A DNA stretch of 46,046 nt, taken from contig NZ_QTZO01000019.1 of NCBI RefSeq assembly GCF_004025585.1, forward strand, positions 1 through 46,046. The letters are read 5' to 3'. Origin of the DNA: Pseudodesulfovibrio sp. S3. GTDB lineage: Bacteria; Desulfobacterota; Desulfovibrionia; Desulfovibrionales; Desulfovibrionaceae. Under the pieces are notes generated by a model, which saw nothing but the letters and a program-made list of their open reading frames with translations, did no database searches and was not told where the DNA came from. A program made the position numbers and the translations under genes. Below, piece by piece: positions 1-46,046 of this stretch (positions within the stretch are counted from its first letter, which is position 1; each line of letters opens with the position of its first letter).

Positions 1-63
1 GGGGAGAGGGGAAGCCCTTTTCAAAGGGTTCCTCCTCTCCCCTTCCCCCGGCCGCCGGAGGCA
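1..63 (+). repeat. Intergenic hairpin repeat, copy 1 (cut by window start)
   Basis: A GC-rich imperfect inverted repeat (GGGGAGAGG at 1-9 against CCTCTCCCC near 34-42, with CCCTTT/AAAGGG inside) is followed by the tail GCCGCCGGAGGCA (about 51-63). The same tail follows hairpins at 34121-34180 and 36195-36253. The GGAGG of the tail lies 6-7 bases before the pheT start and is its Shine-Dalgarno. The 5' part of the element may lie outside the window. Confidence 0.65.
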
Positions 64-67
64 TTCA

Positions 68-2467
68 ATGTTAGTTAGCTTGAATTGGTTGCGGGAGTTC
101 GTCCCTTACGAAGGCGACATCCAGGTCCTTGGTGATAAACTGACCATGCTCGGCCTTGAGCTTGAAGGCATCTCCGATCCCTTCGAGAGCGTCAAGGACA
201 TCGTGGTCGGGCATGTTGTGGAACGTGAAACGCACCCCGAGTCGGACCATCTTTCGATCTGCACCGTGGACGTGGGCGGCCCCGAGACCCTGACCATCGT
301 GTGCGGAGCGCCCAACGTGGCCAAGGGACAGAATGTTCCCGTGGCCATGGTCGGCAGCACCATGCCCGACGGTATGAAGATCAAGAAGGCCAAGCTGCGC
401 GGCGTCAAGTCCATGGGCATGATCTGTTCCGAGCGCGAATTGGGTTTTTCCGAGGACCATGAGGGAATCTGGGTCCTGGACAACTCCTTCACGGCGGGCG
501 ACAAGCTTGTCGACGCACTCGCCTTGGAGCGCGTGGTCTTTGACTTCGACATCACGCCCAACCGGGCGGACTGCCTGTCCATACTCGGTTTTGCCCGCGA
601 AACCGCACTTGCCTTTGACCTGCCCCTGACCATGCCTGAATTGAATCTTGTGGAATCCGGCCCCCAGGCCAGCGATGAAATCAAGATCCTCATTGACGAT
701 CCCGAACTGTGCCCGCTTTTCAACGGTCGCGTCATCCGTGGAGTGGAGACACGCAAGTCCCCGGACTGGATGCGCTTCAAGCTCCTGGCCCTGGGCCAGC
801 GTCCCATTTCCAACATTGTTGACGTGACCAACTATATCATGTTCGAGCTGGGTCAGCCCATGCATTCGTACGACCTTGATCTCGTTGAGGACGCGACCCT
901 TCGCGTGGCTCCGGCAACCGACGGAATGAAGTTCACCACCCTGGATGCCGTGGAGCGCACCCTGACCGCCAACGACCTGCTCATTTGGGACGGCAAGCGC
1001 CCCGTGGGTCTGGCCGGTGTCATGGGGGGGGCCAATACCGAGATGCATGCCGGTTCCACCAACGTCCTCCTGGAGGCCGCCATCTTCCGACCGGGCACCA
1101 TCCGCAAGACCGCCCGACGCCTGTCCTTGCCGTCCGACGCCTCCTATCGTTTCGAGCGAGGCGTGGACCAGAAACTCAACCGCTTTTGCATCGACCGTGC
1201 GGCGCAACTCATGGCCGAGATTTCCGGCGGCACCGTGTCCAGGGGAGTGGTCACCAACGAGCCCAAGCCGTGGCAGGACCGTTCCCATGGCTATCGTCAT
1301 GATCGCTGCATGTCCCTGCTCGGACTGGACCTTGAGCCGGAATATGCCAAGAAGGTTTTCACCCTGGAAGGGTGCACTGTGGACGACAGTGATCCGTCCA
1401 ACTGGACCGTGGCTTCACCGTCCCACCGCCTTGACCTTGAGCGCGAAGTGGACCTGTACGAGGAAGTGGGGCGCGTCTACGGACTCGACCGCATCCCGGC
1501 AGTACTGCCGAAGGTGGCCAAGTCCCTGGATACGGAGAGTGGCATCAGCGAATACGCCTTTATCAAGCGCATCAAGACTTGGGGCGCGGGCGTGGGACTG
1601 AACGAGGCCATCAATTACAGCTTCGTGGGTTCCGATGACCTGGACCGCCTGCATCTTCCCGAAGAGGGCCGGGTGTTCATCGCCAATCCCCTTTCCGAGG
1701 ATCAGAATGTCATGCGCACGGATCTGGCCCCGGGTCTGCTGAACACGCTCAAGAACAACCTGTCCCAGGGCAACAATCACGTCCGCATTTTCGAGGTGGC
1801 CAAGAAATTCGTTCGCGACGCCGACTCCGAGACAGAGACCCGAGAAAACGCCCGGCTGGGAATGCTTTTCTATGGTCAGCGCCACGCCGACGAGTGGCCC
1901 TGGGGCTCTGAGGATTCGGATTACCTGGACATCAAGGGCCATGTGGAACACCTCGTGGAGGATTGCCTCAAGCTGGAAATGCCCGTTTTCACCCTTGCAC
2001 CGGAACACGCCTATCTGGAACCCTGCGTAGAGGTGACCATCGGCGGAACCTCATTGGGCTTCCTGGGCAAGGTCAAGGCGGATATGGCCGATTATTATCA
2101 CGCCAGAAAGGACGTCTGGCTGGCCGATTTCGACCTCGATGCGTTGCGCGTCATGGTCGAGGCACACAAGATAGCCTTTACGGCCCTGCCGGTGTTTCCG
2201 CCCAGCCGTCGCGATGTAACTGTCATTGGTTCGGCAACGCTTCATGCGGACGCCATCAGACAGGTGATCCTTTCTGCGGGGGTGGCCATCCTCGAATCCG
2301 TGGAACTGGTGGCCGAGTTTGTTCCTGGAGGCCAGGAAGAGGAACGGAATCTTTCCTTCCGTCTGACTTACCGTTCGCCCGCCAAGACCCTGATGGACAA
2401 GCAGGTGGACAAGGAGCACAAAAAGGTGCTGGAAGCTTTGGAAAAGTCCTTGCCCGTCAGATTCTGA
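68..2467 (+). CDS. pheT: Phenylalanine--tRNA ligase beta subunit
   Basis: Beta subunit of the cytoplasmic alpha2-beta2 phenylalanyl-tRNA synthetase, which charges tRNA-Phe and edits Tyr-tRNA-Phe. At 799 residues it has the full length expected of the bacterial subunit. In order it shows an EMAP/tRNA-binding domain (about 40-150, with the VCGAPN segment), the B3/4 editing domain (about 210-380), a B5 domain (about 400-475), the catalytic-like core (about 490-690) and a C-terminal anticodon-binding domain (about 705-799, starting at the FPPSRRD segment). The ATG at 68 has a GGAGG 6-7 bases upstream, which belongs to the intergenic repeat. pheS is normally just upstream and would lie outside the window. 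A strong terminator follows. Confidence 0.97.
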   Translation: MLVSLNWLREFVPYEGDIQVLGDKLTMLGLELEGISDPFESVKDIVVGHVVERETHPESDHLSICTVDVGGPETLTIVCGAPNVAKGQNVPVAMVGSTMPDGMKIKKAKLRGVKSMGMICSERELGFSEDHEGIWVLDNSFTAGDKLVDALALERVVFDFDITPNRADCLSILGFARETALAFDLPLTMPELNLVESGPQASDEIKILIDDPELCPLFNGRVIRGVETRKSPDWMRFKLLALGQRPISNIVDVTNYIMFELGQPMHSYDLDLVEDATLRVAPATDGMKFTTLDAVERTLTANDLLIWDGKRPVGLAGVMGGANTEMHAGSTNVLLEAAIFRPGTIRKTARRLSLPSDASYRFERGVDQKLNRFCIDRAAQLMAEISGGTVSRGVVTNEPKPWQDRSHGYRHDRCMSLLGLDLEPEYAKKVFTLEGCTVDDSDPSNWTVASPSHRLDLEREVDLYEEVGRVYGLDRIPAVLPKVAKSLDTESGISEYAFIKRIKTWGAGVGLNEAINYSFVGSDDLDRLHLPEEGRVFIANPLSEDQNVMRTDLAPGLLNTLKNNLSQGNNHVRIFEVAKKFVRDADSETETRENARLGMLFYGQRHADEWPWGSEDSDYLDIKGHVEHLVEDCLKLEMPVFTLAPEHAYLEPCVEVTIGGTSLGFLGKVKADMADYYHARKDVWLADFDLDALRVMVEAHKIAFTALPVFPPSRRDVTVIGSATLHADAIRQVILSAGVAILESVELVAEFVPGGQEEERNLSFRLTYRSPAKTLMDKQVDKEHKKVLEALEKSLPVRF

Positions 2468-2486
2468 GTTTTGAGAGAACATCTTC

Positions 2487-2520
2487 AGAAAGCCCCGTTC
2501 CGTCAGGAGCGGGGCTTTCT
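2487..2520 (+). terminator. Hairpin terminator after pheT
   Basis: AGAAAGCCCCG (2487-2497) pairs perfectly with CGGGGCTTTCT (2510-2520). The stem continues inward through TTCC/GGAG around a GTCA loop, giving about 15 base pairs. The 3' arm ends in a short T-rich stretch. It lies 20 bases after the pheT stop. Confidence 0.8.
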
Positions 2521-2584
2521 GCTTTCGGATAAATCCTTGGGTAAACGTGTTGAATGCAGTGGCCCTATTTGATAGGCATAAGTG

Positions 2585-2893
2585 ATGGAAGATTTACAGA
2601 GATTCAAAAGGTACAAGATTGGCCAGGCAGCCAAGGAGATCGGGGTCAAGACCTACGTGCTCCGGTTCTGGGAGGGGGAGTTCGACGAGATCGATCCCGT
2701 CCGGACCGAGAGCGGGCAGCGGCTCTACACCGAGGAGCACCTGGAAATCATTCGCGAGATCAAGCGTCTGCTCTATGACGAGGGCTTGACCATCGAAGGT
2801 GCCAAAAAGAAACTTCACAGTCGCGAGCACAGTGATATCCTCCTGGAAATTCGCGACGGACTTCAGGCGATAAAGCAGCTTCTGAACCGCTAA
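2585..2893 (+). CDS. MerR-family transcriptional regulator (short)
   Basis: Small DNA-binding protein of about 102 residues. Residues 9-75 form the MerR winged helix-turn-helix: YKIGQAAKEIGVKTYVLRFW, then the RLYTEEH wing and an IIREIKRLLYDEG helix. A short C-terminal helix may dimerise. There is no long effector-binding domain and no metal-binding cysteine cluster, so it is unlikely to be a metal sensor. The gene sits between pheT and an AsmA-like gene, separated from pheT by a terminator. GTG at 2582 directly precedes ATG at 2585 and neither has a clear Shine-Dalgarno. The ATG is preferred. The target is unknown. Confidence 0.85.
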   Translation: MEDLQRFKRYKIGQAAKEIGVKTYVLRFWEGEFDEIDPVRTESGQRLYTEEHLEIIREIKRLLYDEGLTIEGAKKKLHSREHSDILLEIRDGLQAIKQLLNR

Positions 2894-2919
2894 CGAGCCA
2901 ATCCCAGCAAGGGGCTACC

Positions 2920-5064
2920 ATGAAAAAAATGCTTAAATACAGCGTCATAGGCATAGCCTTTGGCGCTATTCTTTTTGGGGCGGCTCTCGTTGTCTTTATC
3001 TCCACTGTGGACCCCAATCAGTATAAGGATCGTATTGCCGGGCTTGTGCTTGAAGAGACCGGTCGGACCCTGACGTTTGACGGTGATCTGGATGTGTTCG
3101 TATTTCCGCGTCTGGGCCTTTCCCTGGGTGGTCTGCATCTGAGCAACGCGGCGTCATTCGGTCCCAAGCCCATGATCTCGGTGGATTCGGCTCGTGTAAG
3201 CGTGCAGACCTTTCCCCTGTTCCTTGGCCGGGTCAAATTCGGAAAGCTTGAACTGGACGGCCTGGTCCTGAATATGGGCCGGGATGCCCAGGGCAGGGGC
3301 AACTGGGATGATCTGGTGGGCCGGAACAGTTCCGGGCAGTCTGAACAGGAGCAGCCCTTTTCCCTGGAAGTGGAGGGCGTCTCCATTACCAACGGCAGTC
3401 TGGAGTGGGATGACCGGATGTCGGATTCCCGGTTCATTCTGCGCGGCGTCACCGTCTCCACAGGCAAGATCGTCGAAGGCGCCCTGTTTCCTGTGGACCT
3501 GGCCCTTGCCTTCGAATGTCTGAATCCTGACGCCAAAGGCACGGTGTCCTTGAAGGGACAATCGTCAATCGACTTGAAAAATAGGGAATACGGCCACATG
3601 GACATGCACCTCGCATTGTCTGCCAGCGGCAAGGACATTCCCGGCGGCAAGGTCGATGCCCAGGGTTCCTTCAAGTTCCTGGCGTTGAATTTCAACAAGG
3701 AACACGCTCAGGTTACCGGCCTCGATTGTACTGCCTACGGGGCGACGATGCATCTTGACGGCACGCTGGAGGGGATCACCAAGGGCGTGAAAGCAGTGAG
3801 CGGCACCGTTACCCTGGATCCAGCCGACATCAAGAAACTTCTGGCCGCACTGGGTGGAAAACCGCCGGTTACGGCAGATGCATCGGCTTTGACACAAGTG
3901 GGCGGGACTGTGGTGGCCGATTTCAAGCCCGGGCACCTTGAGGTGAAGAGCCTTGAGGCTGACCTTGACGGTACCCGCATCGTGGGCAACGGGCGTGTGG
4001 ACAGGGGGGAGAGCGGCCCGGTCTACTTTGCCCGTCTGGATGTCGGCTCCCTTGATTTGGACCGCTACCTGCCGCCCGCCCATGCTGGGAGCGCCACCGT
4101 TTCACACGATGAAGCCAAAGCCGGGATCATGGACGACACGCTCTTGCCGGTGGCGCAGCTCAAGCGGCTCAATCTGGATTTGGAGGCCAAGGCCGCGGAG
4201 CTGAAGCTCGGAGGAGCACGTTTCACCAAGGTGGTGACCGTGGTTGATTCAGGGAACGGCGTGGTCAAGATTGCGCCGTTGTCTGCTGAAGCCTATAGCG
4301 GCATCTTGGAGCTGTCGGCGACAATCAATGTCATGGGGAAAAGACCTGAGACGGAGTACAGGGTCTCCGTGGAAAAGTTGAATGTTGGGGCCTTGTCCAA
4401 AGATGTGGGAAATAAGGCGGAATATGCCGGTATTGCGGATTTTGCTTCTTCCGGCACTTGTCAGGGCAAACAGGCTCGAGCCATGCTTCAGACCTTGAAC
4501 GGCACGCTTTCCTTCCATCTTGCCGACGGCATTTTTCCCGGAGTCGATCTGGCAAGAATGGCCAGGACAACCCACACGCACAAAAACAAAGAGGGCAAGG
4601 TGGAGGCTTCCGCCACCGATTCCACCGAGTTCGGCTCCATTGCCGGGACCGGAACCATCAAGGACGGCGTGGTGCACAATGACGATCTGGATGTCAAGGC
4701 TCCGGGCCTGCGTGCTGAAGGCCATGGTGCTGTATCTCTGGTCACCCGTGAAATCGACTATATGGTCAAGGCCAAGCTTGTGCCGCAGGCCGGAGGGCAG
4801 GGCGGTAAATCGTCCGAGGATCTTTTCGGCGTGCTGGTACCCATCCATGTGACTGGCTCATTGGATCATCCGTATTACTGGGTGTCCGTGAAGGAATATG
4901 TCAAGGCATTGGGCGGTGTGGTCATCGGTACGGTGGGAAGCGTGTTCAGCGGGGTGAAGAGTGTGGTCAAGGGCGTTGGGTCTGTCCTGGATGAGAGCTG
5001 CTGTGAGGATGCGCCCGGAGCCGGGAAATCGTCCAAGAAAAGCGGGTTCCTGGGAATATTCTAG
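2920..5064 (+). CDS. AsmA family protein
   Basis: Envelope protein of 714 residues with an N-terminal membrane anchor (about residues 5-28) followed by STVDPNQYKDRI, the typical start of an AsmA domain. The large remainder is beta-rich and should lie in the periplasm. AsmA-like proteins are linked to outer-membrane assembly and lipid transport. Late segments match the AsmA C-terminal region (DLDVKAPGLRAEGHGAVSL). The C-terminus carries a Cys pair (DESCCED) and a Ser/Lys-rich tail. ATG 2920 has AAGGGG 6 bases upstream and follows the MerR gene by 26 bases, so the two may be co-transcribed. Its last 4 bases overlap the convergent end of fliI. The specific role here is inferred from the family only. 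Confidence 0.85.
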   Translation: MKKMLKYSVIGIAFGAILFGAALVVFISTVDPNQYKDRIAGLVLEETGRTLTFDGDLDVFVFPRLGLSLGGLHLSNAASFGPKPMISVDSARVSVQTFPLFLGRVKFGKLELDGLVLNMGRDAQGRGNWDDLVGRNSSGQSEQEQPFSLEVEGVSITNGSLEWDDRMSDSRFILRGVTVSTGKIVEGALFPVDLALAFECLNPDAKGTVSLKGQSSIDLKNREYGHMDMHLALSASGKDIPGGKVDAQGSFKFLALNFNKEHAQVTGLDCTAYGATMHLDGTLEGITKGVKAVSGTVTLDPADIKKLLAALGGKPPVTADASALTQVGGTVVADFKPGHLEVKSLEADLDGTRIVGNGRVDRGESGPVYFARLDVGSLDLDRYLPPAHAGSATVSHDEAKAGIMDDTLLPVAQLKRLNLDLEAKAAELKLGGARFTKVVTVVDSGNGVVKIAPLSAEAYSGILELSATINVMGKRPETEYRVSVEKLNVGALSKDVGNKAEYAGIADFASSGTCQGKQARAMLQTLNGTLSFHLADGIFPGVDLARMARTTHTHKNKEGKVEASATDSTEFGSIAGTGTIKDGVVHNDDLDVKAPGLRAEGHGAVSLVTREIDYMVKAKLVPQAGGQGGKSSEDLFGVLVPIHVTGSLDHPYYWVSVKEYVKALGGVVIGTVGSVFSGVKSVVKGVGSVLDESCCEDAPGAGKSSKKSGFLGIF

Positions 5065-6497
5065 CGGGCCTTGAGCTTCATGTTGCCAGGGGGCGGAACG
5101 TTTTTCTTGGCGTTCTGTCTGTTCAATTGCTGGTTGAGTTTCGGCTTCGGCTGCTGGTTGGGCATCGGTTTGCCCTGTGACGCGGCTGATTGGTCGTCGG
5201 CGACCAGCTCGTGCATGGATTGGAATGCCCCGTCCAGGGTTTCCTGTTCAACCACCAGTTGACGGAGAAAATTGTTGATGGGTCCGACCATGGAGATGGC
5301 CTTGTCCACTTCCATATTGGCCCCTTTTTGGTACGCGCCGATGTTGACCATGTCCTCCACCCGTTTGAAGGTGGCCATGTGCCGGAGCAGGGCGCGACCG
5401 TCCTCCTGGGCCTGCTTGGTGGTGATGTCGCTGCGAAGACGGCTGATGGACTTGAGCACGTCGATGGCCGGGTAATGACCCAGGTCGGCCAGTTCGCGTG
5501 TCAGGACGATATGTCCGTCCAGGATGGAACGGGTGGAGTCCGCAATGGGTTCCGTGAAGTCGTCGCCGTCCACCAGGACGGTGTAGATGCCGGTGATGGA
5601 CCCCTTCCGGCTTTTGCCCGCGCGCTCCAGGAGTTGGGGCAGTTGGGCGAAGACCGATGGAGTGTAGCCGCCGCGGGTGGGAGGCTCCCCGGCTGCCAGT
5701 CCGACCTCCCGGCCCGCCATGGCGAAACGGGTGACCGAGTCCATCATCAGCAGTACGTCCTTGCCCTGATCCCGGAAAAATTCGGCGATGGCTGTGGCTG
5801 CGAAAGCTGCACGCATTCGGATGAGCGGGCTTTTGTCCGAGGTGGCGACCACGAGTACGCTGCGGGACATGCCTTCGGGACCGAGGTCGCGCTCCATGAA
5901 TTCCACCACTTCTCTGCCGCGTTCGCCCACCAGGGCAATGACGTTGATGTCCGCCTTGGTATAGCGGGCCATCATGCCGAGCGTGGTGGATTTGCCGACG
6001 CCGGAACCGGCCATGATGCCGACGCGTTGTCCTTTGCCGAGGGTCAGAAGAGAGTTCACGGAACGGATGCCCACGTCCAGCGGTTCGTCGATGCGGGGCC
6101 GTTCCAGCGGGTTGGGCGGTTCCCTGTGCAGGGGGACGAAGGTATCGGGGTGGATGGCGCCCTTGCCGTCCAGGGGCGCACCAAAGGCGTCCACGGCTCG
6201 GCCGAGCATGGCCTGGCCCACAGGTACGTGGGGCGGCGTGGCCGCGTTCTGGATAAGGCTGCCGGGACCGATGCCGCGCATGTTCGAGTAGGGCATGAAC
6301 AGGCAGGCACCGTCGCGGAATCCGACCACTTCAGCGGCAATGGGGTCGTGACCGGGAGGCATGAGATAACAGACCGAGCCGAGCGGTGCCTTGATGCCGT
6401 GTCCTTCGGCGATGAGGCCGACCACCTTGGTGACCTTGCCGAAGGTTTGGCAGGGGTCCAGGTCTTCGAGCAGGCCGAGTCTCGACTCCGTGCCCAT
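5061..6497 (-). CDS. fliI: Flagellar export ATPase FliI
   Basis: Cytoplasmic ATPase of the flagellar type III export apparatus, related to the F1 beta subunit. The Walker A motif GSGVGKST, GERGREV, a Walker B-like LLMMDSVTRFAMAGREVGL region and GEPPTRGGY are all visible. Two starts are possible: GTG 6503, which overlaps the fliH stop, and ATG 6497. GAGG lies 7 bases before the ATG but abuts the GTG, so the ATG is chosen (478 residues). About 40 C-terminal residues are an unusual Gln/Asn/Lys/Pro-rich tail. It is the last gene of the flgB-fliI operon. No fliJ follows, because the convergent AsmA gene ends at the same place. Confidence 0.96.
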   Translation of the reverse strand: MGTESRLGLLEDLDPCQTFGKVTKVVGLIAEGHGIKAPLGSVCYLMPPGHDPIAAEVVGFRDGACLFMPYSNMRGIGPGSLIQNAATPPHVPVGQAMLGRAVDAFGAPLDGKGAIHPDTFVPLHREPPNPLERPRIDEPLDVGIRSVNSLLTLGKGQRVGIMAGSGVGKSTTLGMMARYTKADINVIALVGERGREVVEFMERDLGPEGMSRSVLVVATSDKSPLIRMRAAFAATAIAEFFRDQGKDVLLMMDSVTRFAMAGREVGLAAGEPPTRGGYTPSVFAQLPQLLERAGKSRKGSITGIYTVLVDGDDFTEPIADSTRSILDGHIVLTRELADLGHYPAIDVLKSISRLRSDITTKQAQEDGRALLRHMATFKRVEDMVNIGAYQKGANMEVDKAISMVGPINNFLRQLVVEQETLDGAFQSMHELVADDQSAASQGKPMPNQQPKPKLNQQLNRQNAKKNVPPPGNMKLKAR

Positions 6498-6499
6498 GA

Positions 6500-7252
6500 T
6501 CACGCCTCGGGATCGGCAGCCGTGATCTGCTCGGCCAGTTGATCGAAAAGGGGTTCTACGCTCTTCCAGCGGGTGTCAATGGTGTTGTCCACCTTGCCCC
6601 CGGCCGCTTCCACGACCACGCCGCCGGATTGGATGGTGGGGTCGCCCTTGACGGTCCAATACTTGAGGGCTGAATTGCGCTCCTGAATGGTGCGGATGAA
6701 TTCTTCGAGTTCGGCAACCTCATCCGGGCTGCACCTGATTTCCAGTTGCCGCTGGGCTTCGATGCGGTCCAGGGCTTCGCGCATCAGGGCCTCCAGTGAA
6801 GCGGTGCGTTTCTCATCCAACTCCACCTTGAGGGTTTTGCTGACGGCCAGTTTGATCAGGCCGATGATATCCTGGCGGCGGTCTTCGAAAATGGTGTTTC
6901 CCTGTGCCCCGAGTTGGGCCAGCAGGTTTTCGGCCTGGGTCGAGATGTCCTTGATATGCTGGTCCACGGTCTCCTGAGCCTGGGCCAATCCTTCGGCATA
7001 CCCGTCGTGTTTGGCAGTGGCGCGCAGCGCTTCGGCTTCAAGCTCCGCCAGCATCTTGATTTCCTTGGCCGCTTCCCTGGCTTTTTCCTTGACGCGATTC
7101 AGGTATTCGTCATTGGTGGCAGCGTCCCAAATAAGCTGCCGCTTGCCTTCGATTTCCTGAATGGTCATCTCGTCCGGACCGGGCGAACCCATGCCGATGA
7201 CGACCTTTCCGGTCAGTTGCGCGCGGTTCAAGACGTGTTTAGACAAAGACAT
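6500..7252 (-). CDS. fliH: Flagellar assembly protein FliH
   Basis: Regulator and stator of the FliI ATPase in the flagellar export apparatus, 250 residues. The N-terminus is variable. Residues about 50-125 are a charged, probably coiled-coil helix (KEKAREAAKEIKMLAELEAEA), and the C-terminal half is a FliH/V-ATPase-E-like domain with SGGVVVEAAGGKVDNTIDTR near residues 205-225. It overlaps fliG by 14 bases and abuts fliI, which points to translational coupling. GAGG lies upstream of ATG 7252. Confidence 0.92.
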   Translation of the reverse strand: MSLSKHVLNRAQLTGKVVIGMGSPGPDEMTIQEIEGKRQLIWDAATNDEYLNRVKEKAREAAKEIKMLAELEAEALRATAKHDGYAEGLAQAQETVDQHIKDISTQAENLLAQLGAQGNTIFEDRRQDIIGLIKLAVSKTLKVELDEKRTASLEALMREALDRIEAQRQLEIRCSPDEVAELEEFIRTIQERNSALKYWTVKGDPTIQSGGVVVEAAGGKVDNTIDTRWKSVEPLFDQLAEQITAADPEA

Positions 7253-8237
7253 CGCTACCGCCTCGGCTTATGACGATCTTGCCCTCGTCCTCCAGTCGGC
7301 GGACGGTCTTGACGATGGACTGCTGGGCTGCTTCCACTTCACTGAGCTTCTTGGGCGGCATGATTTCCAGGTCTTCCTTGATCATTGCGGAGGCGCGTTC
7401 CGACAGGTTCTTGAAGAACTTGTCGCGCAGGTCTTCGCTCGCACCCTTGAGGGCCACGGTGAGGTCTTCGTTGGAGACCTCCTTGAGCAGCTCGCGGATG
7501 GCTATGTCGTCGACACCCTTGACGTCCTCGAACACGAACATGAGGTTTCGGATGTCCTCGGCCATTTGGGTGGATTCTTCTTCGATCTCGGAGAGAACTT
7601 CTTCTTCGGTATTGCGGTCCACGGCGTTGAGAATTTCTGCAACAGCGTTGACGCCGCCGACCTTCTTGCCTTCCTTGCCGCCCATGGCAATGAGCTGGCT
7701 TTGCAGAACCTTGTCGACTTCCATGAGCATCTCCTCTGCAACGGCTTCCAGTTTGGCCAGGCGCATGAGCACCTCTGCACGGACGCCTGCCGGGAGGTTC
7801 TGAATGAGTTCGGCTGCCTGATCCGGGTGCAGGTGCCCGAGAATGAGCGCCAGGGTCTGGGGATGTTCGTTTCGCAGTATCTGGGCCAGGATGCGCGGGC
7901 TGACGTTTTGCAGTTCCTGGAAGGGAGTGGGGCCGGTGTCGATATCCAGGGAATCCATGATGTACTTGGCGGTTTCGGCGTCCAGGGACTGAATGAGCAT
8001 GCGTTTGACCTGTTCGGGACCGCCCACCAGGAGGTCTGCACCATAGGTCAGGGCCTCGTTGTACTCCTTGAGTACCTGGAGCACTTCTTCCTTGGGCACG
8101 GAATCCGTGTCGAGCATGGCTTTGGATACGGCCGCAATCTCGTTGCGTTCCATTCGCTTGAACACTTCCCCCGTGAACTTCTCGCCAAGGGCAAGGAGTA
8201 CAATGGCCGTTTTCTGAGGTCCGGAGAAATCTGCCAT
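7239..8237 (-). CDS. fliG: Flagellar motor switch protein FliG
   Basis: Rotor protein that couples the MS ring to the C ring and contacts the stators. At 332 residues it has the usual length. N-terminal helices (GPQKTAIVLLALGE) bind FliF. The middle domain has the EHPQT motif (about 125-129) that binds FliM, and the C-terminal domain carries charged residues for torque (KGASEDLRDKFFKNLSERA near 265-285). AGGAGG lies 8 bases before ATG 8237. The gene follows fliF by 3 bases and overlaps fliH by 14. Confidence 0.97.
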   Translation of the reverse strand: MADFSGPQKTAIVLLALGEKFTGEVFKRMERNEIAAVSKAMLDTDSVPKEEVLQVLKEYNEALTYGADLLVGGPEQVKRMLIQSLDAETAKYIMDSLDIDTGPTPFQELQNVSPRILAQILRNEHPQTLALILGHLHPDQAAELIQNLPAGVRAEVLMRLAKLEAVAEEMLMEVDKVLQSQLIAMGGKEGKKVGGVNAVAEILNAVDRNTEEEVLSEIEEESTQMAEDIRNLMFVFEDVKGVDDIAIRELLKEVSNEDLTVALKGASEDLRDKFFKNLSERASAMIKEDLEIMPPKKLSEVEAAQQSIVKTVRRLEDEGKIVISRGGSDVFV

Positions 8238-8240
8238 GGT

Positions 8241-9833
8241 CTAAGCCTCCTGGGTCAGCCAGGTTCTGAGCAGATGCACTGCCTGGTCAATATTGTCGTC
8301 GGACAGTTGGATTGCATGGTTCTTGGCATTCTCCAAGCGTCTTGATGCGTCCATGGCTTCCTCGTCCATATCATCTTCTTCCAGAGCCAGCCGTTCCGAA
8401 CCGGGCAGGCCAGCCATTTCCTCGATCTCCTGTTCGGCAACACGCGGCCGGATAAGGGCCATGATCACCGGGCGGACGACCAGAATGAGGAAGAGGAAGA
8501 TCAGCAGACCGTTGAGGAACGGCTTGCCCAGACGTTGGGCATATTCCAACATGGTCCGCATCAGGGAATCGGCATCGGCCAACTGGGGCTCGCCGAAGGA
8601 GATGTTGCTCACTTCAATGGTGTCACCGCGAGCTTCGTCAAAACCGACAGCGTTGGCGATCAATGTCCGGATGCGTTCGATATCCTCGGCCGAGCGAGGC
8701 ACGTATACCGATTCACCGTCTGCGTTGGTTTCCCATGTTCCATCCACGATAACCGCAACGGTCAACCTTTTCAACTCTCCCATGGGGGTTATGATGGATT
8801 CTTCCTGCTTGTTGATCTCGAAGTTGGTGGTCCGGGATTCACGGGTGGAATCCTGGGTGGTCCGGGTGCCGGTAAAACCATCGCCGCGGAAGTTGGCGTC
8901 AGGTTCGCCTCCGGCCAGGGAGGCCGCGCCAGCAGTGGTTTCTTCGTTCCTGGTCTCGGAGCGGACAACGGAACCGTCGGGGTCGAACACTTCCTTGCGC
9001 ACGGTGCGTTGGCTGAAATCGAGGTCGGTATTGACGCGGGCAATGACCTTTTCCGGTCCCACGGCCGGTCCGAGCAGTTCAAGGATGCGTCTTTGCAGCT
9101 TGGCTTCGACTTCGGCCTTGTACTCAAGCTGCGTATTTGACATGGCCATGCCGCTTGCTTCGTCTTCAGGGGTGTACAGGGGGCGTCCCTTCATGTCGGT
9201 GACGGTAATGGACTTTGGTTCCAGCCCTTCGACCGCCATGGAAACCAGGTTGACGATGCCCTGTGTCTCTTCGGCGCCGAGTTTGCCGTTATCCTTGAGT
9301 TGGAGAACGATGGATGCCGACGGGGAAATCTGATCCTCGATGAAAAGTGATTTTTGCGGGATGACGAGGTGGACCCTGGCCTTTTCGACCATGGGAAATT
9401 CGGTGATGGTGCGGGCCAGTTCGCCTTGGAGCGCACGCTGGTAGTTGATGTGCTGGACAAAATCGGTCTGGCCGATCTGCACATTGTCGAAGATTTCGAA
9501 ACCGACGCCCTGGCCGTGAAGGTTGCCTTCACCGGCAACCTTGAGCCTGAGTTCATACACCCGGCCGGCCGGAACCTTGATGGTCTGGCCGTTGTTTTCG
9601 AGGACGTAATCCTCTTTGTCGGCCTGGAGCATGGCCACGATCCTGGACGCGTCCTCGGGGTAGAGGTTGGTCATCAGGACCTTGTAGTCGGGTTTGTTCA
9701 TCCAGTAGATCATGAGCGCAAAAGACATGACCACGGCGACAGACAATCCGGCCATGAGTATGCGCTGTGACGTGGTACGGTCGGACCAGAATCCATGAAC
9801 CTTGGATAAATATTCGGCGACGAACGGAGGCAT
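8241..9833 (-). CDS. fliF: Flagellar MS-ring protein FliF
   Basis: Inner-membrane ring protein on which the flagellar basal body assembles, 530 residues. It has two membrane helices, about 23-43 (ILMAGLSVAVVMSFALMIYW) and about 440-460 (FLNGLLIFLFLILVV). Between them lies the periplasmic ring-building part, with a YscJ/FliF domain containing LARTITEF and ARVHLVIP. The cytoplasmic C-terminus, which binds FliG, holds the acidic LALEEDDMDEEAMD stretch. GGGAG lies upstream of ATG 9833. Confidence 0.97.
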   Translation of the reverse strand: MPPFVAEYLSKVHGFWSDRTTSQRILMAGLSVAVVMSFALMIYWMNKPDYKVLMTNLYPEDASRIVAMLQADKEDYVLENNGQTIKVPAGRVYELRLKVAGEGNLHGQGVGFEIFDNVQIGQTDFVQHINYQRALQGELARTITEFPMVEKARVHLVIPQKSLFIEDQISPSASIVLQLKDNGKLGAEETQGIVNLVSMAVEGLEPKSITVTDMKGRPLYTPEDEASGMAMSNTQLEYKAEVEAKLQRRILELLGPAVGPEKVIARVNTDLDFSQRTVRKEVFDPDGSVVRSETRNEETTAGAASLAGGEPDANFRGDGFTGTRTTQDSTRESRTTNFEINKQEESIITPMGELKRLTVAVIVDGTWETNADGESVYVPRSAEDIERIRTLIANAVGFDEARGDTIEVSNISFGEPQLADADSLMRTMLEYAQRLGKPFLNGLLIFLFLILVVRPVIMALIRPRVAEQEIEEMAGLPGSERLALEEDDMDEEAMDASRRLENAKNHAIQLSDDNIDQAVHLLRTWLTQEA

Positions 9834-9889
9834 GTTCTCTCTCCCGCAGCTAATTCGTTTTGCTTGTTACTCTTCGTTGAAAAACGCGA

Positions 9890-10219
9890 CTAGAACGGCA
9901 TCTGCATGATCTCTTTGTACGAGGTCATGATTTTGCTCCGGATCGCACCGGTCATTTGCATGGCCATTCCGGCCTTCTGCATGGTGATCATCAATTCGTG
10001 CACATTCTGGGTCTTTCCCGATGCGAATTCCTCGATCATCACCTTTTTTTCAGACTGCAGATCGTTGACCTTCTCCAGGGATGACTTCAGGGTTTGGTCG
10101 AATCCGTTAACAGGTTCCTGCGGTTTCCTGAGGCTGTCCGACACCGTGGATTCCACTGAACGGCGGCGGAGGTCCATGGCACTCTGATAGGCATTGATGG
10201 CGACGCTTTTGATAACCAT
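9890..10219 (-). CDS. fliE: Flagellar hook-basal body protein FliE
   Basis: Small rod protein (109 residues) that links the MS ring to the proximal rod. The C-terminal half carries the conserved helical signature (VHELMITMQKAGMAMQM, then IRSKIMTSYKEIMQMPF). AAGGAG lies 8 bases before ATG 10219. It lies between flgC and fliF, the usual order of the flgBC-fliEFGHI operon. Confidence 0.95.
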   Translation of the reverse strand: MVIKSVAINAYQSAMDLRRRSVESTVSDSLRKPQEPVNGFDQTLKSSLEKVNDLQSEKKVMIEEFASGKTQNVHELMITMQKAGMAMQMTGAIRSKIMTSYKEIMQMPF

Positions 10220-10237
10220 TTACTCTTCTCCTTGTCC

Positions 10238-10678
10238 TTAACCCAAACCGATCTGAAGGGCCTTCTGGAACATGCGCTTGGCGGCCTCGATGGTTTGCAC
10301 GTTGGCCTCGTATCCGCGCATGGCCTGCATCATGTTGGCCATTTCCTCGACAACGTTGATGTCGGGGTAAGTGACATAGCCCTGGTCGTTGGCATCGGGG
10401 TGGCTCGGGTCATAGACCTGCTGGAAGGGACGTTGGTCGGCGGTCACGCCGAGTACCTTGACACCTTCCAGGTTGCGGTTGAGCTGCTCTTGCATGGCCG
10501 AGTCAAAGGGAGAATAGACCGGAGTTGCTTCAAAAGAGACCGACTTGCGCTGATATGGGCCGCCGTCAGTGGTTTTGGTGGTCCGGATGTTGGCCATGTT
10601 CATGGAAATAACGTTGAGCTGGGCGCGTTGGGCCGTGAGGCCGGATGCGCTGATGTCCATTGCGGTCATGAAGTCCAT
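10238..10678 (-). CDS. flgC: Flagellar basal-body rod protein FlgC
   Basis: Proximal rod protein of 146 residues. The N-terminal rod signature is present (ASGLTAQRAQLNVISMNMAN, about 11-30), as is the C-terminal FlgC signature (NVVEEMANMMQAMRGYEANV). It is exported unfolded and assembles in the periplasm. Its start codon directly follows the flgB stop, and GGGAG lies within the flgB end, so the two are coupled. Confidence 0.96.
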   Translation of the reverse strand: MDFMTAMDISASGLTAQRAQLNVISMNMANIRTTKTTDGGPYQRKSVSFEATPVYSPFDSAMQEQLNRNLEGVKVLGVTADQRPFQQVYDPSHPDANDQGYVTYPDINVVEEMANMMQAMRGYEANVQTIEAAKRMFQKALQIGLG

Positions 10679-11089
10679 TTACTTGCTCCCTTCTTGAATG
10701 ACCTTGTTCATCCCGTCGAAACTCTTTTTGATGACTGAGGCAAGGGCGTTGTACATCATGGTGTTCTTGGCGTTGGTCGCCATTTCCTTGTCGAGATTCA
10801 CCGAGTCCTGGCCGTAGATTTCCCGTGCCTTGAAGTCCTGAAGTCCCTCACCGGCGAAACCGGTGGGATCGAATGTCGAGGGGAGGTGGGACGGTGCGGT
10901 GCGGGTCATTTTTCCCAGTGCGTTCTGATTGAGCGCATCCTGCATTTTCTCCTCGAATTCAAGCCTGCGCGCTTTGTACCCAGGGGTATTCACGTTGGCG
11001 ATGTTGCCTGTGACGATATTTTGACGTTGCAGCCTCAGGTCCATGACCTTGGCCGTTACGTCGAGTTGGCTTTCGAAAAGCTGTCGCAT
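10679..11089 (-). CDS. flgB: Flagellar basal-body rod protein FlgB
   Basis: Proximal rod protein of 136 residues and the first gene of the flgB-flgC-fliE-fliF-fliG-fliH-fliI operon. The rod signature RQNIVTGNIANVNTPGYKAR lies at about 22-41, and the C-terminal helix (MMYNALASVIKKSFDGM) is typical. A sigma-54-type promoter lies about 78 bases upstream. Confidence 0.95.
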   Translation of the reverse strand: MRQLFESQLDVTAKVMDLRLQRQNIVTGNIANVNTPGYKARRLEFEEKMQDALNQNALGKMTRTAPSHLPSTFDPTGFAGEGLQDFKAREIYGQDSVNLDKEMATNAKNTMMYNALASVIKKSFDGMNKVIQEGSK

Positions 11090-11166
11090 GCCTTTATCCT
11101 CCTACGTTCTCTGCGATAATTCGGTTCCCGGCGGGTATGGTTTTCCGTCGGGTTCGAAGAAGGATA

Positions 11167-11182
11167 AGCAACTCTCGTTCCA
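11167..11182 (-). promoter_or_regulatory. Sigma-54 (RpoN) promoter of the flgB operon
   Basis: Read on the - strand the sequence is TGGAAC-GAGAG-TTGCT, one mismatch from the -24/-12 consensus TGGCAC-N5-TTGCW and with correct GG-to-GC spacing. It lies about 78 bases before flgB, as expected for a class II flagellar operon driven by sigma-54 with an FlrC/FleQ-like activator. The activator gene is not in the window. Confidence 0.7.
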
Positions 11183-11213
11183 ATTTAATAACCAGCTTGA
11201 TTGTATGACTTTT

Positions 11214-11235
11214 GCCGTTTTCAAAACAAAACGGC
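11214..11235. promoter_or_regulatory. Inverted repeat between divergent sigma-54 promoters
   Basis: GCCGTTTT (11214-11221) and AAAACGGC (11228-11235) are perfect 8-base arms around CAAAAC. It lies upstream of the flgB promoter and between the two divergent sigma-54 promoters, a position where enhancer-binding activators often bind. The function is inferred from position only. Confidence 0.3.
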
Positions 11236-11424
11236 GTCAACGGTATGGCTGGCGTCGGCTGGAGGCTGGAATCGTGCTTGGGCGGGCGGTAGAATCTTCC
11301 TGATCACCAGGGTTTCTTTGATGTGGAAGGCTCTCATCATTTAATGAGTGTATGATATAAGGTGTGTTTTATCAATATGTTGCGTGCTTCTATTCGGTCT
11401 TCTGGGACGATGTTCATGATTCGT

Positions 11425-11440
11425 TGGCACACCGATTGCT
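11425..11440 (+). promoter_or_regulatory. Sigma-54 (RpoN) promoter of the TPR gene
   Basis: TGGCAC-ACCGA-TTGCT is an exact match to the -24/-12 consensus with correct spacing. It lies about 80 bases before the start of the TPR-protein gene, on the strand opposite the flagellar promoter. Confidence 0.82.
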
Positions 11441-11520
11441 AGATCATTGTCGGCCAAGAGTGGCCATGGAGATATTTTCTGCCCGGCCCTCCGGGTGAAG
11501 GAGACATGGAGGGGAACAAT

Positions 11521-12084
11521 ATGAGTGGTCATCTGGATTACGAAATCAACAAGGAACTCGGTGAATGCTACCTGTTCATGGGTGAGCTGGACAAGGCTGA
11601 AGAATACTACAAGAAAGCCGTCAGCTCCAATGGCGTTCATCCGGACCCGTACATCGGCCTTGCAACCGTTGCGGTTCAGCGCGGCGAATTGGAAAGTGCC
11701 GAAACAATGTACAAGAAGGCGCACAAGATCGAGCCTTCCGACAAGAGTCTTTCCGGAATCGGACTCATCAGGATGGAAAACGGTGAAAAGGAAGAAGCAC
11801 ATTCCCTGTTCGTCGAAGCCATCAAGATGAATCCCGAGAACATGGTCGCCCTGTTCAGCCTGATCAGGCTCGGCCATGAACTGGACCGCATAAGCGAAAC
11901 CATTCCGCATCTCGAGGCATACCTCGAAATCGATCCGGCCAAGCACGAAGTGCGTTATTCCCTGGCCGGATGTCTCGCTTGCATAGAGCAGATGGGCGCA
12001 GCCGTGGAACAGCTCGAGAAGATTCTCGAGATGAACCCCGAGCACGAAGGCGCCAGGGAAATGCTCGAACAGTTCCAGTCTTAA
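11521..12084 (+). CDS. Tetratricopeptide repeat protein
   Basis: Cytoplasmic protein of 187 residues made almost entirely of TPR helices: ECYLFMGELDKAEEYYKKAV, then repeats around GLATVAVQRGELESAETMYKKA and ending in EQLEKILEMNPEHEGAREML, roughly five units. There is no signal peptide or membrane segment. Such proteins are protein-interaction scaffolds, and the partner is unknown. ATG 11521 has GGAGGGG about 6-8 bases upstream. ATG 11506 is in frame, but AAGGAG is only 2 bases from it. A consensus sigma-54 promoter and head-to-head placement with the flagellar operon suggest co-expression with motility, which is inference. Confidence 0.85.
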   Translation: MSGHLDYEINKELGECYLFMGELDKAEEYYKKAVSSNGVHPDPYIGLATVAVQRGELESAETMYKKAHKIEPSDKSLSGIGLIRMENGEKEEAHSLFVEAIKMNPENMVALFSLIRLGHELDRISETIPHLEAYLEIDPAKHEVRYSLAGCLACIEQMGAAVEQLEKILEMNPEHEGAREMLEQFQS

Positions 12085-12144
12085 CAACGGTCTCCCCTCC
12101 CCGTTGATTTCCCGTCCTGTCACGCGTAACGGCGGCAGGGCGGG
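12085..12144 (+). terminator. Two hairpins after the TPR gene, weak terminator
   Basis: CAACGG (12085-12090) pairs with CCGTTG (12101-12106), followed by ATTTCCC. A second stem, CCCG-CCTG against CAGG-CGGG, spans about 12111-12144. Neither has a strong T tract, so this is only a candidate terminator. Confidence 0.35.
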
Positions 12145-12151
12145 GAATCAG

Positions 12152-12350
12152 CCTCTGGAAGGGTGGCCATAGCGCATACCTTTCGCGTCAAGTGAAGTGT
12201 CGACTGACCGGTCGGCAAGACCTTATGCCGGTGGTATGCTGCGAGAAAAGCAACACCTCGTGTAGGAAGACTGCGCGTCGGTCTTGTTGTCTTTTTTGCG
12301 TTTCGCAGACGCAAGTATTTGAACAAGCATCCCTTTGTGTGCAACTGGGG
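12152..12350 (+). ncRNA. Structured RNA upstream of purH: 6S-like RNA or attenuating leader
   Basis: This stretch has no coding character. It can fold as a rod: CCTC 12152-12155 with GGGG 12347-12350, AAGGG 12159-12163 with CCCTT 12331-12335, CATAC 12175-12179 with GTAT 12315-12318, GCGTC 12185-12189 with GACGC 12308-12312, and CAAGACC 12216-12222 with GGTCTTG 12280-12286. A central bubble has a small hairpin on its 3' side (TGCG/CGCA, 12297-12307), which resembles 6S RNA. Alternatively, AAGAC 12267-12271 pairs with GTCTT 12281-12285 and CAAC with GTTG, just before TCTTTTTT. That is a terminator that excludes the CAAGACC pairing, as in an attenuator. I cannot assign it to a family by eye. Confidence 0.35.
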
Positions 12351-12427
12351 AATCCTTTCCTGGCGGCGGAATGCGGTCGGGCTGAAAAGCCCTTGTATCG
12401 CGTTCTTGCTATCCTCCGGCAAATCTG

Positions 12428-12460
12428 GCAGAGCCTCTCAAAACATCAAGAGAGGTCTGC
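12428..12460 (+). promoter_or_regulatory. Hairpin enclosing the purH ribosome binding site
   Basis: GCAGA (12428-12432) and CCTCTC (12434-12439) pair with GAGAGG (12450-12455) and TCTGC (12456-12460), with one bulged G and a 10-base loop. The Shine-Dalgarno GAGAGG is the 3' arm, and the ATG at 12462 follows one base after the stem. This should hold down purH translation unless opened. Confidence 0.5.
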
Positions 12461-12461
12461 G

Positions 12462-13058
12462 ATGAACCTGTTGCCCGTTAGAAGAGCAATTCTTTCCGTT
12501 ACCGATAAAACCGGTCTGGCCGAGTTCGGCAAGTTCCTGACCGAGAACGGCTGTGAACTGGTGTCCACCGGCGGCACCAAGAAAATGTTGCAGGAAGCGG
12601 GACTGCCCGTGACTTCGGTCTCCGATGTCACCGACTTTCCGGAAATCCTCGGCGGTCGGGTCAAGACGCTGCATCCGCACATTCATGGCGGTATCCTGGC
12701 CGACAAGGACGATGAAGGCCACATGGAGACCCTGCGCGAGTTCGGTATAGAACCGTTCGATCTCATTTGCGTCAATCTCTACAATTTCGCCGATGCTGTT
12801 GCCAAGGGATTGGACCTCAAGGCTGCGGTCGAGCAGATCGACATCGGCGGCCCCACCATGTTGCGCGCCACTGCCAAGAACTTCCATTCCATCTGCGTGG
12901 TTCCTGATCCTCAGTACTACCCGGTCGTGATGAAGGAGATCGAGGAAAATGGCGGGATTTCCCTTGAATTTCGTAAGAATATGGCTGCATTGACCTTCAA
13001 GCTGGTCAGTGAATATGACGCCATGATCACCAAATATCTGAGTGAAAACGAAGCCTAG
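12462..13058 (+). CDS. purH: IMP cyclohydrolase (stand-alone PurH N-terminal domain)
   Basis: Closes the ring of FAICAR to IMP, the last step of purine synthesis. At 198 residues it is only the MGS-like cyclohydrolase half of bifunctional PurH, with ILSVTDKTGL at the start, ELVSTGGTKK, FPEILGGRVKTLHP and IDIGGPTMLRATAKN. The formyltransferase half is encoded separately at 19094-20368. GAGAGG lies 6 bases before ATG 12462. The frame stays open further upstream, but that part has no protein-like character. The leader carries a structured RNA and a hairpin over the Shine-Dalgarno, so post-transcriptional control is likely. Confidence 0.93.
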   Translation: MNLLPVRRAILSVTDKTGLAEFGKFLTENGCELVSTGGTKKMLQEAGLPVTSVSDVTDFPEILGGRVKTLHPHIHGGILADKDDEGHMETLREFGIEPFDLICVNLYNFADAVAKGLDLKAAVEQIDIGGPTMLRATAKNFHSICVVPDPQYYPVVMKEIEENGGISLEFRKNMAALTFKLVSEYDAMITKYLSENEA

Positions 13059-13290
13059 TTTAGTTTTCAGACCCGGTTTGCGATAGTGCCCATCCGTACA
13101 TTTTTCGGGCTTTGTTTCATCCTCACCGAAGCTGGCCTGCGCCTCCGGTGAAACTTCGCCCGGGGAAATGTACACCTGATCCATTCTCCCAAGTCTCGTA
13201 GCGTCCGGGACATTTGGAAGAGGGGATGCTTTTGCGGTTGGAATTGGTTATTCATGTTCGGAACAGCAATACAATAATACGGAGCAAATC

Positions 13291-14931
13291 ATAGCCCTCA
13301 AACCCCAAGGCAACCTGCAAGGATTGAAGCCGAGCCAGATAAAGCGGCTTTCGCGTCTCTATCAGCGCCAGTACCCCACCGATGAGTGCTACACCAACGA
13401 GCAGGCCCGTGAGCTTGCCGAGGTGTCCGCCGAAATGGGCCGCCAACTCGCTTTGCTTATTGATCGCCAAGGCAAGGTTGCCATGGTGCTGGTGGGCGAC
13501 AACCGCTCCATCTACATCCCGGAACTGCCGCGTTCGCGCATGGCTTCGGACCGCTTGCGCGGGCTGCGTCTGCTTCATACGCATCTGTCCGGCGAAGATT
13601 TGAGCCAGGAAGACCTCATGGACATGGTTTTTCTGCGTCTTGATTCCGTTGCGGCTCTGACCGTAAAGGAAGGCTTTCCCGAAACGGTCCAGGCGGCGCA
13701 CCTGCTCCCTCCCAACCCGGACGAAAAAAGTTACGAAGTCTTTGCTCCTGTCCGTTGGGACCGGTTTGATCTCGATCTCGGGGCCATTGTCTCGGCCCTG
13801 GAGGACGAATTCGGTCGCCAGATAGACGGCCTGGGCACCGGGTCGGACGAAAACCGCGTGCTGCTGGTCAGTGTGGACAATACCTCCCGCGAGGTGCAGG
13901 AATTGTCGATGGAAGAGCTGGCCGAACTGGCTGACACCGCCGGTCTGGTGGCTGCGGGAACCATGATCCAGCGGGTGCGCAAGCATAACCCAAAATTCAT
14001 CATGGGCAAGGGCAAGCTGGCCGATCTGGAAGTGCGCGCACTCCAGGCCAACGCGTCCATCATCATCTTTGACCAGGAGCTCTCACCCACCCAGATCCGC
14101 AACCTGGCCGAGGTGACCGAGCGCAAGATTCTCGACCGGACCCAACTTATTCTGGATATCTTTGCCCAGCACGCCACCAGCAAATCAGGCAAGCTTCAGG
14201 TGGAAATGGCGCAGCTCAAGTACACCCTGCCGCGTTTGGTCGGAAAGAATCGGGCCATGTCGAGGCTCATGGGCGGCATCGGCGGACGCGGTCCCGGCGA
14301 AACCAAACTCGAAATTGATCGTCGCCGGGCCAACGACCGCTTGACGCGATTGAAAAAGGAACTCGGAGAAGTCCGAAAGCGCCGTACCCAGACCCGGGAG
14401 CGGCGGGCCAAGGCAGGCCTGCCCATAGTCTCTCTGGTGGGGTACACCAACGCGGGCAAATCCACGGTGCTCAACACCCTGACGCAGTCCAAAGTCCTGG
14501 CCGAGGACAAGCTTTTCGCCACCCTGGACCCCACCAGCCGCCGTATCCGCTTTCCCCAGGAACGCGAGGTGGTGCTCACTGATACCGTGGGATTCATCCG
14601 CCGTCTGCCGCCCGATCTCAAGGAGGCGTTCCAGGCCACCCTGGAGGAGCTGGATTCAGCCGATCTGCTGGTGCTCGTGTGCGATGCCTCGCACCCTGAG
14701 GTGGAGGAGCAGGTGGAGGCGGTACGCGCCATCTTGCAGGATATGGAATTGTCGGAAATCCCGACTATTCTTGTTCTCAACAAGTGGGACAAGCTCGATG
14801 AGGAAGGCCGTGCGGCCATGCGTAACGTCTATCCTGAGGGCATCCCTGCCTCAGCCGTGGATCGCTCTACTTTGGAGCCGGTGGTGCAGGCCATTCTGGA
14901 GAACATTCCCTGGGAGAAGCAGGGTAGTTAG
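13291..14931 (+). CDS. hflX: GTPase HflX
   Basis: Ribosome-associated GTPase that splits stalled ribosomes, about 546 residues. It has an extended N-terminal domain, the HflX glycine-rich segment (GGIGGRGPGETKLEIDRRR, about 325-345), and a G domain with P-loop GYTNAGKST, DTVGF and NKWD. The start is not obvious. Conserved-looking residues (PQGNLQGLKPSQ) precede the first usual start codon in frame (TTG 13324), and no in-frame ATG, GTG or TTG lies between the TGA at 13177 and that TTG. GGAG (13281-13284) lies 6 bases before ATA 13291, so an AUA start is proposed. The TTG is the fallback and would give 535 residues. Confidence 0.92.
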   Translation: MALKPQGNLQGLKPSQIKRLSRLYQRQYPTDECYTNEQARELAEVSAEMGRQLALLIDRQGKVAMVLVGDNRSIYIPELPRSRMASDRLRGLRLLHTHLSGEDLSQEDLMDMVFLRLDSVAALTVKEGFPETVQAAHLLPPNPDEKSYEVFAPVRWDRFDLDLGAIVSALEDEFGRQIDGLGTGSDENRVLLVSVDNTSREVQELSMEELAELADTAGLVAAGTMIQRVRKHNPKFIMGKGKLADLEVRALQANASIIIFDQELSPTQIRNLAEVTERKILDRTQLILDIFAQHATSKSGKLQVEMAQLKYTLPRLVGKNRAMSRLMGGIGGRGPGETKLEIDRRRANDRLTRLKKELGEVRKRRTQTRERRAKAGLPIVSLVGYTNAGKSTVLNTLTQSKVLAEDKLFATLDPTSRRIRFPQEREVVLTDTVGFIRRLPPDLKEAFQATLEELDSADLLVLVCDASHPEVEEQVEAVRAILQDMELSEIPTILVLNKWDKLDEEGRAAMRNVYPEGIPASAVDRSTLEPVVQAILENIPWEKQGS

Positions 14932-14968
14932 CCTTTTTCGGCAGTGAGGGGATGGTTTGAGATCCTGA

Positions 14969-15931
14969 TCAGTCGTCTTTTCGCTTGCGCTTGACCGCTG
15001 CGCATTGGCCACCCAGGGAGGCCGCGCATTCTCCGCCCACATTTTTCCCGTCATAGGACGTTTCGCATTCCAACGGTTCCACATGGATGGTCACTTCCGC
15101 ACGGCTCAGCTTCGACTGGATCAACTCTTCGATCAGTTCGCACAGGTCGTGGGATTGCCTAACGGACATGGTGCCGGGCACAAGCAGGTGGAAGTCGATG
15201 AACCGCTTGGGGCCAGACTTGCGGGTGCGCAGGCCGTGGAAGCTCGAGTCATGACCGGTGTAGCTCGCAATGGCCTTGGCGATGATCTCCAGTTCTTCTT
15301 CCGGCAGGGCGTCGTCCATGAGACCGCCCACGGACCGCCTGATCAGGCTTACCCCGGTAAAGACAATGTTGCCGGCCATGACGAGGGCGATGATCGGGTC
15401 CAGAATCTTCCATTGGGGCATGACGATGATGATTGACAGGCCCGCCACCAGACCCACCGAGGTCCACACGTCCGTGAGCAGGTGCCGAGCGTCCGCCTCC
15501 AGGGTGATGGAATCGAATCTGCTGGCAGCCTTGAGCATGACCTTGGCCGTGACGAAATTTATCACGGACGAGATCAGGGCCAGGACGAGGCCCGGTCCGA
15601 GGTTGGTCAGCTCTTGCGGGGAAAGGAATCGGTGGATCGCTGTATAGCCGATGGCGAAGGCGGCCACGATGATGAGTACGCCTTCGATACTGCTTGAAAA
15701 ATATTCAGCCTTGCCGTGACCATAGGCGTGGTCGGAGTCGGCCGGGCGCATGGAGATGGTAATGGCGGTCAGGGCCAGAACGCCCGCCGTGAGATTGACC
15801 AGGGATTCCGTGGCATCGGAGAGCAGTCCCACCGAGTCGGTCATACTCCATGCACCGAACTTGAGAGTCAGGGTCAGGATGGAGGCCCCTATGGAGTATA
15901 TGGCGTATCTTTTGGGAGAGTCGCCGATCAT
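14969..15931 (-). CDS. Cation diffusion facilitator (CDF) family transporter
   Basis: Membrane transporter exporting divalent metal ions such as Zn, Fe or Mn, 320 residues. Six transmembrane helices occupy about residues 10-205. The metal-binding signatures are present: SDATESLVN in helix 2 and HLLTDVWTSVG in helix 5. A cytoplasmic domain follows, with DFHLLVPGTMSVRQSHDLCE and VTIHVEP. The C-terminal tail adds Cys residues (GGECAASLGGQCAA) and a basic end, which may bind metal. It starts 4 bases after the plsY stop and so is probably translated from the plsY message. The substrate cannot be fixed from sequence alone. Confidence 0.9.
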   Translation of the reverse strand: MIGDSPKRYAIYSIGASILTLTLKFGAWSMTDSVGLLSDATESLVNLTAGVLALTAITISMRPADSDHAYGHGKAEYFSSSIEGVLIIVAAFAIGYTAIHRFLSPQELTNLGPGLVLALISSVINFVTAKVMLKAASRFDSITLEADARHLLTDVWTSVGLVAGLSIIIVMPQWKILDPIIALVMAGNIVFTGVSLIRRSVGGLMDDALPEEELEIIAKAIASYTGHDSSFHGLRTRKSGPKRFIDFHLLVPGTMSVRQSHDLCELIEELIQSKLSRAEVTIHVEPLECETSYDGKNVGGECAASLGGQCAAVKRKRKDD

Positions 15932-15935
15932 GGGG

Positions 15936-16523
15936 TTATTCCTTTTTGAGCCAGGGGTTTTCCTCGCCTCTTGCCAGGCGGCGGATGTTATCCTTGTGCC
16001 GCCAGAACAGGATGACCATGACGATGAGTGCCACGGGCACGGTGCCGAAGTGGCCGGTCAGGGCCGTGAACACGGGCAGGGCCAGGGCGAGGGTCAGTGA
16101 TCCCATGGAAACATGACCGGACAGCCAGACCACGCCCAGACAGAGGATTCCGGAAAGAGCGGCGGCCCATGGAGCCAGGGCGAAGAACACTCCAACGGTG
16201 GTGGCGACGGCCTTGCCTCCCTTGAAATGCATGAAGCAGGAAAAGATGTGGCCGAGGATCGCGGCCAGGCCCACCAGGCTCAGCGCCATGTCGGATTCGA
16301 TCCATGCAGCGGCAAAGATCACGGGCAGAAATCCCTTGAATACGTCCATGACCAGGGTGGCGATACCGTATTTGGTTCCGCACAGTCGGGCAACGTTGGT
16401 GGCGCCGGTGTTCTTGCTGCCGTCAAGGCGCGGATCAATGCTGCACAGGGTTTTGGCAATGACCAGCCCGAAGGGAATGGAGCCGAGGACATAGGCAAGC
16501 GCGGCCCAGAAAATGAAAATCAT
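15936..16523 (-). CDS. plsY: Glycerol-3-phosphate acyltransferase PlsY
   Basis: Inner-membrane enzyme that moves the acyl group from acyl-phosphate to glycerol-3-phosphate, the first step of phospholipid synthesis. At 195 residues it has the usual length, with about five membrane helices. The conserved motifs are visible: GSIPFG (about 15-20), GSKNTGATNVAR (about 35-46) and FKGGKAVATT (about 100-109). AGGAG lies 8 bases before ATG 16523. It lies downstream of the RNase II gene and just upstream of the CDF gene. Confidence 0.96.
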   Translation of the reverse strand: MIFIFWAALAYVLGSIPFGLVIAKTLCSIDPRLDGSKNTGATNVARLCGTKYGIATLVMDVFKGFLPVIFAAAWIESDMALSLVGLAAILGHIFSCFMHFKGGKAVATTVGVFFALAPWAAALSGILCLGVVWLSGHVSMGSLTLALALPVFTALTGHFGTVPVALIVMVILFWRHKDNIRRLARGEENPWLKKE

Positions 16524-16593
16524 TATGGTTTCTCCTGAATAATCACAGTATGTGCATGATACTATCGGTTTTGCCGAAAGATGAAAAGCACGG

Positions 16594-18648
16594 TTATTCT
16601 TCCAGCGCCTGGCTCAGTCTGATTTCGTTGGTCAGCGGGTCTATGCGGGAAAAGTTGATCTGGAACCGCTGACCGGGATAGAGCTTGTCTCCGAGCAGTT
16701 TTTTGGGCGTGCGGACATTGACCTGCAGGTGCGGCATGGCCAGGGTCGCCATGGGACCTGTTTCCTCCACCAGCACGGCGGACTGAAACGTTTTGCGCTG
16801 TTTGGCGAGGTAGACGAGTTTCCAGTACCGGGGGCGGAACCGCTGCACCGTGCTGACTGCCTGGATGCGCATGTTCAGGTGGATGATGAGCTGGTCGAGT
16901 TCGTCTTTGTCCAGGCGGGGCGTTCCGGTGGAAAGGAAGGAACAGACCTGGGCCATGTTGATGAAATCGGTATAGCGCCTGAGCGGTGAGGTTATGGGGG
17001 CGTAAGCCGGAACGCCGAGAGCTGCGTGCCTTTTGGGATTGGTCTCCAGGGTCGGGGGCAGGAGCAGCTTGACCGTCCGCAGGATATCGGCCGGTTCGGT
17101 GAAGATGCCTGCGGATTCCTGGGGCAGGGCGATGTCCTGGGTGCGGTGCAACAGGGGAACCCCGTTGTCGCGGGCCCAGAGAGCCATGCCGGAGTTGGCC
17201 AGGATCATGAATTCGCTGATGACCAGTTCGGAACGCAGGCAGGGTTCCTTGAGGCTGATGTCGACCATGTCGTCAGCCCCGTCTTTCGTCACCGTGACGA
17301 TGGGCTCGGGCTTGCGGATGACGCAGGCGCCGGACTCGATGCGGCGGGCAATGAGTTGCTCGGCAAGTTGGTGGGCGAGCTCCAGGGATGCATCGGTGCC
17401 GTTCGCAATGGCCGCGTCCGCATCTTCGTAGGTGATATTGGCCGCGACCTTGATCCAGGCCATGCGCGGCTGCACCGAAGCCAGGGTGCCGTCGCTCTCC
17501 ATGAAGAAGTCGGCAATCATGGCCGGTCTTGTTTCGCCCGCCAGCAGGCTGTAGAGGCCGGTGCCCAATTGTTCGGGCATCATGTGACTGGTGCCTTCGG
17601 GCAGATAAAGGCTGGTGGCGCGGTGCATGACCGCCTTGTCCAGCCTGGACCCGAACTGCCAATGCGCATCGGGCCGGGCCAGGGCAATGGAAAGCTTGTA
17701 GCCGGAACCATGTTTTTCGATGCGCAGGGCATCATCGATGTCGCGGGTGGTGATGGCGTCTATGGAAAGGAAATCTTCCAGTTCGGGGGCGGCAAGTTGA
17801 TTGGAAAAGTTGTTTTCTATTTCGCGTATTTCATTGGAAAACGATTCCGACCATTGATTCCCCCACTGGAAGTCCGCCTCATCCAGGTGGTGGTTGTGGT
17901 GGGGCGGCAGGATGCCCCATGTCTGGGCCAGAAGCAGGGCGAGATGGGGCAGGTCGGGCAGTCCCTTGCTGATGGCCGTCCATATCTTGCGCTCGTTCTC
18001 GTCCAGGGTCTCGCCGACCTTGCGCCTGAGAATTTGGGCCAGGCTCTTCTCCAACTCCGGCTCAAGGGCCGGAAGCCTGGGTTTTCTCCCCTGATTGTAT
18101 GCGGCCAGGAGTTCCTGGAGCAAGGCAAGGCCTGCCGAGGTGACGGCTTCCCGTTCCTTCTCCTCGGCCTTCTCAAACAGCTTGAGTTCGACTTTTTCAG
18201 CAGACCAGATTTCGAAATCCGGCGGACGGAATTTAAAGTGGGTCTTGGCCTGGAGCATGGCCCGGCCCAGTGCGGCCAGTTGGTCTGCATCCGGCTCTTC
18301 CCAGAGCAGTCCGGCGAACCAGTGCAGGGGGGCGGATTCCATTTCGCCCTGGGCCAGTTCCCACAACTCCATGACATTGAGCCCGGCCTGGATCTCTCCG
18401 CGGGCTTCCTGGCGCTCGTTAAGCGCGTTCTGGATGTCCTGGCGCGATGAATCTGGCGACAGGATCGGTCCGTGCCACGGCAGAAGGCGGGCCGCGGGCA
18501 GCTTCATCTCGCGCTTGTTGATGGTCAGCAGCCGGAGTTTGCCCGATGCTTCCTCAAGCACCCAGGCGAGTTGGGGCTGGTCGCCGTGCATGAATTCCAC
18601 TACCGTGCCGGGACGGATTATGGAGCCGAAAGTGGTTGTTTTTGCCAT
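16594..18648 (-). CDS. RNase II/RNase R-type exoribonuclease
   Basis: Processive 3'-to-5' exoribonuclease family protein, 684 residues. The N-terminal half is divergent and helical. The RNB catalytic domain begins near residue 290 with SIDAITTRDIDDALRIE, whose Asp cluster binds the catalytic metals. It continues through MMPEQLGTGLYSLLAGE and ends with a short beta-rich domain (about 615-684). SPLRRYTDFINMAQV is the conserved late RNB motif. No Shine-Dalgarno is clear before ATG 18648. It is the first gene of a likely rnb-like/plsY/CDF operon and is divergent from the SemiSWEET gene. Confidence 0.9.
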   Translation of the reverse strand: MAKTTTFGSIIRPGTVVEFMHGDQPQLAWVLEEASGKLRLLTINKREMKLPAARLLPWHGPILSPDSSRQDIQNALNERQEARGEIQAGLNVMELWELAQGEMESAPLHWFAGLLWEEPDADQLAALGRAMLQAKTHFKFRPPDFEIWSAEKVELKLFEKAEEKEREAVTSAGLALLQELLAAYNQGRKPRLPALEPELEKSLAQILRRKVGETLDENERKIWTAISKGLPDLPHLALLLAQTWGILPPHHNHHLDEADFQWGNQWSESFSNEIREIENNFSNQLAAPELEDFLSIDAITTRDIDDALRIEKHGSGYKLSIALARPDAHWQFGSRLDKAVMHRATSLYLPEGTSHMMPEQLGTGLYSLLAGETRPAMIADFFMESDGTLASVQPRMAWIKVAANITYEDADAAIANGTDASLELAHQLAEQLIARRIESGACVIRKPEPIVTVTKDGADDMVDISLKEPCLRSELVISEFMILANSGMALWARDNGVPLLHRTQDIALPQESAGIFTEPADILRTVKLLLPPTLETNPKRHAALGVPAYAPITSPLRRYTDFINMAQVCSFLSTGTPRLDKDELDQLIIHLNMRIQAVSTVQRFRPRYWKLVYLAKQRKTFQSAVLVEETGPMATLAMPHLQVNVRTPKKLLGDKLYPGQRFQINFSRIDPLTNEIRLSQALEE

Positions 18649-18668
18649 GTATGCTACTAATGTTTTTA

Positions 18669-18683
18669 TCGTTATGATAACGA
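18669..18683. promoter_or_regulatory. Palindrome in the nuclease/SemiSWEET divergent region
   Basis: TCGTTAT-G-ATAACGA is a perfect palindrome with 7-base arms, placed in the 89-base gap between two divergent genes. It could be an operator. No regulator is assigned. Confidence 0.3.
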
Positions 18684-18737
18684 GTTGACTATCATGAAAT
18701 GGTTGTCAGCGTAAGAGCCGAGGCGTAAGGATAATAC

Positions 18738-19037
18738 ATGCAGTTGGACATGATGGAAATAGTCGGTCTGTTGGCCGGGGGATGCACCACGGCTTCCTTT
18801 GTGCCGCAGGTTCTGCACACCTGGCGTACCAAGTCCGTGGACGACATTTCCTTGCGCATGTATCTGTTGCTCACCGTCGGCATCGTGATGTGGCTTTTCT
18901 ACGGAATCCATATCGACTCGCTCTCGGTCATCATCGCCAACAGCGTGACCCTGATTCTTGCCGTCGCCATCCTGAGCATGAAGCTCGCCTTCGGGCGGAA
19001 ACCCTCCGCGAAGAATCTCGATCGCCGTCCAAAATAA
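18738..19037 (+). CDS. SemiSWEET/PQ-loop family transporter
   Basis: Small three-helix membrane protein of 99 residues that should work as a dimer and move sugars or related solutes. Helix 1 includes the PQ-loop (TTASFVPQVLHTWRTKS, about 16-33). Helix 2 is YLLLTVGIVMWLFYGI and helix 3 is VIIANSVTLILAVAIL. The Asn in the third helix and the Pro-Gln of the first are family hallmarks. AAGGA lies 7 bases before ATG 18738. The substrate is unknown. Confidence 0.9.
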   Translation: MQLDMMEIVGLLAGGCTTASFVPQVLHTWRTKSVDDISLRMYLLLTVGIVMWLFYGIHIDSLSVIIANSVTLILAVAILSMKLAFGRKPSAKNLDRRPK

Positions 19038-19039
19038 AA

Positions 19040-19069
19040 GGCTCCGCCGAACTTCTGCCCGGCGAAGCC
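19040..19069 (-). terminator. Terminator of the formyltransferase gene
   Basis: GGCT-CC-GCCG (19040-19049) pairs with CGGC-GA-AGCC (19060-19069). On the - strand the hairpin is followed by TTTTATTTTGG, so it ends the - strand gene at 19094. It may also stop the SemiSWEET transcript. Confidence 0.65.
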
Positions 19070-19093
19070 CCGTTCTGTCTCGTTGCCGGATTA

Positions 19094-20368
19094 TCAGTGC
19101 TTGAACGACCGCTGTCCGGTGAAGACCATGGCCACCTGCGGGCTGGCTTCGTTTACGGCCGTGATCACCTCATGGTCGCGGATGGAACCGCCGGGTTGCG
19201 CAATGGCGGTGACGCCCTGGTCAATGCACAGGTCCACGCCGTCCCGGAACGGGAAGAAACCGTCGGAAACCACCACCGAGCCGGGCAATCCGCCGCGTGC
19301 CTCTTCGGTGCGTTTCTCGATATCGTCCAGCTTGGCCTTCATGGCCGGGTCCTTGATGGCGGCCAGCTTCAGCTCGAACAGGGACATGTTCAGTTCCTTG
19401 GATGCCAGCAGGTCCGAATACTTTATGTAGGCCTTGGTCACGGCCAGGAGCACGCAGCCGACCCTGTCCTGTTCGCCGGTGCCGATGGCCGTGGTCACGC
19501 CGTCGCGGACGAACAGCACTGAGTTCGAGGTGACACCGGCCTCCACGGCCCAGGCGAAGAGCAGGTCGTCGGCTTCCTGTTTGGAGGGAGCACGGGCAAC
19601 AAAACGATTGCCGTCCTTTTCCGCCGTGGCGGGGATGAAGTCTTCGGCCTTGAGGATGGCGTTGCGAAAGGAAAACTGGAGGACCATGCCGCCGTCGGTC
19701 AGGGACTTGATGTCCAGAAACGGGGTTTTGACCATGCTTTCCAGTTCGGCGATTCCCGGAATCTGCAAAATGCGAAGATTCTTCTTTTTCTTGAGTTCAG
19801 CCAAGGCGTCGTCGTCGAATTCGGGAGCTGCCACCACTTCGAAATATACGGAGTTGATCAACTGGGCGGTGGCCAGGTCGAGTTTGCGGTTGACCACCAC
19901 TGCTCCGCCGAAGGCGGCGATGCGGTCCGCCTCAAAGGCGCGCTTGAGGGCCACTGACACGCCTTCTTCAGTCCAGGCAGCCCCGCAGGGGTTGTTGTGC
20001 TTGAGGATGAGCGCTGCCGGTTTGGCGGAAAGGTATTGTAAAATATTCAGGGCGTTGTCCACATCCGTCAGGTTGGTCTTGCCGGGGTGTTTGCCTGCCT
20101 GGAGCATATGCTCCTCGGTCAGCGCCGAGACCAGACCCTGGCCTTGGCCTACGAATCTGACGCCTCCGATCTCCAACTGTCCTTCGGCCAATTCGTACAA
20201 GGCGGCAGGCTGATCCGGGTTTTCGCCGTAACGAAGCCCCTTGGTCTCGCCGTCGATTTCCCAGGTCCGTTTCTTGAAAATCAGTTCCTGGTCGCCAAGC
20301 GTCAGCTTCATGTCTGTCGGGAACGGATCCTGTTGCAAGGTGTGGTACATTTTTTTCAGATCGCTCAT
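19094..20368 (-). CDS. AICAR formyltransferase (stand-alone PurH C-terminal domain type)
   Basis: Transfers the formyl group of 10-formyl-tetrahydrofolate to AICAR, giving FAICAR for the cyclohydrolase encoded at 12462-13058. At 424 residues it corresponds to the formyltransferase part of PurH and has no MGS-like domain. Diagnostic segments are LRYGENPDQPAALY (about 45-58), LKHNNPCG (about 120-128), AFGGAVVVN, VVSDGFFPFRDGVD and GGSIRDHEV, with FTGQRSFKH at the end. GGGAG lies 8 bases before ATG 20368. It is transcribed away from the chemoreceptor gene and ends at its own terminator. Confidence 0.93.
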   Translation of the reverse strand: MSDLKKMYHTLQQDPFPTDMKLTLGDQELIFKKRTWEIDGETKGLRYGENPDQPAALYELAEGQLEIGGVRFVGQGQGLVSALTEEHMLQAGKHPGKTNLTDVDNALNILQYLSAKPAALILKHNNPCGAAWTEEGVSVALKRAFEADRIAAFGGAVVVNRKLDLATAQLINSVYFEVVAAPEFDDDALAELKKKKNLRILQIPGIAELESMVKTPFLDIKSLTDGGMVLQFSFRNAILKAEDFIPATAEKDGNRFVARAPSKQEADDLLFAWAVEAGVTSNSVLFVRDGVTTAIGTGEQDRVGCVLLAVTKAYIKYSDLLASKELNMSLFELKLAAIKDPAMKAKLDDIEKRTEEARGGLPGSVVVSDGFFPFRDGVDLCIDQGVTAIAQPGGSIRDHEVITAVNEASPQVAMVFTGQRSFKH

Positions 20369-20647
20369 CGCTTCAACTCCCTGTTGTGCTCATGTGAGGT
20401 GGCGGTCATAGCACAGCTTGCAGTGACGGGCAATAATCCAAAATCTCTCGTGGCACTGAGTCAAATCATAGTGCAACATGCTCATATTCAATCACTTGTT
20501 TTAAAAAAACTGTTTAAAAATAATAGATATAACTACCTTTTTGCTTCATTGTTCATTATAGTGATAATACTGAGACATGAGTGGATTCTCAGATGTAATG
20601 AAAAGAACGAATGTGCATCGTGAAATGTTCAATGTATTGGAGGTCTT

Positions 20648-22324
20648 ATGGGCATGATGAGATTTCGGGACTGGGGCCTGCAAACCAAGATACTCAGTTT
20701 CTTCCTGGCTGCGGTGGCATTGGTTCTGCTTGGTCTGCTTGGTTATTTCCTGCCTGTCGTGGGAAGTTCGTTGATGGAAGAAAAGCGCATGGCCACCAGG
20801 AGCGTTGTGGATGTGGCTTACAGCGTCATCGACTATTGGGCGGGACAGGCCAAGTCGGGTGCCTTGACCGAGAGTGCGGCACAGGAAGCGGCCAAGGCAG
20901 AGATCGCTACTTTTCGCTACAAGGGTGATGAGTATTTTTGGATCAACGATCTTAGTCAGGTCATCATTGTTCACGGCGTCAAGCCTGATCTTAATGGCAA
21001 GGATCTGACAAGCATGAAGGACGAGAACAACGTCTTTATTTTTCAGGAGATGGTCAAGGTATCCAAGGAAAAGGGCGAGGGTTTCGTCAATTACAGCTGG
21101 CCCAAGCCCGGTTCCGCCAAGTCGGTTCCCAAGATTTCCTATGTCAAGTTGTACAAGCCCTGGGGATGGATCGTGGGCAGTGGGATCTATGTGGATGACG
21201 TCAATGCTCAGGTGGCCTCCCTGCGTTGGCAGATCCTCATACCCACCCTGGTGAGCATGAGTATACTCATAATTATTGTAATGTTCGTACTTCGGAGCAT
21301 CGTCCGGCCCATGCACGAGGCCGTGGAGGTGTCCAACCGCATGGCCGAGGGTGATCTCACCGTGGACATCGTGTCGCGCAGCAAGGACGAGGTCGGTCAA
21401 CTCACGGCAGCCATGGCAAACATGCTCAAGGCGTTGCGACAGGTGGTCAGCGAGGTCAGTACGGCAACGGCTCAGGTCACCGCGGGCAGTGAAGAGTTGG
21501 CGTCATCCGCAGTGGAGCTGTCTCAGGGTGCCACCGAACAGGCCTCTGCCGTGGAGGAGGTTTCCGCTTCCATGGAGGAGATGATTTCCTCCATCGGGCA
21601 GAATGCCGAAAATGCCCAGATCACCAATACCATGACCAATAAGGCGGCTGTGGATACCGAGTCCGGCGGTCAGGCCGTGACCAAGACTGTGGGGGCCATG
21701 AAGCAGATTGCCGAAAAGATCTCCATTATCGAGGAAATTGCCCGCCAGACCAATTTGCTGGCCTTGAATGCTGCCATTGAGGCAGCCCGAGCCGGTGAGC
21801 ATGGCAAGGGATTTGCCGTGGTTGCCGCCGAGGTCCGAAAGCTGGCTGAACGGAGTGGCAGTTCCGCGGCCGAGATCAGCGAACTGTCTTCTTCCAGTGT
21901 CCGCGTGGCTGAAGAGGCAGGTTCGCTCTTGGCTCGTATCGTCCCGGATATCCAGAAGACTGCCGAACTGGTTCAGGAGATTTCATCAGCCACCAATGAG
22001 CAAAACGAGGGCGGTGTCCAGGTCAACAGCGCCATTCAGGAAATGGACAAGGTCATCCAGCAGAATGCGGCGGCCTCAGAAGAGGTCGCGTCCACTGCTG
22101 AGGAACTTTCGGCTCAGGCCGTCCAACTGCAAAAGGTCATGCAGTTCTTCAAGGTCGGGGTTGATTCTGGTTTCTCTGCTCAGGCCCGTGTGACCAAGGC
22201 TCCGGCCCGCAAGGTCCAGTCAGCCCCTCGGAAGGCCCTTGCACAGGCAGCCCCCAAGGCTCAAGACGGGGGATTGGACCTCGACATGGATGACATTGAT
22301 GACTCTGAATTCGAAAAGTTCTAA
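20648..22324 (+). CDS. Methyl-accepting chemotaxis protein with Cache sensor domain
   Basis: Transmembrane chemoreceptor of 558 residues. It has TM1 (about 13-36), a periplasmic single-Cache domain (about 38-190, with [14 protein letters not shown] and [15 protein letters not shown]), TM2 (about 197-218), HAMP (about 219-272) and the cytoplasmic signalling hairpin. The tip signature [21 protein letters not shown] lies near 365-385 and interacts with CheA/CheW. The C-terminal tail is basic and then acidic ([15 protein letters not shown]) and lacks a NWETF-type CheR-binding pentapeptide. GGAGG lies 6 bases before ATG 20648. The 279 bases upstream are AT-rich and contain CTGAGA/TCTCAG around 20570-20592. 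I see no clear promoter there. The ligand is unknown. Confidence 0.95.
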
Positions 22325-22348
22325 TCATATCATAATCTTAAAAGATAA

Positions 22349-22376
22349 GCCGTCCGGTTCGCCGGACGGCTTTTTT
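22349..22376 (+). terminator. Intrinsic terminator of the chemoreceptor gene
   Basis: GCCGTCCGG (22349-22357), loop TTCG, CCGGACGGC (22362-22370), then TTTTTT. This is a textbook tetraloop terminator 25 bases after the stop codon. Confidence 0.95.
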
Positions 22377-22472
22377 GTTTGGAAACCGATGTGATTTTGC
22401 GTTGGCGGGTCGGCGGGATATTTGGTATGAAGAAAGTCCCGGCATGCGTTATTCATCAATCAAGGAACACCG

Positions 22473-22865
22473 ATGTCAGAAAGCTACATGGAAAAGGCGC
22501 TCTTGAAGCTGGCCCGTCAGATCAATGCGTATGACGAGGCCTCGCTCATGAGCCTATGGGAAAAATACGCCGAAAAGGTTCGCCATTTCGAACCCACCAA
22601 GAGGTGGGAGGAATCCGTGCTGGTGTTCAACCTCATTCAATCCACCCGTCTCAAGAACCAGCTTTTCAATTACAATTGGGCGCAATCCCGGATGCCCAAC
22701 GACCCACTGGTCGAGGTTGATCTTGCCGCTCTGACCGCACCTGTTAAGCCTGTGCCTGGGAAATACGCCGCATCGGAAGGGGGCGACGGCGACGGTGCCA
22801 CTGCCGATGAAAAGAAGGATCGCCGAGGCAAGTTGCTCACCCTGACCCCAAAAAACAGCAAGTAG
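22473..22865 (+). CDS. Hypothetical protein
   Basis: Protein of 130 residues that I do not recognise. The N-terminal 65 residues look helical (MEKALLKLARQINAYDEASL, then LWEKYAEKVRHFEPTKRWEE), with aromatic and charged residues but no catalytic motif, Cys pair, signal peptide or membrane segment. The C-terminal half is Pro/Gly/Ala-rich, low in complexity, and ends basic. AAGGA lies 6-7 bases before ATG 22473. It stands between a terminator and purA, 110 bases before the purA start, so it may be monocistronic or lead the purA operon. Confidence 0.75.
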   Translation: MSESYMEKALLKLARQINAYDEASLMSLWEKYAEKVRHFEPTKRWEESVLVFNLIQSTRLKNQLFNYNWAQSRMPNDPLVEVDLAALTAPVKPVPGKYAASEGGDGDGATADEKKDRRGKLLTLTPKNSK

Positions 22866-22975
22866 AAGACTCAAACGGCTGGTTGACAGACGCGCTGGTT
22901 TGTATTTACGGATTATAACCGTTTGTGCGCGCAATCCAGGCCGGGCAGGAATTCCGGTATTTCAAGGAGCTAACA

Positions 22976-24238
22976 ATGTCCAATATAGTGGTTTTCGGTT
23001 CCCAGTGGGGAGACGAAGGTAAAGGCAAGATCGTCGACATGCTGGCCGAAAAGGCGGACGCCATCGTTCGTTTTCAGGGCGGCAACAATGCCGGACATAC
23101 TCTGGTGGTCGATGGAGAACAGTGCATCCTGCATTTGATTCCTTCCGGTGTCCTGCACCCCGGCAAGCAATGTCTCATCGGCAACGGCGTGGTCCTGGAC
23201 CCGGTCGTGTTCTGCCAGGAACTGGACAAGCTCGATGCCAAAGGGCTTGACGTGTCGCCTGCCCGCATGATGATCAGCAAAAAAACGCACGTCATCATGC
23301 CGTACCACCAGCTCATGGATAAAGTCCGTGAGTCATCCAAGTCCAAGGACGGCAAGATCGGTACCACAGGTCGGGGCATTGGCCCCTGCTATGAGGACAA
23401 GATGAACCGATGCGGCATTCGTGCCGGAGATTTCGCCGACCCCGAGCTGCTCAAGGGCAAGATCGGCAAGGCATTGGAAGAGAAAAACGTTCTTTTCCAG
23501 CATCTGTACGGCGCAAAGCCCATGGATGCCCAGACCGTGTTCGACGAGGTCATGCCTGTTGCGGAACGTCTGGTCCCCTATCTGGGTGATGTTTCTTCCG
23601 CCATACAGGCGGCCGATTGCGTTTTGTTCGAAGGCGCGCAGGGCACCCATCTGGACATCGACCATGGCACCTATCCTTTCGTGACCTCCTCCAACACGGT
23701 CACGGCCAATGCCGCTTCCGGCTCGGGCTGTTCGCCGCGTGAACTGGATCGCATCATCGCCATTGTCAAGGCGTACACCACCAGGGTGGGCAGCGGTCCG
23801 TTCCCCACGGAGCAACTGGACGCCGATGGTGAATATCTTCAGAGCAAAGGGCACGAATTCGGCGCCACCACAGGGCGCAAGCGCCGTTGCGGCTGGCTTG
23901 ATCTGGTCGTGCTCAGGGAGTCCACTCGTCTCAACGGTCCCACGGAACTGGCCATTACCAAACTCGATGTGCTGTCCGGCCTCAAGGAAATCAAGCTGTG
24001 CACGGCCTATGACTACAAGGGGGAGCGGATTGCCTATCCGCCCCAGGAAGAGAACGGCATGGCCTACGTCACTCCGGTCTATGAGGTCATGCCCGGTTGG
24101 GACGAAGACATCTCCGAAGCGCGGAGCTGGGGCGACCTGCCCGTGAATGCGGTCAACTACCTGAAGCGGATCGAAGAGATATCCGGTGTGAAAATCGGCA
24201 TAGTTTCGGTTGGCCCGGACCGTATACAGACCTTTTAA
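22976..24238 (+). CDS. purA: Adenylosuccinate synthetase
   Basis: Converts IMP and aspartate to adenylosuccinate using GTP, the first committed step to AMP. At 420 residues it has the usual length. The GTP-binding P-loop [11 protein letters not shown] (about 8-18, with the catalytic Asp) and NNAGHTLV (about 37-44, with the catalytic His) are visible, as are [14 protein letters not shown] and the late [20 protein letters not shown] lies before ATG 22976. An open frame extends to 22925, but the extra 17 residues lack family character. A TTGACA lies at 22883-22888 and a TATAAC at 22914-22919. Their 25-base spacing is too long for one promoter, so the promoter is not settled. Confidence 0.97.
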
Positions 24239-24250
24239 GGAGTGTTGGCA

Positions 24251-25090
24251 ATGACGTTGCACGGTGACCCGTTGGCCGCCCTTGCAGGGCAGGAACATGC
24301 GGTCAAGCGTCTCAACGCCATTGCTGCCGACCCTCCCCAATCCATTGTTATCGAAGGGGGTGACGCGCAATCACGCGTTGCCCTCGCCTTATACTGGGCC
24401 ATGAGGCTGAACTGCGCCTCAGGCTCCATTCCGTGCGGCCAATGCCCGGCCTGCAAGCAGATAGGGAACCTTGCCTTCAACGACCTGCTATTTTTTGACG
24501 GCCGCGAAGGACTTATCAAGGTGGACCCGGTGCGGGAAACGCGGTCCACCTGGGGCCAGCCGCCCCATGGTGACGGCTATCGGGTGACCATCTTTGCAGA
24601 GGCCCAGATGTTCATGACCGAGGCGGCCAACGCCCTGCTCAAATCCCTGGAGGAACCGCGTCCGGGCAATGTTTTTGTCCTGGCCGCTCCACAGCGCGAG
24701 CGATTGCTGGAGACGCTGGTATCCCGTTCCTGGGTGGTCACTCTGGCTTGGCCCGACGTGCGCGAGAACTCCCCGGAAGTGACGGAGTGGACCACCGCCC
24801 TGGTCTCTTTCTGGCAGAGCGGGCGCGGTTGGTTCGAACGGACCTCTGCCAAGGGAGCGGTCAACAAGGACCTGGCCATGGACGTGGTGCTCGGAATGCA
24901 GCGTGAACTGCGCGAGGCATTTTCCGGGTCCTGCGCGACAAGGCTCTCGCAGGGATTGGCCAAAGCCTATGGACCGGCTGAACTTAGACGTATCGGTCTG
25001 ATCCTTGAACAAGCACAGGACGCTCTCAACACGCAGGTGCCGGTTAATCCGGCCATGGTGCTGGATTGGGTAGCCACCCGGATGGTCTAG
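24251..25090 (+). CDS. holB: DNA polymerase III subunit delta' (HolB-like)
   Basis: Clamp-loader component, about 279 residues. The family pattern is ALAGQEHAVKRL at the start, a Zn-ribbon Cys set (CASGSIPCGQCPACKQ, about 54-70), EAQMFMTEAANALLKSLEEP (about 118-137) and VSRSWVV where family members have LLxTIxSRC. There is no Walker A lysine (IEGGDAQSRVAL in its place), so it should not hydrolyse ATP itself. That agrees with delta' acting as a stator. AAGGAG lies 8 bases before ATG 24251. GTG 24242 is in frame but too close to it. It follows purA by 12 bases, so the two are probably co-transcribed. Confidence 0.85.
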   Translation: MTLHGDPLAALAGQEHAVKRLNAIAADPPQSIVIEGGDAQSRVALALYWAMRLNCASGSIPCGQCPACKQIGNLAFNDLLFFDGREGLIKVDPVRETRSTWGQPPHGDGYRVTIFAEAQMFMTEAANALLKSLEEPRPGNVFVLAAPQRERLLETLVSRSWVVTLAWPDVRENSPEVTEWTTALVSFWQSGRGWFERTSAKGAVNKDLAMDVVLGMQRELREAFSGSCATRLSQGLAKAYGPAELRRIGLILEQAQDALNTQVPVNPAMVLDWVATRMV

Positions 25091-25092
25091 CC

Positions 25093-25572
25093 ATGTACAT
25101 CACCGCCTACGCCGATCACGACACCGACGCCATCGTTGAACTTATCACCGGCATTCAGATCGGGGAATTCGGCGTGGCCACCTCAGCGGAAAAACAGCCC
25201 GACCTTCGGGATATTCCCGGATTCTACCAACAGGGGGCTGGGAATTTCTGGCTCGCCTTTGAAGGTGACGAGCTGGTGGGAACCATCGCCCTCAAGGATG
25301 TGGGGGACGGCGTGTGCGCATTGCGCAAGATGTTCGTGAAAAAGGAGTACCGGGGCAAGGAGCGCGGTGTTGCCGTCGCCCTGATGCAGACGTTGTTGTC
25401 TTGGGCGCGGAGCAACGGGGTCAGGGAAATCTACCTTGGCACCGTGGATATTTATCACGCCGCCCATCGCTTTTACGAGAAGAACGGCTTTACCGAAGTC
25501 TCCCCCGGTCAGGTGCCGGAGTCGGTGCCGTTCATGGAGGTTGACGTCAAATTTTATCGGTATTGCTTCTGA
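25093..25572 (+). CDS. GNAT family N-acetyltransferase
   Basis: Acetyl-CoA-dependent acetyltransferase of 159 residues. The acetyl-CoA-binding motif A is visible as LRKMFVKKEYRGKERGVAVA (about 77-96) and motif B as IYLGTVDIYHAAHRFYEKNGF (about 116-136). The N-terminus has AYADHDTDAIVELI, typical of the fold. It starts 2 bases after the holB stop, without a good Shine-Dalgarno, so translation is probably coupled. The substrate is unknown. A terminator follows. Confidence 0.88.
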   Translation: MYITAYADHDTDAIVELITGIQIGEFGVATSAEKQPDLRDIPGFYQQGAGNFWLAFEGDELVGTIALKDVGDGVCALRKMFVKKEYRGKERGVAVALMQTLLSWARSNGVREIYLGTVDIYHAAHRFYEKNGFTEVSPGQVPESVPFMEVDVKFYRYCF

Positions 25573-25628
25573 CGGAGTGTTTTTTTTAAGCGTTTGCTGA
25601 TTGTGGAACGCTGAGGGGATATGTTTTT

Positions 25629-25660
25629 GCCCGGATCGACTCTGCCGATCCGGGCATTTT
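25629..25660 (+). terminator. Intrinsic terminator after the GNAT gene
   Basis: GCCCGGATCG (25629-25638) pairs with CGATCCGGGC (25646-25655), followed by ATTTTTG. It ends the purA-holB-GNAT unit and lies between convergent genes. Confidence 0.85.
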
Positions 25661-25676
25661 TGTGTCGGTGAAGGTT

Positions 25677-27374
25677 TTATCCTTCGATCCGTTTGCCGAA
25701 GACGCGGACAACGCCCACCACCATCAGGCTGCCTGCCAACAGGGTTACCCACGCCGGGGCGCCAAGTCCGGCCGGGATGTATCCGGCGAGGATGGAGACC
25801 GCAGCCACTGTCAGCGAGTAGGCGAGCTGTGTGCGTACATGGTCGATGTGGTCGCAGCCGGCCCCCATGGAAGAGAGGATGGTGGTGTCTGAGATGGGGG
25901 AGCAGTGGTCGCCGAAGATGGCCCCGGTGAGCACGGCTCCGATGTTCAGGATCACGAAGTCCGGGTTCGGGTTGAGGGCGAAGGACAGGGGAATGGCCAG
26001 GGGCATGAGGATGCCCATGGTGCCGTATGAGGTTCCTGTTGCAAAGGAGATGACCGAACCGAGGATGAAGATGATGCTCGGCAGCAGGAAGGGAGGCAGT
26101 GAATCGGAAAGCACGCCCACGAGATAGAGCGCGGTGCCCAGGTCCTTCATGATGCCGGACAGGGACCAGGCCAGAAGCAGGATGACCGCCGTGATGTTCA
26201 TGGATTTCACGCCCGTGACAAAGGTCTCGATGGCCTCCTTGATGGGCATGATCTTTTTGATCACGGCCATGGCTATGGCCACCAGGCTGGCTACCAGGGC
26301 AGCCTGGAACAGCACCACGGAGGCGTCGGATGCTCCGAAGCAGATGCGCATGGAAGTGAAACTCAGGGGGGCTGCGTCGATGGAGGCAAGCTGGGCCGCG
26401 TCTTCGATTGCGCCGTAGCCGTTGAAGTAGAAACCCAGGAAGGCCGCCGCGATAAGGGTGCCGATGGGCAGGATGGCGCTCCAGACCGAGGGGATCACAT
26501 GGGGGGCGGGTACCAGGCTGGAGGTTTCGTCCGAAGACATGAGCGTGGCGCTGTCGGAAAACACCTTGCCCGAACGGGCGCGGTTCTCAGCGGCGCGCAT
26601 GGGGCCGAATTCGCGGAGAAACCAGATGGTGCACAGGATGAAAAGCAGGATGAAGATGTTGTAGAACCGGTAGGGAATGGTTTCCACGAAGACGCCGTAT
26701 GCATTGGCTTCCAGGCCGATCATCGTGTACCCGTCGCGGATCAGGCCCACCTCGTATGCCACCCAGGTGGATATCAGGGCGATGCCCGCGATGGGGGCAG
26801 CGGTGGCGTCGATGATGAAGGCCAGTTTTTCGCGGGAGACATGAAGCTTGTCGGTGACCGGTCGCATGATCGGTCCTACGGTCAGGGAGTTGGCGTAGTC
26901 GTCGAAGAAAATGAGCAGGCCCATGAACCAGGCGGAAAACTGTGAGGAGCGGGGTGTTTTGGCCCATTTGGCGATGGCTTCGGCAATGGCTTGGGCACCG
27001 CCCATCTTGGAGATGAGGGCTATGAGTCCGCCGATGGCCAGGACCTGGAGTACGATGCCGGCATTCCACGTATCCGCAAGGGAGGCCAGCAGTTGGCCGG
27101 ACAGGCTCAGGAAGCCGCCGATGATTGCATGATAGACATCCCATCCGTCCAGTTTGAGCATGAAGCAGCCGGAGAAAACCCCGATGAATAATGAAAGAAC
27201 AACGTTCTTGCTGACAAAGGCGAGGATGATGGCCAGAAGGGGCGGAATGAGTGTCAACAGGCCGAAAGCCTCGGCGTTGGCAACGCCCTGCGGTTGACCT
27301 GCGGCCAGAGCCGGACAGGCGAAGACGATGGAGATGAGAGTGACAATAACGGCGAACAGTACTCGAAGTCTCAT
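25677..27374 (-). CDS. NhaC-type Na+/H+ antiporter family protein
   Basis: Polytopic inner-membrane antiporter of 565 residues. An N-terminal stretch (about 1-25, ending PALAAGQ) looks like a cleavable signal peptide, followed by many membrane helices. Family signatures include FFDDYANSLTVGPIMRP (about 155-171), ATAAPIAGIALISTWVAYE (about 190-208) and GAIFGDHCSPISDTTILSS near 480-500. These match the NhaC superfamily (Na+/H+ or a related amino-acid/Na+ exchange). AAGGG lies before ATG 27374. It is monocistronic, between convergent GNAT and upstream cyclase genes. The transported ion is not certain. Confidence 0.88.
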   Translation of the reverse strand: MRLRVLFAVIVTLISIVFACPALAAGQPQGVANAEAFGLLTLIPPLLAIILAFVSKNVVLSLFIGVFSGCFMLKLDGWDVYHAIIGGFLSLSGQLLASLADTWNAGIVLQVLAIGGLIALISKMGGAQAIAEAIAKWAKTPRSSQFSAWFMGLLIFFDDYANSLTVGPIMRPVTDKLHVSREKLAFIIDATAAPIAGIALISTWVAYEVGLIRDGYTMIGLEANAYGVFVETIPYRFYNIFILLFILCTIWFLREFGPMRAAENRARSGKVFSDSATLMSSDETSSLVPAPHVIPSVWSAILPIGTLIAAAFLGFYFNGYGAIEDAAQLASIDAAPLSFTSMRICFGASDASVVLFQAALVASLVAIAMAVIKKIMPIKEAIETFVTGVKSMNITAVILLLAWSLSGIMKDLGTALYLVGVLSDSLPPFLLPSIIFILGSVISFATGTSYGTMGILMPLAIPLSFALNPNPDFVILNIGAVLTGAIFGDHCSPISDTTILSSMGAGCDHIDHVRTQLAYSLTVAAVSILAGYIPAGLGAPAWVTLLAGSLMVVGVVRVFGKRIEG

Positions 27375-27667
27375 GAAATTCCCTTTAGAAATTGAGCGTT
27401 TTGATGGATGAGAGATGGAATTGATCCATATCTACAAAAATGTCTGTTTTGAATGCGCTCAGGCGTAGACTATTCAAACCGCTTTGTCGATAAAAAGTAC
27501 TCTTTGGAGAAATGAGCCGGAACGGCTCGTTGAATCAGAGTTGAAGCGGAGGGAACCGGGTCTCCCTTTCCACCGGGAGGGTCACTGTTTTCGGCATCTT
27601 CAAGGTCTGTCTTCGCGCGAACTTCGGATCACTGCGTAATACGGAGGCGTTGGCGTATGGTGCTTGC
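27375..27667. other. Intergenic region between cyclase end and antiporter start
   Basis: This 293-base stretch has no credible gene. GAGCCG (27514-27519) and CGGCTC (27523-27528) form a short hairpin that, read on the - strand, is followed by ATTTCTCC. Further on, CTCCC and GGGAG (27556-27580 area) can pair. Either could end the cyclase transcript. The part near 27380-27500 is AT-richer and should hold the antiporter promoter, but I see no convincing -35/-10 pair. Confidence 0.4.
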
Positions 27668-30600
27668 CTATACCAGAGGGAACCGTTTGCATTGCGAGCC
27701 CTTGGGGACGAACAGGCTCATTTTCGGGGGGTCGGGAACGGGTTGATCAAGCTTGTGGGCCAGGAACTGGGAGGGACTGCGTTCGAGTATCTGGCCGGGC
27801 CGGAGGAACGTCCGGCAGAACATTTCGCCCCAGTTGGTTGTATAAAGTACGGCGGCCTGCTCTATCCGTTTGGAGTCCGGAGGGGCCGTCAGGTTGAAGA
27901 TGAAGAAGGCGCTGGTGACCCTTTCCGAATGCAGGCCTTCGTTGATGTCGCGTTCAAAGGTCTGCGCAAAGGGAAAGAACTCGTGGAGCGAGGTCATGAC
28001 CTTTTGCAGGTCGGCAACGGCAATGGGGGCAATGGAGCGGTCGGCCTGGAGCAGGCTTCGGGGTTGGTATATGCGGTTGGCCAGCAGCCAGGCCATCATG
28101 TGGACCGGATCAGGGTTGCGGTGCAGGAGTTGAAGCGCATCGGCCGACTGCTTCGCTTCCACGGCCGTGCCGCCCCGAACGGCCCAGATGGGTGGACTGC
28201 CCGGTTTTCTTTCTGCGGAGAAATGCAGGATGGGAAAGCCTGTGTCTTTGATGTCCATGAAGGGAACCCGCATGATCTTATGCTTTTTCTTGGCGAAGTT
28301 GGCACCGATGCGGCGGCCCATGCGGGTCAGGTCCTCGGCATTGATCATGGCTTTGGTTTTGCCCTTTTCGTTCAGCCCTTCCTGAATTCGCTGGTAGGTG
28401 TCCACCATGTATTGGCGGACCAGGGCCCCCATTCGCAGGGATTTTTCAAAGGGCCAGGACCTGTTGATCCTGGCGATGCGGTCCGGTTCGACATAGCCTG
28501 AGCCGAACAGGACCGAGATCAGGCTTTCGTCCTCGGGCCGCGTGGTCAGGTTCATGAAAAACGGGATGTCCGAAAGGTTGGCTTTGAGCCGGAAGGATTC
28601 CTTGAGCAGGGCTGATGCGTTGGTCTCGTTCCGCTCCTGGTAGTAGGCGTGCAGGATGGAGAAGAGCGCGGTGTAGGGATCCGTGTTCAGTTTGCCCTGT
28701 CGATTGCGCGTCAGGTTGCGCTTGATGCGGTCGCACAGGGGCAGAGTCGAGGTGTGGGGTGAGGCATATATTTCAAGCAGGCCGAGCTTGAGCACCGACT
28801 TGAAGGGCGAATGCACGGCCTTGACCATCTGCCAGAGCGATCCTCCGAAATATTCGGATGGTGGAACCGGCGCGAGATAGCCGAAGTCCTCCAGCCGCGG
28901 TTTTCCGCAGATGGGGTAGCGGCGGGAAGCGGAAATGCAGGCGTCATATATCTTGCAGCTGGCGCCCGCAGGGGTCACCCACCAGGCGATGTTTTTGCCC
29001 GCCAGCTTCAATGCGGTTCGGTAGAATTCCTCTTTCAGGAGCAAAGCCTGGGCCGACCCGGAACTTTCCTCGTCACCGGACAGGAAACGGTTGTCGCGGA
29101 CATCGTCCATGCGCATGGGGTAGAAGTGGACCTCCATGGCGAATTCGCTTTCCGCCCACAGGGCGATGGCGTCCAGCTTGCGCTTGAGATCGGCCTCCAT
29201 GGTCAGGGTTATATCGCTGTCGTAGCAGACCCAGCAATCGAGGTCCGACTTGGCGGTTTGGGCCACGGTGCCGAGGCTGCCCATGGAATATACTGCCAGA
29301 ATGCGGACATCCGGGGCGGTGTTTCTTGCCGGAAAATCGCCGAAGTGCTGCCTGGCGAGCTCCAGTGTCGTCAATTCGGGATAATATTCCCAGACCCGGC
29401 AGGTCGGCACCTGCCCGAAATTGAATTTGCGCTCGAAGGTGTCGGTGTCGAGCAACAGCGGCAGTATGCGCAGGAATACCTGCTGATCGCGGCTGATGGT
29501 GTTCATGGCCCGGTTCAGGCGCTGGCGGTTGTTTTCGAGCATCCGCCTTTCCCTCCGCATGAAGGTCAACTCCCTGGACCATGCATTCAAGGCTTTTTGG
29601 GTCAGGAAGGGGTCTGTTTCCTTGGTCTTGGGAATGCCGTTTTTTTCCACTTCCCTGGCGAACAGGGTCATTTGGCGGATGCGGTTGGCCAGGAACTGGG
29701 GATGACCGGCGTCGGAGTTCTTGATGATGGATCGGGTCACTGTTGTCCCCGGCATGTCGATGGAAGTGAAATTGCACTCCCGAATATACATCGCATGCAG
29801 AATGGAATCGATGAATTCCACCCCCTGAAAATCGTTGCCGATCAGCTCGGTGTACGTAAAGTCAGTGGTCCCGAACCTGGTCGCCCGCAGGGAGCACCTA
29901 TGAAAGCTTGATCCTGCCAGGGTGCAGGCGGCCACGTCCGTCATGTCCAGTTTGGTGTTCAGGAAGGCCGTATCGCCCATGCCGCAATTGCGGAATCGGC
30001 ACTCCTCGAAGGTGCAGTCGGTGAAGACCGTCCCCTTGAAGGAGCAGTCGTTGAATGAGCAACCGGCAAAGGTGGTCCTGGAAAATTCAGTGCCCGTGAA
30101 GTCCGTATTCTTGAATTCGGAGCTTGTCAGCAGGCAGAGTGAAAAAACGGTATCGTCGAGGGAGGTTCCGGCCACCTTGGTTCGGGTAAAGGTGGTCCGG
30201 GTGAATTCAGAGCCGGTCAGGGTCAGCCCTGTCAGTTCCCGTCCGTCCATTTCCGTGTCTTCCACACGAGAGGAGGGCAGTTTCATGTCTCGGAGGTTGT
30301 TGAATTTCGGGAGCAGTTCTTCGAGGGACTTGGGTCTGGATTTGAAGAGCCTTTTGAAAAATCCGGATTGCGCGGGATCGTCGGTGTTTTCCTTCTTGGG
30401 CCTGGATTTGATGGCCGTTGTAGCGTGGGATAGGGAAGCGGCCTGTTTGGACAGGCACTGCCGGGTGATGTTCCGGGTGAAATCAGGCGCTATGGCTTCC
30501 AGTACTCCCAGCATTTCCATGTGGATATCCAGCTGGGCGTCCTCCGGGAACGAAGCGATGTACTGCATGTGACCAATGTCGCCCAGGAGGGGCGCACGCG

Positions 30601-31501
30601 ATATGGCCGCGTTTTTCAGTCCCGGCATTTTGCCGCGTACGGATGCCAGCAGCTTTCCCGCACCGGGATGATCCTGTGCTATGATAGCCTCCAGACAGGC
30701 GCCGGCCAATCCATTGGCTGCATTGGACAAGGTCTTGAGCAGCATTCCCATGATGGTCTTGTTGCCTGCTTCGCCCAGGGCCGTGATGGTACGCAGGACA
30801 GTGACGTTCGGCACTATCTGATTCAGTTCCACTGCCTTGGCCAGGGCTTCCGCATAGTTGGCGTCGCCTATTCCCCGGATGATCCGGCAGAGTTGCTCAA
30901 GTTCGGGTCCACTGGTGCCGTTGGTAAGCCTGGCATTGATCCAGCGACCGAAAAGCCCGCCGACAATGATCTGTCTGACCGGGAAGGCCAGGGTTATGCC
31001 CTGCTCTCCCAATCGGGCCACGAACGGGGCCAGTTCTGCCGGGTCCGTGCCCATCAGTGGTTTGAGCAGATTTTCGAGCCAGTTCAGAATCTCCTTGTCG
31101 TTGTTGCCCGGATAGTTCAGGAGCATCTCGTGGGCCAGGGCCAGTCTGTCCTGGGCGGGCCAGGAGGCGACCTTGGCGGCCAGTTGGGGGATGGGCATTG
31201 TTTTCCCGGAAACGAAGCGGGAGCAGAGGGCACGGCCAAATCTGCCGGAACGGACAAGGGCCTGCAGACAGCTTTGCATGGTTTGAATATCGTTCGAATT
31301 GCCTGCAATGCGATAGAAGGTAAGCACAACTTCGGTCAGAGCGGTCGCATCGACTTGTCCGGGAGATGGTGTGGCATCGCACCATTGCATGAATTCGATT
31401 GCCAAATCGCCAATACCGGCCCCGTCTGTCATGCCGGGGTCGTTTATGCAATGATCCAATGCCTTGGAAATGATCCCTATGTTCGATTGTTTTTCGCCCA
31501 T
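27668..31501 (-). CDS. Class I adenylate cyclase with pentapeptide repeats
   Basis: Predicted to make cyclic AMP from ATP. The C-terminal half (about 600-1277) matches class I cyclases: YSMGSLGTVAQTAKSDLDCW near 735-755 carries the nucleotidyltransferase-like GS and DxD residues, and KPRLEDFGYLAPVPPSEYF and SVLKLGLLEIYASP follow. The first 400 residues are helical and repeat-like (LAPFVARLGEQG, ITALGEAGNKTI). Residues about 417-590 are pentapeptide repeats of the A(N/D)LxF style (FKNTDFTGTEFSRTTFAGCS and so on), expected to form a right-handed beta helix. At 1277 residues it is much longer than enterobacterial CyaA. There is no membrane segment. It is divergent from the acyl-CoA dehydrogenase gene. 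The repeat and helical parts may dock partners or sense a signal, which is inference. Confidence 0.88.
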   Translation of the reverse strand: MGEKQSNIGIISKALDHCINDPGMTDGAGIGDLAIEFMQWCDATPSPGQVDATALTEVVLTFYRIAGNSNDIQTMQSCLQALVRSGRFGRALCSRFVSGKTMPIPQLAAKVASWPAQDRLALAHEMLLNYPGNNDKEILNWLENLLKPLMGTDPAELAPFVARLGEQGITLAFPVRQIIVGGLFGRWINARLTNGTSGPELEQLCRIIRGIGDANYAEALAKAVELNQIVPNVTVLRTITALGEAGNKTIMGMLLKTLSNAANGLAGACLEAIIAQDHPGAGKLLASVRGKMPGLKNAAISRAPLLGDIGHMQYIASFPEDAQLDIHMEMLGVLEAIAPDFTRNITRQCLSKQAASLSHATTAIKSRPKKENTDDPAQSGFFKRLFKSRPKSLEELLPKFNNLRDMKLPSSRVEDTEMDGRELTGLTLTGSEFTRTTFTRTKVAGTSLDDTVFSLCLLTSSEFKNTDFTGTEFSRTTFAGCSFNDCSFKGTVFTDCTFEECRFRNCGMGDTAFLNTKLDMTDVAACTLAGSSFHRCSLRATRFGTTDFTYTELIGNDFQGVEFIDSILHAMYIRECNFTSIDMPGTTVTRSIIKNSDAGHPQFLANRIRQMTLFAREVEKNGIPKTKETDPFLTQKALNAWSRELTFMRRERRMLENNRQRLNRAMNTISRDQQVFLRILPLLLDTDTFERKFNFGQVPTCRVWEYYPELTTLELARQHFGDFPARNTAPDVRILAVYSMGSLGTVAQTAKSDLDCWVCYDSDITLTMEADLKRKLDAIALWAESEFAMEVHFYPMRMDDVRDNRFLSGDEESSGSAQALLLKEEFYRTALKLAGKNIAWWVTPAGASCKIYDACISASRRYPICGKPRLEDFGYLAPVPPSEYFGGSLWQMVKAVHSPFKSVLKLGLLEIYASPHTSTLPLCDRIKRNLTRNRQGKLNTDPYTALFSILHAYYQERNETNASALLKESFRLKANLSDIPFFMNLTTRPEDESLISVLFGSGYVEPDRIARINRSWPFEKSLRMGALVRQYMVDTYQRIQEGLNEKGKTKAMINAEDLTRMGRRIGANFAKKKHKIMRVPFMDIKDTGFPILHFSAERKPGSPPIWAVRGGTAVEAKQSADALQLLHRNPDPVHMMAWLLANRIYQPRSLLQADRSIAPIAVADLQKVMTSLHEFFPFAQTFERDINEGLHSERVTSAFFIFNLTAPPDSKRIEQAAVLYTTNWGEMFCRTFLRPGQILERSPSQFLAHKLDQPVPDPPKMSLFVPKGSQCKRFPLV

Positions 31502-31574
31502 TCCTCAATAACCGCCTTTGGATGATTCCACGATATTGCAGGTATTTGAGCGCGAAGTCAAAACTCTATCGTCA

Positions 31575-31588
31575 CATTTTCGAAAATG
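31575..31588. promoter_or_regulatory. Perfect palindrome between cyclase and acyl-CoA dehydrogenase genes
   Basis: CATTTTCGAAAATG is a 14-base perfect palindrome in the 278-base divergent promoter region, about 75 bases before the cyclase start and about 100 bases upstream of the dehydrogenase promoter. It is a candidate operator for an unknown dimeric regulator. Confidence 0.4.
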
Positions 31589-31688
31589 CCGGGACGGCAC
31601 TGTTCCCGATGCCGATTCAGCGCACACCGGGATAGGCGGGAAAAGTCCGGGAAGCCTCTGAAACACTCGTTTGAAAGGCAAAAACATT

Positions 31689-31717
31689 TTGACTCGACCA
31701 TGACAATGGCCTATCGT
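31689..31717 (+). promoter_or_regulatory. Sigma-70-type promoter of the acyl-CoA dehydrogenase cluster
   Basis: TTGACT (31689-31694), a 17-base spacer, then TATCGT (31712-31717): five of six and four of six consensus matches at ideal spacing. The start codon of the first gene lies about 62 bases downstream. Confidence 0.55.
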
Positions 31718-31779
31718 CGCGACCTATTACTGAATATCAAGAAATCCAGTACCAAATCAACTTTTCAGGAAAGACACTT

Positions 31780-33891
31780 ATGTATACACTGCGTACTCTT
31801 CCGGGAGATGACGTTCGTCAGATCATGTGGCGTTTCGCCGAGCGTTTCGACCTCCAGATGTCCATCCAGTCCGCCCGATCCATCGCCCGCAGCACGGTTG
31901 CCAAATTGGTGGCCGAAGGTGCCCGCAACACCCACGAATGGACCGACCAGAAAGGCGAACTCCTGACCGCCTTTGACCAGTCCGGGCTGACCGCTTTGTT
32001 CATGGACCCCCATCAGGGAGGATTCATTGAAGGACCCAAGAATCTGGCCCTGGCCCTGGTCGCCTTTGAGTTGGCCTGGGTCGATGCCGGTGCCGCTACC
32101 TCTTCGCTGGCCTCCTGTCTGGCTCTGGCTCCCATTCATGAGAAGGGCACCTCTGAACAGCGTGACAAATACATGGCCGCATGTGTTCCGCCCCAGCCGG
32201 GCGAAGACCGGAACATCTGGCGCGGCGCATTCGCCCTGACCGAGCCGTTGCCGTATATCGGCGTGGACACCGGTGTGCTTTGCGGCAAGGCCACTGTGGC
32301 TGATTGGCAGGACGGTGAAGAGCCCATGCTGCAGATTGACAAGCGCGGCCGGTTCATCACCAACATGGATTTCGCCAACTTCGTCACCGCTGCCGTGGAA
32401 TCCAAGGATGACCGCATCAAAGGCACTTTCATGATCATCCTCGAGGATACCGACGAAGGCACCTTCGATCGTGGCGCGCCCACCCTCAAGATGGTCCACC
32501 AGCTTTCCTCCACCCGCGACCCCGTGCTGAATCTCAAGGTTCCGGCCTCCCGCATCATCGGCGGCTATGACGTGGTTGACGGCGTGATCGTACCCAAGTT
32601 CAACCATTCCGAGATCATCGGCGCGGTCTTCCACCGCACCCGCATTCCCGTGGGCCTGATGACCTCGGCCAAGCTTCTCTCTGCCGTTGAACCGGTCATC
32701 CGGTATCACCGCAACCGGTTCAGGGGCGGCGATGCCTGTTCCGAAGGTTCTCCCCGTTTTGACAAGGGAATCCAGATTAACGAGGACGCGCTCCAGCGTC
32801 TGGCTGATGTCTGGGCGTCCGGCGAGGCTGGATGTTCCCTGGCGTTCGCCGCAGCCCGCCTTGCCGACCGTTTCGATCCCGTTGAAAAGGCCAAGGAGGC
32901 CCATTTCACCGCACAGGGCGTCACCAGCATCCGCAAGCAGATGTCGGCCCTGCGCGAGTTGAAAGAGCAGGTTCGCGAATTCATTGATCTCGAATACGCC
33001 CCCGCAGCCGAGCGAGACCATGCACGGTATGCCGATCTGCAAGGCGATACCCTGGTCCAGTATTCCTACATGGAAGCCCTGGCCGGTGTCCTCAATCCCG
33101 GCGTGAAGCTCTGGAACACGGGCGAGGGTGCCAACAAGATGCGCGAGGCCGTGGCCCTGGTCGGCGGCTACGGCATCACCGAGGATTGCCCCGGTTTCCT
33201 CATGCAAAAATGGACCGACTGCCAGCTTGAGGCCACCTATGAAGGCCCCGAGGCCGTGCAGCGCCGTCACCTGACCCTGACCATGACGTCCGAAATATTC
33301 CAGTACATCATGGAAAACTGGATCAAGCAGATGCAGGCGGCAGGCGCCAACGTGCCTGGTTTGGGCGGGTTTGTCCTCGCCTCTGCCATGGAACTGTGGC
33401 AGCACACGCTTGAGTTCCTTCAGAACGCCAAGGATGATGAGGGCCGCAAACTTTACCACAACAAGCGGCAGGGCGTGACCTTCCCCATGGCCGATGCCCT
33501 GGGTTGGTTGCTCGGACCGTATTTCATGGCTACCGACGTCATGGAGCTCATCGAAAAAGGTCCCATGTCTCCGACTTTGGCAGAAGGCCTTGAAGATTTG
33601 ACCAGTTTTTATAAGGACATGTGTCATATTCAGGCCGCTCGAGCCGCCGGTGAAGTGGCCCGTATCTGCACCGAGTTGGTCTACGGTTTCAACACCTGCT
33701 GTTGCAACGCGCCTACCGCCGAACCGGGAGTCAGGGTCGAATGTACCGGTCGCCAGGATCTTGCAAAGTTCCGTGAACTCAAGGCCAAGGTCGACATGTG
33801 CATGGCCGGTTCCCGTATGGCCAAGGATCGCGCCGGCAGTGCCCTGGCCAACGTGATGATCCCCGAGGCCCTTGATTACCCGATGGGCTAA
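31780..33891 (+). CDS. Acyl-CoA dehydrogenase family protein
   Basis: FAD-dependent acyl-CoA dehydrogenase, 703 residues, in the range of the larger, AidB/FadE-like members. GAFALTEPLPYIGVDTG (about 149-165) corresponds to the flavin/substrate loop of the family. VGGYGITEDCPGFLMQKWTD and TYEGPEAVQRRHL lie near 463-495. The Glu of YEGP (about 488) is at the usual catalytic-base position. A CCC triplet (FNTCCCNAP) near residue 640 is unusual. AGGAAAG lies before ATG 31780. It heads a cluster with an ETF:quinone oxidoreductase-like protein and both ETF subunits, so electrons probably pass dehydrogenase to ETF to the quinone pool or an Fe-S partner. The acyl substrate is not known. Confidence 0.9.
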   Translation: MYTLRTLPGDDVRQIMWRFAERFDLQMSIQSARSIARSTVAKLVAEGARNTHEWTDQKGELLTAFDQSGLTALFMDPHQGGFIEGPKNLALALVAFELAWVDAGAATSSLASCLALAPIHEKGTSEQRDKYMAACVPPQPGEDRNIWRGAFALTEPLPYIGVDTGVLCGKATVADWQDGEEPMLQIDKRGRFITNMDFANFVTAAVESKDDRIKGTFMIILEDTDEGTFDRGAPTLKMVHQLSSTRDPVLNLKVPASRIIGGYDVVDGVIVPKFNHSEIIGAVFHRTRIPVGLMTSAKLLSAVEPVIRYHRNRFRGGDACSEGSPRFDKGIQINEDALQRLADVWASGEAGCSLAFAAARLADRFDPVEKAKEAHFTAQGVTSIRKQMSALRELKEQVREFIDLEYAPAAERDHARYADLQGDTLVQYSYMEALAGVLNPGVKLWNTGEGANKMREAVALVGGYGITEDCPGFLMQKWTDCQLEATYEGPEAVQRRHLTLTMTSEIFQYIMENWIKQMQAAGANVPGLGGFVLASAMELWQHTLEFLQNAKDDEGRKLYHNKRQGVTFPMADALGWLLGPYFMATDVMELIEKGPMSPTLAEGLEDLTSFYKDMCHIQAARAAGEVARICTELVYGFNTCCCNAPTAEPGVRVECTGRQDLAKFRELKAKVDMCMAGSRMAKDRAGSALANVMIPEALDYPMG

Positions 33892-33950
33892 ATTGAGAAA
33901 ACATGATGCGGGGGGAGACCTTTTGAATAATGTTTCCCTCTCGCATTCTT

Positions 33951-34118
33951 CCTTCCAAAGCAATTTGTGGCTACGCCGCCGGGTCGATTGGAAGGGAATA
34001 TGCAGAAGTAGGGTGGCGTAGTGGGGGGGTGCGTATTTTAAGCTCGTGCCGCCTGGGGAGCGAATCAAACGGCGCACGAGGATGTAGCGATGACGCACAG
34101 ACTTAAGCGCCGTTTGAT
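33951..34118. repeat. Nested inverted repeats downstream of the acyl-CoA dehydrogenase gene
   Basis: The 293 bases between the dehydrogenase and the next gene hold no gene but three inverted repeats: CCTTCCAA (33951-33958) with TTGGAAGG (33988-33995), CTACGCC (33971-33977) with GGCGTAG (34015-34021), and a perfect 12-base pair ATCAAACGGCGC (34064-34075) with GCGCCGTTTGAT (34107-34118). Hairpin repeat copy 2 follows directly. They could attenuate or stabilise the cluster message. Confidence 0.5.
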
Positions 34119-34120
34119 AC

Positions 34121-34180
34121 AAAATTTTTGGAGGATTCTTGAGGAACCTTTTTCAGGAGGTTCCTTAAGTCGCCGGAGGC
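34121..34180 (+). repeat. Intergenic hairpin repeat, copy 2
   Basis: An A/T run and TTTGGAGGATT lead into CTTGAGGAACC (34138-34148), which pairs with GGTTCCTTAAG (34159-34169) with one G-U pair. The tail CGCCGGAGGC follows (34171-34180). It is nearly the same as copy 3 at 36195. GGAGG (34175-34179) lies 5 bases before the ATG at 34185 and is that gene's Shine-Dalgarno. Confidence 0.75.
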
Positions 34181-34184
34181 AAAA

Positions 34185-36041
34185 ATGAGTGATCCTGTTG
34201 AGATTCCAGATGTTCCTCGTGCCGAGATGGAGACGGATATTGTCTGTGTCGGTTTCGGGCCTGCTGCCGGCGGGTTCCTGACCACGTTGACCCGCGGTCT
34301 GATGAACGAGGACGGCACTTTCGTGGCCGAATCCAGGGCCATGCCGGGAATGCCGCCGCAGGTGATCTGCTATGAGCGGGCCGACGATATCGGCTTCGGC
34401 GTCTCGGGCGTGGTCACCAAGGGAAGGGCCATCAGGGCGAGCTTCCCCGATCTCGATCTGTCCCAGATTCCCATGGCCCACGAGGTCACGGAAGAGAAGA
34501 TCCTCTTCCTCAAGGACCCGGTGGGCGCCAGCCGCCGCCCCGGTCTGTTCAAGCTGGCCGACAAGGTGCTGGGCAAGTGGATGGAAGACGATGCCTATGA
34601 GCTTCCTTACATCCCGGCGTTCCTGGAAAAACATCCCGGCATGATCTGTTCCATCGGCCAGCTCAACCAGTGGGTGGGCGGCAACCTGATGGGGACCGGT
34701 ATGGCGCAGATATGGCCTTCCAGTCCCGTGGCCGAGCCGCTCATGGACGGCAGGACCGTCAAGGGTGTGCGCATGGCCGACCAGGGCGTGGACAAGGATG
34801 GTACCCCCGGCGCAGGGTACATGCCCGGCATGGACATGAAGGCCGCCTTGACCGTGGTGGCCGATGGTCCGGTGGGGCCGGTGGGCCTGCACCTGGACCG
34901 CGAACTCGGTTTGCCCGAGGGCAACCACCGGCGTGAGTGGGCCGTAGGCATGAAGTGTGTGGTGGACCTGCCCGAAGGGTGCGACTGGAAACCCGGCACC
35001 GTGTTGCACACCATTGGCTATCCCGAGCCTGAGATTTTCGGATTTTTGTATGTCTACCCCGGCAATGTCGCCTCAATGGGCATTTTCGTGCCTTCCTGGT
35101 TCGACAATCCGGTGCGTACCGCCTATCGCTACATGCAGCATTGGATGCTCCATCCGTATCTGTGGAAGCGTCTTGAGGGCGGCACCATGCGTTCCTGGGG
35201 GGCCAAGTCGCTCAATGAGTCCGGCAAGTGCGGCGAGCCGTTCCTGTGCGGCGACGGGTTTGCCCGCATAGGCGAGGGGTCCGGTTCTACCAATGTGCTC
35301 ACCGGCTCCGGCGTGGACGAGGCCTGGGCCACCGGCGTGCAACTCGGCGAAGCCGTGCTGGAACTGCTCAGGGAAGGCAGGGACTTCACCAAGGAGAACC
35401 TGGAAAACACTTATGTTTCCCGTCGAAGGGCGTCCTGGGTGGAGCGTGAGGCCGAGGTGGCCAAGAAATCCCGCGACGGTTTCACCAAGGGCATCCTCTC
35501 CGGATTCCTTGGCATGGGGCTGACCGGCCTGACCAACGGCTTGATCAATATGCCGGGCAAGGCGTTGAAGCCGCAGGATCGCATCCCGACCGTCGAGGAA
35601 TATTTCAAGGGATACATCCATGAAGGTGAGATTCGGGAGATCCGCGCCGAGTGCGCCAAGAAGGGCGCAAGTCTGCATGACGCGCTCATGGACCGCGTGG
35701 GCTGGCCGGAGATTCCCCTGGACGGCACATTGCTGGTCTCGCATCAGGACGCGCTGCTCATGGGCGGCAAGGTCCAGGCCAATCCCGGTTATGGCGACCA
35801 TGTCCGTTTTGCGGACCCCGCCGTCTGCGCCGTCTGCCGCGAACAGGTCTGTATCGAGGCATGTTCGGGCCAGGCTATTTACGCTAATCCCGAGGGAGGC
35901 ACTCCTCTTTTCGATCGGGAAAAATGCGTGCATTGTGGCGCATGTCTTTGGAATTGCAGCAAGTCCGACCCCAAGGACACTGAGCGCACGAATGTTAAGT
36001 TTCGGGGCGGTTCCGGCGGGCTGCATTCCGTGGAGAATTAG
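34185..36041 (+). CDS. ETF:quinone oxidoreductase-like FAD/4Fe-4S protein
   Basis: Flavoprotein of 618 residues resembling electron-transfer flavoprotein:quinone oxidoreductase (FixC-FixX type in one chain). The N-terminus has an FAD Rossmann motif, DIVCVGFGPAAGGFLTTL (about 18-35). The middle resembles the GG-reductase/FixC fold (GDGFARIGEGSGSTNVLTGSGVDEAW, in the FAD-closing position). The C-terminus is a ferredoxin domain with CAVCREQVCIEAC (about 547-559) and CVHCGACLWNC (about 581-591), enough cysteines for one or two clusters. It should pass electrons from the ETF of the next two genes to membrane quinone. The Shine-Dalgarno comes from the repeat tail. A ~300-base gap with another repeat follows. 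Confidence 0.85.
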   Translation: MSDPVEIPDVPRAEMETDIVCVGFGPAAGGFLTTLTRGLMNEDGTFVAESRAMPGMPPQVICYERADDIGFGVSGVVTKGRAIRASFPDLDLSQIPMAHEVTEEKILFLKDPVGASRRPGLFKLADKVLGKWMEDDAYELPYIPAFLEKHPGMICSIGQLNQWVGGNLMGTGMAQIWPSSPVAEPLMDGRTVKGVRMADQGVDKDGTPGAGYMPGMDMKAALTVVADGPVGPVGLHLDRELGLPEGNHRREWAVGMKCVVDLPEGCDWKPGTVLHTIGYPEPEIFGFLYVYPGNVASMGIFVPSWFDNPVRTAYRYMQHWMLHPYLWKRLEGGTMRSWGAKSLNESGKCGEPFLCGDGFARIGEGSGSTNVLTGSGVDEAWATGVQLGEAVLELLREGRDFTKENLENTYVSRRRASWVEREAEVAKKSRDGFTKGILSGFLGMGLTGLTNGLINMPGKALKPQDRIPTVEEYFKGYIHEGEIREIRAECAKKGASLHDALMDRVGWPEIPLDGTLLVSHQDALLMGGKVQANPGYGDHVRFADPAVCAVCREQVCIEACSGQAIYANPEGGTPLFDREKCVHCGACLWNCSKSDPKDTERTNVKFRGGSGGLHSVEN

Positions 36042-36340
36042 AGTAAAGACAGGATCGAACCGCCTGCGGCGGGATCGGTCGGGTGATTTCGTCTCTCCGA
36101 ACCGTGCGGGCTGGAACCCCATGTCGCCTTGGGCGAAGTGTTTCATTGAAAAGAAGTCGTACTGACGCGGCCAAAGATCCCCGCGAAGCGCGACAAAAAG
36201 TTTTGGAGATTCTTAAGAACCTTTTTCAAAAGGTTCTTAAGCCGCCGGAGGCACCCTCCGCACAGCGGACCGTAGCCGAAGGCAATGAATGGACGGCATG
36301 AGAAATACGATTGCCGCCACTAATCTAAGGAGAACATTGA
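36042..36340. other. Intergenic region before etfB
   Basis: This 299-base stretch has no credible gene. It contains hairpin repeat copy 3 (36195-36253) and, before etfB, the Shine-Dalgarno AAGGAG (about 36327-36332). I see no promoter with confidence, so the etf genes may be read from the upstream message. Confidence 0.45.
36195..36253 (+). repeat. Intergenic hairpin repeat, copy 3
   Basis: AAAAGTTTTGGAGATT is followed by a perfect palindrome, CTTAAGAACCTTTT (36212-36225), TC, AAAAGGTTCTTAAG (36228-36241), and the tail CCGCCGGAGGCA (36242-36253). It matches copy 2 in order and sequence. Here the tail is about 88 bases from the next start codon and cannot serve as its ribosome binding site. 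Confidence 0.8.
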
Positions 36341-37150
36341 ATGGGTAGTGAATTCCACATCGTGGTCTGCGGCTCCATCGTACCGGACCCGCTCCAGACG
36401 CTTGCCCCCCAGGACGGTCCTGCCGGTCCGACCTTGAAAAATGAAATGATGCTTCCCGCCGTGCTCGACCCCTGGGCCGGACACGCTCTTTACGAGGCCG
36501 CCAACCTGGCTGCCAAGAATCCCGGAAGCCAGGTCTGGCTTGTCAGCCTCGGCCCCAAGGCCAAGCTCCAGCAGGTCATGATGTCCGTGGCGCAGAAAGT
36601 GCCGTTCCAGTTGGTGGTGGCCGACGGCTCCGCTTCCGGGTTCGTGGACAGCTATGAGACCGCCAAGATCCTGGCCGACACCATTGATGGCGTTGCCGGG
36701 TTGGACAAGTCCAAGCTGTTGCTTTTCGGCGGCTGGCAGTCTGCCTCGCGCGGTTCCGGCGCGGTCATGCAGATGGTTGGCGAACTGCTCGGCGTGACCG
36801 AACAGTTTCAGGGTGTGGACAGGATCACCGTGGCCGATGATGGCTCCATCGAGGTGCTTGAGCGCGTGGAAGGCGGGGCTTATCAGAAGTCCGTGGTTGA
36901 CGGTGCGCCCGCAGCTTTTGGCTGGGCCACCGGCGAACTGCCCGAACCTCCGAACAATCCCCAGATCGGTATGCAGAACATGCAGAAGAACATGCCCGCT
37001 TTGATGCAGGCCAAGCCTGCAGACCTGTCCGGTTCCAGCTTGTCCTTCGCCTCGGTGCAGGTGCCGCAACAGCGGCGCGAGACCCGCATCGTCAAGGACA
37101 TGCCGGTGGATGACATGGCCAAAGAAATCGTCGAATGGATCAAGGGTTAA
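36341..37150 (+). CDS. etfB: Electron transfer flavoprotein beta subunit
   Basis: Small ETF subunit of 269 residues, partner of the alpha subunit encoded next. The family pattern includes LDPWAGHALYEAANLA (about 43-58), VWLVSLGPKAKLQQVM (about 65-80) and LLLFGGWQSASRGSGAVMQMVGELLG (about 126-151), the region that binds AMP in canonical ETFs. It is divergent from housekeeping EtfB. AAGGAG lies 8 bases before ATG 36341. The etfA start follows after 10 bases. Confidence 0.88.
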   Translation: MGSEFHIVVCGSIVPDPLQTLAPQDGPAGPTLKNEMMLPAVLDPWAGHALYEAANLAAKNPGSQVWLVSLGPKAKLQQVMMSVAQKVPFQLVVADGSASGFVDSYETAKILADTIDGVAGLDKSKLLLFGGWQSASRGSGAVMQMVGELLGVTEQFQGVDRITVADDGSIEVLERVEGGAYQKSVVDGAPAAFGWATGELPEPPNNPQIGMQNMQKNMPALMQAKPADLSGSSLSFASVQVPQQRRETRIVKDMPVDDMAKEIVEWIKG

Positions 37151-37160
37151 GGGGGTTGTC

Positions 37161-38171
37161 ATGACAGTTTTGTATCTTGCACACACCGAATGCGACAATT
37201 CCCTGCACAAGTCTGCCCTTGAGGCGTTGACTGCTGCCAAGGCCCTGGCCGAGGGGTTGGGTGCTGATTTGGCCGTGGGTCTCATCGGCGCTGATATCAC
37301 TGCCGCCGCCGACGCCATAGGCGGATGCGGCGCGAAATTTTACGGCGTGTCCGGCGGAGACTTTGCGGACGGCCGGTATGCTTCCGATCTGGCCGCAGCC
37401 GAGGCCGTAGCCAAGGCCTGCTCCGCAGAGATCGTGGTGGCTCCGGCCACTTCCCGTTTCAGCCGAGCCCTGCCGGGGCTGGCCATCCGTCTGAACGGTC
37501 GCGTGGACACCCACCTGTCCGGCCTGGACGTGGTGGAGGGCAAGCCTGTCGCCAAGCGCTGGTTCTATCGCCAGCGCATGGAAGGCACCCTGACCCGTGA
37601 AGAGCGCCCCTGGGTGCTGACTCTGGACTCGGGTTGCGCTGAAGCCTTTTCCGGCGCCGGTTCCGCGGATGTCGAGAATGTGGCTGTTGACGTTTCCGGT
37701 GTGCGCACCCGGATCGCGGGCATGGAGTGCGTATCCGAGGATGCGCAGACCATTCGTCCGGATGCCGCGCTGCTCCTTGTGGCCGGTGCTGGCTGGACCA
37801 AGAAGCAGGCCGACGGCGCCACCCATGTGGAAGTGGCCGAGGAAACCATCATGAGCTTCCTGACCGCCACCAAGAGTTCGCTTGGTTCCTCCAAGTCCCT
37901 GGTGGACATCTCCGGCGAGGGCGGTGCGGTCATATCCTTTTTGACGCACATGCATCAGGTCGGCCAGACCGGTGCCACGCCGCGCCATCCCAAGGGATTG
38001 TCCACCTGTTGCCACGGTGAGGAGCCGCATGTTGTCGGCTGGCGTTTTATCAAGGAACGTCGGGCCATCAACACCGATGCCGGCTGCGGATGGGCTCAGG
38101 GCAAGTGTGATGTTCTCTATGTCGGCGATGCCTTTGCCATTATGGAGAAGGTCAACGCACTGCTTGGCTAA
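37161..38171 (+). CDS. etfA: Electron transfer flavoprotein alpha subunit (divergent)
   Basis: Large, FAD-binding ETF subunit of 336 residues. The N-terminal domain is ETF-like, and the C-terminal FAD domain keeps HQVGQTG (about 270-276) and an AINTDAG segment. The usual SGAIQH-type FAD loop is replaced by LSTCCHGEEPHVVGWRFI, and the following region has two more Cys (GCGWAQGKCD). AAGGGGG lies before ATG 37161. The open frame runs on to 37110, inside etfB, without family similarity. With etfB, the dehydrogenase and the oxidoreductase it forms a self-contained electron-transfer module. It ends at a strong terminator. Confidence 0.85.
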   Translation: MTVLYLAHTECDNSLHKSALEALTAAKALAEGLGADLAVGLIGADITAAADAIGGCGAKFYGVSGGDFADGRYASDLAAAEAVAKACSAEIVVAPATSRFSRALPGLAIRLNGRVDTHLSGLDVVEGKPVAKRWFYRQRMEGTLTREERPWVLTLDSGCAEAFSGAGSADVENVAVDVSGVRTRIAGMECVSEDAQTIRPDAALLLVAGAGWTKKQADGATHVEVAEETIMSFLTATKSSLGSSKSLVDISGEGGAVISFLTHMHQVGQTGATPRHPKGLSTCCHGEEPHVVGWRFIKERRAINTDAGCGWAQGKCDVLYVGDAFAIMEKVNALLG

Positions 38172-38193
38172 TCCCGGCGAATACGTGATAAAT

Positions 38194-38224
38194 GAAGCCG
38201 CACCTGCTAAGCAGGTGCGGCTTC
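38194..38224 (+). terminator. Terminator of the acyl-CoA dehydrogenase/ETF cluster
   Basis: GAAGCCGCACCTGC (38194-38207) pairs perfectly with GCAGGTGCGGCTTC (38211-38224) around a TAA loop, followed by TTCATTG. The 14-base-pair stem lies 22 bases after etfA. Confidence 0.8.
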
Positions 38225-38255
38225 TTCATTGACGTTTATCAGGTAGGAGTATCCC

Positions 38256-38663
38256 ATGAAACGTATAGTAATCGTCTTCATCTTTGCTCTCGTGGCTGCG
38301 GGCCTGATTTTCTATATGAATCTCGATCCGTCCATGCCTACCGGATACATGTCCATGAGCGCTGTCCAGGCCCAAACCGAGCTGGCCAGGACTCGGGAGG
38401 CGCACATCCTCGACATCCGCACCCCGGCCGAGTTCGCTGAGGGACATATCGAGAACGCGGTGAATCTGGATTTCTACAGGCAGGATTTTAGCAACGATCT
38501 CGGAAAATTGGATAAGAATGCGCTCTATTTCATCTATTGTCGTTCCGGGAACCGGAGTTCCCAGGCCCTGGCCATTTTGAATAAACTGGGATTCACCAGA
38601 ATCTGGCATCTGAAAGACGGCATCAATGATTGGAAGCGGGAAGGACTGCCTTTGTTCAGGTAG
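38256..38663 (+). CDS. Membrane-anchored rhodanese-like protein
   Basis: Single-domain rhodanese of 135 residues. Residues about 4-20 form an uncleaved membrane anchor or signal peptide (IVIVFIFALVAAGLIFY), placing the domain in the periplasm. The rhodanese fold shows ILDIRTPAEFAEGHIENAVN (about 51-70) and the active-site loop YCRSGNRSSQA, with the catalytic Cys near 95. It can bind a persulfide, fitting sulfur transfer in a sulfate reducer. The partner is unknown. AGGAG lies before ATG 38256. The preceding terminator makes it a separate unit, and it converges on the sensor kinase gene. Confidence 0.9.
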   Translation: MKRIVIVFIFALVAAGLIFYMNLDPSMPTGYMSMSAVQAQTELARTREAHILDIRTPAEFAEGHIENAVNLDFYRQDFSNDLGKLDKNALYFIYCRSGNRSSQALAILNKLGFTRIWHLKDGINDWKREGLPLFR

Positions 38664-38666
38664 GTT

Positions 38667-40709
38667 TTACCCGGCCAGAATCCGTCTGATGGTGCAGAGC
38701 AGGTCAGTGGCTTCAAAGGGTTTTGTGACCACGTCGTCCATGCCCGCTTCAAGAAAGCGTTGCCTGTCGTTCTTGCCGGCAAAGGCGGTCAGACCGATGA
38801 TCGGGGTGTCGCTGCGTATGCCGTCGGCCGCGCCGGAGCGGATGATTTCCGTTACCTGAAGGCCGTTGATGACAGGCATTTGCACATCCATGAGCACAAG
38901 GTCGTACTGCCCCTGAATCAGGGCATCGATGGCATGTTGTCCGTTGCCCACCACGGTGGCATGATGGCCGTTTTTCTTGAGGATGCGGGAGGTCACCAGG
39001 GCGTTGACCTGTTCGTCTTCTGCCACGAGGATGTTCAGGGGGCGTGCATCGTTGTCTGCGCTCGTATCGGCGATGACGCAGGAGCCGCCCTTGGCGTCCC
39101 GCAGAAGAAAGGGAAGGGTGAGCGTGAAGGTGCTTCCCCGGTTCGGCTGGCTTTTCAGGGTGATCCCGCCGCCCATGAGCGTGGTCAATTCGCGTGAAAT
39201 CGAGAGGCCCAGCCCCATGCCGCCATATCTTTTTGTCAGGTAGTCTTCTCCGAGCATGAAGCTTTCGAAGATGGCTTCTTGCTTGTCTTCGTGGATGCCG
39301 ATGCCGGAATCAGTCACTATGAAGCGGATTTCCGCCATGTCGCCGAACAGTCCGGTGGTGGTGGATGTCCTGGAAACCTTGATTGAGACGTGGCCCTCTT
39401 CAGTGAACTTGATGGCATTGAATACGAGATTGATCAGGATTTGGCGAAATTTGTCCACGTCGCCGTTGACCTCGACCGGGACATTGCCGTCAACGTCACA
39501 GGTCAGTCGGAGGTTTTTCTGTTCGGCTTGGATGACCAGGGGTTTGATCACGGATTCGATGGTGTCCGGGAGGTTGAAATTCATCGGTGTCAGGGTAATC
39601 CCGCCCGACTCGATGCTGGACAGGTCGAGCAGGGAGGTCATCACCTTGGACAGGTGCATGCTCGCCTCCAGGGAAAGCGTCAGGTATTCCTTCTGCTCAT
39701 CCGTGATCTCGGTTCCCAACAGGATCTGGGTCATGCCCATGATGCCGTTCAGCGGGGTGCGCAGTTCGTGGCTCATGTTGGCCAGGAACTGGCTTTTGGC
39801 CCGGTTGGCATTTTCCGCCGTCTTCATGGCCTTGATCAGATCCGTTTCCATCCGTTTGCGTTCAATGATGCGGCTGACGCCTTCCATGATCAGTGAGAGC
39901 TGAACCACGTCGGCTTCGGTATATTCCTCTTCCTTGTTGCCGACCCCGGCAACGAGAGTGATATGACCGTTTTCCAGGATGGGTAGGTTCATGTGCCGCT
40001 TTATGAGAACATGTCCTTCTGGGCATCCCCGTTTGTCCGGACTGGTGGCGTAATCGTTTGTAATAATGGGTTTCCGCTGCCTGATCGCCTCGCCCCACAA
40101 GCCTGTTTCGGAAGCCTTGAAGCTGGCTGGCCGGTTGCAGGCACCGTACTGTCCGAGGATTCCTGCCGTACAGGCTTGCAGGGTCAACTCGGTCTCTGCC
40201 TCGTTCATGAGGCATATGTATCCGATCTGGCTGCCGGTCATTGTCACGCCGTGGTCCAGAGCGAATTGAAGGATATCCTGCTCGGTTTGATCGAGCTGTT
40301 GGGAGAGTGAGTAAAGGAGTTTGAACCGCTGTTCGTCCAGGGAGGCTTTTCGTTCCCGTTCTTTTCTATGAGTTATGTCCCGGATCATGAATACGTCCAG
40401 CACTGCTGCCTCCATGGTCAGGGTGCGTGAGCGAATGGCCACGGGAACCTTGTTGCCGCGTTTGGTGGTCAACGAGTGTTCGACTGTTTCACCGCCTGTA
40501 CCGAAGATCTGCTCGGGGAGTGTGGGAATAATGTCGGCTGGAGCCAGGGTGATCAATTCTTCCCGTGTATAGCCGAGCATTTTGCAGATCGCGTGGTTGG
40601 CTTCGATGATTCGGGCCCCGGCTCCTCCTTTTCCATCGGCACGGGAGGCAAATGCACCGTCAGGCTCTTGCAGTTGGAGAATGTTTTTCAAAAGCATGTC
40701 GTGGGTCAT
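38667..40709 (-). CDS. Hybrid sensor histidine kinase (PAS-GAF-HisKA-HATPase-REC)
   Basis: Cytoplasmic signalling protein of 680 residues with no membrane segment. In order it has PAS (about 25-125, with IIEANHAICKMLGYTREELI), a GAF-like domain (about 145-290), HisKA with SHELRTPLNGIMGM (His near 311), a HATPase with N box (INLVFNAIKF) and G boxes (DSGIGI, GGMGLGLSI), and a C-terminal receiver with DLVLMDVQMP (Asp near 604). ATG 40709 lies just after the response-regulator stop. The frame continues upstream inside that gene, but this part overlaps it. It is probably co-transcribed with the regulator, forming a phosphorelay. The signal is unknown. Confidence 0.9.
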   Translation of the reverse strand: MTHDMLLKNILQLQEPDGAFASRADGKGGAGARIIEANHAICKMLGYTREELITLAPADIIPTLPEQIFGTGGETVEHSLTTKRGNKVPVAIRSRTLTMEAAVLDVFMIRDITHRKERERKASLDEQRFKLLYSLSQQLDQTEQDILQFALDHGVTMTGSQIGYICLMNEAETELTLQACTAGILGQYGACNRPASFKASETGLWGEAIRQRKPIITNDYATSPDKRGCPEGHVLIKRHMNLPILENGHITLVAGVGNKEEEYTEADVVQLSLIMEGVSRIIERKRMETDLIKAMKTAENANRAKSQFLANMSHELRTPLNGIMGMTQILLGTEITDEQKEYLTLSLEASMHLSKVMTSLLDLSSIESGGITLTPMNFNLPDTIESVIKPLVIQAEQKNLRLTCDVDGNVPVEVNGDVDKFRQILINLVFNAIKFTEEGHVSIKVSRTSTTTGLFGDMAEIRFIVTDSGIGIHEDKQEAIFESFMLGEDYLTKRYGGMGLGLSISRELTTLMGGGITLKSQPNRGSTFTLTLPFLLRDAKGGSCVIADTSADNDARPLNILVAEDEQVNALVTSRILKKNGHHATVVGNGQHAIDALIQGQYDLVLMDVQMPVINGLQVTEIIRSGAADGIRSDTPIIGLTAFAGKNDRQRFLEAGMDDVVTKPFEATDLLCTIRRILAG

Positions 40710-40713
40710 GAGC

Positions 40714-41142
40714 TTACCGGTCTCCCAATATGCGAGCGACGCATTCAAGAAGCGCCGCTTTTCTGACGGGTTTGGGCAGAAAGTCGGTGCATCCTGCTTT
40801 GGCAGAGCAGTCCCTGTCCTCGGGCAAGTCATTGGCGGATATGGTCACGATGGGCGTGGGCCGGAGGTTGTTGGCCTGTTCATGGGCGCGGATTTCCCGG
40901 GTCGCGTCAAGCCCGTCCATCAAGGGCATGAAGATGTCCATGAGTACCAGGTCGTAAGCCCCGGCCTTGTATGCCGCAACAGCCTCCCGCCCGTTTTTCG
41001 CGAAAACGAGCCGGGAGTTCATTCCCTTGAAGAAAAGGGAAAAGAGCGCCTGACTGGACTCCGAATCCTCGGCGATGAGGATGGTGACCGGGTCTTCAGA
41101 TGGTTTATCGGCGGTCTCGTCGCCAGTTGCAGCCCCTTGCAT
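40714..41142 (-). CDS. Single-domain response regulator
   Basis: Receiver protein of 142 residues without an output domain. VTILIAEDSESSQALFSLFF carries the acidic pair, DLVLMDIFMPLMDGL has the phospho-acceptor Asp near 72, and DFLPKPV has the conserved Lys. The first 25 residues are hydrophilic. ATG 41142 has AAGGAG 8 bases upstream. A TTG at 41172 is in frame but has no Shine-Dalgarno. It ends 4 bases before the hybrid kinase starts, so the two should work together. Confidence 0.88.
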   Translation of the reverse strand: MQGAATGDETADKPSEDPVTILIAEDSESSQALFSLFFKGMNSRLVFAKNGREAVAAYKAGAYDLVLMDIFMPLMDGLDATREIRAHEQANNLRPTPIVTISANDLPEDRDCSAKAGCTDFLPKPVRKAALLECVARILGDR

Positions 41143-41221
41143 GCGCGGCTCTCCTTCCTGCTTCTCTTTCAATCGTGCTCTGTGAGAGAGAATATATATG
41201 CGAAATATTTCTCGGAGTCTT

Positions 41222-41635
41222 CTAAAAGGTCAATTGTTGCCAGCCGGTCTTGAGCATCTTGGTGAAGGGGTCACCCACATAGACAACTTCAGTACCCAAG
41301 GCCTCGAGTGTATCGGCCACCCCGTAGTTTTCGGCACAGGAGCGGCAGGTCCAGACCTCCACGCCGTCGGCCATCATTTCCCGCAGCCGGTTCTGGATAT
41401 GCGTATTCTCCGAGGCGAGCTTGGCGGACGGTCCCCATATGATGAGCCGGACCTGCTTCCACCACTGTTTTTTCAGGGAGTTGTGCGCGTACATGAAGGC
41501 CAGGTTGTCGGCCACTTCCGGGTCGGAGGAACTCCAGACGATGCAGAGTGAATCATGGGCGGGCATTTCGTTCATGGCTTTCTCGGTTTGGTTTTTTTCA
41601 AGGATGGAGATGCCGTGTTCGGCATATGTATTCAT
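41222..41635 (-). CDS. DsrE-like family protein
   Basis: Small cytoplasmic protein of up to 137 residues. The segments CIVWSSSDPEVADNLAFMYA, QVRLIIWGPSAKLA and VEVWTCRSCAENYGVADTL fit the DsrE/DsrF-like fold used in sulfur transfer, with a CxxC pair near the position of the family's active Cys. The start is uncertain. ATG 41635 is the longest, and ATG 41575 or 41566 would start nearer the conserved part. It is on the same strand as the two-component genes but upstream of them, and may be co-transcribed. The specific role is unknown. Confidence 0.75.
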   Translation of the reverse strand: MNTYAEHGISILEKNQTEKAMNEMPAHDSLCIVWSSSDPEVADNLAFMYAHNSLKKQWWKQVRLIIWGPSAKLASENTHIQNRLREMMADGVEVWTCRSCAENYGVADTLEALGTEVVYVGDPFTKMLKTGWQQLTF

Positions 41636-41764
41636 AGTCAATCATGGCTGACCGGGCAAGGTCCATAAGCCGGTATCGGAAATACGGAATGGGGTATCCG
41701 GCAAAGTTATTGGACCCTGGTGAAGGCATGGCGGTACGAATACAAAAAAGACCGGAGGTTTCCA

Positions 41765-42343
41765 ATGAGTTCAGCATTGCTTTTGATCGATATACAGAAT
41801 GATTATTTCCCTGGCGGCCGCATGGAATTGGAGGGAAGCGTGGAGGCGGCGGAAAAGGCGGCGGTTGTCCTGACCCAGTTCCGGGATCGCGGCCTTCCCG
41901 TGTTTCATGTCCGGCACGAGTCCCTGCAGAAAGGAGCAACGTTTTTCCTGCCCGGAACGGATGGGGCGGATATCCATTCCATTGTGTTTCCACTGGCAGG
42001 AGAAGTTGTCATAACAAAACATTATCCCAACAGTTTTCGTGAAACCGACCTGCTTGCCAGGCTTGAGGCCGCCGGGATCACCCGGTTGGTGGTGGCGGGA
42101 ATGATGACGCACATGTGTGTGGACGCCGGAGTGCGAGCCGCAACGGACTATGGTTTTGCCTGTGCCGTTCTTTCGGATGCCACGGCCACCCGTGCCCTGG
42201 AGTTCCACGGTCAGGTTCTTTCGGCGGCCCAGGTTCACGGGTCTTTTCTCGCCGCCCTTGGCATGGCCTATGCCAAGGTTATTCCAAGCGCCGACGTGTC
42301 CTCCTGGCTGCAAGCCGGGTCCTTGAGGCAGGTACGGGGCTAG
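41765..42343 (+). CDS. Isochorismatase family cysteine hydrolase
   Basis: Cysteine hydrolase of 192 residues. The catalytic triad is visible: Asp in LLLIDIQNDYF (about 9), Lys in VITKHYPNSF (about 84) and Cys in MTHMCVDAGVRAA (about 118). The second motif, VAGMMTHMCVD, is typical. Members hydrolyse amides or vinyl ethers, such as nicotinamide or isochorismate. No siderophore or NAD genes are nearby, so the substrate is open. GGAGG lies 6 bases before ATG 41765. It converges on hgcB with a 1-base gap. Confidence 0.9.
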   Translation: MSSALLLIDIQNDYFPGGRMELEGSVEAAEKAAVVLTQFRDRGLPVFHVRHESLQKGATFFLPGTDGADIHSIVFPLAGEVVITKHYPNSFRETDLLARLEAAGITRLVVAGMMTHMCVDAGVRAATDYGFACAVLSDATATRALEFHGQVLSAAQVHGSFLAALGMAYAKVIPSADVSSWLQAGSLRQVRG

Positions 42344-42344
42344 G

Positions 42345-42632
42345 TTAGCAACATCCTGTACTGACTTTCTTTTCTGTGAGCTTGTGGAGCCAGAGGGAGA
42401 TGATGTAGGAAGCGCAGCCCACGCCGGGTGTGACGGTGATGGCCGCTGTCGGACAGTTTTGGGCGCAGGCTCCGCACTCCATGCAGGCGTTGAAGTCGAC
42501 GACGTCCGCTTTCTTGTCCTGTGTTGTCAGTACGCGATGCGGACAGACCGTGACGCACAGCCCGCAGCCGATGCATTTCCCGGTATCAATTTTTAAGGTG
42601 GAGATGTCGTCAATATATCTGAATTCTTTCAT
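42345..42632 (-). CDS. hgcB: Ferredoxin HgcB of mercury methylation
   Basis: Ferredoxin of 95 residues that reduces the corrinoid of HgcA during mercury methylation. Two 4Fe-4S motifs are seen, CIGCGLCVTVC (Cys 20, 23, 26, 30) and CMECGACAQNC (Cys 50, 53, 56, 60). The extra Cys of HgcB are also present: Cys 73 in PGVGCASY and a terminal Cys94-Cys95 pair. These are established as important for HgcB function. GAGGAG lies about 7 bases before ATG 42632, which is 10 bases after the hgcA stop, so the pair is co-translated. An in-frame start at 42662 would overlap hgcA and is not preferred. Confidence 0.93.
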   Translation of the reverse strand: MKEFRYIDDISTLKIDTGKCIGCGLCVTVCPHRVLTTQDKKADVVDFNACMECGACAQNCPTAAITVTPGVGCASYIISLWLHKLTEKKVSTGCC

Positions 42633-42642
42633 GATTTTCTCC

Positions 42643-43833
42643 TCATCCTGCAAAAGGGGCAATCAACCAGCAGAGACTGCCGATGATTGCGGTTACGGCC
42701 TGGACCGGGATACCCCGGCGCATTTCCGCTTCCACGCCCGAAGGTGAGGTATACGGTGTCGAACCGGTGAAATTCATGGCCATGTACGAGGATATGGCCG
42801 TGGTCCAGAGAATGAGTGCGGTTGACTCCAGCCCGTCCAGTGAGCCGGAAAAGAGCAGGGCTGCGCATGTTCCGGCGAACACGCCGGTGAGCATGCCCTT
42901 TGGCCAGAATTGACGCCAGGGCAGCCGGTTCAGCAGAAGCGGCACCATCGCGCTTCCGGCCAGGATGCCGAAAGCCGTTCCGGTTGCTGCTGCCAGACCG
43001 CGGTGCCAGGCCCCTGCAAGCGAGAAGACGTCCGGTCCGATGCCGGACAGGACAAAGACCGCCAGCAGGGTCCAGGCCAGGGGCTTGCCAAGCAGAATGA
43101 TCTCCACCGGGATGAGTTCGGTCCGTTCCCTGAGGGAGAATGTGACCGTGCGCATGTCGTTGTCGGCGTTGTTGCCAGCCCTGAGGAAAGCGGGAATGTC
43201 CCCGGCGCGGATCGGACCCCAGATTACGTTGAATCCGCATCCTTTTTTCACCTTGCGGGCGGCCACGCCCGTGGCACCGAGTTGGGGCAGGATGAGTGTG
43301 CGGTGGGTGACTACCTCATGCAGCCGGGCAGCGGTGACGCTCAGGATGATTTCGTGGGTGGCGAACAGGTTCTTGCCCGCCGCACACCAGACATTGATGC
43401 CGCGTGTGTCGACCACCAGCAGCCATGCGTCGACGGCGGAAAGTTCGGTGCGGACCGCGTCAAAGGTCAGCTTGTAGTTGGCCGTGACCAGAACCGGCGA
43501 GTCCTGGGTCGGATTTCCTACACAGTAGAGTCCGGGCACGACCTTGTAGTTGTGCCGGGTGAGGCCCAACCTGGCCAGGACAGTGCCTGCCCTGTCGCTG
43601 GCGAGTGGTCTGGTGCGCACGCGGGGAACAAGGCCCGCAGGTGTGTCAATGAACCCGTCCACGTAAGGTTCAAGGGTGTACCCCGGTTTTTCGAAGACCC
43701 CTGCACGGGGGTCCGGCCTGGGGCCTCAACAGGGCGTGTCTTCCTGGGACGGGTCGGGCGGATACGCTGGGGCCATCATGTCGAGTGGTTCCAGTTCGAT
43801 CTTGGGAAGAAGTCTGTCGTCGGGTCCATTCAT
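42643..43833 (-). CDS. hgcA: Mercury-methylating corrinoid protein HgcA, predicted selenoprotein (in-frame UGA)
   Basis: Transfers a methyl group from its cobalamin to Hg(II), giving methylmercury. Length is 396 residues if the UGA at 43728-43726 (codon 36) is read as selenocysteine. ATG 43833 has AGGAG 6 bases upstream. The frame from it is in phase with the HgcA body, and the UGA follows a Cys codon (P-C-U-G-P). Past the UGA come the corrinoid-binding domain with the cap-helix motif NVWCAAGK (Cys150, lower axial cobalt ligand), LPQLGATGVAA, and a membrane domain of about five helices (about 250-396). No Shine-Dalgarno precedes the first later start (GTG 43662), which would also drop residues 1-57. 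A hairpin after the UGA fits a SECIS. HgcA relatives, as I recall, have Cys-Cys here. hgcB follows, rarD precedes by 41 bases. Confidence 0.92.
43695..43728 (-). promoter_or_regulatory. UGA codon and SECIS-like hairpin in hgcA
   Basis: On the - strand, UGA (43728-43726) is followed by 11 bases and then the stem GGACCCC (43714-43708), loop CGTGCA (43707-43702), and GGGGTCT (43701-43695). That is six Watson-Crick pairs plus one G-U. The loop begins 18 bases after the UGA and has G at its second position. Both fit the known bacterial SECIS rules (apical loop 16-37 bases away, a G among its first two bases). Confidence 0.72.
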
Positions 43834-43874
43834 GTGACGCTCCTGTGCGGATTCATGGGCCAGGCGGTCTTTGG

Positions 43875-44798
43875 TCAGACCGGGTTTTTACAGGCTGCGA
43901 TCCGTCTTTGCTTTCGGATGCTTCGGATGGATTCAAAAGTATATACGGCCAAACCGGACCAGATCAGTGCAAAGGTGACCAGGTGGCTGGTGGTGAACGG
44001 CTCCTTGTAGACGATGATGCCGAGCATGAAGGCGATGGTCGGGGCGAGATATTGGAGCAGTCCCAGGGAGGTCAGCTGCAACCGGCGGGCGCCGAAGGCG
44101 AAGCCGATAAGGGGGGTGGCCGTGACGGCTCCCGCCCCGATCAGGAGCAGGTCGATGGAAGGGCTTTGGGTAAACAGGGCGGAAGCGCCGTCCATCTGGA
44201 GCTTGACGATATAGGCCAGGGCAAAGGGGCCGAGGACCAGGGTTTCCAGGAACAGGCCGGGCAGGGATTCCACGGACGCGATCTTTCTGAGCAATCCGTA
44301 AAAGGCAAAGGAAACGGCCAGGGTCAGGGATATCCACGGCAGCTCGCCGTGGCTGATTATCGAGTTGGCAACCCCCAATGCGGCCAGGCCGATGGCGATC
44401 AATTGCAGTGGCTTGAGCCGTTCGCGGAAGAAAATGAAGCCGAGCAGGACGTTGACCAGCGGGTTGATGTAATAGCCCAGGCTCGTCTCAAGGACATGGT
44501 TGGTGTTTACGGCCCAGATGTACAGGAGCCAGTTGCCGCCGATCATCAGGCTGCTCAGGGTCAGGATGGTCAGATCCTTCGGCGACTTGAGCGGGGCGAA
44601 GACGGTGCTCCAGCCCTTCATTACGGTCAGGACCAGGCTGATGAAGACCAGTGACCAGACTATGCGGTGGCAGAGGATTTCGAACGGATCAACGGTGATG
44701 AGCGATTTCCAGTAAATGGGCAACAGCCCCCACAGCAGGAAAGCGCCCAGGGCGGCGATGAAACCGTATGTTTTTTGTTTGGGATCGAGTTCGTGCAT
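43875..44798 (-). CDS. rarD: EamA/RarD family transporter
   Basis: Inner-membrane drug/metabolite-type permease of 307 residues with about ten helices. The pattern matches RarD: GAFLLWGLLPIYWKSL at the start, EILCHRIVWSL, NWLLYIWAVN, ETSLGYYINPLVNVLLGFIFF and LQYLAPTIAFMLG. The substrate is unknown. ATG 44798 has GGAG 8 bases upstream, while GTG 44807 is too close to it. It lies 72 bases after a MocR-type regulator gene and 41 bases before hgcA, all on one strand, so regulator, rarD and hgcAB may share a message. A tie to mercury methylation is not established. Confidence 0.9.
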   Translation of the reverse strand: MHELDPKQKTYGFIAALGAFLLWGLLPIYWKSLITVDPFEILCHRIVWSLVFISLVLTVMKGWSTVFAPLKSPKDLTILTLSSLMIGGNWLLYIWAVNTNHVLETSLGYYINPLVNVLLGFIFFRERLKPLQLIAIGLAALGVANSIISHGELPWISLTLAVSFAFYGLLRKIASVESLPGLFLETLVLGPFALAYIVKLQMDGASALFTQSPSIDLLLIGAGAVTATPLIGFAFGARRLQLTSLGLLQYLAPTIAFMLGIIVYKEPFTTSHLVTFALIWSGLAVYTFESIRSIRKQRRIAACKNPV

Positions 44799-44870
44799 AT
44801 TGGTCACTCCGGAGCGGGACGATACTCCTGGCTCTGGTCAAGGTAAAGTCGGATTTGTCGAACGGGGAGA

Positions 44871-46046
44871 TCAGCTTCGACACATCCTTCCGGCCAGTTC
44901 TCCGAGTATGGTGACGCCCTGCTCCACATCACGGGTCCAGGGGAAACCGCAGCTTATGCGGATATAGTTGGTGAATTTATCCTGGGTGGAAAAAATGGCA
45001 CCCGGCGCAATGCCGATCCTTTCAGCCCTGGCCTGGAAGAAAAGCTCCACGGAATCCACGGCCTTTGGCAGTTCCAGCCAGAGAACGCCTCCGCCCACGG
45101 GGTGAGTGACCTTTGTCCCTTCCGGGAAATGTCGGCCCAGGTGAAGTTGCATGGTGTCCATCTGCCGTTCCAGGGCGGCCCGGAGTTTCTTCAGGTGCCG
45201 TTCCATGTGGCCCTGGCGCAGGTATTCGGCAATGGCCATCTGGGCCGGTGCCGAGGTGGAGACGTTGGTGGTGGCCTTGATTTCAAGGGCCTTTTGCCGG
45301 AATCGTCCCGGCAGTATCCAGCCTACGCGATAGCCGGGAGCAATGGTTTTGGAAAAGGAAGAGCAGAGCAGGACCAGGCCCTTTTGATCGAACTGCTTGT
45401 AGGTACCGGGCCGCCTGGGGCCGAAATGCAGGTCTGAGGATACGTCGTCCTCCACCAGCGGGATGGACCGTTCGGCCAGCATGGACACGATTTCCCGTTT
45501 GGCCTCGTCCGGGGTCAGGCTGGAATCCGGGTTGTTGAAGTTGGGAGCGAGGACACAGGCGGATACGTCAAAGGTCCGCAGGGCGTGAAACAGATCCTTG
45601 GGCGAGACCCCGAGCTTGGGGTCCGACGGGACTTCGATGGCGCGCAGGCCGAGTGTCTCCAACAGTTGGAGAAAACAGTAGTAGGTGGGCGACTGGATGA
45701 GCACGGTGTCACCGCTGCGGCAGACCGACCGCAGGGAGAGGTAGAGCGCTTCCATGCATCCGGCTGTGATCAGGGGGTCATCCGGGGCTACGGGCAGGCC
45801 GTGTTCCATGGATCGGAAGGCGATCTGGCGGATGAGTTGCGGGTCACCGGGAATGGGCGCGTATCCCATGGCCCGCCCCGGCTCGTTGCGGACCACGGAT
45901 GCGGTGATGCGGCCCAACTCTTTGAGTGGAAGCAAATCGTGACCGGGTGCCACAACGTCCAGAGCGACCCGGTCGGCGGCGCCCACGGAATCCAGGACCG
46001 TCTGGATGAGACCGATACGGGTCACCGGGCGGGGATGGTCCATGGG
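44871..46046 (-). CDS. MocR-type regulator, aminotransferase-like domain (cut by window edge)
   Basis: Fold-type I PLP-dependent protein. The visible part is about 390 residues. Segments such as MGYAPIPGDPQLIRQIAFRS, ITAGCMEALYLSLRSV, SPTYYCFLQLLETLG, NFNNPDSSLTPDEAKR and VEDDVSSDLHF match the YdcR-like MocR group, and SSFSKTIAPGYRVGW holds the PLP Lys. Such proteins carry an N-terminal GntR winged helix. The frame is open to the window edge with no Shine-Dalgarno visible before the ATG at 46043, so that domain probably lies outside. Members often control adjacent transporter genes, here rarD. A free-standing aminotransferase starting at 46043 is the alternative. Confidence 0.85.
   Translation of the reverse strand, partial: PMDHPRPVTRIGLIQTVLDSVGAADRVALDVVAPGHDLLPLKELGRITASVVRNEPGRAMGYAPIPGDPQLIRQIAFRSMEHGLPVAPDDPLITAGCMEALYLSLRSVCRSGDTVLIQSPTYYCFLQLLETLGLRAIEVPSDPKLGVSPKDLFHALRTFDVSACVLAPNFNNPDSSLTPDEAKREIVSMLAERSIPLVEDDVSSDLHFGPRRPGTYKQFDQKGLVLLCSSFSKTIAPGYRVGWILPGRFRQKALEIKATTNVSTSAPAQMAIAEYLRQGHMERHLKKLRAALERQMDTMQLHLGRHFPEGTKVTHPVGGGVLWLELPKAVDSVELFFQARAERIGIAPGAIFSTQDKFTNYIRISCGFPWTRDVEQGVTILGELAGRMCRS

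What the first reader, a model, noticed from the sequence alone, without database searches (positions are those of the whole stretch)
42643..43833. HgcA appears to be a selenoprotein: in-frame UGA at codon 36
Seen: a frame with ATG 43833 and AGGAG 6 bases upstream is in phase with the HgcA body, is interrupted only by UGA at 43728-43726, and stays open for 360 more codons. The UGA follows a Cys codon in a P-C-U-G-P context. Known: HgcA N-termini, as I recall them, carry a Cys-Cys near this place, and Cys-to-Sec exchange is the usual pattern in selenoproteins. Sec binds Hg(II) very tightly, so a Cys-Sec pair could affect delivery of the metal to the corrinoid. I know of no established Sec-HgcA. 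Gene callers would drop the first 57 residues or call a pseudogene.
Basis: partly seen in the sequence, partly recalled or inferred. Interest (0 to 1): 0.95.

Follow-up and report, generated by a model that had tools for sequence, protein, structure and literature searches.

The report
Selenocysteine form of mercury-methylating HgcA
The gene for the mercury-methylating protein HgcA has an in-frame UGA codon exactly where many relatives encode a cysteine, and it is predicted to be read as selenocysteine, which would give the protein a mercury-loving Cys-Sec pair that ordinary gene models leave out; selenocysteine forms of HgcA were already predicted in print.

Summary
The frame from ATG 43833 (AGGAG six bases upstream) is in phase with HgcA, is broken once, by UGA 43728-43726 in P-C-U-G-P, and runs 360 codons on. 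In this genus 20 of 20 readable hgcA loci have UGA at this site (19 C-U-G, 1 C-U-D). Of 257 distinct loci examined, 103 read C-U-G, 66 read C-C-G and 27 carry another N-terminal UGA form. A SECIS-like hairpin follows the UGA in 92 of 103 C-U-G genes (codon-shuffle mean 25.2, maximum 39) but not beyond chance in C-C-G genes, and its stem changes by compensatory pairs. The genome has selA, selB, tRNA-Sec and a SelD that is itself a UGA gene. So selenocysteine is the best reading. As a kind it is not new: Haft & Gwadz 2023 is cited for Sec-HgcA, and a 2026 review lists it with motif CU. What is added: in Desulfovibrionales Sec is the rule (63 of 77 loci), and published residue numbers imply that the reference HgcA of strain ND132 starts 22 residues after the Sec position, so the enzyme studied at the bench probably lacks it. 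The Cys-Sec pair lies in a predicted disordered tail; a role in Hg(II) handling is inferred and untested.

The parts
42643..43833 (-). hgcA, full frame of 396 residues with UGA at codon 36; its own stop is also UGA (42645-42643)
   Evidence: NF040863 428.6 bits over cut-off 275
43840..43844 (-). AGGAG, likely ribosome-binding site of the long form, six bases before ATG 43833
   Evidence: read
43726..43728 (-). in-frame UGA, codon 36, predicted selenocysteine, after Cys35
   Evidence: aligned with the second Cys of CCG in homologues
43696..43713 (-). SECIS-like hairpin, 6 pairs (nt 13-18 with 25-30 after the UGA), apical loop CGUGCA beginning 19 nt after the UGA
   Evidence: (window: 6 Watson-Crick pairs plus one G-U, loop at 19)
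43660..43662 (-). GTG codon 58, the start that a standard gene caller would take; equals residue 1 of the published ND132 numbering by offset
   Evidence: offset 57 from Thr60, Thr66, Val91, Cys93 in PMC7305189
43684..43833 (-). codons 1-50: N-terminal arm with the Cys-Sec pair, predicted mostly disordered (block means 28-47)
   Evidence: AlphaFold2 model
42345..42632 (-). hgcB ferredoxin, ATG 42632, with Cys (not Sec) in GVGC and Cys-Cys at the C-terminus
   Evidence: NF040864 125 bits over cut-off 99

Best explanation
The in-frame UGA at codon 36 of this hgcA is predicted to be read as selenocysteine, giving HgcA a likely mobile N-terminal arm whose Cys-Sec pair would bind Hg(II) and help to pass it to the methyl-corrinoid site or to take product off it. 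Shown by sequence: the UGA replaces the second Cys of a CC-G motif found in many homologues; a hairpin with compensatory changes follows it; the genome has the selenocysteine machinery; every readable hgcA locus of the held genus members has UGA there. Inferred: SelB recognises that hairpin and Sec-tRNA decodes the UGA, while the UGA at the end of the same gene stops translation. Inferred and weaker: because vicinal thiols bind Hg(II) and a selenol binds it more tightly, and because HgcB carries a comparable Cys-Cys on its own tail, the arm works as a soft-metal ligand rather than as part of the corrinoid fold. I put about 0.95 on the recoding and about 0.45 on the Hg(II) arm; the number below is for the statement as a whole.
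For: Recoding: 20 of 20 readable genus loci have UGA here (22 loci in 22 of 36 genomes; 1 cut by a contig end, 1 pseudogene). 103 of 257 loci C-U-G. Hairpin of 5 or more pairs in the expected place: 92 of 103 C-U-G genes against a codon-shuffle mean of 25.2 and maximum of 39 in 200 shuffles; 10 of 69 genes then classed C-C-G against 7.4, maximum 16. Stem 13-18/25-30: 459 of 612 cells paired (75.0%) in 102 distinct C-U-G sequences, 152 of 414 (36.7%) in 69 C-C-G sequences; each of the six pairs has changes on both sides. selA 606 bits, selB 395 bits, selD 330 bits, tRNA-Sec with anticodon tca; SelD in this genome has UGA in AAGUAAK. 3 of 103 C-U-G genes have no ATG/GTG/TTG between the UGA and the conserved PG (residues 100-101), and 15 of 103 have a downstream start with an SD-like 4-mer, so an internal start seldom offers a way round. 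Arm: residues 1-39 have pLDDT under 50. HgcB Cys94/Cys95 are needed for full activity and likened to metal-trafficking Cys pairs in PMC7305189 (passages).
Against: No protein or selenium data. SelB hardly separates the groups: 77 of 80 C-U-G genomes (80 of 102 handles given) and 59 of 69 C-C-G genomes have it (60 of 61 and 23 of 25 among those rated at least 90% complete), because most of these lineages have the machinery anyway; one C-U-G genome rated 96% complete (G052) showed none. 11 of 103 C-U-G genes miss the 5-pair hairpin rule. On the tree only 4 independent Sec/Cys contrasts lie on starred branches (median p 0.125). Against the Hg(II)-arm step: 35 of 257 loci have neither CC nor CU by my patterns, and recombinant ND132 HgcA, which by its numbering lacks the arm, gave methylmercury in E. 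coli lysates (PMC11588087, passages), so the arm is not essential for catalysis.
Confidence: 0.62

Rival explanations
1. The UGA is an ordinary stop. HgcA is made from an internal start (GTG 43662), and the upstream codons are a leader peptide or the remains of one.
For: The short form is what published work on ND132 describes, and it is active (numbering). A GTG 22 codons after the UGA is present in 12 of 19 C-U-G genus members.
Against: The upstream peptide is alike in frame on both sides of the UGA across many loci. No SD-like 4-mer precedes GTG 43662, and only 15 of 103 C-U-G genes have a downstream start with one; 3 of 103 have no start codon before the conserved PG. The hairpin with covariation is not explained.
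Confidence: 0.04
2. The UGA is a selenium-dependent switch: with selenium the long Cys-Sec form is made, without it translation ends at codon 36 and less HgcA, or only a short form, is made.
For: Same hairpin and machinery evidence; a possible internal start exists in this window.
Against: Nothing here shows regulation; SD-like signals are missing at most internal starts.
Confidence: 0.12
3. Sec is inserted, but the Cys-Sec pair serves redox chemistry (a selenenylsulfide that protects or reduces the Co(I)/Fe-S centres) or binds another substrate, not Hg(II).
For: Cys-Sec pairs are redox motifs in other selenoproteins (recalled). Why microbes methylate Hg is unknown, and it is generally not thought to be a detoxification (PMC7305189, passage).
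Against: Another Cys pair of the system, at the HgcB C-terminus, matters for Hg methylation. Not tested here either way.
Confidence: 0.3
4. Sequencing error or pseudogene.
For: One genus member, G022 (L122), does have a broken hgcA.
Against: UGA at the same site in 103 of 257 distinct loci, intact body and adjacent hgcB in the window.
Confidence: 0.01

Closest known systems
Selenoprotein forms of HgcA (Haft & Gwadz 2023, doi 10.1128/jb.00259-22; review PMC13188914 lists NF040863, motif CU, WP_250697417.1)
   Same: Same family model and same CU motif.
   Different: Only passages of the review (table, reference list, method remark) and the citation in PMC11588087 were seen; the 2023 paper is not held, so which organisms it names, and whether it names Pseudodesulfovibrio or ND132, is not known to me.
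HgcA of Pseudodesulfovibrio mercurii ND132 (UniProt F0JBF0 as named in PMC7305189)
   Same: Same genus; residues map with a constant offset of 57 (Thr60, Thr66, Val91, Cys93 to T117, T123, V148, C150).
   Different: The published protein begins where codon 58 lies here, after the Sec codon.
Cys-Cys HgcA (for example P0031, P0049, P0051)
   Same: Same arm with CCG and KPGY after it; 53-60% identity for the three.
   Different: Cys in place of Sec; C-C-G genes as a class show no hairpin beyond chance.
Selenoprotein form of HgcB (GVGU, WP_250697400.1 in PMC13188914)
   Same: Partner protein with a Sec at a Cys essential in ND132 HgcB.
   Different: HgcB in the window has Cys there (GVGC). GVGU was seen in 1 of 244 HgcB regions (L097).

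Membership tests
HgcA, mercury methylation corrinoid protein (NF040863) | score over the curated cut-off | tested here: met
   428.6 bits against 275
HgcA, mercury methylation corrinoid protein (NF040863) | cap-helix Cys (motif N(V/I)WC(A/S)AGK recalled; the Cys itself in PMC7305189) | tested here: met
   GINVWCAAGK, C150, invariant in A1 and A2
HgcA, mercury methylation corrinoid protein (NF040863) | corrinoid-binding domain plus a C-terminal membrane domain of five helices | tested here: met
   CFeSP large/gamma subunit chains matched at residues 97-220; five long helices in 249-395 of the model
HgcA, mercury methylation corrinoid protein (NF040863) | hgcB directly downstream | tested here: met
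   NF040864 125 bits over cut-off 99, 42345-42632
HgcA, mercury methylation corrinoid protein (NF040863) | Hg(II) methylation by the organism | not testable with these tools
   needs culture
Bacterial selenoprotein | in-frame UGA aligned with Cys in homologues | tested here: met
Bacterial selenoprotein | SECIS hairpin just after the UGA, apical loop with an early G (bacterial SECIS rule recalled, not from a call) | tested here: met
   window: 6 Watson-Crick pairs, loop CGUGCA at 19 nt; covariation
Bacterial selenoprotein | selA, selB, selC, selD in the genome | tested here: met
Bacterial selenoprotein | selenium in the protein | not testable with these tools
   needs mass spectrometry or 75Se

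The most novel reading that the evidence does not exclude
In sulfate reducers of the ND132 kind HgcA is by rule a selenoprotein, so the reference enzyme used in structural and biochemical work is a truncated gene model without its Cys-Sec arm; the arm loads Hg(II) (or releases methylmercury), and selenium supply therefore bears on methylmercury formation.
Probability: 0.35. Interest if true: 0.8.

Novelty: new member of a known kind. Interest (0 to 1): 0.5.

Why it matters
HgcA makes methylmercury, a major environmental neurotoxin. If Sec is the normal state in Desulfovibrionales, standard gene models, the 325-position family model (which starts at residue 69 here), and by its numbering the ND132 construct all omit the part with what would be the strongest Hg(II) ligand. 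That bears on how Hg(II) reaches the enzyme, and on the old question of how selenium and mercury interact in sediments. It can be tested at once by reading the DNA upstream of ND132 hgcA.

Tried and rejected
Considered and rejected: sequencing error and pseudogene (recurrence); UGA as a sense codon genome-wide (the gene's own stop is UGA). SelB presence as a discriminating test failed: it is common in both groups. A register-fixed helix understates the hairpin, because one subgroup has it a few bases later (ELPPEAAGE subgroup); hence the looser rule. That rule (stem of 5 or more, loop beginning 15-29 nt after the UGA, G in the first two loop bases) was written after the first sequences had been seen and rests on a recalled SECIS model. 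Independent Sec/Cys contrasts on the tree are too few for a significant test. Rfam has no match at the gathering score in the window. GenBank names for three genus members rest on equal contig lengths (P. cashew G004, P. indicus G006, P. sediminis G016). The name of genus and order rests on identity of unnamed loci with named ones (L104 with L024, L114 with L022) and on the taxonomy.

Left out of counts: 12 duplicate loci. Of the 76 over-cut-off hits in the order one partial (G077) was not fetched, and two sub-cut-off ones (G022, broken; G066, in two pieces) were added, so 77; G066 (L179) counts as C-U-G. Of the 82 remaining phylum hits listed, 80 were fetched (G495 and G428 left out). Three short proteins were dropped from the tree. 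Three rows first classed C-C-G (L136, L146, L261) were moved to the other-Sec class because a CUP motif lies in the same arm; still count them as C-C-G. L258 (GUG) was left in C-C-G. The 27 Sec-other rows were taken from the pattern hits; 2 of them (L234, L219) have 4 Watson-Crick pairs plus one G-U and one (L259) has 3 pairs. My patterns are not complete: of the 35 rows called neither, at least five (L198, L212, L239, L256, L273) have a UGA at about this place without a matched motif, so the Sec count may be low and the neither count high.

Full report
What is there. On the minus strand, hgcA runs from ATG 43833 to the stop at 42643, with hgcB ten bases further on (42632-42345). One UGA, codon 36, interrupts the frame, in TPC-U-GPRP; the terminal stop of the same gene is also UGA. 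Under the standard code the gene would be called from GTG 43662, losing 57 residues. The body is HgcA by the curated model (428.6 bits, cut-off 275) with cap-helix Cys150.

Homologues. Of 7690 proteins matched, the best 120 were listed. The first 29 of these are 311-343 residues long and begin after this point; four of the short ones are named Pseudodesulfovibrio. In all, 43 of the 120 are 299-343 long, and 77 are 372-411 long; all 77 have CCG in their first 60 residues, where this gene has C-U-G. That is the signature of gene callers cutting a selenoprotein. To see the DNA I collected hgcA loci from 80 named contigs (the best 80 of 448), the 348 genomes that the order search covered and a sample of 395 genomes of the phylum, and read upstream in frame. 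Of 257 distinct loci, 103 have C-U-G, 66 C-C-G, 27 another N-terminal UGA form (21 C-U-P, 3 U-C, and one each of C-U-D, C-U-A and G-U-G), 22 other CC, 35 neither, and 4 cannot be judged (2 cut, 1 masked, 1 pseudogene). In this genus 22 loci were found in 36 genomes, 14 of which have none: 19 C-U-G, 1 C-U-D, 1 cut by a contig end, 1 pseudogene. In the order 63 of 77 loci are Sec by this reading, 8 C-C-G, 2 other CC, 2 neither, 1 cut, 1 pseudogene. Named C-U-G examples include P. pelocollis SB368, Desulfofustis glycolicus DSM 9705, Desulfogranum japonicum DSM 18378 and Desulfoprunum benzoelyticum DSM 28570.

The RNA signal. In the window the UGA is followed by GACCCC-CGUGCA-GGGGUC, loop start 19 nt after the UGA. 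In 102 distinct C-U-G sequences the six-pair stem is formed in 459 of 612 cells, in 69 C-C-G sequences in 152 of 414; sliding the partner by 1-3 bases lowers the former to 35-61%. All six pairs show changes on both sides. When 3' halves are dealt out anew among the C-U-G sequences, pairing falls to 64.0% (sd 1.1, maximum 68.1 in 1000). With a register-free rule, 92 of 103 C-U-G genes have the hairpin against 25.2 on average and 39 at most when codons are shuffled within amino acids; C-C-G genes do not exceed their shuffles (10 of 69 against 7.4, maximum 16). Folding energies agree: mean z -0.84 against -0.03. The C-U-P form has the hairpin in 19 of 21 cases against a mean of 3.1 and a maximum of 8. 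The RNA seems to leave a mark on the protein: PRAG or PRSG follows within 14 residues in 44 of 103 C-U-G genes and 3 of 66 C-C-G genes, PPSS or PQSS in 0 of 103 and 11 of 66; related sequences are counted singly there, so this is description, not a test.

Machinery. The genome has one selA and one full selB on the same contig about 3 kb apart, tRNA-Sec with anticodon tca, and selD with its own UGA in AAGUAAK. SelB is present in 77 of 80 C-U-G genomes tested (80 of 102 handles given), but also in 59 of 69 C-C-G genomes, so its presence is needed for the reading but does not tell the groups apart. Without Sec, 3 of 103 C-U-G genes would have no start codon before the conserved PG, and 15 of 103 have a downstream start with an SD-like 4-mer.

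History. On a FastTree of 169 HgcA bodies, the window lies in an all-Sec set of 52 rows (support 98); Sec and Cys need at least 11 changes on that tree, of which starred branches force 4, against 53 for shuffled labels. Sec is thus shared by a large clade and was exchanged with Cys several times; direction is not inferred. Independent contrasts are too few for a test.

The reference enzyme. PMC7305189 (passages) numbers ND132 HgcA with Thr60, Thr66, Val91 and Cys93; the same residues here are T117, T123, V148 and C150, a constant offset of 57. So the ND132 gene model begins at our codon 58, and the proteins called full-length in PMC7305189 and PMC11588087 (passages) should lack the arm. ND132 is now Pseudodesulfovibrio mercurii (PMC11588087). 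Since 20 of 20 readable genus loci are Sec, ND132 very likely is too; its upstream DNA was not seen. Searches for HgcA or ND132 with selenocysteine or selenoprotein listed 3, 4 and 2 papers; in the three that I opened for passages (PMC13188914, PMC11588087, PMC4287179) I saw no statement about Sec in ND132 HgcA, and the other listed papers were seen as listings only. The 2023 paper itself is not held and may contain one.

How it may work. The AlphaFold2 model of the window protein (56 sequences, mean pLDDT 79.2) has residues 1-39 under pLDDT 50 and ordered structure from about residue 58: a flexible arm that carries the Cys-Sec pair in front of the corrinoid domain. HgcB has a Cys-Cys tail; changing both cut activity by 95%, and such pairs are compared with metal-trafficking ones (PMC7305189). 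My reading is that the arm is a second Hg(II) ligand, with Sec for tighter binding or faster exchange. This is inference. Against a strict need: the short ND132 form was active in lysates, and 35 of 257 loci have neither CC nor CU by my patterns, though at least five of these have a UGA near the place.

Novelty. [quoted passage not shown] This locus is therefore a new, well-supported member.

Noticed in passing
L097 (JABHLN010000103.1), hgcB region: HgcB with GVGU, a predicted Sec at the essential Cys73 position, the only one seen in 244 HgcB regions; its HgcA has neither CC nor CU at the usual place.
   Followed up: partly
L131, L136, L138, L143, L146, L149 (one genus, g23, of the same family): HgcA arms with C-U-P-P close to a possible start and far upstream of the usual site, each followed by a hairpin of 5-6 Watson-Crick pairs: a displaced Sec motif.
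   Followed up: partly
L214, L219, L226: HgcA arms with the order reversed (U-C instead of C-U), each with a hairpin after the UGA (4-8 Watson-Crick pairs). L256 looks alike but my patterns missed it.
   Followed up: no
L122 / L178 (G022:C3): A broken hgcA in a member of the same genus, with only two pieces matching the family and a degraded hgcB-like stretch nearby.
   Followed up: no
window 27668-31501, minus strand: A 1277-residue protein whose C-terminal half resembles class I adenylate cyclase (367.6 bits, below the curated cut-off) and which has over 600 residues before it.
   Followed up: no
window 25677-27374, minus strand: A transporter related to the Tet(35)/NhaC antiporter group (183 bits, far below the cut-off of 750), so probably an ordinary antiporter.
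   Followed up: no
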